Positions 1-64,000 of a stretch of DNA of 64,000 nt are shown here, piece after piece (the stretch's first letter is position 1; the number at the start of each line of letters is the position of its first letter). The translations under genes and the position numbers were made by a program. Origin of the DNA: Kangiella sp. (GTDB lineage Bacteria > Pseudomonadota > Gammaproteobacteria > Enterobacterales > Kangiellaceae); contig NZ_JABURJ010000104.1 in assembly GCF_014762745.1 (NCBI RefSeq), forward strand, positions 33,135 to 97,134. Reading direction: 5' to 3'. The notes under the pieces are model-generated. The model did no database searches. It had not been told where the DNA came from and worked only from the letters and a program-made list of their open reading frames with translations.

Positions 1-84
1 GTTTGGGGAGGGATAGCCTGGGCTCTAGTAGCGGGTATTTTGGGATGGCTACTTGCTGCTATATATAACCGTTTGCTGGACTAA
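1..84 (+). CDS. C-terminal fragment of a small hydrophobic membrane protein (5'-truncated by window edge)
   Basis: Open frame from base 1, ...VWGGIAWALVAGILGWLLAAIYNRLLD*, ending TAA at 82-84. Confidence 0.4.
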   Translation, partial: VWGGIAWALVAGILGWLLAAIYNRLLD

Positions 85-105
85 GACTAGCAGCAAGACT
101 CTGTT

Positions 106-1218
106 ATGACTTGCATATTGGTTCTTAATCCCGGCAGTTCCAGCATAAAGTGGACGGTCTTTTGTAGCTTCACCAAGGATCTCAATGAAGATCCTATTGC
201 GATTGATCATGGACAGATTGCCTTGACAATTGTTGGGAGCGATGTGTTTCAGCATATTGTGTCAGCAACAGCAGCTTATAAGATTTTCGCTGTGATTGTC
301 AGGGTAGTGCACGGCGGTTCGGAATTTTCACACCCGATAGAAGTCAGTCAAGACATATTCCATAAAATCAAGGCGCTCGATTTATTGGCGCCATTACACA
401 ACAGGGTCGCGATGGAGCTTATCGAAAGTTGGCAGCAGTATGATAAGTCCGTTCGTGTCTTTGCTGTATTTGATACCCAGTTTTTTAACAACCTACCGGC
501 AGTGGCACAAATCTATGGCCTGCCTTTGGATTTGATTGAACGGCATAAGTTACGCCGCTATGGTTTTCACGGCTTTGCCCACCAAGATATGATACGTCAG
601 TGGTGTATAGAAAATTCTCATCGTCAGCAATTTTCACTTGTTACTGCACAGCTAGGTAGCGGCTGTTCCATGACGGCGATTCGCAACGGCAAACCTGTGG
701 ATACCAGCATGGGTTTTACCCCTAATGACGGGCTACTGATGCGAACACGCAGCGGTGAAATTGATTCCGGTTTACTGATTTGGTTACAGCAACAGGAAGG
801 TTGGTCCCCCAACGAAATCGATCATCTGCTTAATCAGGAAGCCGGTTGGCAAGGATTGTCAGGAGGTATAGATAATATGGCTGAACTATTTGCTAGTGAT
901 CATCCACAGTGTCGTCTGGCATTTAACCTTTTTCGATACCGTTTCCAGAAAACATTGGGGGCTTACTTTGCGATTTTAGGTGGCCTGGACGGCATTGTGC
1001 TCAGCGGGGGAGTTGCTGAGCACAGCCTAGCCATTTGCCGAGAGTTATTATCGGGGTTATCACATTTGGGCATCGAGTTATGCTCACAATCGGCCAGCGG
1101 TGACCTGCCTATATTACTCTCCTCTGAGACATCAAAAGTACAGTGCCTAGTAGTCGCTGCCGATGAAGCCAGTACAATGCTACACGCGGTACAACAACAA
1201 TTCGCAGACGATTTTTAG
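106..1218 (+). CDS. ackA: Acetate kinase
   Basis: 370 aa; N-term LVLNPGSSSIKWTVF, RYGFHGFAH, TSMGFTPNDGLLMRTRSGEID, FTGGVAEHS-like LSGGVAEHS acetokinase motifs. Confidence 0.93.
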   Translation: MTCILVLNPGSSSIKWTVFCSFTKDLNEDPIAIDHGQIALTIVGSDVFQHIVSATAAYKIFAVIVRVVHGGSEFSHPIEVSQDIFHKIKALDLLAPLHNRVAMELIESWQQYDKSVRVFAVFDTQFFNNLPAVAQIYGLPLDLIERHKLRRYGFHGFAHQDMIRQWCIENSHRQQFSLVTAQLGSGCSMTAIRNGKPVDTSMGFTPNDGLLMRTRSGEIDSGLLIWLQQQEGWSPNEIDHLLNQEAGWQGLSGGIDNMAELFASDHPQCRLAFNLFRYRFQKTLGAYFAILGGLDGIVLSGGVAEHSLAICRELLSGLSHLGIELCSQSASGDLPILLSSETSKVQCLVVAADEASTMLHAVQQQFADDF

Positions 1219-1248
1219 CTGCTTTCAGTAGCCGACTAAGGATGTAAT

Positions 1249-3615
1249 ATGTATACAATTGACCCACAAAATCACCATCGCATCGAACAGCGTGCAAGAC
1301 TTTATCGCGAAACCTATTCGGCTTTTGCCCACTGGGCAGATGGATACGGGGTTATACAACACAGCGATGAAACACAAGTTCGCATATTTGATCTGTGCCA
1401 GCAACTGGTGTGTGAAGGGCGCTTCCAACAAATTGAAGATGTGCTGGATATTTTGTCAGCTGCTGACCGTTTGACAAGTGCGGCGATGTGGTTGGTGGTG
1501 CATATGACTTACAGCACCAAGGTGGATTTTTCCGGCAGTGCACTCGACGCTGAAGACTTTAAATCCAACCCCCAAGGGCATACCGGCGGCTCCCTGAATA
1601 TGGTGCCCGCCTATGTGGCTTACATGGTCGCTAACCGTCTGGCCGGAATCACACGAAGTTGGTTGATGGGGCAGGGCCACTGTGTGGCGGCCATCGACGC
1701 GGTCAATGTGTTACTGCAGAACCTCTATCCGGAACAGGGGGAGCGCTACCCCCTAAGTGATGAAGGTCTGTCGCAATTGGCCAAGGATTTTTACAGCTAC
1801 GCGATTACGGATGATGGTTGCCCCGGTGTCCCATTAGGCAGTCATGTCAATCCACACACGGCGGGCGGTTTGATTGAAGGTGGCTACCTGGGTTTTGCCG
1901 AGCTGCAATACGTGCATATGCCTCTGCCCGGTGAACGCCTGGTGGCATTCCTGAGTGACGGTGCTTTTGAAGAACAGCGCGGTAGTGACTGGGCCAGCCG
2001 TTGGTGGCGGGCCGAGGACTGTGGTCTGGTAACACCGGTGATGATCGCCAATGGCCGGCGTATTGATCAGCGCTCCACCATGTATCAGCAGGGCGGCCTG
2101 ACCTGGTTTTATGAGCATTTGGAGCAGAACGACTTTCATCCGATCGCCATCGACGGGCGCGATCCAGCTGCGTTTATCTGGGGAATATTTGAATCTGAAG
2201 CACGCTTGCAAGCCTGCAGTGCACATATTCGTGCAGGAAAAATGTGTTATCCGGTGAAACTGCCGTACCTGATTGCCGAAACGGAAAAAGGCTACGGTTT
2301 TTACGGTGCTGGCACCAATGCAGCCCACGGCACGCCTTTGCCCGGCAACCCTCGTAGCGATGCCGGGGCTCGGCAGCTATTCAATGAACACGCTGCCAGG
2401 CTCTTTCTGCCGCCTACTGAGCTGACCAGTGCAATCGAAAAAATAACACAACATAAGGCGGATAACCGGGTACCGGAAAAATACCATGCGCTCGGTCAGC
2501 GTGATGTCGTTTTAAAACTACCAACTGCTTCACCACAGTGCGAAAAGGGGCAAGCATTGTCACCCATGGCAGCCGTAGATAAGCGCTTGTGTGAGTGGCA
2601 TCTCGCCAATCCGGGCGTGCGCGTACGTATCGGCAACCCTGATGAGCTACGCAGTAACCGCATGGGCCAAACGCTGGACCTTCTCAAACACCGGGTGTTA
2701 AACCCGGAAGATGGTGTGGCCGAATCGATACATGGTTCTGTCATTACCGCACTTAATGAGGAGGCCGTAGTAAGCGCGGCACTGGCCAATAAAGGTGGCA
2801 TGAATCTGGTGGTCAGTTATGAAGCCTTTGCCATGAAAATGATTGGCGCACTACGTCAGGAAATAATTTTTGCACGGCACCAAAAAGAACTCAATCGACC
2901 TGCACGATGGCTATCGCTTCCGGTTATTGCTACTTCACATTTGTGGGAGAATGGCAAAAATGAGCAATCCCATCAGGATTCATCGTTTGGTGAAGTGTTG
3001 TTAGGTGAAATGAGCGATATGACGCGCGTTGTTTATCCCGCAGATGCTAGCACTGCTGTTGCCTGCCTTGATGCATGCTATCAGAGCCAAGGCCAAATTT
3101 GGGCGATGACCATTCCCAAACAGGAAATCACGACAACTTTCAGCTCTGAACAGGCTCAACAATTGGTCGAAGAGGGCGCTCTGACAGTGGAAGAGGATGA
3201 CACCGTCGTTGTGGAACTGGTGGCGGTTGGAGCCTACCAGTTACGCGTGTGCCATGAAGTCCGTCAGGCATTGCGAGATAATGGCATTGGCAGCCGTATC
3301 ACATACCTGCTTGAACCTGGCCGTTTTAGGATTCCACGCGACGAGCATGAAAAGGCCATTGTCAGCAGGCTTGTAGAGAAGTCACAATTTTTTGATAACT
3401 CAGTTCGCTTGCGTGTATTTGTATCCCATATGCGGCCTGAGGTTCTTTTAGGTGTTTGTCGACCTCTAGATCTGGGTAGTGACCGTTGTTTGGCATTTGG
3501 GTATCGCAACCGCGGTGGCACATTGGATACGCAGGGCTTGCTGGAAGCGAATCAGTGTAGTGACAAATTCATCGTAGCAGAAGTTCTACAAAGAATAAGT
3601 TCGGGAGGAGAGTGA
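1249..3615 (+). CDS. Divergent phosphoketolase-like thiamine-diphosphate enzyme
   Basis: 788 aa; GHTGGSLNMVPAYVAY, GGLIEGGYLGFAELQ, LSDGAFEEQRGSDW...MIANGRRI (TPP region); adjacent to ackA. Confidence 0.75.
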   Translation: MYTIDPQNHHRIEQRARLYRETYSAFAHWADGYGVIQHSDETQVRIFDLCQQLVCEGRFQQIEDVLDILSAADRLTSAAMWLVVHMTYSTKVDFSGSALDAEDFKSNPQGHTGGSLNMVPAYVAYMVANRLAGITRSWLMGQGHCVAAIDAVNVLLQNLYPEQGERYPLSDEGLSQLAKDFYSYAITDDGCPGVPLGSHVNPHTAGGLIEGGYLGFAELQYVHMPLPGERLVAFLSDGAFEEQRGSDWASRWWRAEDCGLVTPVMIANGRRIDQRSTMYQQGGLTWFYEHLEQNDFHPIAIDGRDPAAFIWGIFESEARLQACSAHIRAGKMCYPVKLPYLIAETEKGYGFYGAGTNAAHGTPLPGNPRSDAGARQLFNEHAARLFLPPTELTSAIEKITQHKADNRVPEKYHALGQRDVVLKLPTASPQCEKGQALSPMAAVDKRLCEWHLANPGVRVRIGNPDELRSNRMGQTLDLLKHRVLNPEDGVAESIHGSVITALNEEAVVSAALANKGGMNLVVSYEAFAMKMIGALRQEIIFARHQKELNRPARWLSLPVIATSHLWENGKNEQSHQDSSFGEVLLGEMSDMTRVVYPADASTAVACLDACYQSQGQIWAMTIPKQEITTTFSSEQAQQLVEEGALTVEEDDTVVVELVAVGAYQLRVCHEVRQALRDNGIGSRITYLLEPGRFRIPRDEHEKAIVSRLVEKSQFFDNSVRLRVFVSHMRPEVLLGVCRPLDLGSDRCLAFGYRNRGGTLDTQGLLEANQCSDKFIVAEVLQRISSGGE

Positions 3616-4962
3616 ATGAAGCAAGACACAGATCGCACGACTCACTATGATAAGGGTAGCTTAACGCTCTCCGGTACCGTGATGCTGGGGACAGGAGTCA
3701 TGATAGGCGCAGGCATTTTTGCACTGACCGGGCAAATGGCGGAAATGGCGGGCGTACTGTTCCCGCTGGCATTTGTGGCAGCAGCGATGGTCGTTTCTTT
3801 CAGTGCCTACTCTTACGTCAAAATTTCCAATGCCTATCCCTCAGCCGGAGGGATAGGAATGTATTTACATAAGGCCTATGGCGACAGCTTGCCGACAGCG
3901 TTCAATGCCCTGTTGATGTACTTCTCCATGGTGATCGCGCAGAGTTTCCTGGCGCGCACGTTTGGCTCCTATACCATGCAATTATTCGGCGGTGATGAAT
4001 CCGGACAAATGGTGGCGATGCTGGGTGTGGGGCTGATTATTTTTGCGTTTATCGTCAATCTGTTAAGTAACCGCTTTATTCAAAAGGTAGCTGGGTTTAT
4101 CGGAGTGTTAAAGATTGGCGGAATTTTGGTGTTCGGCATTATCGGTGTGTGGGTGGCTGATAGCCTAGCGCTAGATTTCGGTCACATGGGTAACGTTGAA
4201 GTCTCCGGAAATTTTCTTGGTGCTACCGCTCTCGGGATTTTGGCTTTTAAAGGTTTTACCACCATTACCAACAGTGGATCTGAGGTAATCGATCCTAAGC
4301 GAAATGTTGGAAGAGCTATCGTTATCTCTATTGTTGCGTGTGTAGTCATCTACACCCTGGTTGGCTTTTCAGTAGCCAGTAACCTATCCCTGAGTGAAAT
4401 CATAGATACTCGCGATTACTCCCTGGCAGCGGCTGCGCGACCAGCGCTTGGAGAATACGGAGTATGGTTTACAGTCGCAATTGCCATGACGGCAACTGCG
4501 GGCGGCATTCTTGCCAGTATTTTTGCGGTGTCCCGGATGCTGGCTATGTTGACCGAAATGAAACTGGTTCCCCACAGACATTTCGGCATGCCGGGAAGTA
4601 TCCAAAAACATACACTTGCCTATACCGTGGTACTCGGTATTTTTCTTACGGCCTTTTTTGACCTGTCGCGGATAGCCGCCCTGGGTATTGTTTTTTATCT
4701 GGTCATGGACATTGCCATTCATTGGGGCGTGATTCGTTATTTGGCGGATGAAATTAAAGCAATGCGCTGGGTACCGATTGTAGCCATTATTTTCGATTTG
4801 CTGACACTGTTCGGTTTTGTTTGGGTGAAACTGAACGCTGACCCGTGGGTTATCGGTGTTGCTCTTATCACGATGTTACTGATCGCAGCGGGCGAGAGGT
4901 GGTTCTTGCATTCGAATAGACGGCAACGACTACTACACGAAGACGGTAAGCACCAGCATTGA
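3616..4962 (+). CDS. APC-family amino acid permease
   Basis: 448 aa, about 12 TM segments; GTVMLGTGVMIGAGIFALTGQ N-terminal motif. Confidence 0.85.
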   Translation: MKQDTDRTTHYDKGSLTLSGTVMLGTGVMIGAGIFALTGQMAEMAGVLFPLAFVAAAMVVSFSAYSYVKISNAYPSAGGIGMYLHKAYGDSLPTAFNALLMYFSMVIAQSFLARTFGSYTMQLFGGDESGQMVAMLGVGLIIFAFIVNLLSNRFIQKVAGFIGVLKIGGILVFGIIGVWVADSLALDFGHMGNVEVSGNFLGATALGILAFKGFTTITNSGSEVIDPKRNVGRAIVISIVACVVIYTLVGFSVASNLSLSEIIDTRDYSLAAAARPALGEYGVWFTVAIAMTATAGGILASIFAVSRMLAMLTEMKLVPHRHFGMPGSIQKHTLAYTVVLGIFLTAFFDLSRIAALGIVFYLVMDIAIHWGVIRYLADEIKAMRWVPIVAIIFDLLTLFGFVWVKLNADPWVIGVALITMLLIAAGERWFLHSNRRQRLLHEDGKHQH

Positions 4963-5006
4963 TGCCTACTGTTCAAAGTTAAAAATCACTTTGTTAACTT
5001 GGGAAA

Positions 5007-5611
5007 ATGTATATGAACGATATTAATGAACCCAACGAAACCCGGCGCCGGTTTTTGATAGGCGCTACCTCTTTTGTGGCCGGTGCCGGCCTCGTGGGTG
5101 TCGCCACCCCGTTTGTGCAATCGTGGAATCCAAGCGTCAAGGCGCGGGCGGTGGGTGCCCCAGTAAGAGTGGATGTCAGCAAGATCGAGCCGGGCACCAT
5201 GATTACTGCTGAATGCAGGGCAAGCCGGTATGGGTGCTGAGGCGCACTCCTCAAAACCTTCAGAATCTTGATAAGCCCGATCATCGTGACGAATTGCGAG
5301 ATCCGGACTCGGATGTTAATCAACAGCCGGAGTATGCCAGTAATTCGTATCGCAGTATCAGAGATGACATATTTGTGGCGGTGGGGATTTGTACGCACCT
5401 GGGGTGTGTGCCGAACTATGAGCCTGAAGGGATGAAAGGTGTAGAACATGCCTTGTTTTTTTGTCCCTGTCACGGTTCGAAATTTGATTTGGCTGGAAGG
5501 GTATTCAAAGGCGTACCCGCACCGACTAATTTGACTATTCCACCGCATCAGTACCTCGATAACAATATCCTGGAAATTGGCGCCGATGCTTCACAAGCTA
5601 GTATAGATTGA
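5007..5611 (+). pseudogene. petA: Rieske iron-sulfur subunit of ubiquinol-cytochrome c reductase, frameshifted
   Basis: Two overlapping frames: RRRFLIGATSFVAGAGLVGVATPFVQSW...EPGTMITAE / QGKPVWVLRRTPQNL...CTHLGCVPNY...FFCPCHGSKFDLAGRVFKG; adding one G (gaatg[g]cagggcaag = EWQGKPVWV) restores one frame; no cytochrome b/c1 genes follow. Confidence 0.88.
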
Positions 5612-5761
5612 TGCAGATATGGTCGTTGAGTGTTTATATTCTCCAATAGCTAAAGAGAAAGAGGAGCAAAGCTTTTCTAACAACAGCGTAAGTGGCAGGA
5701 AATAGAAACACAGCATCAATAATAACAGAGCCTACCAGGTACAGTTAAAACTTTTGGGAAT

Positions 5762-5785
5762 CATATTGCCAAATTTGGCAATATG
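5762..5785. repeat. Perfect 24-bp palindrome CATATTGCCAAATTTGGCAATATG
   Basis: Sequence equals its own reverse complement. Confidence 0.9.
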
Positions 5786-6045
5786 TTAAAGTACTTGTTA
5801 ATCTCATTATATGGATTGGTCATGGATCTTTCATTGACATTGATCCTGTAATCATATTTCCGCAAATTATTTTCATTTACTTTACAACAACTTGGAAAGA
5901 GGGAATAAATATGTTGCCAAAGTATTGGTATTAAATATCGGGATTTGGAATTGCGTCAGTTTATTTTTGTTACTTGTGCAAGCTAAGTTGGTACAGCTCA
6001 TTGATGATCCAGCGTTAGTTCTGTTTTACAGAGGAGTATATTGAA

Positions 6046-7170
6046 ATGCATAGCATCATCGACACGAATCCTTCCGTTTGTGGATGTCTGGAAGGCCTGG
6101 ATATCGGGAGCGAGTCCTTTTGTGTCTTTAATGAGGGAGACGCACTCTATGCATCGATGCTGGATTCTATTGCGAAGGCGGAAAACAGCATACTGTTGGA
6201 AAGCTATATTTTTGCCGACGACAGCTTGGGACAACAGTTTTGTCGAGCATTGATTGAACGGGCGCTGGCTGGCGTTAAAGTGAAAGTTCATATCGATGCC
6301 GCGGGTTCCCTGTTCTGGTTCTCGCGCAAGATGCAAAATCACATGCGCGATAATGGTGTGGAACTGCGCTGGTTCCACCGTTGGAGCTGGCGCAGACCAT
6401 GGCGCTATAACCACCGCAATCATCGTAAATTGCTGATAGTTGATAACCGTATCGCCTATCTCGGCGGTTTCAATATTCACAAGGAAAATTCCTGCAAACA
6501 CTATGGTGAGGCCCGTTGGCGTGATACCCATGTGAGCTTTGATGGTTCGCTTGTCAGCGTGGCGGCGCAGTTGTTTGATGCATTTTGGCACGGGAAGCTG
6601 CGTTCGCAGCCTCTACAAAAGGCCGAAGGTAGCAAACTTCTGCACAATCAAACGCTAAGCTGTCGCCACCGTCTGCGCTGTGTGTATGGGGAAGCCTTTA
6701 GCAAGGCTAAAAAGTATATTTACCTGACGACACCCTATTTTGTTCCCGACAATCATACGCTCAGGCAATTATGCAAGGCGGCAGAGCGGGGTGTGGATGT
6801 CCGGCTATTGGTCCCCGGCAAAACCGATGTACGCATAGCGCGCTGGGCCGCTCGACATATTTATGCATCGCTACTTGAATCTGGTGTAAAGATATACGAA
6901 TACCTGCCCCGGGTACTGCACGCAAAGACCGTGGTGACCGACGATCATTGGTCGATGGTGGGTACGTCCAATCTGGACTATCGAAGTTTATTCACAAACT
7001 ACGAACTGAACCTTGCAACCATCGACCAACAACTGGCGAGAAAGCTCAAGCAGCAGTTCATTGAGGATTTATCATTGTCGGAATGTATATCACTTAACGA
7101 CTGGAAAAAGCGTGATGGTGTAACGAGGTGGCAGGGACGTGTGGCTATGATACTTAAACGTTGGTTGTGA
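6046..7170 (+). CDS. Phospholipase D-family cardiolipin synthase
   Basis: Two HKD motifs: NHRKLLIVDNRIAYLGGFN and HAKTVVTDDHWSMVGTSNLDYRS. Confidence 0.9.
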   Translation: MHSIIDTNPSVCGCLEGLDIGSESFCVFNEGDALYASMLDSIAKAENSILLESYIFADDSLGQQFCRALIERALAGVKVKVHIDAAGSLFWFSRKMQNHMRDNGVELRWFHRWSWRRPWRYNHRNHRKLLIVDNRIAYLGGFNIHKENSCKHYGEARWRDTHVSFDGSLVSVAAQLFDAFWHGKLRSQPLQKAEGSKLLHNQTLSCRHRLRCVYGEAFSKAKKYIYLTTPYFVPDNHTLRQLCKAAERGVDVRLLVPGKTDVRIARWAARHIYASLLESGVKIYEYLPRVLHAKTVVTDDHWSMVGTSNLDYRSLFTNYELNLATIDQQLARKLKQQFIEDLSLSECISLNDWKKRDGVTRWQGRVAMILKRWL

Positions 7171-7203
7171 AATTCTTGTATTTAATAAAGAAGCTGGTGA
7201 AGT

Positions 7204-7958
7204 TTGTCTGTTGCTGCCAACGTCTTGGCTGACGGCTTGTTGATGCCAAAATCAACCGACGTAAAGAAAATTTTGAATTGCCGATGTATGTCTGCCATGG
7301 TTGCTATTAGCTCCATGTCAACTGAAACTCAGCTCCTACGATGGACTTTTGCGCGGTGCAACGTCTCAACTGTTTATAACCCATCAAGGCATCACCACAA
7401 GGCTTTTTGTAGATAATCAATCCGTCACCGACAGGCGAAGGCTGGGGTTTCATGAGGTGATAACGTCAGGGATGTCGGCAACAGGTGGCACGCAGCACAA
7501 TGGTGATGTCCTATTCAGACTCATTAACGTAACATCACAGAATACTTTTCAAGTGGGTCGGATATTACCTGAAAATTTCCCACTGGATATCAACCGCAGA
7601 TTATCCTGTTCGACTAAAAGTGAGATTGATGATTACCTCTTAATTGATCCAAAATCCGCCATGCCCTATGGTATGGCGCCTTTACCTCCGCAAGTACAGG
7701 CGGTATTGAAGAGTTTGATTAAGCTGGGCTATCACAATTTCAAAAAAGCCGATGCCTTTACCCTCTGACGTCACTGAAAAACATCGCGAATGGGAGTCGT
7801 TTTTTAATCAAGACTCGGTTCGCCATAAGCTTGTTGTACGCTATTTGTATGAGCATCTGTTTTTGGGGCATTTGGCGATTTCTGATAAAAGTAGGAAGTC
7901 GTATTATTTTCGACTAATTCGTTCATCAACACCAATTGGTCTGACTGCCAACGAATAA
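7204..7958 (+). pseudogene. cti: Fatty acid cis/trans isomerase (Cti) remnant, multiple frameshifts
   Basis: Fragments in different frames: VCHGCY / APCQLKLSSYDGLLRGATSQ / EWESFFNQDSVRHKLVVRYLYEHLFLGHLAISDKSRKSYYFRLIRSSTPIG, in Cti order. Confidence 0.75.
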
Positions 7959-7964
7959 GGTAAA

Positions 7965-8195
7965 TTGATGTCTAACCTTCTTTTACCCGGTGTGGCGCTG
8001 GCTGTGCTGGTGGTTTTATTTCTACCGAGGGTACGCAATGCCTCTCTTTGGCGGGCTACGGTAACACCACTGGCGACAATAATCGGCAGTGGATTTTTGA
8101 TTTCCGGGCCGCTACTCAGCCATGTTGTGGCGGCGTGGGCTCCGGTTGCGATGCTGGGGATTCTCCTGGTGGCGTTTGCTATCCCGGTAGGTTGA
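7965..8195 (+). pseudogene. Truncated N-terminal fragment of a membrane permease
   Basis: 76 aa, 2-3 TM segments, MSNLLLPGVALAVLVVLFLPRVRNASLWRATVTPLATIIGSGFLISGPLL, then stop; next to other remnants. Confidence 0.45.
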
Positions 8196-8334
8196 TTTCG
8201 CAGATCTAAAGTGGCATTAAAGAGACATTTAATGGTGACTCGAACCTGAGTGTTCTCCACGGCCGGTAGACCGAGAGTTGCCTTGTGGGCATCGCGGGAG
8301 CGTTATCAGTGAGAGCAATGCCGGAAGTGATGAT

Positions 8335-8432
8335 TCTGGTGCGCTGTATAACAAACTGGAAGGAAAAATACTTCCTTTATTACGAGAACCACAAAGGATG
8401 GATCAAGGTGATGAAAGCAAGTATTGGGTAAA
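8335..8432 (+). pseudogene. C-terminal remnant of an alpha-glucan (glycogen/starch) phosphorylase
   Basis: Frame-switched reconstruction ALYNKLEGKILPL / YYENHKGWIKVMKASIGK resembles the family C-terminus. Confidence 0.5.
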
Positions 8433-8597
8433 ATGCTTCATTTTTTTATAGTCACCGTATAATGTGGAGGTACGCAAGTGATGCTTACATACGTTAGGGA
8501 AAATTAGTTCGAACAATAAATGTAACTTGTCATAACGCCACCTCGTGGGCAAATGGTGATCCTGTCACGCAATTAAACTGTCCTAATTCATATTGAT

Positions 8598-9482
8598 TCA
8601 TTTCGCTGCTCTGGTTGACGAATTCACCAGGAGCATGGCAGCTATAACCAGAAAGACTCCCAGCCACTGCATTGAGGAAAGCGATTCAGAAAAATAGGTG
8701 TAACCTAAATACAGCCCGAATACAGGCGTTAGAAAGCTGTAGACATTGAGCTTGTATAGTGGCGCAGTATCCATCAACCAGAACCACAGAATAAAAGGAA
8801 GAGCAGTGCCAGGCAATGCCAGCGCCAGTAAGATCCACACATAATCCCAATTCCAACTCATGGGCGGCAAGGATGTGTTATAAAAAGCCAATAGCGACAG
8901 GGGAATAGCCCCCAGTAAGAGCTGGAATCCCATGGCATATAGCACATCGACACGATTAGCAGACTTCTTCAACAAGATATTGCTGATCGCTAGACCTGCA
9001 GCTGCAATAACAACATAGGCGATACCGCTCAATGACTGATCATCTGTGGCGAAAAGGCTTTCCGCACTGATGACCACGATTCCTGAAAAGCCGAGTAGGG
9101 TGCCCAGCAGTGCCCGCATCCCCATGCGTTCGTTCAGAATATGCCAGCCCAGAAGGCCGGCAATTAGAGGTTGTGTGTTGGTTAGTACGGTTGCCAGTCC
9201 GGGTGTGATTAGGCTGCCCGCATAGAACATGCCCCAGAACCCAATACTCGTTGCGGTTAGACCAATGCCAAGGATATAGAGGTAGACTTTAGTGGACCTT
9301 GGGAAAGGTCTACCTAGGATCCAAGCGATGACAATTAAAAAGATACCCGCAATCACTGCCCTAAACAATGCCGTCAACATAATCGGGGCATACGGTAAAC
9401 TCAGGGAGATAAGCGGGAAACATGTTGCCCATAACACCATGGTGAATACAGCGCCAATAGTAGCAAACACTTTAGGACGCAT
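8598..9482 (-). CDS. EamA/DMT-family transporter
   Basis: 294 aa, about 10 TM; TLLGFSGIVVISAES, PLIAGLLGWHILNERMG. Confidence 0.88.
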   Translation of the reverse strand: MRPKVFATIGAVFTMVLWATCFPLISLSLPYAPIMLTALFRAVIAGIFLIVIAWILGRPFPRSTKVYLYILGIGLTATSIGFWGMFYAGSLITPGLATVLTNTQPLIAGLLGWHILNERMGMRALLGTLLGFSGIVVISAESLFATDDQSLSGIAYVVIAAAGLAISNILLKKSANRVDVLYAMGFQLLLGAIPLSLLAFYNTSLPPMSWNWDYVWILLALALPGTALPFILWFWLMDTAPLYKLNVYSFLTPVFGLYLGYTYFSESLSSMQWLGVFLVIAAMLLVNSSTRAAK

Positions 9483-9555
9483 GGGTTAAGTCGCTATATC
9501 CACTGGCTAGCTGCCGAGTCTTTCAAATGACTTGTTACTCTTCTATTAACATGTT

Positions 9556-9687
9556 TCATTTGTCGAGTAATGAATCTGTTTGTTTAAGGGTCATTTTTAA
9601 CTGGACAATAGTTTCGTCAACTTCATCCATGTAATCAAATTTGTATTTGCTCATTTTTTCTTTGAGATGCGGGTAGTCATTTGCCAT
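9556..9687 (-). CDS. Small ORF, 43 aa, unknown
   Basis: MANDYPHLKEKMSKYKFDYMDEVDETIVQLKMTLKQTDSLLDK; overlaps the end of the readthrough frame of the preceding ORF. Confidence 0.25.
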   Translation of the reverse strand: MANDYPHLKEKMSKYKFDYMDEVDETIVQLKMTLKQTDSLLDK

Positions 9688-9736
9688 TAAGTTTCTCACA
9701 GGCAAGCAATTTTCCCTGCATCATTTCGATTTGTTC

Positions 9737-9949
9737 TTAAAGACTTTGTAAGCGCTCTTCTTCTTTGATGGTCGTTTCGAAGCGCGCCTGTTGTTCAGTA
9801 ACTGCGAGGTCATATTTCTCAATGTCCTTTATTGGGTCATGAGCAGAATGGGCGAAAGCCATTCCAGAAAACAGTAGCGAGCCGATCAGAGCAAGTGTGT
9901 GAAAGAATGATGATTGAGTCATTATTATAATCCTATTATAAACCAGCAA
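9737..9949 (-). CDS. Small exported protein with N-terminal signal peptide, probably truncated by a TAA at 9737-9739
   Basis: 70 aa, FFHTLALIGSLLFSGMAFAHSAHD signal; the same frame stays open after TAA as EQIEMMQGKLLACEKLNGK*. Confidence 0.45.
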   Translation of the reverse strand: MLVYNRIIIMTQSSFFHTLALIGSLLFSGMAFAHSAHDPIKDIEKYDLAVTEQQARFETTIKEEERLQSL

Positions 9950-9999
9950 CGATAGCGGTTGATAAAGTGGTTAATAAACGCGTTTAAAAAATATGAAAT

Positions 10000-10593
10000 T
10001 TAGTGGTCATGCATTTCAGTCGCGCTGCCCCGAGATGTCAGTATCTGATACTGGTCCTCAGACAGTGTCGGCAACCGCTGCAAAAAGGCCACCATATTCC
10101 AGATACGCTCGTCACTGTGGGTTGGTCCCCACGCCGGCATACCCGATGCTTTTATGCCGTGCTTGATAATCCAGAACTGGCGTTGGATAGCTTCTTCTGT
10201 CATATTCTCCGATACGTATGCTTTGTTGAGTTGCTGTTGTTCATAAATATCTGTAATTGCTGTTAAATCAGGAGGGGAGGGGTAAAGCCCGATTGTTAAG
10301 TCACTTTCTTTTTTGCCTGGCTTTAGATGGCAACCTGCACACATGTCATTATAATCTGCACCACCCGCCAATAATCGATCAGAGGTATTCAAATTGTCAG
10401 GAATTTGAATGTTGCTAGCTGCGCGGGCGATGGAACGTTCACGCACAGTTTCTAGCAGCCAGTAAGTCACTTTGTTGTGGGGCACATCAGCCCCGATCGG
10501 GTAAACACCGGAGTAGATAAACAGTCCTCCGCCTAGAAGACCAAGTACAGCAGCAATGAGTAGACTCTTGATAAAAGCGGTGAGTGATGGCAT
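10000..10593 (-). CDS. c-type cytochrome
   Basis: 197 aa; membrane anchor, CAGCH haem motif, GMPAWGPTHSDERIWNMVAFLQRLP. Confidence 0.88.
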   Translation of the reverse strand: MPSLTAFIKSLLIAAVLGLLGGGLFIYSGVYPIGADVPHNKVTYWLLETVRERSIARAASNIQIPDNLNTSDRLLAGGADYNDMCAGCHLKPGKKESDLTIGLYPSPPDLTAITDIYEQQQLNKAYVSENMTEEAIQRQFWIIKHGIKASGMPAWGPTHSDERIWNMVAFLQRLPTLSEDQYQILTSRGSATEMHDH

Positions 10594-10608
10594 GTGAATT
10601 TCCTATTT

Positions 10609-11313
10609 TTAATGGGACCAATGAATGTGCTTGATTTTCCAGAGTTTGCCTTGTTTTTCCAACACGATGGTTTCCATTCCTTCGTTGTCATGTTCTTTGC
10701 CTTTATATTTGCCTTTCGTATGGGTGCGCGACTTTGAAATGGCGGTAGTTCCCATTACCTGTACCTGATGTTCCAGAACCTCAATATTCATTTCCTTTAA
10801 ATACTTCATGTCCGCCTGCATGTGATGCTGGGTATATTCATCGGCGCTACGCTCTACGCGCCCCCCTTCAAATATGGTCACCTGATCTGCAAGCAGGCTA
10901 CGAGCTAAGCGGCCATCGCCAGTGCGTAGCGCCTTGTGGAATGTCGTAACTACTTTTGCGGCTTCTGTTTCCAAGCCCGACACAGGGCCTTTCTCGGAAT
11001 CTGTGACACTAACAGAAGAATCGGAGCGCTGGTTACCCGCGTCCATCTTGTGCTCTTTATGGTTGTCGTCCGATCCATGACTTTGTTCCTCGCCATGCCC
11101 TACATCTTGATGCTGGTCTTTCATACACTGTTTCATCATGGCCTGCATGACCGGATCGTTCTTATCCATCTTACTGTGATCCATGTTTTTCATCGCGGCG
11201 CAATCCGGTTTTTTAGCGTCTTTCATGTGCTCTTTCGGGTCATGAGCCTGGGCTGAATGAGCGACGCCCAAGACGATCAGTACTAGAACAGGTGATAAAA
11301 TTTTACGTTTCAT
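10609..11313 (-). CDS. Periplasmic His/Met-rich protein with SnoaL/NTF2-like domain
   Basis: Signal peptide; HDPKEHMKDAKKPDCAAMKNMDHSKMDKNDPVMQAMMKQC; C-terminal KALRTGDGRLARSLLADQVTIFEGG...KQGKLWKIKHIHWSH. Confidence 0.75.
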   Translation of the reverse strand: MKRKILSPVLVLIVLGVAHSAQAHDPKEHMKDAKKPDCAAMKNMDHSKMDKNDPVMQAMMKQCMKDQHQDVGHGEEQSHGSDDNHKEHKMDAGNQRSDSSVSVTDSEKGPVSGLETEAAKVVTTFHKALRTGDGRLARSLLADQVTIFEGGRVERSADEYTQHHMQADMKYLKEMNIEVLEHQVQVMGTTAISKSRTHTKGKYKGKEHDNEGMETIVLEKQGKLWKIKHIHWSH

Positions 11314-11351
11314 GGATAGTTTCCTCGTGGGATTAGAAGTAGTGTTAATGA

Positions 11352-12197
11352 TTAAAACCAGAATCTGAGACCGGCCACGATCTGGGTGTTCGAGCGGTCC
11401 TCGCCTGCAACGCGCCGGTATTTAGCCGTATTGCCATAAGTGCTTGTCCATTCAACCCCGATATAGGTGGCGAACTGACGGCTGTACTCATAGCGCAAAC
11501 GTAGGCCCAGAGCAAGATCCGACAGACCAGAGCCCAAACCATTGTCCGGGTCGTCCTTGCCGTACAGGCTCAGCTCGGCGCGAGGTTGTAAAATCAGTCG
11601 TTGTGTCAGCAATAATTCATACTCAGCTTCAGCGGCCAGTGCGGTCCGGCCGTTGTTACCCACATAGGCGGTAAGATCCAGTTCAAACCAATAGGGGGCA
11701 AGCCCTTGTAGACCCAGCGCCATCCATTGACGATCTTTACCTTCGTCATATTGATCAATCCGAACACCGACTTGGGTGTCAAAATAGGCGTTCAGCGCAT
11801 GCCCCCAGAGTAGATCGGTTGAGCTTTCTTCCAAGCTGCCATCTGAGATATCGCCTTCCGCCTTGATGACTAGCTTGTCGTAGGTAGTTCCGTACCAGCC
11901 CTGGAGATCGTATACGGTGGTATCACTGTCTTGCTGGTATTCGAAGCGGTCACCGAGCACAGCCCAATAGGCTTTTTCATCAGCCAGTTTCAGTTGTCGT
12001 GGGCCCGGCTGTGCGTAGGGCCCTTCGGTGAGCGTGTAGCCGTCAGAGTAGGCATGGGGATCGCGCGCATCGGCTGGCGCGCTGCCTCCTTGTGCCTTCA
12101 TCTCACCATGATCCATCTGTGCTATGGCGTCATTCGTCTGCAAGCTGCTGGCAGATAGCATCACTGCAGCTAACCAGTTCATAGTCATCATTCTCAT
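11352..12197 (-). CDS. copB: Copper resistance protein B (outer membrane)
   Basis: CopB/PcoB-type barrel: WYGTTYDKLVIKAEGD...LLWGHALNAYFDTQVGVR...RYEYSRQFATYIGVEW; ATG at 12197 overlaps the copA stop (ATGA). Confidence 0.92.
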   Translation of the reverse strand: MRMMTMNWLAAVMLSASSLQTNDAIAQMDHGEMKAQGGSAPADARDPHAYSDGYTLTEGPYAQPGPRQLKLADEKAYWAVLGDRFEYQQDSDTTVYDLQGWYGTTYDKLVIKAEGDISDGSLEESSTDLLWGHALNAYFDTQVGVRIDQYDEGKDRQWMALGLQGLAPYWFELDLTAYVGNNGRTALAAEAEYELLLTQRLILQPRAELSLYGKDDPDNGLGSGLSDLALGLRLRYEYSRQFATYIGVEWTSTYGNTAKYRRVAGEDRSNTQIVAGLRFWF

Positions 12198-14080
12198 GAC
12201 ACCACCACCTCGCGGAACATGCCCGCATCCATATGAAACAGCAGGTGACAATGCCAGGCCCAGCGCCCCAAATCATGAGGAGTCGTCAGGTAGCTGATAC
12301 GTTGTGCTGGTTGCACCGGGATAGTATGTCGACGTACTCGAAGCTCTCCTTGGTCAGTTTCAATTTCACTCCACATGCCGTGCAGATGCATTGGGTGAGT
12401 CATCATCGTATCGTTTTGCAATATGATTCTGACTCGTTCGTTATGTCGCAGGGATACAGGAGTGCTTTTGCCAAACTCTAAACCGTCGAATGACCAGCTG
12501 TATCGTTCCATATTCCCTGTGAGGTGGAGCTCTAACTCTTTTAGAGGTGGACGAAGGTCATCCATCACACCATCAATGGATTTTAAATCCGCCAGAGTGA
12601 GCACACGGTGTCCTTGCGGGCGTAACTGCCTCTGACTTAAATTACGCAGGCCTATGCCAGGATCATCCAGTCTTGTGCTCGGCATATCGACACGCATGTC
12701 TACAGAAGGCCCATATTCGCTACTTGCGTGGCGCACATTGGGTGAAGGTTTGGAATGCGGATTCTGTGCAGGGTGTTTTTTACCCTGCATTTTATGGTTA
12801 CTTTGCTGACTATTAGTCATGCCGCTATGCATATCGGAATGTTTCATCCTTTCCGTTGCGCTTTTATCCATCCCTTTGTGGTTCATTCCTTCATGATTCA
12901 TACTGCCCATCATATCGGCCATGGTTAGCCACTCGACAGGATCAAGTTTTGGTGTAGGTGCAGACAAGCCTTGGCGGGTCGCCAGTGTGCCCCTGGCATA
13001 GCCACTGCGATCCATACTTTGTGCAAAGAGGGTATAAGCGTCATCCTGTGGTTGCACTAACACATCGTAAGTTTCTCCAGGACCGAAGCGGAACTCATCA
13101 ACCGTTACAGGCTCCACATCCTGACCATCGGCCTGTATAACTGTCAATTTTAAGCCCGGAATACGAACATCATAGAAGCTATTGCTGGCGGCATTGATAA
13201 AGCGAAGTCGTATGCGCTCTCCTTTACTGAATAAGCCAGTCCAATTGCCGGCGGGGGTTGTTCCATTCATCAAAAATGTCATTGTAGCTGCTGAAAGATC
13301 TGCAAGATCTGTGGGGTTCATACGCATACTGTTCCACATTTGACGTTTTTCCAATGCACCCTGAATTCCCATTTTGGATACATCTCGTGTAAAATCGAAA
13401 AATGTAGGCTGGCTGAAGTTGTAGATATCACTTTGCACCTTTAGCTTGCTAAATACATGCATTGGGTCCTCGTCTGTCCAATCCGAAAGCTGGACCACAT
13501 GCTCCCGATCAGCGCTGTGCCTTTCTCCCAATCTGGGCTCGATAATAAGGGCACCGTACATTCCAGTCATTTCTTGGAACCCTGAATGGCTGTGATACCA
13601 ATAAGTGCCGCTTTGACGCAACTTGAATCGGTAAATGAAGGTTTCCCCTGGTGCAATGCCTTTGAAACTAATGCCAGGGACACCATCCATCTGGTAGGGT
13701 AACAGGATACCGTGCCAGTGAATGGAAGTTGCAACCGGCAGGCGATTGATCACGCGGATTCTCACTTCATCGCCCTCTCGCAAGCGCAGCGTTGGAGCAG
13801 GGATTGCTCCATTGATGGTTGTGGCCATCCGTGTAACACCGGTAAAATTGACAGGCGTCTCTGCTATGACTAGATCAATTTCACGACCGCTTAGCACGGG
13901 TGCTGAGCCTTGCGAGGTTAGGCTTGTAATCCCAGCCTGCAGCCACCCAGGAGTGGCTGCCATCACACCACCAACTGCCAACCCTTGGACGAATCGGCGC
14001 CGACTGATATTCGGTAGTATGAATTCGGATCTTCTTTTCATCGAGCAATATTTCCCGAATGGGTTACTTGGTCTTGACAA
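12194..14080 (-). CDS. copA: Copper-resistance multicopper oxidase
   Basis: Tat signal SRRRFVQGL; HWHGILLPYQMDGVPG, YWYHSHSGFQEMTGMYGAL, Met-rich segment, HPMHLHGMWSE, WAWHCHLLFHMDAGMFREV. Confidence 0.95.
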   Translation of the reverse strand: MSRPSNPFGKYCSMKRRSEFILPNISRRRFVQGLAVGGVMAATPGWLQAGITSLTSQGSAPVLSGREIDLVIAETPVNFTGVTRMATTINGAIPAPTLRLREGDEVRIRVINRLPVATSIHWHGILLPYQMDGVPGISFKGIAPGETFIYRFKLRQSGTYWYHSHSGFQEMTGMYGALIIEPRLGERHSADREHVVQLSDWTDEDPMHVFSKLKVQSDIYNFSQPTFFDFTRDVSKMGIQGALEKRQMWNSMRMNPTDLADLSAATMTFLMNGTTPAGNWTGLFSKGERIRLRFINAASNSFYDVRIPGLKLTVIQADGQDVEPVTVDEFRFGPGETYDVLVQPQDDAYTLFAQSMDRSGYARGTLATRQGLSAPTPKLDPVEWLTMADMMGSMNHEGMNHKGMDKSATERMKHSDMHSGMTNSQQSNHKMQGKKHPAQNPHSKPSPNVRHASSEYGPSVDMRVDMPSTRLDDPGIGLRNLSQRQLRPQGHRVLTLADLKSIDGVMDDLRPPLKELELHLTGNMERYSWSFDGLEFGKSTPVSLRHNERVRIILQNDTMMTHPMHLHGMWSEIETDQGELRVRRHTIPVQPAQRISYLTTPHDLGRWAWHCHLLFHMDAGMFREVVVS

Positions 14081-14170
14081 TTGGGTGTTTACGGCGGAAC
14101 GTCTCTTTGATCACCGCTTTTAATACCAAACACATTAACGCCCGAGGCCTGTCACCAGCATGACTTTAGA

Positions 14171-14197
14171 ATGACAATGTTGTAATCTTGTTGTCAT
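14171..14197. promoter_or_regulatory. Candidate cop/cus response-regulator box
   Basis: Dyad ATGACAA-N13-TTGTCAT in the copA / response-regulator divergent intergenic region. Confidence 0.6.
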
Positions 14198-14270
14198 ACC
14201 ATTGTTGGGAAGAGTGATTTATCTTAAGAATTAAGTTGGTCAGTAATAATAATATACGGAGTATTAAGCT

Positions 14271-14963
14271 ATGCGCTTGTTAGTGGTCGAAGACGAAATC
14301 AAGACGGGTGATTATTTACAGCAAGGCCTGACTGAAGCTGGCTTTATGGTCACTTTGGCGCGCAACGGTCTTGACGGACATCACCTCGCGATGACGGAAA
14401 TATTTGATCTGCTGGTGCTGGACGTAATGCTTCCGGATGTTAATGGTTGGCAAATCGTACAATCCATCAGAGAAGCGGGACACCAAACTCCCGTGCTTTT
14501 CCTGACGGCCCGCGACAGCGTGAATGATAGAGTTAAAGGCCTCGAAATGGGGGCGGATGATTACCTCGTCAAGCCTTTTGCGTTCACTGAACTGCTAGCT
14601 CGCATACGCACTTTGCTTCGCAGATGCTCGACCCCCGTACTGACTGATCAAATTAAAGTCGCTGATCTAAGCCTGGATCTGCCGCGGCACCGGGTCATTC
14701 GTGCGGGTCGAAAAATTAGTCTTAGCCACAAAGAATTTTGTTTACTGGAACTACTGGTGCGTCGCCAGGGTGAGGTGTTGCCGCGTTCGTTAATTGCCTC
14801 TCAGGTGTGGGACATGAATTTTGATTCTGACACCAACGTCATTGATGTCGCTATACGACGCTTGCGAGCCAAGATTGACGACGAGTTCGATACAAAGCTT
14901 ATTCATACCGTACGAGGCATGGGTTATATGCTGGATGTTGAGGATGACCTTGATGAAATTTAG
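14271..14963 (+). CDS. cusR: OmpR-family heavy-metal response regulator
   Basis: 230 aa; [56 protein letters not shown]-terminal winged helix. Confidence 0.93.
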
Positions 14964-16386
14964 TCGGATCATCCATCGCCCGCTTTCACTGACCAACCGA
15001 GCGATGCTGTTCGTGGCGATTGCAATCAGTTTTAGTATGTTGATAATTGGACATTTGGTGCAAAGCGCAGTGGAGCGTCATTTTGAAGAGCAGGACGCCG
15101 ATGAATTAGCGGTGATTACCCAAGCTGTAGAATCAGCGCTGAATAAGGCAAGCGCTGAAAGGCTCCCACCGGAAGATGTATTGGCAAAAGCTGTTTCAGG
15201 CCACCATGGTGTGTATTTTCAAGTCTGGGATGAACACCATCAGTTGATTTTTGGGCCACCAAATCTGCATCCCTCTAAGCAAACCATCACCTACTTTGCG
15301 GTAGAGAAAATTCAAGCCGACAATTTATATCGTTGGTCAGTCGATGAAAAAACCTTCCGTGGCATTGTGACGCAAACCCAAGTTGGCAACCACCGGTACC
15401 ATATTGTTGCTGTCATCGATATGGGCTTTCATTTGCACTTTCTGGACAGCTTTGGGCGTACGCTATGGCTTATTATGAGTCTAGCAGGTGTGATCACATT
15501 GTTAGCAGCGTGGTTCGGTGTCCACCAAGGCCATGCCCCACTGCGTGCATTAAGCAAGGTAATTCAGAATGTTCAGGCGGATCATCTTGATGTGAGGCTG
15601 GATACTGACACGATCCCCGCAGAGCTGATTACCTTGGTTGATTCCTTTAATCGTATGATCAGTCGGCTTGAAGAAAGCTTCGACAAGTTGTCTCATTTTT
15701 CCGCTGATATTGCTCACGAATTGCGGACGCCCTTAACCAACTTGATTACCCAAACTCAAGTTGGTTTAAGTAAGTCCAGAAGCCATGATGAATATCGAGA
15801 GTTGTTATATTCAAGCCTTGAAGAACAGGAACGGTTGACCAAAATGGTGAACGACATGTTATGGCTGGCACAAAGTGAAAACGGTTTACTGAGGCCTGAC
15901 CGAGAAAAGCTTGAGTTAGTTCAGGAGGTAGAAGCCACTTTTGAATTTTTAGAAGCCCTGGCTGAGGAAAAGGGTATTCGCTTTCAAGTCCAGGGGAAGC
16001 CCACAGCTTTCGTTGGGGATAGGGCAATGTTGCGACGCGCATTATCCAACCTGCTCTCTAACGCACTTCGATTTACATCCGAAGGTGGTATGGTGCAAGT
16101 CAATATATGGCAAGCCAGTAATGCTGTCTACCTGCGTGTGAAAAACCCCGGCCCGACTATAGATTCCGCACACTTACCTCATTTGTTCGACCGTTTTTAT
16201 CGGGTTGACCCTTCGCGTCAACGCCAGAGTGAGGGCGCAGGACTGGGGCTAGCAATTGTAAAGTCCATCGTTGAGGCTCACAACGGCACCATCTCTGTGT
16301 CTTCAGCATATGGAATAACGTCCTTCACAATCATCTTTCAACAAGTGGCCAATGATAGGCATAGAGTAGCAGGGGCTTTGTCATGA
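14953..16386 (+). CDS. cusS: Heavy-metal sensor histidine kinase
   Basis: [43 protein letters not shown]-box; [21 protein letters not shown] overlaps the cusR stop. Confidence 0.92.
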
Positions 16387-16715
16387 GCCTGTTCACCATC
16401 GGAAAATATGCACAAGCTGTACAAGTCAGTGTATAAACCATCCGCTATTTCAAACACCGAGGCCTCATCACGCAAACTCTGAAACCAGTCCAAGGGTACC
16501 GCACTTATTCCTAGGGCACGCAGGCAAGGATGTTATTTTTCTAGCGCGCCACGAAGAGATCTACAACCTGTTATCACTGTGTGAGTCCCATTGTGCGGAA
16601 GTCCAGGAACTGGCTGAACACAAACTGACAAGCGTGCGTGCAAAAACCACCGAAGCGTCGTTTGGGGCAGGTATTGGATGGTCTGCAGCAAGCGTCTACA
16701 GATTGCTCTCCCGTT
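16383..16715 (+). pseudogene. merR: MerR-family regulator remnant
   Basis: [42 protein letters not shown] then frameshift to EEIYNLLSLCESHCAEVQELAEHKLTSVRAK ... LDGLQQASTDCSPVK. Confidence 0.8.
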
Positions 16716-16760
16716 AAAGTAAAACTACCGTTTATTGCAAGATGTTCCATTAGTGAATCC

Positions 16761-16838
16761 TCAACCGGCACAACAGGGCAGTTCTTCCACATCCTTGTCA
16801 AAGGTTTGCGCACACAGTTTCAAACCTTCTAGAGGTAC
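16761..16838 (-). pseudogene. merA: 3' end of a second merA (mercuric reductase C-terminus)
   Basis: Reverse strand reads [25 protein letters not shown], matching [24 protein letters not shown] of the full merA at 31685. Confidence 0.85.
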
Positions 16839-16886
16839 GGCCACGATTCGTTACAAATCGACCAAAAATATACTTAACCTCATGAA
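16832..16886 (+). repeat. Left terminal inverted repeat of putative Tn3-family transposon
   Basis: GAGGTACGGCCACGATTCGTTACAAATCGACCAAAAATATACTTAACCTCATGAA; 46/55 identical, ungapped, to the reverse complement of 35049-35103; about 160 bp from the tnpA 3' end. Confidence 0.85.
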
Positions 16887-17043
16887 TTATAAGTAATCTT
16901 TCAAAAATCTTGGTTGCATATTTTGATCTGCACACAGTTATCAGATATGTCTATCGGAAGCTTTCACTTCTAACACCTATACCGTATCTCCTTGTAATTA
17001 CCAAGGGTGTATTCAATATCATGCAAACTCGACTCACCCACTA

Positions 17044-20018
17044 CTACGGAACTTGGCTCTTTGTGATATCCAGTTTGTAATTCAGAGTTTTACTTTTTTT
17101 GCTTAAATCTAGATGGTAATCACCGAAGCGATTAATATGCTCGGTTCGATACGGTGAAAGAAACTTCAGCACCTCTTCTGAAACTGGGATTTGACGGTGC
17201 TTCAATTGCGATAGAACTTCTGACATGGATTGAACGTTATGCAAAATAACCAGATTAGCTACAAGTTGATTGTACTTAATGACCTTACGCTGTTCGTGCC
17301 GGACATTCTCAGCAATAATGCCGTCACCGCCAAAAAACAACCACTTGGTGAAGTTATTGAACTCTTCACTTTTGTTGGTGGCTGCATGAATGGTACGCCT
17401 GAGCTCCACATCACCGATGTACTTCAGTAAGAATGCTGTTCGGATCACTCGTCCTAACTCCCGAAACGCAAAATACAGTCGATTCTTCCGACTGTAAGTG
17501 CCTAAGCGTTTGAGTATGGTCGATGGCGCTATTTTGCCGGCTTGGATAGACAGCGCCACACGCAACATATCAGGCAGATGTCGCTCTATTAGTGACCAGT
17601 TAATATTACCTCTAAACAATCGGTTAATGTGTTTATATTTAACGCGACCATCCGCTTTATAGAATACCAGCTTCTTGATGTTCCGTATTCGGGGCATCAA
17701 ATCAATACCGAGTAAGTAAGCTAGGCCAAAGACAGTCGTGCTTTGAGCCTGAGTGTCACCATGAATCACATCAGGTTGAATGTCCGATTCATTTTTAATG
17801 AGACCATCAAGAATATAGATAGCCTCGTAGACGCCGCAAGGAATGAAATGACTGAATAACGCGATGTAAGTATCCGAGACATGGTAATAGCCAATACCAC
17901 CATAGCCGCCGTAACGGATATGATATTCTGACAACAGGTTTTGCTCATATACGTTCCACTTGGTTCCGTCAGCAGAGGCCGATTTGCCTGTACCCCAGTA
18001 AGATGGCAACTCAAATTTATTATAAGCATTCACGGTTTTCACAATAGCTTTTTCAAGCTTCTCCTCAGTGACATGCTTTAGATTCAGCCAAGCAACTTGC
18101 TTGCGGGTTAAGTTTTTGATGGAGCGTGCCGTTTGAGTTGGGCCAAGATTACAGCCATAACAAAAAAGCGTTGAAATAAAGCGCTTGCGCGGATTATCAA
18201 GTTTACTCTCAAAGCCTGATATGGGTTTAAATAGCTTGTGGGCGTCCAGCCATTGCTCTGATTCCACTAGAATATCGACAATGCTCTTTTCCTCAAGAGA
18301 GTCTCGTAAGGCTTCATCCAGCTGCTTGAGCTGTTTGGGCTCTGGAGTATTCTGATGTCTTCTGATCACAAGCTGATCGTTATTGAAGTCTAGAAACTCA
18401 TTGGATTGAAATTGCTCGTCCACCTGAGCTGATAACTCGCTAAGCGTTTCTTTTAGTTCAGTCACAAAGGTTTTGCTATCCTCTGAAAACCCTAGCATAT
18501 TGGTGTATTCAGGCAGGCCTTGTTCGTACTCATCCCAACTGATTAGTTCTTTACGATAATCTGAATGCTCCTGGCTGTAACGAATGAATAAATCACCTGA
18601 ACTGAGTTCGTTCTTGATCCGAGACAACACGCATAACTCGAAGTATTTGCGGTTAATCGTTTTCGTGTCTGCGTTGAATATCAGCTTCTTCCATTTATCG
18701 TTCATCCAAGGCTGTGCGACAAAGTCATCATAGTGGCCGAGCTCCTGCTTGTGGGTATTTCGATACTCCAAGATGATTTCTAGCGCCCTTAGGATCGAAT
18801 TATCTTCAGATGATGAGCCTAGAGCTCTAAAAGCTCCAAACAGTTTAGAAGCTGGGCTCGTTGCGGCTTATACAATTTAAGCATGAAGGGATAATAATTA
18901 TTTCCGGCATAGGCTAAGTGCTCTTCACACTCTGCCAATAGTACTGATGGCTCTTCGCTCATGGCGTTTCGGATATCTTCCAGTGACGGCTGTATGTCAG
19001 CTTCATTATCACCATAAGTTTTTAAGACATTACGAAATTGGTTGATGAGCTTTTCCGTTCGCTGAGTATGCTCCTGGTGGTATTCCATCAGCCGAGTCTC
19101 CGCAGACTGGTGCAACTTATTCAGTTTACGCTTAAAGATACCCGCCACATCGTCTAACGATTGACTTAATTTTGACTGGATCAATAGCACCATCAGTGTG
19201 TAACGTTTAGCTTGCTTCATTTCTTTTAAGTGAAAAGCATCCAGTGAACGAGCTTCTAAAGTGTAATGGTGTTTTTTCGTTAACGGTAAGAATTCCATAT
19301 TTGGCAATCGTTCGACCAAGTCTTGTAGCCATTTCAAATGTTGAAGGTAGCTTTTGACTTCTTTATTTGTAGGCTTTTTGACCTCCCGTTTAATCGAGTC
19401 CCAGCGCGTTTTTCTTCCAGAGCTATTGAGCATTTTATCCAACTCAATTGTCATCTCATGATTCAGCTTTTTATGTGTTTGCTTGAAATAGGTATCGTTG
19501 ACCTGCTTTTTAGCTGATTTGGCATGTTTAACCAGAGTTGAGAAGCCTGGTAATTCATAGCGCTGTTTAACCAGCTCCTCGATAACTACATTGATAACAT
19601 CAGCGAGCTCATGCTTTTTTTCTGATGCTTCGGATGAAAGCTTATGAAGCAATAATGTTGCTGTATTATTATTCTCAATAAGCTTAATGTTTAGATACCG
19701 CCTCACTAAAATCTTTAAACGGGTTCGACTCCCACCCCTGTCAAAGCGTGCTAAGTACTTTTTGGGAGTGTCGCCCATTTTCATCAGCTCAGAAATATGA
19801 GTAACAATCTTGTTTGGGATGTCAGAAGATTTGAGAAAATACCCTAAGCGCTGAGTTAATTTAATATGAACTAACAGGGCAAGCTGATCTAATTTGCGCC
19901 GGCGATGCTGGCGAATATAGGCCATGTCCTCTGGTGTCGGTGTATATACAGACTATAATTCAGACTGACTCATGTTGGGTTTAATGCGCGGGTAAGCGGT
20001 TTCATTGATTGTTGTCAT
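17044..20018 (-). pseudogene. tnpA: Tn3-family transposase, interrupted by an in-frame TAG and a 1-nt frameshift
   Basis: Reconstructed start MTTINETAYPRIKPNMSQSEL*SVYTPTPEDMAYIRQHRRRK (TAG 19953-19955); frames rejoin near 18835 (QLLNC / FGAFRALGSSSEDNSILRALEIILEYRNTHKQE); C-terminal catalytic half has YGGIGYYHVSDTYIALFSHFIPCG, VIHGDTQAQSTTVFGLAYLLG; 2975 nt + 1 = 992 codons. Confidence 0.92.
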
Positions 20019-20279
20019 AGAGATATAAAATAACGTCCACGGATATCATGGCCAATTAGGTGGCTTGATCATTTGGTTACCTTTTAAAGGTTCAGCTGTT
20101 TAGCTCAGTCGCTACACCTTGCACCTTACCTATAGTAATATTTAATGTTGCGCAGTTTAATGAACCCGCCCTAGACATTTCGTGCTCAAGTTCACTCTAT
20201 ATTGAATTAATGCTTAACATTCATATTTCATGAGGCCTGTGGAACATTGTAGTCTTCATTCCAGTTTTATTGTATTGCA

Positions 20280-21221
20280 CTACTTGAGTGGCTCAATAAA
20301 GCGTTGCTGAATTCGATTATATGAATCTATGTAGCGTAGAGCCGTTTTGGGATCTTTCCAACCAACGTACTCCATTAAATCTTTGAGACTCCAATCATTA
20401 CTGTCTGCCCATGAAGCAAATCCTCGGCGTAAAGAATGACTGCTAAAGCTCTCAGGATGCTCAAGCCCTGCATCCCTGGCGCAATCGCGCACGATATTGA
20501 TGATGGTATTCGGCGTCATATTGTGTTGGTTGAAATGCCCCCAGCGATCGATCCCGATAAACAGTGGGCCCTCGGTTAATTCAGCAGCTGTTATCCAGTC
20601 CTGATAGGCGGTGACTGGGCAGAGTTTTTGCAGAGCCGGTACTTTATAGGTCGTACCTTTATTGTTTCTATCGCCTTTGGAGTTTGGCAAATACAATGAC
20701 ATTCCTTTATTGGGGATCACGATTACGTGCTCAATGTAGATGTTGGTGAGTTCATCTGCACGAAAGGCTCGCCAGAACCCGAGCAGCAGAATGGCTTTGT
20801 TTCGGATATGCCTTAAGCGCTGCCAGTAATCTTTACTTTCTGTAATCAATGAATCCAACGACTGAATAATGGTGTCGAGCTCTTCTAACTGAAGCGGTCG
20901 AGCCTGCTTAGGTTGGTACGGATGCGTTTGACGTATGCCTTTCATCACCTGTTTAACCAGGGGAGCTTTCGTGGGATCGGGAAAACCGTACTCATTGTGC
21001 CATTTAGCGAGTACGGCCAAACGATGTGCTAAGGTACTGGACGACAACTTATCGGCATAGTGACTGAGGTACTGCGCAATCGCATCAGGTGTTGCAGGTA
21101 ACAGGCCGCCCCAGTGACGCTCATAGTGCTCAACGGCGGCACGGTAACTGCGTACCGTGTGTTCTCGAGTGGCGGCGTTGACGTAAAAGCTGACTAAATC
21201 AGTATTTTTAGAATCGGGCAT
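20280..21221 (-). CDS. Tyrosine recombinase, candidate TnpS-type cointegrate resolvase
   Basis: 313 aa; LLLGFWRAFRADELTNI, SFSSHSLRRGFASWADSNDWSLKDLMEYVGWKDPKTALRYID. Confidence 0.85.
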   Translation of the reverse strand: MPDSKNTDLVSFYVNAATREHTVRSYRAAVEHYERHWGGLLPATPDAIAQYLSHYADKLSSSTLAHRLAVLAKWHNEYGFPDPTKAPLVKQVMKGIRQTHPYQPKQARPLQLEELDTIIQSLDSLITESKDYWQRLRHIRNKAILLLGFWRAFRADELTNIYIEHVIVIPNKGMSLYLPNSKGDRNNKGTTYKVPALQKLCPVTAYQDWITAAELTEGPLFIGIDRWGHFNQHNMTPNTIINIVRDCARDAGLEHPESFSSHSLRRGFASWADSNDWSLKDLMEYVGWKDPKTALRYIDSYNRIQQRFIEPLK

Positions 21222-21278
21222 GATTGCGTGTTATGTACGGCTTTGCCTCATCATATCGCCCAAAAACGCACATCACAA

Positions 21279-21299
21279 TAGATAATCTACTATTATCTA
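21279..21299. promoter_or_regulatory. Inverted repeat TAGATAAT-CTACT-ATTATCTA, candidate recombinase core site
   Basis: 8-bp perfect arms and 5-bp spacer, between divergent recombinase and coiled-coil genes. Confidence 0.5.
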
Positions 21300-21341
21300 A
21301 AATGAATTTTCGAAAGCTATAGACACGTAGATGACACAGTA

Positions 21342-21363
21342 ATAATATGTATATACATATTAT
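21342..21363. promoter_or_regulatory. 22-bp perfect palindrome ATAATATGTATATACATATTAT, candidate operator
   Basis: Self-reverse-complementary; 34 bp upstream of the coiled-coil gene start. Confidence 0.5.
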
Positions 21364-21397
21364 GTATTACATTACAAAATAATCAGAGACTTAAAAA

Positions 21398-22348
21398 ATG
21401 GCGCGCACAGGCATCTCTCAATTTGACGTTGAAAAAGCATATAAATCATTGACTTCACAGGGTGTAAATAACCCATCAATTGATGCAATACGAGCTGAGC
21501 TGGGTAACACTGGCTCCAAAACCACTATCTCAAAATACCTCAAAGACATTAAAAAGACCCGTACTAACGGTACACTCACCGAGGTCAAAGTCTCCGACGC
21601 CATTGGGCACCTGGTAAGCCAGCTTGCTGCCAGGCTCAACGCTGAAGCGAATAAAACCATTGAAGACATGGAGCAAGCCTTTGATAAAGAGCGTAAGTCT
21701 TGGAATCAAGAAAAGTCAGGACTTGAGGAGTCGTTAAGCCAAGCCACAGAGCAAAATAAAGCTCTAAGTGATAACATTCACTCACTACAGGCGAAGCTCA
21801 ATACTGCTAGCCGTGAGAGTGAGCAACTGAACACTGAGTTGCAAGGTATTCAAAGTGACTTGAAAGAACTTACAGCCGTTTGTGGACAAAAAGATGAACG
21901 AATTATCGATCTGGAGAAGAGTCTGCAACACAGTTATGACAACTTGAGCCACTTCCGCGAATCCGCTAAAGAACAGCGTGATCAACAAGAGCGCAAGCAC
22001 GCTGAAGAAGTGTCGGGATTGCGAGCAGAGCAGCGAAAGCTGGGGCAAACCATTGCCTCTCAACAGTCAGAACTCACGCAGTTGAACCGTCAGAACGCTG
22101 AGCTAATCACCGAAAAGCGGTTGTTGGCCAAGTCACAGCGCGAACTTCAAAACTCATTAAAAGCGTTAACTGAACAGGTGCAGTCAGCCAGTACTGACAG
22201 AGAGGAGCTACTAGCGCAACTTGATGCTATAACCAAAGAAAACAATGAGCTAAACACTTCCGTTGTTCAGCTAGAGCATGAGGTTGAGGAATTGAAATCG
22301 CCCGAGAAACTCGCAAAAAAACAGGAAGTAGCCAAGTCTAAAAGCTAG
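21398..22348 (+). CDS. KfrA-like DNA-binding coiled-coil protein, candidate TnpT
   Basis: 316 aa; N-terminal VEKAYKSLTSQGVNNPSIDAIRAELGNTGSKTTISKYLKDIK, then long coiled coil. Confidence 0.8.
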   Translation: MARTGISQFDVEKAYKSLTSQGVNNPSIDAIRAELGNTGSKTTISKYLKDIKKTRTNGTLTEVKVSDAIGHLVSQLAARLNAEANKTIEDMEQAFDKERKSWNQEKSGLEESLSQATEQNKALSDNIHSLQAKLNTASRESEQLNTELQGIQSDLKELTAVCGQKDERIIDLEKSLQHSYDNLSHFRESAKEQRDQQERKHAEEVSGLRAEQRKLGQTIASQQSELTQLNRQNAELITEKRLLAKSQRELQNSLKALTEQVQSASTDREELLAQLDAITKENNELNTSVVQLEHEVEELKSPEKLAKKQEVAKSKS

Positions 22349-22468
22349 CCTTTAAGCACAAAGCTGTGTAATAGTTGGTTAGTATCCACTTATCTTTTGT
22401 AAACTAACTGATAATCTGCTAGTCTACTGCCCTGCATTTATGAGAACGAGTAGAGACTCTTTTTTACC

Positions 22469-22834
22469 GTGAACCGTCAACTTTTAACTTTCGCTCTAGC
22501 CATATTGATTGCCCTGCAATCGGTAGTTGCTGTGGCGGACGTTCATCAGTTTCATCAATCCGGTTCTGAGCATCTTACTTTTGATCACGAGCATCAAAAA
22601 GCTCACTCTTCTCCAATACCAGATGATGACAAGCGTTGGTTAGAATCAGAAAAGAGCAAAAGCTACCAGCTTGATTGCCACCATTGTTGTCACTGTCATG
22701 GCTCATCACACCCTTTCTTTCTGGGTCGCCAAGATATCTCTGCTTCTCTTTATCAAAAGGGTGCTATTTTAGGCAACCCTTCCCATTACCGTTCCCATAT
22801 AGCCTTCCCTGATAATCCCCCTCCGATCAGTTAA
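22469..22834 (+). CDS. CzcI-like small exported His/Cys-rich protein
   Basis: 121 aa; signal peptide, YQLDCHHCCHCHGSSHPFF, immediately upstream of czcCBA. Confidence 0.6.
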   Translation: MNRQLLTFALAILIALQSVVAVADVHQFHQSGSEHLTFDHEHQKAHSSPIPDDDKRWLESEKSKSYQLDCHHCCHCHGSSHPFFLGRQDISASLYQKGAILGNPSHYRSHIAFPDNPPPIS

Positions 22835-22932
22835 ATACAGTACAAATAAACTTTTATTCTGAGGTATAGCGTTGTGCAAATGCCAACCCAGCTGTACCTG
22901 ATGTACTTTGATTTTAATTGTGAGGAAATTTC

Positions 22933-24165
22933 ATGAAGAAACTATCCGTTTCTTATGCGATGTGTGCCGTTATTTATTTGCTGTCGGCTTCGGCGCAAGC
23001 GCAACCCGTTGATTGGGAGCGCTGGCTGGCATCACAGATAAAGCAGCACCCAGACATCATCGCGGCCCGCGAGCAACTGCAAGGCTCGGAAGCTACTGCG
23101 GACGCAGCGGAACAGCCACTTTACAACCCGGAGTTATCTTCTGAGCTGGAACAGGTTGGTGAAGAAAATAACTACCGTGTAGGTGTTTCTCAAACGGTTG
23201 ACTGGTGGGATAGACGAGGTGCTAAACAGCAGCAGGCGGCTTTTATCCGACAAGCAGCCAAAGCCCAGTATCAGCAACAGGTTATGAGTAAGACTGCTGA
23301 GGCTCTATCAGCATTGGTTGAGTGGCGTGCCAGTAATCAAGCCGCCATTATTGCTCAGGCACAAAAAGAGCAGCTTAATGCATTATTGCAAGTGGCTGAA
23401 AAGCGCCAAAAAGCAGGGGATATAGGCACTATTGATGCTGAGCTCACCTTTCTATCTTTATCAAAACAGCTGGCACAGGTCGCTGAGCTTGAAGTCGCTT
23501 TGCAAAAAGCCGAAAGCAGAGTGCGCGAACTTTTGCCACAGTGGACTCCTGAAAAAGGAGGCATTCCCGAAGATTTCTGGCCTTCGGAGCCAGTGTCCAT
23601 TACTGACCAGGAGTTGTTACAACATCCCTATGTTGCCAGCGCTCAGGCTCGCTGGAAGTCCATCAAGGAAGAGGCCGAAGCAACCCGCCGCGCAGCCAAA
23701 GCAGAGCCGACCTTTGGAGTCAATGCTGGTCGCGACGGTGGAGAAAATACTGTCGGCCTGACCTTCTCGATTCCTTTGAATGTACGTAATGACTACAGTG
23801 CCGAAACTCGTGTGGCTAATCGTGCAGCACTAGAAGCAGAGGCCCGATTCTTGGCCGTTTATCGCAATCTACGGTTTGACTGGCAGGCTGCACAAGCTGC
23901 CTGGAAACGTTATGACGAGCAATACCGACGCTGGCTCGAGCTGGCTCGTGGCAGAGTTGAAAATAGTGCTGACTTGTTGGAACGCCAGTGGCGAAGCGGT
24001 GATCTATCAACAACTGACTACCTGCTCGCTCTCAACCAGCGTTCGGAGAGCCTGCTGGCAGGAATCTCACTCGAAAAGCACACACAACTTGCGTTAACCG
24101 AAGTGTTGCTGCACTCCGGCCAGCTCAGAGCTGTTGCACCAACTGCGACTAAGCCACTGAATTAA
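22933..24165 (+). CDS. czcC: TolC-family outer membrane component of RND metal efflux
   Basis: 410 aa outer-membrane-factor repeat architecture, in operon with czcB and czcA. Confidence 0.85.
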   Translation: MKKLSVSYAMCAVIYLLSASAQAQPVDWERWLASQIKQHPDIIAAREQLQGSEATADAAEQPLYNPELSSELEQVGEENNYRVGVSQTVDWWDRRGAKQQQAAFIRQAAKAQYQQQVMSKTAEALSALVEWRASNQAAIIAQAQKEQLNALLQVAEKRQKAGDIGTIDAELTFLSLSKQLAQVAELEVALQKAESRVRELLPQWTPEKGGIPEDFWPSEPVSITDQELLQHPYVASAQARWKSIKEEAEATRRAAKAEPTFGVNAGRDGGENTVGLTFSIPLNVRNDYSAETRVANRAALEAEARFLAVYRNLRFDWQAAQAAWKRYDEQYRRWLELARGRVENSADLLERQWRSGDLSTTDYLLALNQRSESLLAGISLEKHTQLALTEVLLHSGQLRAVAPTATKPLN

Positions 24166-24175
24166 AGATAGGATA

Positions 24176-25492
24176 ATGAACATGAATAGATTATTGATAG
24201 CGATGCTAAGCGCCGCAATGACTGCACCAAGCATAGGGCTTGCAGAAACGATGAGTGGTGAGGCGCACGAACATGATAAGAGCAAGCCTGCTCAAGAGGT
24301 TATTGAGCATAAGGATGATGCGTCTCACAAGGAGCACCCATCAAATGCCACGGATGAACATGAGCGTCATGGTGATACAAAACATGGGTCTAGCGATAGT
24401 TCCCACAATGAAAGTCATGATGATGCGGGACACAGCGAAAGTAATACTGAAGAAGATGGACATGGGCATCAAGAAGAAGCTTCTGCCACTACGGCACTAA
24501 ATGCTACTCAAATGACGATTGCTGATATCCAGGTTGCTCCTCTCACTGCCGAGCGCGTTGATTATGAGTTCTACGCACCAGGGGAAGTTCTTTCTAATGG
24601 ATACACTAGCTACATAGTGTCACCGCGAGTAGCTTCCGTTGTATTACGTCGTCACGTAGCATTGGGCGCTCATGTCGAACAAGGTCAGCCACTGGTAACC
24701 CTGTTCAGTGAGGATGTGGCGCAGGCCCAGGCAGACTATCGCACCGCTTGGCCTGAATGGGAAAGAGTCCGCAAGCTCGGTCGCAAAACCGTTGGAGAGC
24801 AGCGTTATATCCAGGCCAAAACCAGCTGGGAGGCTGCTCGGGCAACGTTGCAGGCCTATGGGTTAGCTGAGTCAGATTTGCAGTCTCTGGCATCGCAAGA
24901 TATTAAGGCATTGGGCGAATATACCCTACGTGCCGAAACCGATGGTTCTGTGTTATCTGACGACTTCGAGCAGGGGCAGCGCGTCGAAGCTGGTTCTCCT
25001 CTGATCAAGCTGGCCAATGAGAAGCAGCTCTGGGTCGAAGCACACCTTCCAGCAGATCAGTCTATATCACTTCCGCTCGGTACATTGGCTGACATTGTGG
25101 CTGGTGATATCCGAATTCAAGGCAAGGTATCCCAAGAAGCACATACCATAAACCCCGTTACACGAACCCGAACAGTGCGCTTATTGGTGGACAACCTGGA
25201 GCATAGGCTGCATCCGGGACAGTTTGCAGAGGTCTTCTTCCGTTTTCGTACAGAAGAGCCGGTATTGGCTGTGCCAGAGTCAGCACTGATGCGAAATCCC
25301 GATGGAGACTGGGCAATTTTTGTAGAAGAGAGTCCAGGGCAGTTTCGCTCTCAAGAAGTTGAACTAAAGCGAGCACTAGGTTCGTTGCGTGAAATTAACG
25401 GCATTGTTCCCGGAACACGTATTGTTACCGACGGTGCCTTTTTTGTTGCTTCACAAATCGCCAAAGGCGGTTTTGATCCGCATAACCACTAA
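24176..25492 (+). CDS. czcB: RND efflux periplasmic adaptor with His/Asp-rich N-terminal region
   Basis: 438 aa; HEHDKSKPAQ...HGSSDSSHNESHDDAGHSESNTEEDGHGHQEE; HlyD-like GEVLSNGYTSYIVSPRVASVVLRRHVALGAHVEQGQPL. Confidence 0.88.
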   Translation: MNMNRLLIAMLSAAMTAPSIGLAETMSGEAHEHDKSKPAQEVIEHKDDASHKEHPSNATDEHERHGDTKHGSSDSSHNESHDDAGHSESNTEEDGHGHQEEASATTALNATQMTIADIQVAPLTAERVDYEFYAPGEVLSNGYTSYIVSPRVASVVLRRHVALGAHVEQGQPLVTLFSEDVAQAQADYRTAWPEWERVRKLGRKTVGEQRYIQAKTSWEAARATLQAYGLAESDLQSLASQDIKALGEYTLRAETDGSVLSDDFEQGQRVEAGSPLIKLANEKQLWVEAHLPADQSISLPLGTLADIVAGDIRIQGKVSQEAHTINPVTRTRTVRLLVDNLEHRLHPGQFAEVFFRFRTEEPVLAVPESALMRNPDGDWAIFVEESPGQFRSQEVELKRALGSLREINGIVPGTRIVTDGAFFVASQIAKGGFDPHNH

Positions 25493-25508
25493 GCATTAAG
25501 GAGACTCT

Positions 25509-28500
25509 ATGTTTAATCGAATTGTCGATTGGGCGGTCACTAACCGTTTGCTGGTGGCGATTGCGCTCATTACACTAACGGTCAGCGCCTTTTTTATTAT
25601 TCCAAGGCTGAATCTTGATGCATTTCCGGATGTTACCAACGTTCAGGTCTCGGTCAATACTGAAGCTCCTGGCTTGGCTGCTGAGGAAGTCGAGCAGCTG
25701 ATAACCTATCCGATTGAAGCTGTCATGTACGCTCTGCCTGATGTAGAAGAAGTAAGGTCTATTTCAAAGACTGGCTTGTCTGGCGTTACTGTTGTGTTTA
25801 AGGAAGGCACTGATATTTACTTTGCCCGGCAACTGGTATTCGAGCGACTTCAGGCTGCCAAAGAGCTGATTCCAGAGGGCGTTGGTACACCCGAAATGGG
25901 GCCAAACACTTCTGGGCTGGGGCAAGTCTATCAGTATTTACTGGTTGCCGAACCCGGTTCGGGTTTCGATGCCATGGAGCTACGCAGCTTAAATGACTGG
26001 GTGGTCAAGTTGTTGCTTATCCCGGCCGAAGGCGTGACTGATGTGCTGTCTTTCGGCGGTGAGGTGCGTCAGTATCAGGTCGATCTGAATCCGTCAAAGC
26101 TGTTATCTTACGATCTGACCCAGGACGATATCATGGCGGCTCTGGAGCGTAACAACACCAATGTTGGCGGCTGGTATATGAACCGTGGTCAGGAGCAATT
26201 GGTGATCCGAGGTACCGGCTGGCTCGATCATGGCAAGCAAGGGCTGGAGCAGATCCGTCAAGTTCCCCTGAAAACGGTGGATGGCACCACTATCACCGTA
26301 TCGGATGTAGCCAAAGTGAATCTGGGTAGCGAAATCCGCCAGGGCGCAGTGACCATGACACGCCGAACTTCGGATGGGAAAGTTGAGACACTAGGCGAAG
26401 TCGTCTCAGGCATTGTATTAAAACGTTTAGGCGCCAATACCAAAAGCACCATTGATGGGGTTAATGCCCGTATCGAGCGTATTAATCAGGCGTTACCGGA
26501 AGGAGTTAAGTTCGAGGCTTACTATGATCAGGCCGATCTGGTGACGCAAGCGGTTGATACCGTTGTCAATGCTCTGTTACTGGCGTTTGTCTTCATTGTG
26601 GTCATTTTGGCGCTGTTCCTAATGAATTTGCGTGCTACCTTACTGGTACTGATCTCAATTCCAATTTCCATCGGTATTGCTTTGATGGTGATGGCGTGGT
26701 TTGGTCTTTCGGCAAACTTAATGTCTCTAGGCGGTATTGCCGTGGCCATTGGCATGCTCGTGGATGGCTCTGTAGTGATGGTCGAAAACATGTTCAAACA
26801 TTTGACCCATCCCGATGCCACCCATGACAAAGATAGACAGACAATGGTTCAGGATGATCCAGATCCTGTTGATGCAGCTCATGATAGCCATGGGATTGCT
26901 TTACGCTTGCAAGAAGCTGGCAGAGAGGTAGCAAGACCTATATTTTTTGCGACAGCAATTATTTTAGTTGTCTTCATGCCGCTATTCAGTTTCGAAGGGG
27001 TCGAAGCCAAACTGTTCCAGCCGATGGCTATCAGTATCATGCTGTCTATGCTGTCCGCGCTGGTTGTAGCTTTAATCATAGTCCCAGCATTAGCCACCTA
27101 CCTGTTTCGCAAAGGGATACGCCCGCGGGAGAGTTTCGTCTTGAAACCACTTGATAAACTCTACCGCAAGGGTTTGTCGTGGGCTATGAGCCACAGTAAG
27201 GTCGTCGTTGGTATTGCTGTAACGCTCGTGGTTGCGGCAGCTTTAGTAATACCGCGTCTGGGTACCGAGTTTGTGCCTGAACTCGAAGAAGGAACGGTCA
27301 ACCTCCGGGTAACTCTCGCTCCGTCCTCCAGCCTGGATACTGCGCTTGAAGTCGCTCCAAAACTCGAAGCAATGCTGATGGAATTCCCGGAAGTCACCTA
27401 TGCGTTATCACGCATTGGACGTGCCGAAATTGGCGGTGATCCAGAGCCAGTGAATAACATTGAGATCTATATTGGTCTTAAGCCAGTGCCAGAATGGACC
27501 AGCGCCGATAATCGTTATGAACTTCAATCCCTGATGGAGCAAAAGCTGGAACAACATCCCGGATTGCTGTTCAATTTTTCACAACCAATTGCCACCCGTG
27601 TGGATGAGCTGTTATCGGGGGTTAAAGCGCAACTAGCGATAAAACTCTTTGGTAAAGATCTTGATGTGCTGGCTGAAAAAGGGCAGGCAATTGAGGCAGT
27701 GGTCAAAAAGATCGACGGTACGCGTGATGTTGCCATGGAGCAAATTGTCGGTGAAGCTCAATTGGTCGTAAAGCCCAATCGCCGCGCATTGTCTCGTTAT
27801 GGACTCGACGTAGCGGATGTCATGGAAGTGGTTCGAAATGGGCTTGGCGGTGCCAGCGCTGGACAAATCATCAATGGTAACGAACGTTATGATATCTATG
27901 TTCGGTTGGATGAACGTTTTCGCCAAGATCGCGAAACTATTGCTGACCTTCGTTTGCAGGCACCTTCAGGAGCCTGGGTTCGCCTTGGTGATGTAGCCTC
28001 TGTAAATATTGCTTCCGGCCCGCCGCAGGTTCGCCGAGATGATGTTCAGCGCAGAGTAGTCGTTCAGGCCAATGTGCAAGGGCGTGATATGGGCAGTGTG
28101 GTAGCAGATATTCGCGCAGCGATTGCTGAACAAGTTGATTTGCCAACGGGTTACTCCGTGGATATAGGTGGACAATTCGAAAATCAACAGCGAGCACAAA
28201 AGCGTCTGTCGCTGGTCGTGCCATTATCGCTGGCGCTTATTGCCTTGTTGCTTTACTTTGCCTTTGCTTCGGTTGGTCAGGCTATGCTGATCCTGGTAAA
28301 TGTACCTCTAGCCGTTATTGGTGGGGTGTTCTCACTCTGGCTGTCAGGGCAGTATTTATCAGTGCCCAGCTCGGTCGGATTTATTACCCTGTTTGGCGTC
28401 GCGGTACTTAACGGTGTAGTGATGGTTGAAAGTATCAATCAGCGTATCAAGGATGGCCTACCTGTCAGTGAAGCCGCTTTTGATGGTGCCGTATCCAGGC

Positions 28501-28703
28501 TTAGACCGGTATTGATGACAGCAGTGACATCTGCGTTAGGTTTAATACCGATGTTGCTATCAAATGGCGTTGGCGCAGAGATACAAAAACCGCTTGCCAG
28601 TGTTATCGTAGGCGGGCTGATAACAGCCACATTTTTAACACTGTTTGTGTTGCCCGTTCTGTTTGCCTGGTTTTCAAAAGGTAAGTTGAAGGAGAAACAC
28701 TAA
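25509..28703 (+). CDS. czcA: CusA/CzcA-family heavy-metal RND transporter
   Basis: 1064 aa; RLNLDAFPDVTNVQVSVNTEAPGLAAEEVEQLITYPIE, GGIAVAIGMLVDGSVVMVEN, GTEFVPELEEGTVNLRVTLAPSSSL. Confidence 0.95.
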   Translation: MFNRIVDWAVTNRLLVAIALITLTVSAFFIIPRLNLDAFPDVTNVQVSVNTEAPGLAAEEVEQLITYPIEAVMYALPDVEEVRSISKTGLSGVTVVFKEGTDIYFARQLVFERLQAAKELIPEGVGTPEMGPNTSGLGQVYQYLLVAEPGSGFDAMELRSLNDWVVKLLLIPAEGVTDVLSFGGEVRQYQVDLNPSKLLSYDLTQDDIMAALERNNTNVGGWYMNRGQEQLVIRGTGWLDHGKQGLEQIRQVPLKTVDGTTITVSDVAKVNLGSEIRQGAVTMTRRTSDGKVETLGEVVSGIVLKRLGANTKSTIDGVNARIERINQALPEGVKFEAYYDQADLVTQAVDTVVNALLLAFVFIVVILALFLMNLRATLLVLISIPISIGIALMVMAWFGLSANLMSLGGIAVAIGMLVDGSVVMVENMFKHLTHPDATHDKDRQTMVQDDPDPVDAAHDSHGIALRLQEAGREVARPIFFATAIILVVFMPLFSFEGVEAKLFQPMAISIMLSMLSALVVALIIVPALATYLFRKGIRPRESFVLKPLDKLYRKGLSWAMSHSKVVVGIAVTLVVAAALVIPRLGTEFVPELEEGTVNLRVTLAPSSSLDTALEVAPKLEAMLMEFPEVTYALSRIGRAEIGGDPEPVNNIEIYIGLKPVPEWTSADNRYELQSLMEQKLEQHPGLLFNFSQPIATRVDELLSGVKAQLAIKLFGKDLDVLAEKGQAIEAVVKKIDGTRDVAMEQIVGEAQLVVKPNRRALSRYGLDVADVMEVVRNGLGGASAGQIINGNERYDIYVRLDERFRQDRETIADLRLQAPSGAWVRLGDVASVNIASGPPQVRRDDVQRRVVVQANVQGRDMGSVVADIRAAIAEQVDLPTGYSVDIGGQFENQQRAQKRLSLVVPLSLALIALLLYFAFASVGQAMLILVNVPLAVIGGVFSLWLSGQYLSVPSSVGFITLFGVAVLNGVVMVESINQRIKDGLPVSEAAFDGAVSRLRPVLMTAVTSALGLIPMLLSNGVGAEIQKPLASVIVGGLITATFLTLFVLPVLFAWFSKGKLKEKH

Positions 28704-28831
28704 CTAGCAATCTGCCGGCTCTATTTTGGAGTCGGCAATACTTTATAATAGCAAGATGGTTTGAACCAACACCCCATTAATGCTGAAAGCTCGCCCATTT
28801 TCGTATCGAGGACTCTCCGCTTTAGACTATA

Positions 28832-29782
28832 GTGATCGGGGAGGGGGAAAGCCAATATCAAAAAATGCAAGGTATACCTATGAGCCAGAAATGTAACCGT
28901 GACTGCAAAGCAGATGCTACAGATGAAACACAAGATATTACTAACGACGACAAGTTATTAGAAGGGGCACATGTAAGCGAATACCACGTTCCTAAAATGG
29001 ACTGCCCATCAGAGGAAGGCATGATCCGAATGGCACTGGACAGTCTTGAGCCAAGTGTAATCCTCGAGTTTGATACACATAAACGCATAGTTAGAGTGTT
29101 TCATCACCTTGAACTCAGGGACATGGTAGAAGACCGGATAACGTCTCTTGGGCTTGGGGCTAGATTGGAATCAACTAACGCTGTGGACAGCGAGATTATC
29201 CATAAAGCAAGGTTGACGGCACAAAATGAAGAAGCAGAGGAAGCTGGGATACTTAAAATGCTATTAGCTATTAATGCAGTGATGTTTATTACAGAGCTTG
29301 TTATCGGCTGGTGGGCACAATCGACCGGATTGATAGCTGATTCATTGGATATGTTTGCCGATGCAGCAGTGTATGGGGTGGCACTATACGCCGTTGGGCA
29401 TGGCGTCCGAAAAAAACTCCGTGCAGCGCATATATCAGGATGGTTACAGATTATATTAGCTCTGGGTGTATTAACAGAAGTTGTGAGGAGACTGGTTCAA
29501 GGGAGTGAGCCTGAGTCAAACCTTATGATGGTGTTTGGCTTAATTGCCTTGGTAGCAAATGTCTGGTGCTTAATCTTAATTGCCAAAAAGCGAAATGGCG
29601 GCGCTCACATGAGAGCAAGTTGGATTTTTTCTGCTAACGATGTCATCGCCAACCTTGGTGTTATTATTGCTGGGGGGTTGGTAGCATGGACGGGGTCGCA
29701 ATACCCAGACTTAATCATTGGCTTTATCATTGGCTCAATTGTTTTAACTGGTGGTTTTCGCATATTGAAGATCAAATCCTAA
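28832..29782 (+). CDS. CDF-family cation transporter with N-terminal HMA-like domain
   Basis: 316 aa; YHVPKMDCPSEEGMIRMALDSLEPSVILEFDTHKRIVRVFH then TM domain with GLIADSLDMFADAAVYGVALYAVG. Confidence 0.82.
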   Translation: MIGEGESQYQKMQGIPMSQKCNRDCKADATDETQDITNDDKLLEGAHVSEYHVPKMDCPSEEGMIRMALDSLEPSVILEFDTHKRIVRVFHHLELRDMVEDRITSLGLGARLESTNAVDSEIIHKARLTAQNEEAEEAGILKMLLAINAVMFITELVIGWWAQSTGLIADSLDMFADAAVYGVALYAVGHGVRKKLRAAHISGWLQIILALGVLTEVVRRLVQGSEPESNLMMVFGLIALVANVWCLILIAKKRNGGAHMRASWIFSANDVIANLGVIIAGGLVAWTGSQYPDLIIGFIIGSIVLTGGFRILKIKS

Positions 29783-29816
29783 AGTAAGAATAAAGCTCCA
29801 CAAGAGGTAATCTTAA

Positions 29817-30704
29817 ATGCATGATCATTCGCACTCACATGGTTCAAATAATCGTATAGGTTGGGCATTTTTTCTGAATGTCACCTTTACCATTATCGAG
29901 TTTATAGGAGGTATCTTAACCAATAGTACCGCCATCATGGCCGATGCAGTCCATGATCTTGGCGACAGTTTATCCATTGGATTTGCTTGGTTCCTTAGTA
30001 AAGTTAGTGAGAAAGGTTCAAATTCAGAGTTCACCTATGGTTATCGCCGATTATCACTGCTTGGAGCTCTTATTAATGGCCTAGTCCTGATTATTGGTTC
30101 TGCATGGGTTCTGACAGAAGCTATCCCTAAACTCCTGCAACCAGAAATGCCTATGGTTGAGGGCATGATCGCGTTAGCCGTGTTTGGGGTGCTAGTTAAT
30201 GGTTTTGCGGCTTATAAATTAAGTAAAGGTAAAACTCTTAATGAGCGTATACTCAACTGGCATTTACTGGAAGATGTACTTGGTTGGGTTGCAGTTTTAA
30301 TCGTTTCCATCGTACTTCTTTTTGTTGACTGGCCCATTCTTGACCCAGCTTTGTCGTTTCTTTTCACTCTCTATATTTTAATTAATGTTGCTAAAAACCT
30401 TTGGCACACTATAAGGTTATTTTTACAGGCAATCCCTGACAAAGAACTGTCAAAATCAGTATACAAAACCTTAATAGAACTTGAAGAAGTGGACAGTATC
30501 CATCACCTGCACTTGTGGTCATTGGATGGAGAGCATCACGTACTTACTGCTCATCTAGCTCTACAGGATGCACTATCTATGCAGCAACAGCTGGAGTTAA
30601 AAAAATCTATAGCAGAACGATTGAGTAAATTTAATTTAGAGCATACGACTATTGAGCTTGAAATGACTGACGAGCAATGCCGCGATGCTTCTGAAGCTTT
30701 GTAA
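29817..30704 (+). CDS. CDF-family (CzcD/ZitB-like) zinc/cadmium transporter
   Basis: 295 aa; MHDHSHSHGSNNRIGWAFFLNVTFTIIEFIGGILTNSTAIMADAVHDLGDSLSIG, VDSIHHLHLWSLDGEHHVLTAHL. Confidence 0.92.
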   Translation: MHDHSHSHGSNNRIGWAFFLNVTFTIIEFIGGILTNSTAIMADAVHDLGDSLSIGFAWFLSKVSEKGSNSEFTYGYRRLSLLGALINGLVLIIGSAWVLTEAIPKLLQPEMPMVEGMIALAVFGVLVNGFAAYKLSKGKTLNERILNWHLLEDVLGWVAVLIVSIVLLFVDWPILDPALSFLFTLYILINVAKNLWHTIRLFLQAIPDKELSKSVYKTLIELEEVDSIHHLHLWSLDGEHHVLTAHLALQDALSMQQQLELKKSIAERLSKFNLEHTTIELEMTDEQCRDASEAL

Positions 30705-30763
30705 TTGGGAGAGTACAGCTATAATTTATATTGTGGCCGCACAGTAACTGGTACCCTTGACTT

Positions 30764-31561
30764 ATGCGTCGATTAATTTATTTCGTTGAATCAAATCTTG
30801 TTTGGTTTGTGATTATTGTAGCTGGAGTTGGCCTGATATTGCCCGAATCCGGGAAGTACCTCGACTCCTCAATAGCCCCTTTACTTGTGATTCTGATGTT
30901 TGTGATCAGCCTTACATTTGATGCACATGCCGCACGAATAGTCTTTCGCAAACCGTCAAGACAGTTTTTGGCAATGGGGCTCGTCTATGGCCCGATTCAA
31001 TTGCAGGCTTCTTGACTGGTCGCCTTTTTCAATGCGGTCAATACAGCCTTTTCTCCTTTCGTAGTTCCGCTCCTTTTTCTATGGCTGACAGGGATACAGC
31101 TAGAAGTCCCTCTCGTTTCCATCATCCTGGAGTTAGCTCTAGTTGTTTTAGTGCCTACAATTCTCGGTGTAACCTTACGCACCAACTTTCCGACGATTAT
31201 TTCAAAGCATGATTCGACTTACGCAGGAATTGGGTCAGTCTTCTATCTTGTAATATTACTTGCGGTAGTGGCTTCCAATGCAGAAACCATCATTGGTTAT
31301 GGATAGTATGCTTTTGTAATTGCTGGAGCAGCTTTAAGTCTAAATCTTTGTGGCTACTTAATTGGAATGGCTTCACGGTTTATAACGACAGACCGACCGG
31401 AAGTCATCGCATACCTATTTACTGTAAGCAAAAAAGAATTTAGCATTGCAGCGGCTTTTGTGGCTGCATCCCGGTTGCCATCAGAAATAGTAATACCAGC
31501 CACATTCTTTGCAGTAATTCAGATGATCACATCTCCTATTGTGGCCAAATATCTTGCTTGA
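30764..31561 (+). pseudogene. Bile acid:sodium symporter/ACR3-like carrier with two in-frame stops
   Basis: One continuous 266-codon frame, TM-rich on either side of TGA (31013-31015) and TAG (31304-31306). Confidence 0.8.
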
Positions 31562-31684
31562 GGCTAGCTCTCAAACAGTTACTGAAGAAACTTTCCACGA
31601 AGAAATATGCAGTAAATTGGTAGTACCGTATCACTGGAAACCAAAAGCAGACTCATAAATATCTTTTCTGACGAAAGATAAAGC

Positions 31685-33778
<2,094 letters not shown>

Positions 33779-33791
33779 TAGTATTCGTCCT

Positions 33792-34079
33792 TTATTGCTT
33801 TACCACAGATGGATAGCCGGCATTTTTTGTGGCCTCGGTCAGCTTTTCCACCGTAGTTTTTTCATCATCAAAAGTGACCACGGCTAACTTATCTTCGAAG
33901 GTCACTTCAGCTTTGGTAACTCCCTCAACCTGTTGCAATGCTTTTTCCACCGTAATCGGACAAGTTACGCAGGTCATCGTGGGAACTTCAAGCATGACTG
34001 TTTGCTGCTTGGCAAACGCACCCAAGCTAAGTATTGATAGTAGGGATAATAGTGCAATTTTTTTCATCTTCTTCTCCAA
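33792..34079 (-). CDS. merP: Periplasmic mercury-binding protein
   Basis: 95 aa; signal peptide, TVMLEVPTMTCVTCPITVEKALQQVEGV. Confidence 0.92.
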   Translation of the reverse strand: MEKKMKKIALLSLLSILSLGAFAKQQTVMLEVPTMTCVTCPITVEKALQQVEGVTKAEVTFEDKLAVVTFDDEKTTVEKLTEATKNAGYPSVVKQ

Positions 34080-34101
34080 GGGTTATTTCTCAACGATATA
34101 A

Positions 34102-34449
34102 TTAAGCAAACCAGATAATCCAGTAATTGCTAGTGACTAATATTAATGCAATGAAGGCGGTTACCCAGAAAATGATCTGCCGGCGCTTACGTACTTGTGG
34201 CATTGCACAAGCGGTTCCAGGCTCACACTCTTCTATAGGTCGATAAACTTTCCAACCGGCAAAACTAAATAAAACCAGTACCAGCAAGATAAAAATAGGG
34301 CGGTATGGCTCCAATACGGTCAGATTGCCAATCCAAGAACCACTAACGCCTAGTAGTAACAAGACTAAGGGCCCAGCACAACAAAGCCCAGCACCAATAG
34401 CAGCAGCAATACCACCAACTAGCGGTAAACTGGTATCGTTTTTTGCCAT
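34102..34449 (-). CDS. merT: Mercuric transport protein
   Basis: 115 aa; GGIAAAIGAGLCCAGPLVLLLLGVSGSWIGNL, three TM. Confidence 0.92.
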   Translation of the reverse strand: MAKNDTSLPLVGGIAAAIGAGLCCAGPLVLLLLGVSGSWIGNLTVLEPYRPIFILLVLVLFSFAGWKVYRPIEECEPGTACAMPQVRKRRQIIFWVTAFIALILVTSNYWIIWFA

Positions 34450-34483
34450 GGCTTACTCCACTTCAAATGTTCTGATAGAAAAC

Positions 34484-34516
34484 AGTATAAACTCCGTATC
34501 CAAGTACGGAGTCAAG
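34484..34516 (-). promoter_or_regulatory. MerR-type operator/promoter of merT
   Basis: Reverse strand TTGACTCCGTACTTGGATACGGAGTTTATACT; dyad ACTCCGTA-TCCAAG-TACGGAGT (34491-34512); 19-bp spacer if -10 is TTATAC. Confidence 0.85.
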
Positions 34517-34533
34517 GGGTTTAGCGATTGTTA

Positions 34534-34926
34534 TTAGTTGTTTTCTGGGAGAAGGGAAGTAATAATCGGGCAATGTGCCTGTTCAGTGTTGCTTGCACAT
34601 TGTTTCAGTAAATCATTAAGACTGGTTTCTAAGCGGCGTAGATCAGCCATTTTTGCACGAACACTGGCAAGTTTGTGGTTTGCTATACTTTGTACTTCTT
34701 GGCAAGAAGTCTCTTCCAGCATCAGCAAGTTAGCGATCTCATCCAAGGAAAACCCTAACTCTTGAGCACGTTTGATAAACCGAATGCGATTCAAAGTCGT
34801 CTCAGGATAACGACGATAACCTTTAACGGGTTTTTGGGGCTGTTCAATTAAGCCGCACCGTTCATAATATCTAACGGTCTCAACGTTTACGCTTGCCAAT
34901 TTGGCAAGTTGACCAATTACATACAT
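34534..34926 (-). CDS. merR: Hg(II)-responsive transcriptional regulator
   Basis: 130 aa; IGQLAKLASVNVETVRYYERCGLIEQP, LMLEETSCQEVQSIANHKLASVRAKMADLRRLE, CASNTEQAHCPI. Confidence 0.92.
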   Translation of the reverse strand: MYVIGQLAKLASVNVETVRYYERCGLIEQPQKPVKGYRRYPETTLNRIRFIKRAQELGFSLDEIANLLMLEETSCQEVQSIANHKLASVRAKMADLRRLETSLNDLLKQCASNTEQAHCPIITSLLPENN

Positions 34927-35048
34927 AATTTAACCGTATTGTCGGTACTGAAGTGGGTAGTAAAATTCTAAGTTGAAAGTACGAATATAACAAACAGTGT
35001 ATCAATAGCGCAAAGTCTGCTGTTAGTTCGTTGAGATATTCAATATAT

Positions 35049-35103
35049 TTCATATGGTTAAACTATTTTTTGGTCGATTTATCACGAATCGTGGCCGTAC
35101 CTC
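35049..35103 (-). repeat. Right terminal inverted repeat of putative Tn3-family transposon
   Basis: Reverse complement GAGGTACGGCCACGATTCGTGATAAATCGACCAAAAAATAGTTTAACCATATGAA matches 16832-16886. Confidence 0.85.
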
Positions 35104-35282
35104 AAATAGAGTATGTACCGTTTTACATCGAATTGAAATATTAATAGGGTAGCTATGCAATATCAGGATTGGAACCACTCACGCCACGCATAGAGCTAAA
35201 ATATCACGCCACATATAAAGAGCAGGGCATCTAAACGATTCTAATAATGATATTTTGACAGATTTAAAGACTGAGATGTTGC

Positions 35283-35537
35283 TTAAGCAATTTCATATAA
35301 GGTGCATTCACAACCATTCTCTACAGCGTATACATCTTTAATCTTATGAAGTAGATTCTGCTCGAAGTAATACTCGGCTGAACTTAGGACTTCCTGGTTT
35401 TTGATTTCAAGAAATACATACCTACCCATCCCATCGTAGCCATACCAGCCCCAGCACTTGTCATCTTTATTAAATGCTAGGGTGAGTTTAGGATCATCTC
35501 GATTGATAATTTCTAGAAATAACTCATGTACCTGCAT
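35283..35537 (-). CDS. Hypothetical protein
   Basis: 84 aa ORF, no recognised motif. Confidence 0.4.
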   Translation of the reverse strand: MQVHELFLEIINRDDPKLTLAFNKDDKCWGWYGYDGMGRYVFLEIKNQEVLSSAEYYFEQNLLHKIKDVYAVENGCECTLYEIA

Positions 35538-35880
35538 ATTGTATTGTCGAGAAAGGGTATCGAGCTCTATTAATCACATATTTAATGCCTGTTATCAAGC
35601 CGTTATAGAACATAATTCTCTATATGAATTTTGCACTAATTTACTTGTAATCCTACGTGCTTTGAAGCGTATTAGTTGTAATTGAAGTACTTTAGTTGTT
35701 AAAAGTGAAGTGTTTTAGTTGGTCATAAATATCACAAGTCAGATATGACTTATATAAGTTTCGTCTAATTGAACATAATATAAGTTATGCGAATATGCGG
35801 ATGGGTGACCAAACCCTTAAACTTGGAATTAATATCGAAAACGTATATCATTCGCTTTCTTCTAATGACAGGCAAATACT

Positions 35881-36252
35881 TTGTTAGCACGTCGGCTCAC
35901 ATACAGTTTTGTTTTGCTCTTGATCATACAGGCAGTCGCTCCTTTAGCGGATGCCTTTCAGATTTATGGCCAGTATGCAGAAGCTAATTCCTGTACTCAG
36001 GTCATTAATTCACTCGAATGTACGTCTGATCTTGATGTTGATAAAGACACATTGCATTTTGAACAAGAGCTATTGAATGATGACTGTTCCGGATGTTCTG
36101 GTTGCTATCATTGCCACACTTGTCATATCTATATGTACTTCCGCAAGGAATATACTCCTTCCTTTAGTTCTATAAACATTAAACCAATCGGCTTTACCGT
36201 CTCAGATAAAGTTGGCGTAATCACTTCTTTAGACCGTCCGCCCAGGCAATAG
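35881..36252 (+). CDS. Second CzcI-like exported His/Cys-rich protein
   Basis: 123 aa; signal peptide and DDCSGCSGCYHCHTCHIYMYF, upstream of RND operon. Confidence 0.5.
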   Translation: MLARRLTYSFVLLLIIQAVAPLADAFQIYGQYAEANSCTQVINSLECTSDLDVDKDTLHFEQELLNDDCSGCSGCYHCHTCHIYMYFRKEYTPSFSSINIKPIGFTVSDKVGVITSLDRPPRQ

Positions 36253-36329
36253 ACATACTATTAAAGTTACTTTAGTTAACTGGCTTTATTAAAAGCCATT
36301 TTTGTCTATTAGTTTGGAGAAAAATTTAT

Positions 36330-37655
36330 ATGTTCTATCGGAACGCAGATCCTGTTGCTTTGCGAGTCATATTTTTGTGTTACTTCTGGTTTAGCCTTTT
36401 ACTGACCCCATCAGTGTTGATTGCTAAAGAAAAATCGATTGCAGAAGAAAATGAGTCCGTAGCAAAACCAACACTAAATTTACAACAAGCATTAAAACTG
36501 ACCTTAGACAGTAATCCTGAACTAGAGCTATTTCAGTTCCAGTTTCAGGAACTTGCAGGTGAAATGTCTACGGCATCACTTAATCCCGGCTACCAACTTG
36601 GTGTTGAACTTGAAAATTTTTCTGGAAATGGAGTGTTTAGCGGATTAGACAATTCAGAGTTGACCGTATCACTTTCTTCAGCAATTGAACTGGGTGGAAA
36701 GTTGGATGCCCGCCAACAAGTCGTATCAGCAAATAATGACTATCTTGGTACACAAAAGCGACTCAAGACATTGGAATTACTGTCTGAAACGGCCAAGCGA
36801 TATCTTGAGGTTCTAGCAGCTCAAGAGCGAATAAAACTCGCTGAGGAGTCTGTTCAGATTGCGCAAAAAGCTCTAACCATTGTAAAGCGAAGGGTGAAGC
36901 TTGGAGCCAGCATGACAGCAGAAGCGAGTAGAGCTGAGGCTTCTCTTGCTCAAGCAGAACTAACGCTTAATAAAGAGCAGTCTTATTATCGCGCAGCGCA
37001 AGTTAATCTCGCTTCTATGTGGGGAGAAATGGATGCGCCCTCCTTTGCCGTTCAAGGAAATTTATATCAATTTGGAAAGAGTCGAAGCCTCGAACAGTTA
37101 CTTGCTGAAATACAGAATAACCCATCAATCCGGCAATATGCTGCACTTGAACGTATCAGGGATGCTGAGTTAGATCTGGTCAGATCAAACAATCAAAGTG
37201 ACCTGAACTGGTCTGTTGGGGTTGTTCGCAACGAGGCAAGTGGCGACATGGGATTAAAAGCAGGATTCAGCATGGATCTGTTTTCACAATCACGGAATCA
37301 AGGTGCTTATCAACGAGCTCAAGCAATTAAAGAGCAAACTTTTGTAAGCAAGAGAACTGCCCTGCTTCGCCTACAGACTCAACTGGCGAAAACCTATCAA
37401 TATAGAGAGCAATCGATAAAGACTGCTCAACGTCTTGAGCAGGATGTTATCCCCGCCCTTCTGTCTGCGCTTCATGATTCTGAAGAGGCATATCAGCGCG
37501 GTAGATACAGCTATTTTGAATATGTGCTGGCTAGACAGGAATTGATCGCTGCCAAGAGAAAACTGATTGATGAAGCTGTTGCTATATTGTTATTTGGGGT
37601 AACCATTGAGCAATTAACTGCGCAGCCACTGACTCAATCTTCGGTCGAACTCTAA
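36330..37655 (+). CDS. TolC-family outer membrane component of second RND metal efflux
   Basis: 441 aa outer-membrane factor; LNLQQALKLTLDSNPELELFQFQFQELAGEM. Confidence 0.85.
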   Translation: MFYRNADPVALRVIFLCYFWFSLLLTPSVLIAKEKSIAEENESVAKPTLNLQQALKLTLDSNPELELFQFQFQELAGEMSTASLNPGYQLGVELENFSGNGVFSGLDNSELTVSLSSAIELGGKLDARQQVVSANNDYLGTQKRLKTLELLSETAKRYLEVLAAQERIKLAEESVQIAQKALTIVKRRVKLGASMTAEASRAEASLAQAELTLNKEQSYYRAAQVNLASMWGEMDAPSFAVQGNLYQFGKSRSLEQLLAEIQNNPSIRQYAALERIRDAELDLVRSNNQSDLNWSVGVVRNEASGDMGLKAGFSMDLFSQSRNQGAYQRAQAIKEQTFVSKRTALLRLQTQLAKTYQYREQSIKTAQRLEQDVIPALLSALHDSEEAYQRGRYSYFEYVLARQELIAAKRKLIDEAVAILLFGVTIEQLTAQPLTQSSVEL

Positions 37656-37659
37656 AGCT

Positions 37660-42061
<4,402 letters not shown>

Positions 42062-42080
42062 TATCACTCTATCGCTAATA

Positions 42081-42104
42081 AAAGCAGGGAAATGCCCTGC
42101 TTTT
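42081..42104 (+). terminator. Rho-independent terminator downstream of second RND operon
   Basis: AAAGCAGGG-AAATG-CCCTGCTTTT. Confidence 0.7.
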
Positions 42105-42348
42105 GTTAGCTTGTGTTAGGCTCTGTCTGAGTCTTTCAAGCTTCTCTGTCTTACTTTCCAGACTTCGCTAACGACCTGCCAGGAACTATTCTGCAACAGT
42201 CCCACAATACTTAGCGCGTTTTATCACTTTCATGCAAGGTAAACAGCGTTAATGCATAAACTGAGGCATCGCCAAAATATCAAGAGAATCTGCTAACAAT
42301 GCTTCAGCCATAAATTATTTACTAGTGTTTAAGTTTGTATTTAAGTAG

Positions 42349-42729
42349 CTAAACATCAAAAGCCTCAATGATTGGACAAGGCCCAGCCTTGCTATTGCGG
42401 CATTCTGTCGCCAGTTGCTGCAACGAGTTTCTGGCTTGTTTAAGTTCTGCTATTTGTTTATCGAGTGCTGTTACACGTGAAGATGCTAGCTCATACGCTT
42501 TATGTCGGTCGTTGCTTGAGTCGAGCGCGATGAGTTCTTTTATCTCTGCCAGTGTGAATCCTGCGGCTTTGGCTTTGAGTATGAACTTAAGTTGCTTGAG
42601 GTCTTCATCGCCATAGCGACGAATTCCGCCTTTCTGAGGAGGAATCTTGAGTAAGCCTTTGCGCTGATAAAACCTGATGGTTTCCACGCCAACGCCGCCC
42701 GCCTTTGCGAATTTGCCAATTGGTAACAT
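42349..42729 (-). CDS. MerR-family regulator
   Basis: 126 aa; [45 protein letters not shown]-terminal ECRNSKAGPCPIIEAF. Confidence 0.9.
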   Translation of the reverse strand: MLPIGKFAKAGGVGVETIRFYQRKGLLKIPPQKGGIRRYGDEDLKQLKFILKAKAAGFTLAEIKELIALDSSNDRHKAYELASSRVTALDKQIAELKQARNSLQQLATECRNSKAGPCPIIEAFDV

Positions 42730-42732
42730 GTG

Positions 42733-42768
42733 TCTTGACTCCGTACTATGATACGGTATTTATACTAT
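42733..42768 (+). promoter_or_regulatory. MerR-type operator/promoter of glutaredoxin-MauE gene
   Basis: CTTGACTCCGTACTATGATACGGTATTTATACT: -35 TTGACT, dyad CCGTA-N6-TACGG in a long spacer, -10 TTATAC/TATACT. Confidence 0.8.
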
Positions 42769-42799
42769 CACCATCTCAAAACAGGTACGAGGATAACTT

Positions 42800-43564
42800 A
42801 TGACTGCTAATCAAGAAAAGAAGGCTGTACTGTATCGAATGGTAATGGACAAACACGTTTGCCCCTACGGGCTTAAAACCAAAGATCTTTTGCTGCGTGA
42901 AGGCTATGAGGTTGAAGATAACTGGTTAACGTCTCGCAGCGAGACTGACGATTTTAAGGCTAAACATGATGTATCCACCACTCCGCAAACCTTTATCGAA
43001 GGAGTAAGAATTGGTGGCTATGAAGCTGTCAGAAAACACTTCGGGAAACCAGTAAAGTCTAAAGACGAAACCAGCTACCAGCCGGTAATTGCGCTATTTA
43101 GCATGACGTTTTTGATGGCGATAGCGGCAAGCATTGCAGTGTTCGATACAGCTCTGAATCTACAAGCATTGCATTGGTTCATAGCATTCAGTATGGCTAT
43201 TTTAGCGCTGCTAAAACTACAGGATATCGAAAGCTTTTCCATCATGTTTCTTAACTATGATTTACTCGCTAAGCGTTGGGTCCCCTACTCTTACATCTAT
43301 CCCGTGGCGGAAGGTCTCGCGGGTGTATTAATGATTGGTGGGTTGCTGCCCTGGCTCTCCGCACCATTAGCACTCACCATCGGATCGATAGGTGCAATAT
43401 CAGTGTTTAAAGCTGTCTACATTGATAAGCGAGAACTGAAATGCGCTTGCGTTGGTGGCTCCAGCAATGTGCCGCTAGGCTTTATATCATTAACTGAAAA
43501 CCTGATCATGATAGGCATGGGGATTTGGGTAGGATTAAGTGCGCTGGGCGTTAGTTTGAGTTAG
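42800..43564 (+). CDS. Glutaredoxin-like domain fused to MauE/DoxX-type membrane domain
   Basis: 254 aa; VCPYGLKTKDLLLREGYEVED...STTPQTFIEGVRIGGYEAVRKHFG followed by 4 TM segments with YPVAEGLAGVLMIGG and ELKCACVGG. Confidence 0.8.
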   Translation: MTANQEKKAVLYRMVMDKHVCPYGLKTKDLLLREGYEVEDNWLTSRSETDDFKAKHDVSTTPQTFIEGVRIGGYEAVRKHFGKPVKSKDETSYQPVIALFSMTFLMAIAASIAVFDTALNLQALHWFIAFSMAILALLKLQDIESFSIMFLNYDLLAKRWVPYSYIYPVAEGLAGVLMIGGLLPWLSAPLALTIGSIGAISVFKAVYIDKRELKCACVGGSSNVPLGFISLTENLIMIGMGIWVGLSALGVSLS

Positions 43565-43642
43565 TCATGTTTAGAAGGATGACAAGCTTACACGCACAAA
43601 AGTTATTAGTATTAGCTCTTATATAACCTGACTCCATTAAAT

Positions 43643-43668
43643 AAAAAACCGCCAAGTGGCGGTTTTTT
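43643..43668. terminator. Bidirectional rho-independent terminator
   Basis: AAAAAACCGCC-AAGT-GGCGGTTTTTT between convergent genes. Confidence 0.85.
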
Positions 43669-44116
43669 AGCAACACTCAGCAACGTCTTCTTCTTTACCC
43701 TTATCAAGCCTTGCTTCTTTTTCCATCACTGACATGGCAGCCCTCAGCAAAAATTTCGAGCGATCATGGTCTTTGGTATGACGCTCAACAAAGTCATCAA
43801 TTTTCTTGAGTGCGTATCCAGGCATTGTGACGTTTATGCGCTTGGCTTTACCCATATAATCATAGGGATCCAAGTCAATAAAAGCCCATAAAGCACCTTC
43901 AAAGTCAGGGTTAACCAGATGTTCTGCCTGATCTCCAGGAATAGGTATATCAACCCCATCTTCAGCAAGAATCTCTAGATGTTCTGCCAAAGCCTCTTTA
44001 GCGTTATCCAAAGCCTCTTCAAATGTATCACCATAAGAAAAGCACCCAGTAACGTCAGGAATAGTTACCCCAAAGCCTGTATCAGGATCTTTGTGTACTG
44101 CAACTAAATATTTCAT
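43667..44116 (-). CDS. hicB: HicB-family antitoxin
   Basis: 149 aa; YLVAVHKDPDTGFGVTIPDVTGCFSYGDTFEEALDNAKEAL plus C-terminal RHH-like segment. Confidence 0.9.
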   Translation of the reverse strand: MKYLVAVHKDPDTGFGVTIPDVTGCFSYGDTFEEALDNAKEALAEHLEILAEDGVDIPIPGDQAEHLVNPDFEGALWAFIDLDPYDYMGKAKRINVTMPGYALKKIDDFVERHTKDHDRSKFLLRAAMSVMEKEARLDKGKEEDVAECC

Positions 44117-44185
44117 ATTTTCACCTACCGGTCACTAAGTTTGGTTCCCTCAGTTAACCAATAATAACTCCCATACCTATCTTAA

Positions 44186-44365
44186 TTATAATCGGGCTAC
44201 TTTAAGAATGTTTCGCAAAGTCCCTTTGGGTATATCCTTTTTAGGATGCGGAATAGTTAATAATTCCGGATAATCTTTGTGCTTAAAGTGGTGGTGGCTA
44301 CCCTTAACCCTTACAAGTTCCCACCCAGCTTTTTCTATTAAATTGATTAAATCGCCGCTTTTCAT
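44186..44365 (-). CDS. hicA: HicA-family toxin (below the ORF-track length cutoff)
   Basis: 59 aa: MKSGDLINLIEKAGWELVRVKGSHHHFKHKDYPELLTIPHPKKDIPKGTLRNILKVARL; GSHHHFKH HicA core; just upstream of hicB. Confidence 0.9.
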   Translation of the reverse strand: MKSGDLINLIEKAGWELVRVKGSHHHFKHKDYPELLTIPHPKKDIPKGTLRNILKVARL

Positions 44366-44534
44366 CTAAACAAATCCTTAAATAATATTTTGACTGGCTC
44401 ATTTTTATCACCTATAGAAAGTCTTGTTTGTTCACACACACTATACACACTGAAAACAGTTATTGCAAATAATTATACACACTATACTCACATAAATTTA
44501 AAGTCCGCTTGCTCATATCCCGTATAATGAAAAA

Positions 44535-44552
44535 AGCGGCCAATTGGCCGCT
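44535..44552 (-). terminator. Rho-independent terminator downstream of nhaD
   Basis: AGCGGCCAATTGGCCGCT followed by T-run on the minus strand. Confidence 0.75.
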
Positions 44553-44570
44553 GTATTAATAGTGTTTCTT

Positions 44571-45986
44571 TTAAGATCCGTTTATAAACAAGTGCACCCA
44601 GATGCTGGCTGCGTAGCCGAGTGCGATGGCGGGTGTCCATTTGAGGTGTGTCATGAAGGTGTAGTGGCCGCGGGCCTGTCCCATGAGTGCTATACCCGCT
44701 GCTGAGCCGACGGATAATAAGCTGCCGCCGACGCCTGCTGTTAAGGTGACCAGTAGCCATTGTGCGTGTGACATGTCGGGTTGCATGGTGAGTACTGCGA
44801 ACATGACCGGGATGTTGTCGACGATGGATGACAAGATACCGACGAGGACGTTGGCTGGAGTGGCGCCAAGTTCACCGTACATGTAGCTGGATGCCATGCC
44901 AAGATAGCCTAAGAATCCTAAACCACCTACGGCAAGAATCACGCCATAGAAGAAGAATAAAGTATCCCATTCTGCTTGCGCGATACGGTCGAAGATATCG
45001 TAGGGTCTTTGAGTTGAAACACTGGTTGGGTTTTCTTCGGTTTCTTTTTTATGTTGTCTGCGCAGGAAGAAGCCATAGAATTTCAGGAAGCCAAGACCAA
45101 GCATCATGCCGATAGCTGGTGGCAGGTGCAGGAAGTTATGGAATGAAATGGCTGTGATGATGGTGAGCAGGAAGAGGCCGACGATCACTAAACCACCCTG
45201 CTTTATTTGCGCATGACTGCCCTCTTCAATTGCTGCAGGTTTGCCCTTCATGATGGCAAATTGCATGATAAATGCTGGCACCAGGAAGTTAACCACTGAT
45301 GGTATAAATAATGAGAAAAACTCTGAGAATTCAACCATGCCTTTTTGCCAGACCATCAGGGTTGTGATGTCGCCGAATGGGCTGAATGCGCCACCTGCGT
45401 TGGCCGCGACAACGATGTTGATACAGCTGACGCCGACGAATTTTGCATGGCCATTACCAACCGCTAACACTACTGAACACATGATCAATGCGGTGGTTAA
45501 GTTGTCCGCAATCGGTGAGATAAAGAAGGCAAGAATACCAGTCATCCAGAATAGTTGTTTGTAGGTAAAGCCTTTATTGACCAGCCAATCACGCAGAGCA
45601 TCAAACACATCACGCTCAATCATGGCGTTAATGTAGGTCATGGCAACGAGCAGGAAGAAGAACAGCTCAGCGTACTCTAGGAAGTTATGGCGAATACCCT
45701 CTTCTGCTAAGGTCGATAAACCATGCTGTTTATAGACAATACCAATCACCAGCCAGATTAAACCCGCCGCGATTAGAATTGGCTTAGATTTTCTTAAGTG
45801 GATTTTTTCTTCGAATATGACCAGTGAGTACGCTATGACGAAGATGGCGATGGCCACAAAACCGACCCAGTGGTCAGTTAAATTAAGTAAAGTTCCAGAT
45901 GAGGTTTCTGACGCAAGCACTTGAAAAGGAAGGAATAACAAAGATAAAAACAAAATAGACGAATATTTTTTCATGGTATTTGCCAT
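44571..45986 (-). CDS. nhaD: NhaD-type Na+/H+ antiporter
   Basis: 471 aa; LVAMTYINAMIERDVFDALRDWL, FFISPIADNLTTALIMCSVVLAVG, NAGGAFSPFGDITTLMVWQKG, SSIVDNIPVMFAVLTM. Confidence 0.93.
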   Translation of the reverse strand: MANTMKKYSSILFLSLLFLPFQVLASETSSGTLLNLTDHWVGFVAIAIFVIAYSLVIFEEKIHLRKSKPILIAAGLIWLVIGIVYKQHGLSTLAEEGIRHNFLEYAELFFFLLVAMTYINAMIERDVFDALRDWLVNKGFTYKQLFWMTGILAFFISPIADNLTTALIMCSVVLAVGNGHAKFVGVSCINIVVAANAGGAFSPFGDITTLMVWQKGMVEFSEFFSLFIPSVVNFLVPAFIMQFAIMKGKPAAIEEGSHAQIKQGGLVIVGLFLLTIITAISFHNFLHLPPAIGMMLGLGFLKFYGFFLRRQHKKETEENPTSVSTQRPYDIFDRIAQAEWDTLFFFYGVILAVGGLGFLGYLGMASSYMYGELGATPANVLVGILSSIVDNIPVMFAVLTMQPDMSHAQWLLVTLTAGVGGSLLSVGSAAGIALMGQARGHYTFMTHLKWTPAIALGYAASIWVHLFINGS

Positions 45987-46108
45987 GGCTATCTTTTTTC
46001 GGGTGGCGCAATTATAGGTATCTATAGCCAGATGTCATAGATCTAAATCAATGTTTTTGCAGTATTTGTTATATGGGGTGCGATAAGTTTGGGTTATGGG
46101 TGGTAAAC

Positions 46109-46136
46109 GTAGGGACAACTCATGAGTTGTCCCTAC
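46109..46136. repeat. 28-bp perfect palindrome GTAGGGACAACTCATGAGTTGTCCCTAC (copy 1)
   Basis: Self-reverse-complementary; near-identical copy at 51511-51538. Confidence 0.9.
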
Positions 46137-46199
46137 AGAGAGTGGGAGCGGTTTTAGGATGGGGCACACATAAGGCATGTCCGTACCAGTTGTGGGTGC

Positions 46200-46235
46200 G
46201 AGATTGCCGCAGTCGCTTTGCTCCTTCGCAATGAC
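46200..46235. repeat. Dispersed repeat-like unit GAGATTGCCGCAGTCGCTTTGCTCCTTCGCAATGAC
   Basis: Intergenic, ATTGC...GCAAT termini; resembles a repeat common in proteobacterial intergenic DNA. Confidence 0.5.
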
Positions 46236-46242
46236 TTAAAAT

Positions 46243-46605
46243 TCACTCCACATGCAGTTCGCCTTTGTACATTTGCATCTGGCAGTGGAATTGGTAACTA
46301 CCTTTTTCGAGTTTTTTCAGTTTAATGGTTTTAGTTTTATTAATGGGCAAACTTTCGCTGATGTCTAGCTCTGGAAAAATGACCATTTCGGCGCATGGGG
46401 TTTCGTCTTTGCGATTAAATTCGAGGGTGATTTCGGTATCAGCTGGTACGCTGATACGCGACGGTTGGTAGATGCCATCTTCGACGGTAATTTTAATGAC
46501 GTCGTTGCCTTTTGCTTCTATATCTTTCGGTTTGTATATCCAGAACCAGTAAATAATCAGGGCAATAACGGCTAAGCCAGCGAGATTAATGATAAGTAAG
46601 TTCAT
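46243..46605 (-). CDS. Membrane-anchored cupredoxin-domain protein
   Basis: 120 aa; N-terminal TM, EDGIYQPSRISVPADTEITLEFNRKDETPCAEMVIFPELDIS...GSYQFHCQMQMYKGEL. Confidence 0.85.
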   Translation of the reverse strand: MNLLIINLAGLAVIALIIYWFWIYKPKDIEAKGNDVIKITVEDGIYQPSRISVPADTEITLEFNRKDETPCAEMVIFPELDISESLPINKTKTIKLKKLEKGSYQFHCQMQMYKGELHVE

Positions 46606-46620
46606 AGTTTGTCCTTTGGC

Positions 46621-48873
46621 TTAATGGTCTTTAGGTTTGAAGAAACGTAATCTGTTGGCGTTGGTGACAACGGTTACTGAGGAAAACGCCATCGCAGCAC
46701 CTGCAATGACCGGACTGAGCAGGATGCCGAAAAATGGATACAAGAGACCGGCTGCAATTGGAATGCCTGCAACATTGTACACAAAGGCGCCAAACAGGTT
46801 TTGCTTGATATTGCGCAGGGTTGCTTTACTGGTTGCCACCGCATCTGCCAGGCCATGCAATGAACCACGCATTAAGGTGATATCGGCGCTTTCGATGGCC
46901 ACGTCGGTTCCTGTGCCAATAGCAAATCCAACATCAGCCTGCGCAAGTGCAGGTGCATCGTTAATACCATCACCAGTCATGCCAACCAGCTCGCCTTCTT
47001 GTTGTAATTCTTTCACTTTATTGACTTTGTCTTCCGGTAGCACTTCCGCAAAGAACTCTTCAATGCCGACTTTGTTGGCGACTGTCTTGGCGGTGGCCTT
47101 GTTATCACCAGTCAGCATCACTACGCGAATATTGTCTTTCTGTAATCGCTTTATGGCTTCAATTGAATCTTCTTTGATCGGATCTGCTACTGCAATAATG
47201 GCGGCGAGTTTTTTATCTATGGCGAAGTACATTGGGGTTTTGGCTTCGCTGGCTAACTCTTGTGCTTTATCTACTGCATGGTCAATGTCGATACCTTGAT
47301 CGCGCATCAACTTTTCATTACCAAAATACAGATGCTTACCGTCAACATTAGCTTCCACACCATGACCGGCAATAGAGTTAAAGTCTGAGCTTTTGCTAAG
47401 CTCAATATCTTTTTCTTTTGCAGACTCAACAATGGCTTGAGCGAGTGGATGCTCAGAGCCGGTTTCAAGGCTTGCCGCCAGTTTTAAGTTCTCATCGTCT
47501 GACAAATCATTGAATGACACTATGTTGGTCACTTTAGGCGAACCTTCGGTAATGGTGCCGGTTTTATCCAGTACCATGGCTGTAATTTTAGAAGCAGTCT
47601 GTAGCGATTCGCCATTACGAATAAGAACACCAGCTTCGGCGGCTTTACCGACACCGACCATCACTGACATTGGAGTTGCCAACCCTAATGCACAGGGACA
47701 GGCAATAATTAAAACTGTGGTTGCTGAAACGACGGCAAAAGCCAGCGCATCTTGCGCGCCTAAGTTAAGCCACACCAGCGCGGTGACAACCGCGATTATC
47801 ATCACAGTCGGCACAAAGTAAGCAGCGATTATGTCGGCCAGGCGGCCAATCGGTGGCTTGGAGTTTTGCGCCTGTTTGACCATTTTAATAATTTGCGCGA
47901 GCGCAGTATCTTTTCCAACACGAGTTGCTTTGAAAATTATGGAACCGCTTTTATTGATAGTACCGGCAGAGACCTCATCGCCCTCTCCTTTTTCAACCGG
48001 CATTGGCTCACCGGTCAGCATGGATTCATCAATACTCGACTTGCCTTCTGTTACGACCCCATCAACTGGAATTTTTTCACCGGGACGAACACGCACTAAA
48101 TCGTCTTTCTGAACATCTTCAATCGGGATGTCTTGTTCATCGCCATCGCGAATCACACGAGCCGTTTTAGCCTGCAAGCCGATCAAGCGTTTAATGGCTT
48201 CTGAGGTTCTGCCACGCGCTCGAACTTCCAGCGCCAGACCTAAATTAATCAAACCAATAATCATGGCGGTTGCTTCGAAATAGACATGGCGCGCCATTTC
48301 GGGAATTGAATCAGGGAAGAACACCACAACCATAGAATAGAGCCATGCGGTACCCGTACCCAATGCAATCAGGGTGTCCATGTTGGCTGAGTGATTCTTA
48401 AAGGATTTCCAGGCACCGGTAAAGAAATGCTTACCGGAAAAATACATAATAGCCAGTGTGACAAGGCCGACAATTAACCAGGCAATGCGTTCCTTGGTTG
48501 TGGTTACAGTCATGGCGCCGCCTAATAAACCATACGCCATTAAAGGGACACCAACACCCAGCGCAATCCACATCTGCGTCATGAGGCGCTTGTAATAAGC
48601 TTTGCTAGCCTGCTCCTTTTCTTCAAGAGCATCACTTTCAGATTCATTTTCAATTAACGATGCCTGATAGCCCGCATTCTCAACGGCTTGAACCATGGAG
48701 TCGCTGGAAGCGCTACCTTTAACCGTTACAGTGCGGTCAGCGAAATTCATTTCAGCGCTCTCAACGCCAGAAACGCCTTTTAATGCACCTTCAATTTTGC
48801 CGACACAACTGGCACAGCCTGCACCTTCAATGGTGAGCTCTACGGTTTTTAATTTGGAAGGATGTTCACTCAT
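46621..48873 (-). CDS. copA: Copper-translocating P-type ATPase
   Basis: 750 aa; N-terminal [50 protein letters not shown]. Confidence 0.95.
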
Positions 48874-49059
48874 GTGGTTTTACCTTAACCATAATTGGCA
48901 ATTCTTTTACCGAATCAATTGTAGTTACTTTAGCACCAATAATTAGAAGAAATAACCATAAGCTGTTGGTGATTTCCTGACTTCGAGCTTTGAAGGATGT
49001 ATAGCGTGAGTGTGAGTGTGAGTTAGCATTGATATATACCCCATCAGTTACGAATCTGT

Positions 49060-49120
49060 ATGGGGACATACCCATTACCATTCGAGACAGTACAGCTTTT
49101 ATTTCTTGCTTAGGAGTCAT
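49060..49120 (-). pseudogene. 5' remnant of a glutaredoxin-MauE gene (paralogue of 42800)
   Basis: MTPKQEIKAVLSRMVMG vs MTANQEKKAVLYRMVMD; continuous nucleotide similarity through the shared promoter. Confidence 0.8.
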
Positions 49121-49191
49121 AAGTTATCCTCGTACCATGTTTTGACATGGTGATAGTATAAAGACAGTACCATAGTACGGAGTCAAGCCCC

Positions 49192-49308
49192 ATGTTTCCA
49201 ATTGGCAAAAGCGAGCGGCGTTGGAGTTGAAACCATCAGGTTTTATCAACGTAAAGGTCTGCTTAGAATTTCCAAACAAGAAGGCGGAATTCGTCGTTAT
49301 AGTTTATA
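49192..49308 (+). pseudogene. 5' remnant of a MerR-family regulator (paralogue of 42349-42729)
   Basis: MFPIGK / [34 protein letters not shown], one frameshift after codon 6. Confidence 0.85.
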
Positions 49309-49400
49309 GATACCATCTCTCCCTTAACGATGATCACAACGGCTCTTTTATTTGACATATATGATCTTTCATATATATTGCCAGCCATATATATTCAAGT

Positions 49401-49754
49401 ATGGCCAAGACTATGCAACCAACCGATTTCTTCAAGTGTTTGGCAGACGACACCCGCTTACGTTGCCTGATGTTAATCCAGCAGGCAACTGAGCTGTGCG
49501 TCTGCGAACTGATGGAAGCTTTGGATGAAAGCCAACCGAAGATTTCTCGCCATCTCGCCCAATTGCGCCAATGCGGGCTGTTGCTCGATAGGCGTGATGG
49601 TAAGTGGGTTTATTACCGTTTAAATCCGGACCTGCCAGCATGGACACACAAAGTTTTATCTGAAGCCGTTGCAGACAATCAAGCCTACATTGCAGACAAC
49701 AGACAGCGACTAAAAGATATGGCAAATCGTCCTGAACGCTCAATATGCTGCTGA
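49401..49754 (+). CDS. arsR: ArsR-family transcriptional regulator
   Basis: 117 aa; FFKCLADDTRLRCLMLI, ELCVCELMEALDESQPKISRHLAQLRQCGLL; AT-rich CATATATGATCTTTCATATATAT dyad upstream. Confidence 0.93.
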   Translation: MAKTMQPTDFFKCLADDTRLRCLMLIQQATELCVCELMEALDESQPKISRHLAQLRQCGLLLDRRDGKWVYYRLNPDLPAWTHKVLSEAVADNQAYIADNRQRLKDMANRPERSICC

Positions 49755-49815
49755 TATCCAAAGATTTTCAATATCTTAGAACGACATATTTAACCTATTT
49801 CTACAAGGAATAGCC

Positions 49816-50289
49816 ATGAAATTACTCTTTATCTGTACTCATAACGCCTGCCGTAGCGTGCTTGGAGAAGTCATTGCGCGATCTTTAGGCCAAGGTCGTC
49901 TAGAAACTGCCAGCGCTGGAAGCGCACCGCGCGGCGTTGTCCACCCCCTTACCTTGAAATACCTCGCCAAGCACGGCTACAGCACCGAAGGATTAACCAG
50001 CCAGAGCTGGGATGAGCTGAGCCATTTTGAGCCGGATGCGGTGATTACTGTGTGTGATAGTGCCGCTGGGGAAGCCTGCCCTGTCTGGATGGGTAAAACC
50101 TTAAAAGTGCACTGGGGTTTGCCCGATCCATCAAAAGGCCATAGCTCTGAAGAGGAAGAAGCCAAAGCTTTTGCGCATGTGATTAGCGTTATCGAAAAAC
50201 GCGTTCGTGCGCTTCTGGAGAAAGATTTTGAACAGATGGACGCTGACCAACTTAAAACTGAATTGCAACAACTTGGGGAGTTATTTTAA
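49816..50289 (+). CDS. arsC: Arsenate reductase, LMW-PTP-like (thioredoxin-type)
   Basis: 157 aa; [49 protein letters not shown]. Confidence 0.9.
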
Positions 50290-51308
50290 TGGGTGTTTTT
50301 GAACGATTTTTATCACTTTGGGTTGCTTTATGTATCGTCGTTGGCGTAACTCTGGGTAATGTATTGCCGGATGTTTTTAGCTATATCGCTAAGCTTGAAT
50401 ATGCTCATGTCAACATCTTGGTAGCAGTACTCATCTGGTTAATGATTTTCCCAATGATGGTTCAGGTTGACTTTAAATCGATTAAAGACGTCGGCAAAAA
50501 GCCAAAAGGACTGATTTTAACCTTGGTTATCAATTGGTTGATTAAGCCTTTCACTATGGCTGCGCTCGGCGTCCTTTTCTTCAAATTCTTCTTCGCCGAT
50601 TTGGTTGATCCGCAAACCGCCAATGAATACATCGCAGGTATGATTTTGCTAGGCGTCGCTCCCTGTACCGCTATGGTTTTCGTTTGGAGCCACTTAACCA
50701 AAGGAGACGCCAACTATACTTTGGTGCAAGTTTCGATTAATGACGTCATCATGGTCTTTGCCTTTGCGCCACTGGCTGCTTTCCTATTAGGCGTAACCGA
50801 CATTACAGTGCCATGGGAAACATTATTATTGTCGGTGATTCTATATGTCCTGTTACCGCTAATTGCCGGTGCAATAACACGCAATGCGTTAGATAAAAAA
50901 GATGATCATCATAGATTGCATATGTTTCTGGTCAAATCGAAGCCATGGTCGATTTTAGGCCTGTTGCTAACCATCATTTTATTGTTCGCATTTCAGGCCG
51001 AGAAAATTCTAGACAAGCCGCTTGATATTGGCCTGATTGCCATTCCATTACTGATTCAAACTTATGGCATCTTTATTATCGCCTATGCCGCTGCCAAGTT
51101 TATGAAACTGCCACATAATGTTGCCGCTCCTGCGTGCATGATCGGAACCTCAAATTTCTTTGAGCTTGCTGTAGCTGTCGCTATTTCATTGTTTGGACTA
51201 CACTCAGGTGCTGCTTTAGCCACTGTTGTCGGCGTTCTGGTTGAAGTACCAGTCATGTTATCGCTGGTGGCATTTGCAAATAGGACAAAGCATTGGTTTA
51301 AGGCTTAG
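50289..51308 (+). CDS. acr3: ACR3-family arsenite efflux transporter
   Basis: 339 aa; [55 protein letters not shown]; start overlaps the arsC stop. Confidence 0.94.
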
Positions 51309-51391
51309 TTTTGAAACACAGTAGAGGTGAGTGTTTTGGACTCTCGCCTCTACACTGACAGACTAAACGTCGTAGCACTTACTTCTCAGAC

Positions 51392-51462
51392 TGTCATTCC
51401 CGCGTAGGCGGGAATCCATGTTTAAGAAATAGAATAGATTCCCGCCTTCGCGGGAATGACAA
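51392..51462. repeat. REP/BIME-like compound inverted repeat
   Basis: TGTCATTCCCGCGTAGGCGGGAATC ... GATTCCCGCCTTCGCGGGAATGACA; each half is itself a hairpin. Confidence 0.75.
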
Positions 51463-51510
51463 ACTGAATGTTAGTACTTTTTACTGAAATGATATTATTT
51501 ACGATAAACT

Positions 51511-51538
51511 GTACGGACAACTCATGAGTTGTCCCTAC
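51511..51538. repeat. 28-bp palindrome GTACGGACAACTCATGAGTTGTCCCTAC (copy 2)
   Basis: One mismatch from the unit at 46109-46136. Confidence 0.9.
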
Positions 51539-51731
51539 CTCATCTGAAAATCAATACTGAAGCACAAGCCCCCAACCATTAGGGCAAGCACGCAGGCGCC
51601 ACCCCTGTCTCCAGAAAATACTTGATCTTCCTCCTCATTCCTTGACAAAAATCAAGCAGTTAAACTGTTAATATGATATACCTAGTATGTGCTTTACACT
51701 CTTAAACACATGGAATAAAGGAGTTTGCATC

Positions 51732-52022
51732 ATGAATGAAGAAGAATTGAAAGCTGAAGCGAAAAAGCTCTATGAGAAACTGAAAACTCAGCGCGATGAG
51801 CTTAAGGTTCAGGCACATCTTGCTAAGGCGGAACTGCGTGATAAGTGGCAAGAAACTGAGCATGAGTGGGAGCGTTTTGAAGCTAAGGCGAAGACCATTG
51901 GCAAGGGTGCGCAAAAGGCATCTGATGATATTGGCAAGGGCTTTACTTTGATGGGCCATCAGTTACAAGAGGCTTATAAGGATTTAAAGCAAGCGTTCAA
52001 GTCCAGCAAACTCACCGATTAA
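51732..52022 (+). CDS. Small charged coiled-coil protein
   Basis: 96 aa MNEEELKAEAKKLYEKLKTQRDELKVQAHLAKAELRDKWQETEHEWERFEAKAK. Confidence 0.6.
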   Translation: MNEEELKAEAKKLYEKLKTQRDELKVQAHLAKAELRDKWQETEHEWERFEAKAKTIGKGAQKASDDIGKGFTLMGHQLQEAYKDLKQAFKSSKLTD

Positions 52023-52050
52023 TCTTTACAGCTAAGCTGGACACTTCAGG

Positions 52051-52797
52051 ATGAACATTAAGGTTATTACCTACAACATCCATCGCGCAATTGGCGTTGA
52101 CCGTCGGTTTCGTCCTGAGCGCATTGTCGAGATTCTGGAGAGCTATGATGCGGATATTATCGCTCTCCAGGAAGTCGATGATGGAGTACCTCGTTCTCGC
52201 GAATTGAATTTGGCCAAAGAGCTGGCTGAAGCACTGGATTTTCCCTACTACGTTCTCGGCAAAAATGTCAGTCTTAAAAAAGGCCATTATGGCAATGCGA
52301 CGCTGAGTAAATTTCCAATTGTACGTGAGCGCAACATTGACCTGACGATTGATAATAAAAAGCGTCGTGGTTGCCAGCACACAACCATTGATATTCCATC
52401 CAGTCCCCACAAAGCAGTCCACCTTGATATATTCAACCTGCATCTTGGTCTTTCGGCAAAAGAACGAGATAAGCAAATCCAGAAGCTTTTAAATTCATCA
52501 GAGCTGAAAGAGTTAGACAAGGACTCAAATAAACTGGTGATTGGTGATTTTAACGACTGGCGTTCACTTTTACGCAAGCCTATGACTGAGGACGCAGGCT
52601 TTAAATGCGCAACTGATAGACGCTACAAAAATAAAGTATCAGCCATGAAAACCTATCCATCATTTTCACCAAGAGGCGGACTGGATCGGGTCTTTTATCA
52701 GGGTGATTTGAAACTCGAAAATGTTTTCCTGTGCCGCAAAAAACTTTCGAAGGTTGCCAGCGACCATAAGCCGGTTATTACAGAATTTAAATTATAA
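52051..52797 (+). CDS. Endonuclease/exonuclease/phosphatase family protein
   Basis: 248 aa; VITYNIHRAIGVDRRFRPERIVEIL, DIIALQEVDDG, LVIGDFNDW, SDHKPV. Confidence 0.9.
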   Translation: MNIKVITYNIHRAIGVDRRFRPERIVEILESYDADIIALQEVDDGVPRSRELNLAKELAEALDFPYYVLGKNVSLKKGHYGNATLSKFPIVRERNIDLTIDNKKRRGCQHTTIDIPSSPHKAVHLDIFNLHLGLSAKERDKQIQKLLNSSELKELDKDSNKLVIGDFNDWRSLLRKPMTEDAGFKCATDRRYKNKVSAMKTYPSFSPRGGLDRVFYQGDLKLENVFLCRKKLSKVASDHKPVITEFKL

Positions 52798-52817
52798 TTT
52801 AGCGAGTTGCATTTTGT

Positions 52818-54332
52818 ATGGATAAATCTGAATCAATCCTCCCTGTCGCATTAAGACTCGGTATCAACTCACGTCATGAGCCTTTAATATTCCTGCGTTC
52901 TGATTCTCCAGTTGCACGCTCAGAAGGCTTTGAGAGTATGTCGCGCGTACAGATAGAAGTAAACGATAAAGCTATTATCGCTACGCTTTTAATCGTCTAT
53001 AGCGATTTAATTCAGCCAGGCTTTGCAGGCCTTTCTGAAACAGCCTGGAAACGTCTGAAATTAAAAAAAGGACAGCGCATCAAGTTGTCGCATGCTCCTC
53101 AGGTCGACTCTTTAGCCTATATCCGCGCCAAAGCTTTTGGCCATGAACTGAATAAACATCAGTTGCAAGAAATCATGCGCGATATCGTTGATGGTCATTA
53201 CATGGATGTGCATCTGGCGGCTTTTATTACCGCCTGCGCAAACAATAATATGACGCACGAGGAAATTCTCTATTTAACTGAGGCAATGGTTGATGCTGGC
53301 GAAACGCTGACCTGGCCAGGAGATAAAATCGTTGATAAGCATTGCGTCGGAGGATTGCCGGGCAACCGAACCTCTCCTATCGTTGTATCTATTCTGGCGG
53401 CAAAAGGTTTGACGATTCCTAAAACGTCTTCGCGCGCAATCACTTCGCCAGCCGGAACTGCTGACGTCATGGAAACTATGACTAAAGTGGATTTATCTTT
53501 TAACCAATTGAAGGAAGTGGTAGAGAAACATCATGGCTGTCTGGCCTGGGGAGGCTCTGTGAGCCTCAGTCCCGCCGACGATATTCTGATCAGTGTCGAA
53601 AAAGCATTAGATATAGATTTCGAGGGCCAGTTGATAGCATCCATTCTGTCAAAGAAGATTGCAGCCGGTTCAAAGTATGTATTAATTGATATTCCTGTTG
53701 GCCCTACTGCAAAACTGAGAAGCGAAGAAAGTGCTCAGGAGCTTGCCGATCAATTATCAACAGTTGGTAAAGAAATGGGCCTGAAGGTTAAAGTGGTGTT
53801 AACTGACGGTTCACAACCTGTAGGTTATGGGATTGGCCCTGCACTTGAGGCATGGGATGTTATTGGTGTCTTAAAGGATTCTGGCTCGGCACCAAAGGAC
53901 CTTAAAGAGCGTTCGGTTCTACTGGCAGGAGAGCTATTAGAGCACGCAGAGGTGGTCAAAAAAGGTGAAGGAAAGGCTGAGGCACTAAGAGTTATTGAGT
54001 CAGGCGAAGCCTGGGATAAGTTTTTGCAAATATGCGAAGCCCAGGGAGGCTTTAAACAGCCACCGATTGCTTCCTGTAAGATGGATGTGCATGCGGAAAA
54101 AAGTGGCTATATTCGTCGCATTAATAACCGCCTGTTGGGTCGTCTAGCCAAGCTAGCGGGCGCACCGGCTGATCATGCTTCCGGAGTCTATATGGAAGCT
54201 AAAGTTGGCGACTTTATCACCGAGGGTTCAACGCTGCTTACTATTCATTCAGAGGCTCCGGGTGAGCTTGAATATGCTTTAAATTTCTATAATTCACACA
54301 AAGAAATGATCATTATCGAGGAAGGACTATGA
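52818..54332 (+). CDS. AMP-phosphorylase/thymidine-phosphorylase family protein
   Basis: 504 aa; IVDKHCVGGLPGNRTSPIVVSILAAKGLTIPKTSSRAITSPAGTADVME with extra N-terminal domain, as in AMPpase-type members. Confidence 0.85.
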   Translation: MDKSESILPVALRLGINSRHEPLIFLRSDSPVARSEGFESMSRVQIEVNDKAIIATLLIVYSDLIQPGFAGLSETAWKRLKLKKGQRIKLSHAPQVDSLAYIRAKAFGHELNKHQLQEIMRDIVDGHYMDVHLAAFITACANNNMTHEEILYLTEAMVDAGETLTWPGDKIVDKHCVGGLPGNRTSPIVVSILAAKGLTIPKTSSRAITSPAGTADVMETMTKVDLSFNQLKEVVEKHHGCLAWGGSVSLSPADDILISVEKALDIDFEGQLIASILSKKIAAGSKYVLIDIPVGPTAKLRSEESAQELADQLSTVGKEMGLKVKVVLTDGSQPVGYGIGPALEAWDVIGVLKDSGSAPKDLKERSVLLAGELLEHAEVVKKGEGKAEALRVIESGEAWDKFLQICEAQGGFKQPPIASCKMDVHAEKSGYIRRINNRLLGRLAKLAGAPADHASGVYMEAKVGDFITEGSTLLTIHSEAPGELEYALNFYNSHKEMIIIEEGL

Positions 54333-55213
54333 GCATCTTGTTTTTTGACCTGTCGGACAACCTTAATCTATCTGCTCCAGTTTGCGAAAAAACCGGTGCC
54401 ACCATGGGTAAATTATCCATGCATTATTTTCCAGATGGCGAGGTCAACATTCAAATTCACAGCCAGTGCAAGGATAAAACAGTAGTCGTATTAGCGGATT
54501 TATCACACCCCAATTCAAAAATCCTGCCGTTGTTGTTTGTATTACGAATGATAAAGGAGCACCAGCCCAAGAAAGTAGTGCTGATAAGCCCTTATCTGCC
54601 CTATATGCGTCAGGATGCGGTTTTCCATGAAGGTGAGTCGATCCTTGCCCGACACTTTGCAGAGATACTCTCTGAAAATCTGGACGCACTAATTACGGTC
54701 GATCCACACCTCCATCGGTTTTTCAGTTTGGATCAGGTGTACCCAATTCGAACTTACCTGGCTCACACAACCAGTCCGATTGCTCGGTGGATTAAAGATC
54801 ATATCAGTCAGCCAGTCATCGTTGGTCCAGACAGCGAAAGTAGGCAGTGGGTTGAAGCAATTGCCAGCGAGATTCATGTGCCCTTTTTAGTGGCCAATAA
54901 AACTCGTCACGGCGATAAAGATGTAGAAATTACTATTCAAGGCATTGAAGATCACAAGGACAAAACGGTAGTGCTGGTCGATGACATCATTTCCACAGGA
55001 CACACCATTCTGGAAATTACCAAGCATTTAGAACAATCAGGAGTTCGCAAAATCACCTGTATCGCGACTCATGCCATCTTTAATGAAAATGCCTATGGCA
55101 AGCTAGCACATTCGCATATAAACCAGATTGTCAGTTGCAATACGATTCCTCATGTCAGCAATGCAATAGATGTTTCAGATAGCATCGCTGAGAGTTTTAA
55201 GCTGGTTAAGTAA
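54329..55213 (+). CDS. Ribose-phosphate pyrophosphokinase-like protein
   Basis: 294 aa; FPDGEVNIQI, LISPYLPYMRQD, TVDPHLHR, VVLVDDIISTGHTILEI. Confidence 0.88.
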   Translation: MSILFFDLSDNLNLSAPVCEKTGATMGKLSMHYFPDGEVNIQIHSQCKDKTVVVLADLSHPNSKILPLLFVLRMIKEHQPKKVVLISPYLPYMRQDAVFHEGESILARHFAEILSENLDALITVDPHLHRFFSLDQVYPIRTYLAHTTSPIARWIKDHISQPVIVGPDSESRQWVEAIASEIHVPFLVANKTRHGDKDVEITIQGIEDHKDKTVVLVDDIISTGHTILEITKHLEQSGVRKITCIATHAIFNENAYGKLAHSHINQIVSCNTIPHVSNAIDVSDSIAESFKLVK

Positions 55214-55227
55214 CGGATGAAGGTTAA

Positions 55228-56823
55228 ATGAATTTAGATTGGTTAAACTTCTTAGCGGGTGTCGGCATATTCCTTTGGGGAATGTCACTTATTGAGTCAA
55301 GCCTTTCGAAGCTGGCATCAGGAAAACTTAATCAGTATCTCTCCTCCTGGACTAAAACAACCTTTTCAGCAATCTTAACCGGAGTAGCCTGTACCACAGT
55401 AGTTCAAAGCAGCTCTCTGGTTACTCTGATTGTCCTGGCCTTAGCCAGTTCCAAACTACTCAACCTCAAGCAAGCGGTTGGTGTGATTTTCGGGGCAAAT
55501 CTCGGCACAACAGCCACAGGTTGGTTAGTAACTTTCCTAGGCTTTAAATTCAGCCTAGGTGAGTTTGCAATTTATTTTATTGGCATTGCTGCACTTGGAC
55601 GGGTCTTTTTTGCCAAGAAAGCCAATGAAATAGCACTCTACTCATTATTTATCAGTATTGGCCTGATTTTATTCAGCCTTGATATTATCAAACTGGGAAC
55701 ATTAGGCTTAAGTGAAGGCTTTGATATTACAAGAATACAAAGTCAATCACCCTTGTTATTCCTGGCCGTAGGCTTAATTTTAGCTACCTTAATTCAGTCT
55801 AGCTCAGCAGTTATGATGATGACTCTTGGTGCTGCCCATGCAGGCCTGCTCGACCTGCATAACTCAATTGCGATAGTTATTGGTGCAGACATTGGTACCA
55901 CCAGCACAGCCATACTCGGCAGTATCAAAGGTGCCAAAATCAAGAAGCAACTTGCATCCGCTCATCTACTATTCAACATAGTTATTGCTTTTATAGGTTT
56001 CTTCCTCCTGTTACCGTTTATTGATGTTATTTTTGATTATCTCAATATTCACGATCTTTTGATCGGTATTGTGGCCTTCCACAGCTTGTTGAAACTAATT
56101 GGTATTCTGCTCTTCTTTCCATTCACAAATAAGTTTATTCAGTTCTTATCGAAAAAGTTTGAAGACAAGTTAAGTCCGGTTGAAACACGCATTTCTCTTA
56201 TACCAACTGATATGCCTCCGGTTGCTATCGAGCGAATTCGATCTGAAACCGTTCAGTTCCTCAATAAAGTAAGCTATTTTGCAAGACGGTGCTTAGTGCG
56301 TGATCACATCAACCAGGAAGAGTATTTTGAGCTTAAAAAAATTGAAGGGATGTTCATACGCTTTGCCAGAAAGTTATCAGAAAAACCTCTAACATCTGAG
56401 CAAAGTAATTCTCTTTATAGCTTATTAGCCGCAATGCGGGATGGGATCTATTCCGCAAAACTGATTAAAGATTTATTACCTGACTTAGAGCAACCAGAAA
56501 TTGCTGAAATCTACCGCGACAAGAATATGTTCCCACTATTTGCCGACGGAAAGTCCTTTTATGATGACTCTGCAAGTTTGTTCGACAAGACTGTTGAGCT
56601 TAGCTTTTATGACTTTGTCCATAATTGGCAGGAGCAGGTATTTCATAGTTTTAAAACTTCAGAAACAAACTTATTAACAGCTCAACTTAGCCAGAATATA
56701 TCCGTCGAAAGTATTTCCACTTTGTTAAATCTCAACAAATCGCTATACAAGTCCTGTAAATATTATATGCAGGCCTTAGAATCTATTGATAAAACCATTA
56801 AGGAAACCAACCATGAAAATTAA
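55228..56823 (+). CDS. Na/Pi cotransporter family protein with PhoU-like tail
   Basis: 531 aa; TGVACTTVVQSSSLVTLIVLALASS, IFGANLGTTATGW, LIQSSSAVMMMTLGAA, GADIGTTSTAIL. Confidence 0.9.
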   Translation: MNLDWLNFLAGVGIFLWGMSLIESSLSKLASGKLNQYLSSWTKTTFSAILTGVACTTVVQSSSLVTLIVLALASSKLLNLKQAVGVIFGANLGTTATGWLVTFLGFKFSLGEFAIYFIGIAALGRVFFAKKANEIALYSLFISIGLILFSLDIIKLGTLGLSEGFDITRIQSQSPLLFLAVGLILATLIQSSSAVMMMTLGAAHAGLLDLHNSIAIVIGADIGTTSTAILGSIKGAKIKKQLASAHLLFNIVIAFIGFFLLLPFIDVIFDYLNIHDLLIGIVAFHSLLKLIGILLFFPFTNKFIQFLSKKFEDKLSPVETRISLIPTDMPPVAIERIRSETVQFLNKVSYFARRCLVRDHINQEEYFELKKIEGMFIRFARKLSEKPLTSEQSNSLYSLLAAMRDGIYSAKLIKDLLPDLEQPEIAEIYRDKNMFPLFADGKSFYDDSASLFDKTVELSFYDFVHNWQEQVFHSFKTSETNLLTAQLSQNISVESISTLLNLNKSLYKSCKYYMQALESIDKTIKETNHEN

Positions 56824-58201
56824 AGTCCATGGTGCAGCGGAAGAAGTCACCGGTTCCTGCATACAAATTACTACAGAGCACAGTAATATCATCGTCGATT
56901 GTGGTCTGATCCAGGGTGCTCCCAAAAAAGAGGACCGTAACCGCGCGCCCTTCCCTTTTTCCTTAAGGGAGCTGGATGCGGTTATTTTGACACATGCACA
57001 CATTGATCATAGCGGTCGCCTGCCTGTTCTGGTTAGTCAGGGATATCAGGGACCAATTCATACTCATGAAGCCAATGCTGATCTGCTGGACATACTCCTG
57101 ATGGATAGCGCTTACCTGCAAGAAAAAGAAGCTGAGTGGGCAAACACTAAACGTAACCGCAAAGGATTAAAACTGGTTGAAGCACTTTATACGCAAGATG
57201 ATGTACCGGCCGTTTTATCCCTATTGAACTTACATCCATATAACAAGCCGATACAGGTTACCGAAGACATCACCATGGTCTTGCACAATGCTGGCCACAT
57301 CCTTGGCTCAGCTCATGTTGAACTACTGGTTAAAGAAAATAATCACACCAAGCGTATTATTCTCAGTGGCGATATTGGCAATCCAGGCTCACCCATTCAG
57401 GAAGACTCGAATATCTACGGAAAAGCTGATCTGGTCATCATGGAGTCAACTTACGGCAATCGAAACCACCAAAGCTGGGACGCCTCAATCCTTGAGCTTA
57501 AAGAAGCTATCAACAAGGCTGAACATGATGGAGGTAATGTCCTTATACCTTCATTCGCCGTTGGTCGTACCCAAATTCTGCTTTACTACTTCGCTAAATA
57601 CTACAAAGAATGGAACTTGAGCAATTGGGATATTTATCTGGATAGCCCTATGGCAATTAAAGTTACTAATACCTACGGTAAGTATTGGCAACTCTATAAA
57701 AAAGAAAGCCAATACTTATGGTCTGGCGACACACTTCATCAAAAGCTTCCTAACCTGAAGTTCACACCCGATACTGAACAGTCGATAGAACTAAACAGTG
57801 TACACAAAGGTGCAATCATAATTGCCGGTAGTGGCATGATGAATGGCGGCCGCATTAAACAGCATTTAAAACACAATATCTGGCGTCCACAATGCACGTT
57901 AATAGTCGCTGGCTTTCAACCAGAAGGCACACTAGGCAATAGAATCGTTGAAGGAGCTCCCTACATTAAGCTTTGGGGTGAAACCGTTAAAGTCGCAGCC
58001 AGCGTACACACTATCGGTGGGTTCTCGGCTCATGCCGACCAACAGAATTTACTGCGTTGGTATCAAAAGTTTGAAAACTCTCCAAGACTGGTTCTTGTAC
58101 ATGGCGCTAAAACAACTATCGAGGAGTTCCATGATTTCATGACGCAAAATGTCGATAGCGAAGTCGATATTGCCAAACAAGGTGAAGTGATTAGAGTTTA
58201 A
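56813..58201 (+). CDS. MBL-fold/beta-CASP RNA-specificity metallohydrolase
   Basis: MKIKVHGAAEEVTGSC, LTHAHIDHSGRLP, STYGNRNH, IPSFAVGRTQ, GGFSAHADQ. Confidence 0.92.
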   Translation: MKIKVHGAAEEVTGSCIQITTEHSNIIVDCGLIQGAPKKEDRNRAPFPFSLRELDAVILTHAHIDHSGRLPVLVSQGYQGPIHTHEANADLLDILLMDSAYLQEKEAEWANTKRNRKGLKLVEALYTQDDVPAVLSLLNLHPYNKPIQVTEDITMVLHNAGHILGSAHVELLVKENNHTKRIILSGDIGNPGSPIQEDSNIYGKADLVIMESTYGNRNHQSWDASILELKEAINKAEHDGGNVLIPSFAVGRTQILLYYFAKYYKEWNLSNWDIYLDSPMAIKVTNTYGKYWQLYKKESQYLWSGDTLHQKLPNLKFTPDTEQSIELNSVHKGAIIIAGSGMMNGGRIKQHLKHNIWRPQCTLIVAGFQPEGTLGNRIVEGAPYIKLWGETVKVAASVHTIGGFSAHADQQNLLRWYQKFENSPRLVLVHGAKTTIEEFHDFMTQNVDSEVDIAKQGEVIRV

Positions 58202-58202
58202 T

Positions 58203-58982
58203 TTAAATCTTTTTAATCAATAACCAACTGGCACGGGCAATTTCATTGTCTTTGTAATGCTGTAAATGCTCGTGACGATTTTTGATAAACTGCTCGAGTT
58301 CCCGCTTAATTTCGGGCTGGCGGGGTAAAAGCTCTTTAACTCTTTTATCGAGCCACTGAGTATCTCGTTGATAGACTTCAACAAGAATAGACTGCTTCCA
58401 AACAATTTTCCGCGCAGCGTGTAGGATTGAGTCAGCTATGTAATCATCCATGTTTTTTGTCAGTTCGAGTCCAAGCCCTATATTGAATCCATGACTTTTA
58501 TAATCAGACTCAACAATTACACAGCCATCATCTTTTATATGCTCACCCAGGATATTTAAGCTTTCAACAGTGTCTCCCAGAATGTTGGTAGCGGCAGGAA
58601 ACACTATGACATCGAACTTTTCTGTGTTAGCTCGAAGGAATTCAGACAAGTCAGCTCTTATGAACGCTGTCTCTTTACGAACACCTTTGGTTACAGCTTC
58701 AATTTGAGCTTGCTGGATAAAATCATCAACAACATCAACCCCTATCCCGGTCCATTTAAAATGGCGAGCTAAAGTGATCAGAGTAGCTCCTTTGCCACAA
58801 CACAAATCTAAGACACGCTTTTCAGGCTCCCCTCTTCCCATCTGCTCAATTAATTCAAGCATAAAGCCTGTGTTGCTACCGATCTCTTTAAAGTCCTGAA
58901 AAAGGAAAGGAAGGAAATCAACAAGCCGATGGCTACCTAGTTCTAATGATTGCTTTACGGATTCAACTTCTTGAAAATTCAT
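58203..58982 (-). CDS. Class I SAM-dependent methyltransferase
   Basis: 259 aa; RVLDLCCGKGATLITLARHFKWTGIGVDVVDDF. Confidence 0.85.
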   Translation of the reverse strand: MNFQEVESVKQSLELGSHRLVDFLPFLFQDFKEIGSNTGFMLELIEQMGRGEPEKRVLDLCCGKGATLITLARHFKWTGIGVDVVDDFIQQAQIEAVTKGVRKETAFIRADLSEFLRANTEKFDVIVFPAATNILGDTVESLNILGEHIKDDGCVIVESDYKSHGFNIGLGLELTKNMDDYIADSILHAARKIVWKQSILVEVYQRDTQWLDKRVKELLPRQPEIKRELEQFIKNRHEHLQHYKDNEIARASWLLIKKI

Positions 58983-59094
58983 AGCTGACTCCTTATTTGA
59001 AAATGAGGTGTGAACATAAAGCCCGTACCTTCTTTGTACTATATTTTCAACAAGTTAGCCAGTACTCTTCATAAAAAAACTTAACATTCCGACT

Positions 59095-60528
59095 TTAATT
59101 TATGCACAAGTATTTGATGTCCAGATAGTCACTGATACCGTATTTAGACCCTTCGCGGCCCATTCCGGATTCTTTAACACCGCCAAATGGTGCCATGTGA
59201 TTGGAAATAATACCTTCATTAAAGCCAATCATTCCAGACTCAATTTGTTCGCTCAGTCGCTTAATGCGGTGCCTATCATCGGTATAGACATAGGCTGCTA
59301 AGCCAGCTTTTGTTGCATTGGCCTGCTCAACCACTGACTCTTCACTACTGAATGGAATCAAGGATAATACCGGACCGAAAATTTCCTCACAGGCAATGTC
59401 CATATCAAACTGCACATCTGTCATGATGGTTGGCTCAAAAATCTGATTATGTTTATCAGACAATTCACCGCCAATCAGCACTTTGGCACCGCCATCTTTG
59501 GCTGACTGAACCAGGCGCTTCACCTTGTCGATACCTGCCTGATTAATTAATGGAGTAATAGATACATCATCTTCCAGACCTGAGCCGGTCTGTAATGCTT
59601 CTACTTTGTTAACCAGCTTATCGACAATTTCATGGTAAATACTTTCGTGAATAAAGACTCGATTCGCACACACGCAGGTTTGCCCTGAGTTTCTGAACTT
59701 ACTGGCCATAATGCCATCTACTGCTGAATCGATATCAGCATCTTCAAACACAATAAAAGGCGCATTGCCGCCCAGTTCCATGGTCACTCGCTGGACATTT
59801 TCGGCAGCCTGACTCATGAGAATCTTGCCAACTTTAGTCGAGCCTGTAAAAGAGATTTTTCGAACTTTAAAACTGGAGGTTAAGGCTTCGCCAATAACGC
59901 TGGCTTCGCTGGTTGGAACCAGGTTGATGACACCGTCGGGAATGCCTGCTTGCTGTGCCAGTTCGGCCATAGCCAATGCAGACAGTGGGGTTTCTGCAGC
60001 AGGCTTTATCACTACCGTACAGCCAGCAGCTAGAGCCGGCGCAACTTTACGGGCAATCATTGCCTGTGGGAAATTCCACGGGGTAATGATACCAACGACG
60101 CCCACGGGCTTTTTGATAACATGAATCTGCTGATTACCATCTGGAGAAGGAATGATATCACCATCCACACGCAGCGCTTCTTCAGCAAACCATTTAATAT
60201 AGTTAGCACCGTATTGAATCTCGCCTTTGGCTTCTTTAAGAGGCTTACCCTGCTCGGTGGTCAGTATTTCAGCCAGGTCATCGAGGTTCTTGATAATTAA
60301 ATCGTACCAGGCCAATAACTTGTTGGAACGTTCCTGGGCAGTGGTTTTACTCCAGCTCTGAAAGGCAGCATGAGCAGCATCGATCGCAGCGTGCGCTTCC
60401 TTTTCTCCGCAATCGGATACTTCAACGATGAGTTCTTGCGAAAAGGGATCATCAACCCGGAAACGCTTATCGGTCTTGACCCATTGGCCATTGATAAAGG
60501 CGCGAGATTTTACTAATGATTCGTTCAT
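59095..60528 (-). CDS. gabD: NAD(P)-dependent succinate-semialdehyde dehydrogenase family protein
   Basis: 477 aa; GVVGIITPWNFPQAMIARKVAPALAAGCTVVIKPAAETPLSALA, MELGGNAPFIVFEDAD, NSGQTCVCANR. Confidence 0.9.
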   Translation of the reverse strand: MNESLVKSRAFINGQWVKTDKRFRVDDPFSQELIVEVSDCGEKEAHAAIDAAHAAFQSWSKTTAQERSNKLLAWYDLIIKNLDDLAEILTTEQGKPLKEAKGEIQYGANYIKWFAEEALRVDGDIIPSPDGNQQIHVIKKPVGVVGIITPWNFPQAMIARKVAPALAAGCTVVIKPAAETPLSALAMAELAQQAGIPDGVINLVPTSEASVIGEALTSSFKVRKISFTGSTKVGKILMSQAAENVQRVTMELGGNAPFIVFEDADIDSAVDGIMASKFRNSGQTCVCANRVFIHESIYHEIVDKLVNKVEALQTGSGLEDDVSITPLINQAGIDKVKRLVQSAKDGGAKVLIGGELSDKHNQIFEPTIMTDVQFDMDIACEEIFGPVLSLIPFSSEESVVEQANATKAGLAAYVYTDDRHRIKRLSEQIESGMIGFNEGIISNHMAPFGGVKESGMGREGSKYGISDYLDIKYLCIN

Positions 60529-60534
60529 AAGACT

Positions 60535-60563
60535 CCAAAAAAAATGGCTCCATGTGGAGCCAT
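60535..60563 (-). terminator. Rho-independent terminator downstream of argS
   Basis: ATGGCTCC-ATGT-GGAGCCAT followed by poly-T on the minus strand. Confidence 0.85.
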
Positions 60564-60650
60564 CTTAGCGAAGCTTACAGATTATTCAAAGTGACACTGT
60601 ATGACAGCGTGAATAATTCGAGGTTTATACTTTATGAGCAAGAATGAATA

Positions 60651-62417
60651 CTACATGCGCTCAAGAGTTTCGATACCCAATAAACCAAGCCCCATCTCTA
60701 GCTGCGCTAAACAAATCTGACTTAAACGTAACAAGCTGGCCTGACGCGCTTTATCGGGCTCATTCATAATATGCTGCTTCTGATAGAAAGAGCTGAACTG
60801 TTGAGCCAGGTTATATAAATGCTCGCACAGATAATGTGGCGCACGCTTATCGACGGTTTTATCCAGCGCTGACGGGAAGTCCAACAAACCGAATGTTAAA
60901 TCTAATTCGTTTTCAGTTGTAGGCAGCAGATCTCCAGGCTTTGCACCTGCCTCTTCTGCCTTGCGCAAGATAGACTTGATTCGCGCAACCTGCATCAACA
61001 GGTATGGCCCGGTCTTGCCTTCAAACTCACTGAACTTTTCCAGATCGAAAATATAATCTTTAATTCGGAAATTTCTTAAATCAGCAAACTTCAAAGTGGA
61101 AATAGCAACCTTATGGGCGATTTCTTCTTTCTCATCTTCGTCAAAGTCAGCGCCAAAGTTACTCTCAGCTAACTTCTTACGAGCCTCATCTTTTGCCATC
61201 TGGATAAGGTCATGCAACTTCATGACGCCACCAGAACGAGTCTTAAACGGTTTACCGTCTTTCCCGTTTACAGTACCGAAGTAAGTATGTTCATAGGCAG
61301 TGTTGGCATTCATGCCCATCAGGTCTGCTGCAGCGAAAACCTGCTTGAAGTGTTGCTGCTGACGACCATCAACCACATACAGAACTAAATTAGCGTGATC
61401 ATCATAAACGCGCTCGTAAAGTGTTGCTAAATCGGTTGTGCCATACATGACTGCGCCATCGGACTTGCGCAAAATAAGCGGTGGCATAACCGCTTCGCCC
61501 TGCTCGTCTTTAAATGGAACAATCAACGCGCCCTGATCGCGAAATGCCAAACCCTTGTCTTCAAGTTCCTGAATCACTTTAGGGATAAATGGATCGGCAT
61601 CACTTTCACCTTTCCACAAATCAAAGCTAACACCAAGTTCGCCATAGTCGCGCTTCAGGGTTGCTACCGAAACATTAACAAAGTGTTGCCACAGGGCACG
61701 ATAGCCTGCACGACCATTTTGCAATTCAAGCGTAGCCTGACGCGCTTTTTCGGCAGCTGTTTCATCAGACTTACACAAGCCCGATTCCTGCGGATAAATT
61801 TCTTCTAAATCTTGAATAGTGACTGGTGACTTGTCTGGATAAGGGCCGGTAAAGTCAGCGTCAAAATAAACCAGTTCAGGCTGACGCTTTTTCAGACCTT
61901 CAATCAACATGCCCATTTGCGTGCCCCAATCACCTAAGTGCGCATCAGAAACTACGTCATAGCCTTTGAAGCGGAAAATACGCTGTAGAGAATCACCAAT
62001 AATGGCTGTACGCAGATGACCAACGTGCATCGATTTTGCAACGTTTGGACCACCGAAATCGATCATGACTTTGCAGTCAGACTTATTTTCATGACAACCA
62101 AAAGTATCGTCCGAACCGTAGGTTTCCAGGGTCTTTGCTAGTGACTCAGCGCTGACAAATACATTGATAAAGCCCGGACGAACAACATCAACTTTTTCAA
62201 TCAGAGAGTTCTCGCCAAGTGCCGCAACGACTTTTTCGGCTGTAACGAAAGGATTGCCTGCACCTAGCTTCGCTGCGGCCATGGCGCCGTTACATTGATA
62301 ATGGCCCAAGTCAGGGCGATTCGAGCGTTGCACATCGCCAAGATCTCGTGGCAATTCAAGGCTCTCAAATGCATCGGCAAATAATTGGCTCAGTTGGTGT
62401 TCGATAGATACAAGCAT
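60651..62417 (-). CDS. argS: Arginyl-tRNA synthetase
   Basis: FGGPNVAKSMHVGHLRTAIIGDSLQRIFRFKGYDV, GDWGTQMGMLIEG, KTRSGGVMKLHDLI; likely ATG at 62417 (MLVSIEHQL). Confidence 0.96.
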   Translation of the reverse strand: MLVSIEHQLSQLFADAFESLELPRDLGDVQRSNRPDLGHYQCNGAMAAAKLGAGNPFVTAEKVVAALGENSLIEKVDVVRPGFINVFVSAESLAKTLETYGSDDTFGCHENKSDCKVMIDFGGPNVAKSMHVGHLRTAIIGDSLQRIFRFKGYDVVSDAHLGDWGTQMGMLIEGLKKRQPELVYFDADFTGPYPDKSPVTIQDLEEIYPQESGLCKSDETAAEKARQATLELQNGRAGYRALWQHFVNVSVATLKRDYGELGVSFDLWKGESDADPFIPKVIQELEDKGLAFRDQGALIVPFKDEQGEAVMPPLILRKSDGAVMYGTTDLATLYERVYDDHANLVLYVVDGRQQQHFKQVFAAADLMGMNANTAYEHTYFGTVNGKDGKPFKTRSGGVMKLHDLIQMAKDEARKKLAESNFGADFDEDEKEEIAHKVAISTLKFADLRNFRIKDYIFDLEKFSEFEGKTGPYLLMQVARIKSILRKAEEAGAKPGDLLPTTENELDLTFGLLDFPSALDKTVDKRAPHYLCEHLYNLAQQFSSFYQKQHIMNEPDKARQASLLRLSQICLAQLEMGLGLLGIETLERM

Positions 62418-62505
62418 ATTGATTTCAGATCCAGATCGTTGAAACAATGGAAAAAATTGGCGCTATTATACCTGCTTGAGCAGTCCATGCCACGGATTGA
62501 GGGAA

Positions 62506-62991
62506 TTATTGGTGGATTTTCCTTAAATGCTCAATCAGGCCATCGCTTGCGGCTTCAATAAGCTCTATCACCTCAACAAAACCCTGTTTGCCACCGTAAT
62601 AAGGATCGGGAACTTCGCGCTTAGGTAGATGTGGCGCGTAGTCGGCCAGAAACAGTTTAATTTTGTCGTGATATTCAGGTTCAGGAGCCAGGTCCTGCAA
62701 ATTATAGAAATTAGAGTCATCCATTGCCACTAACAGATCGAATTCGTGGAAATCCACATCCCGAACCTGGCGCGAACGAATAAAAGACAGATCATAGCCT
62801 GCTCTTTTAGCTTCTTCCTGCGCTCTGGGATCGGGCGACTCACCGATGTGATGGGCGCTGGTTCCTGCTGAATCAACAAACACCTGCTCGCCTAATTCGG
62901 TTTGCCTTAATTTATGCTTGAAAATGCCTTCGGCAGTTGGTGAACGACAAATATTGCCCAGACAAACAAATAACACTGAAAATTTAGACAT
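62506..62991 (-). CDS. Low molecular weight protein-tyrosine phosphatase
   Basis: 161 aa; VLFVCLGNICRSPTAEGIFKH, VPDPYYGGKQGF. Confidence 0.93.
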   Translation of the reverse strand: MSKFSVLFVCLGNICRSPTAEGIFKHKLRQTELGEQVFVDSAGTSAHHIGESPDPRAQEEAKRAGYDLSFIRSRQVRDVDFHEFDLLVAMDDSNFYNLQDLAPEPEYHDKIKLFLADYAPHLPKREVPDPYYGGKQGFVEVIELIEAASDGLIEHLRKIHQ

Positions 62992-63028
62992 GTATTAGAT
63001 TTTTCCTGCTAATGCTATCAAGTCGCTT

Positions 63029-63799
63029 TTATAAGCGGTGCATTCGATAAAACCGCTCTGCGGCAGCTAAATCTTCCTGAGTATCAACACCCAATCCGGG
63101 CGCTTCGCTGGCTTGTTCAACGTGAATTGAGTGGCCATGGGCTAAAACGCGAAGTTGTTCTAAGGACTCCATACGCTCAATCATGGCTGGCGCCATCTTG
63201 ACGTAATCGGCCAGGAAGCCGGCCCTGTAGGCATAAATCCCTATATGGCGCTGGCAATGTTCAATTTCCTGCACACGTTGCTCTTCAAAAGCCCCGCGTT
63301 GCCATGGAATCGGCGCACGTGAGAAATATAAGGCTCTGCCCTGTTCATCCGCAACCACTTTGACCACATTCGAATTAAAGACTTCTTCAGGCTCGGTGAT
63401 TGGCGTTGATAAAGTAGCCATTGGAAATGCCGTATGCTGATGCAGATTCTCTGCAACCTGACGAATATTCTCTGGTGAAATAAAAGGTTCATCACCCTGC
63501 ACGTTGACCACAATGGTTTCGTTTTTAAGCAGCAATTTCTCACAGACTTCAGCAAGACGATCGCTGCCAGAAACATGATCTTCGCGGGTCATGCAGACGT
63601 CCCCGCCAAACAGTTTGACCGCTTTTTCAATTCGCTCGTCATCTGTTGCCACAACGACCTGTTTGGCCCCAGCCATCAGCGCTCTATCGTAGACATGCTG
63701 AATCATCGGCTTACCGCCAATCATGGCTAATGGCTTGCCCGGCAGGCGCGTCGAAGCGTAGCGAGCCGGAATAACCACGATGAAATCCTTAAATTGCAT
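63029..63799 (-). CDS. kdsB: 3-deoxy-manno-octulosonate cytidylyltransferase
   Basis: [44 protein letters not shown]. Confidence 0.95.
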
Positions 63800-63974
63800 C
63801 CAGTTCCTCGCTTGAGACGGTTCTTGCTTCATTTTCCAGCATCACCGGAATATCGTCTCGAATGGGGTACGCCAGTTTGTCAAAGCGACAAATCAGCTCG
63901 TCACTGTCTTTTTTATAGACCAGGTCGCCTTTGCAAATCGGGCAGACCAGAACATCTAAAAGTTTATGATTCAT
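63789..63974 (-). CDS. Trm112/YcaR-family protein
   Basis: 61 aa [51 protein letters not shown]. Confidence 0.92.
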
Positions 63975-64000
63975 GCGTTATAGCCTTAATCTGTTCCATT

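Follow-up and report, generated by a model that had tools for sequence, protein, structure and literature searches.

What is the function of the gap between tnpS and tnpT, two divergent genes found in the 64-kb window of Kangiella DNA analysed here (the whole stretch, to whose numbering all unassigned positions refer)? The gap is 176 bp long, has an AT content of 70% and extends from position 21222 to 21397. A preliminary description had proposed that it holds a resolution site between divergent genes for a recombinase and a coiled-coil protein, and it had the neighbours right. tnpS (20280-21221, reverse strand) encodes a tyrosine recombinase with an HSLRR...RY motif; its product matches Phage_integrase (9.7e-13), and HSLRR and Y297 are conserved. 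tnpT (21398-22348, forward strand) encodes a KfrA_N DNA-binding domain with a long coiled coil, and the TnpT protein gave no convincing match among solved structures. According to the passages on rst in PMC4619425 (citing Yano 2013) and PMC7157771, a resolution site of this name lies between divergent tnpS and tnpT genes and is made of a core and an accessory palindrome (Acc), which in Tn4651-type elements are assigned to TnpS and TnpT, respectively.

The two genes belong to a Tn3-family, Tn4651-like transposon of 18.3 kb (16832-35103). Both its ends are terminal inverted repeats starting with GAGGTACGG, one at the tnpA end (16832-16868, forward strand) and the other at the passenger end (35067-35103, reverse strand), with 94.6% identity over 37 bp. 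They fit the rule for the Tn4651 subgroup, whose terminal repeats are about 38 bp long with GGGG or GAGG as first bases (PMC4619425). The 5-bp target duplication that is a feature of this subgroup is absent (TTCTA at 16827-16831 compared with AAATA at 35104-35108), as it is from the ends of the copy carried by plasmid pKD02 of Alteromonas macleodii (locus L089); a later rearrangement is possible, and we do not claim membership of the subgroup on this feature. Beyond tnpS lies tnpA (17044-19925, reverse strand), for a Tn3-family DDE transposase. Its frame is broken by a 2-bp insertion (AG, 18821-18822) that is missing from the four copies compared (K. aquimarina, K. spongicola and two from Alteromonas) and is either a recent mutation or an assembly error. 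Because of this insertion the Kangiella copy may have lost the ability to transpose unaided; its resolution module is intact. The passengers include a CusA/CzcA-type efflux operon and a 566-aa frame (31685-33385) resembling a mercuric reductase, as judged by eye and from a comparison with pKD02. The transposon is of the metal-resistance type with a marine bacterium as host, and the stretch of it compared is 99.9% identical between the window and K. aquimarina.

Looking at the gap itself, we found a short dyad, TAGATAAT-CTACT-ATTATCTA, at 21279-21299 and a 22-bp perfect palindrome, ATAATATGTATATACATATTAT, at 21342-21363, both as first described. The two had been called nested; they in fact lie side by side with 42 bp between them. 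Shuffling the gap with its dinucleotide composition preserved never produced a perfect palindrome of at least 22 bp (0 of 3000); an 8-5-8 repeat with a spacer of exactly 5 appeared in 19 of 3000, and arms of at least 8 with any spacer from 3 to 10 in 38 of 1000. The short dyad by itself is therefore only mildly improbable, and it is conservation that decides its weight. The whole window contains five palindromes of at least 18 bp and three five-spacer repeats with arms of at least 8. Elsewhere in the window, a 28-bp perfect palindrome, GTAGGGACAACTCATGAGTTGTCCCTAC, was seen at 46109-46136, and its centre recurs 5.4 kb off as a 20-bp copy (51515-51534); these are possibly operators for one regulator. 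A 24-bp perfect palindrome, CATATTGCCAAATTTGGCAATATG, lies at 5762-5785.

We then compared the gap with related loci, gathered via TnpS, via TnpT and from annotated plasmids, one of them pWW0, from which Tn4651 comes. Both dyads proved to be conserved, and the comparison suggests functional units larger than the dyads first described. The first is a core (21275-21303, reverse strand), ATTTTAGATAAT-AGTAG-ATTATCTATTGT, with a 12-5-12 layout around the inner 8-5-8 dyad and a 5-bp centre at 21287-21291; it is the predicted crossover site of TnpS. The second is Acc, a conserved element of 37 bp (21343-21379, reverse strand) that includes most of the 22-bp palindrome and is a putative TnpT site and may serve as operator of tnpT. 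Some 40 related loci, spread over many genera and including Tn4651, have core and Acc 74-76 bp apart, start to start. With the profile built from the first set, 35 rows had a distance of 76 bp, 4 had 75 bp and one had 74 bp; these rows include some redundant copies, and 32 distinct site pairs are left once copies are removed. The profile also gave four stray weak calls at other core-Acc distances. All ten loci outside the profile-building set had the two elements 75-76 bp apart, as did seven further held-out loci. At locus L058 the profile had placed the core at 65 bp; we replaced this placement by an 11-6-11 repeat, recognised by eye, 76 bp from Acc. Both elements were seen in most gaps where tnpT adjoins, and three loci (L123, L128 and L129) showed no recognisable site. 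Weak TnpT-like matches in other genomes (L095-L110), from which the core was missing, were left out. In five of these loci (L096, L098, L099, L100 and L110), which encode KfrA_N-like proteins, there is a weak motif of the Acc type nearby and no core at the expected distance; the proteins are perhaps free-standing autoregulators.

Could the dyads simply be promoter and operator features of a divergent gap? The gap is indeed AT-rich, divergent and intergenic, KfrA proteins repress themselves via palindromes or repeats (PMC7783346), and weak promoter-like matches cover both elements, though no more than in shuffles. This explanation, which we regard as very improbable, meets a difficulty in eight loci (L005, L012, L024, L047, L049, L058, L079 and L084) where passengers of about 1.2-4.6 kb are inserted between rst and tnpS. 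Among these passengers are a toxin-antitoxin pair (L084), a mercuric-reductase-like gene (L079) and a helicase-like gene (L012). Even with tnpS 1-5 kb away, core and Acc remain 74-76 bp apart, so that the core is not tied to a tnpS promoter. Moreover, the crossover position reported for the TnpS/TnpT group is the core (PMC7157771), and two pairs of transposons change identity there (see below). The neighbouring genes, the terminal repeats and the conserved core and Acc at fixed spacing instead support the resolution site that had been proposed: the gap is very probably the rst, or cointegrate-resolution site, of a Tn4651-like transposon, with TnpS acting on the core and TnpT on Acc. The roles of core and Acc are drawn from the literature on relatives; the sites, their conservation, spacing and arm symmetry, and the identity step were seen here.

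The symmetry of the core was studied in the same relatives. The ATAA/TTAT flanking the centre is nearly invariant, and the outer arms are variable in sequence and largely complementary within each element. Arm pairing averaged 9.37 of 12 within elements and 7.68 of 12 between elements, and none of 20000 permutations reached the observed sum. In the Kangiella element 9 of 12 pairs are formed, the arms being poorly paired outside the inner 8 bp. This kept complementarity is what would be expected of the paired sites of a recombinase with drifting specificity. The suggestion that the short dyad resembles a tyrosine-recombinase core is supported: the dyad lies inside a core conserved with fixed spacing in about 40 TnpS/TnpT loci.

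An account in terms of two dyads is nevertheless incomplete, since it missed a third conserved element. This distal box, CCGTACATAA (21231-21240, reverse strand, with GTAC at 21235-21238), has the consensus CAGTACRNAA, which repeats the outer Acc box TTTCGTACTG in inverted form, and is a putative second TnpT contact. The whole rst would then extend from 21231 to 21379, and this three-part layout of distal GTAC box, core and Acc is conserved in relatives. Of 33 loci, 30 have GTAC or GTAT at a distance of 33-36 bp from the core towards tnpS, nearly always at 35 or 36; by chance, GTAC is expected at 0.003 per base. As the box was discovered in this larger set, the independent test rests on held-out loci only: it was present in five of the seven with a core and absent from two. 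All loci together, the box lies on the tnpS side, 35-36 bp from the core, in 35 of 40. In the eight loci with passengers between rst and tnpS, the whole rst is found next to tnpT; the box remains with the core, and the passengers follow it towards tnpS. In our reading, TnpT would contact the DNA on both sides of the core, at Acc and at the GTAC box. The box might otherwise be a conserved promoter element of the gene on the tnpS side, as in most elements it lies upstream of tnpS and tnpS promoters have been reported within rst (PMC4619425). We find this unlikely: the distance of 35-36 bp from the core is kept even before unrelated passengers, the consensus mirrors the outer Acc box in inverted orientation, and the box is unlike −10 and −35 hexamers.

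The copy of the same transposon in pKD02 (18.2 kb) gave a further indication on the core. When the Kangiella and pKD02 copies were compared, 15.7% of positions differed over tnpA and tnpS, and 0.25% over tnpT and the passengers. Identity steps from about 84% to 99.8% with a best change point after 21271 and a 95% interval of 21271-21289, which covers the tnpS-side arm of the core and half the centre. This step looks like a past crossover at the core. In a second, unrelated pair, from Ralstonia (L049) and Cupriavidus (L070), the elements share 84% identity as far as the core and are dissimilar past it. Both pairs match the trace that site-specific exchange between different transposons would leave, which does not amount to proof; pairs that are similar both before and after the core are uninformative on seams. 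A Pycsar-like pair (cyclase and effector, 30459-32353 of L089) directly adjoins the transposon end in pKD02.

Homologous recombination also acts in this transposon family, as indicated by an extra seam within tnpA of K. spongicola (L003), a mosaic that is Alteromonas-like to about 18947 and window-like after, with a diverged patch at 19289-19386. In the Zhongshania group, too, an identity step lies near tnpS and not cleanly at the core. With such further seams inside tnpA and near tnpS, the step at the core might be an ordinary end of homologous recombination fallen there by chance, and would then be uninformative on the function of the site. This seems to us rather improbable, since a random end in an 18.3-kb element would land about 15 bp or less from the core centre in only some 0.2% of cases per seam, and the second, unrelated pair also switches at the core.

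How would such a site work? Replicative transposition would produce a cointegrate with two transposon copies in one molecule. TnpS would bind both core arms (21275-21303) of each copy, and strand exchange in or beside the 5-bp centre would separate the copies. TnpT would bind Acc (21343-21379) and probably also, across the core, the GTAC box (21231-21240), and so help to assemble the synapse, the fixed distances being near whole helical turns. From the core centre it is 63.5 bp to the centre of the palindrome, or 6.05 turns, and 52.5 bp to that of the GTAC box, or 5.0 turns (10.5 bp per turn). A synapse built by TnpT may allow the reaction only between direct repeats on a single molecule. From the same DNA, TnpT may repress both tnpT and tnpS; its putative site in Acc lies about 34 bp before the tnpT start codon. 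The palindrome had been suggested to double as the operator of the coiled-coil gene, and this is plausible by analogy, because TnpT has a KfrA_N domain and proteins of the KfrA type act as repressors of their own promoters, where they occupy palindromes or repeats (PMC7783346). Both the synapse geometry and this autoregulation are inferred. The fullest version, in which TnpT on inverted boxes flanking the core in register (about 8, 6 and 5 turns from the core centre) would form a loop that permits only resolution, and the core would also be the seam for half-exchange and passenger gain, is put forward tentatively, our confidence in it being slightly short of even.

This type of site is already known from Tn4651, and the Kangiella rst joins it. 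On pWW0, the rst of Tn4651 agrees with that of Kangiella in gene order and orientation, in having a core dyad and Acc at 76-bp spacing, and in the position of the GTAC box; it differs in its core and Acc sequences. TnpS of Tn4651 is 54% identical to that of Kangiella, and the pWW0 TnpT also has a KfrA_N domain; tnpA lies about 48 kb from tnpS on pWW0 whereas it is adjacent in Kangiella. The intact TnpA homologue of pKD02, a close relative, scores 622 bits with only 35% identity against TnpA of Tn4651, and 293 bits with 25% against another Tn3-family TnpA that lies beside a recombinase-family gene on the same plasmid. In TnXax1 and TnXocp1 of Xanthomonas, too, the region between tnpS and tnpT contains a core and an Acc palindrome (PMC4619425, PMC7157771), and the Xanthomonas loci L117 and L120 match our profile; TnXocp1 carries passengers between the two genes (PMC4619425), unlike the Kangiella element, which has none. 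The irs of Tn4430, site of TnpI, also combines a tyrosine-recombinase core with accessory sites, but these are direct repeats and Tn4430 has no TnpT-like partner gene (PMC7157771), whereas Kangiella has a separate KfrA-type protein. KfrA of RA3 and RK2 resembles TnpT in being a KfrA_N protein beside a TGTA/TACA-rich palindromic or repeated site (PMC7783346), but the RA3 and RK2 sites are operators without a recombination core. What goes beyond the accounts in PMC4619425 and PMC7157771 is the constancy of the spacing from genus to genus, together with the third box and the natural seam; an earlier description of the GTAC box in the original studies of Tn4651 (Genka 2002, Yano 2013) is possible.

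Altogether, one unstudied gap contains a complete, recognisable resolution site. A profile made of core, Acc, GTAC box and their fixed spacing detects such sites in raw sequence even where passengers have come between the two genes. With its constant distances and its third box, the site allows direct tests of the way in which a tyrosine recombinase is controlled by a KfrA-type protein, and the step at the core suggests a route by which metal-resistance modules may pass between transposase modules.
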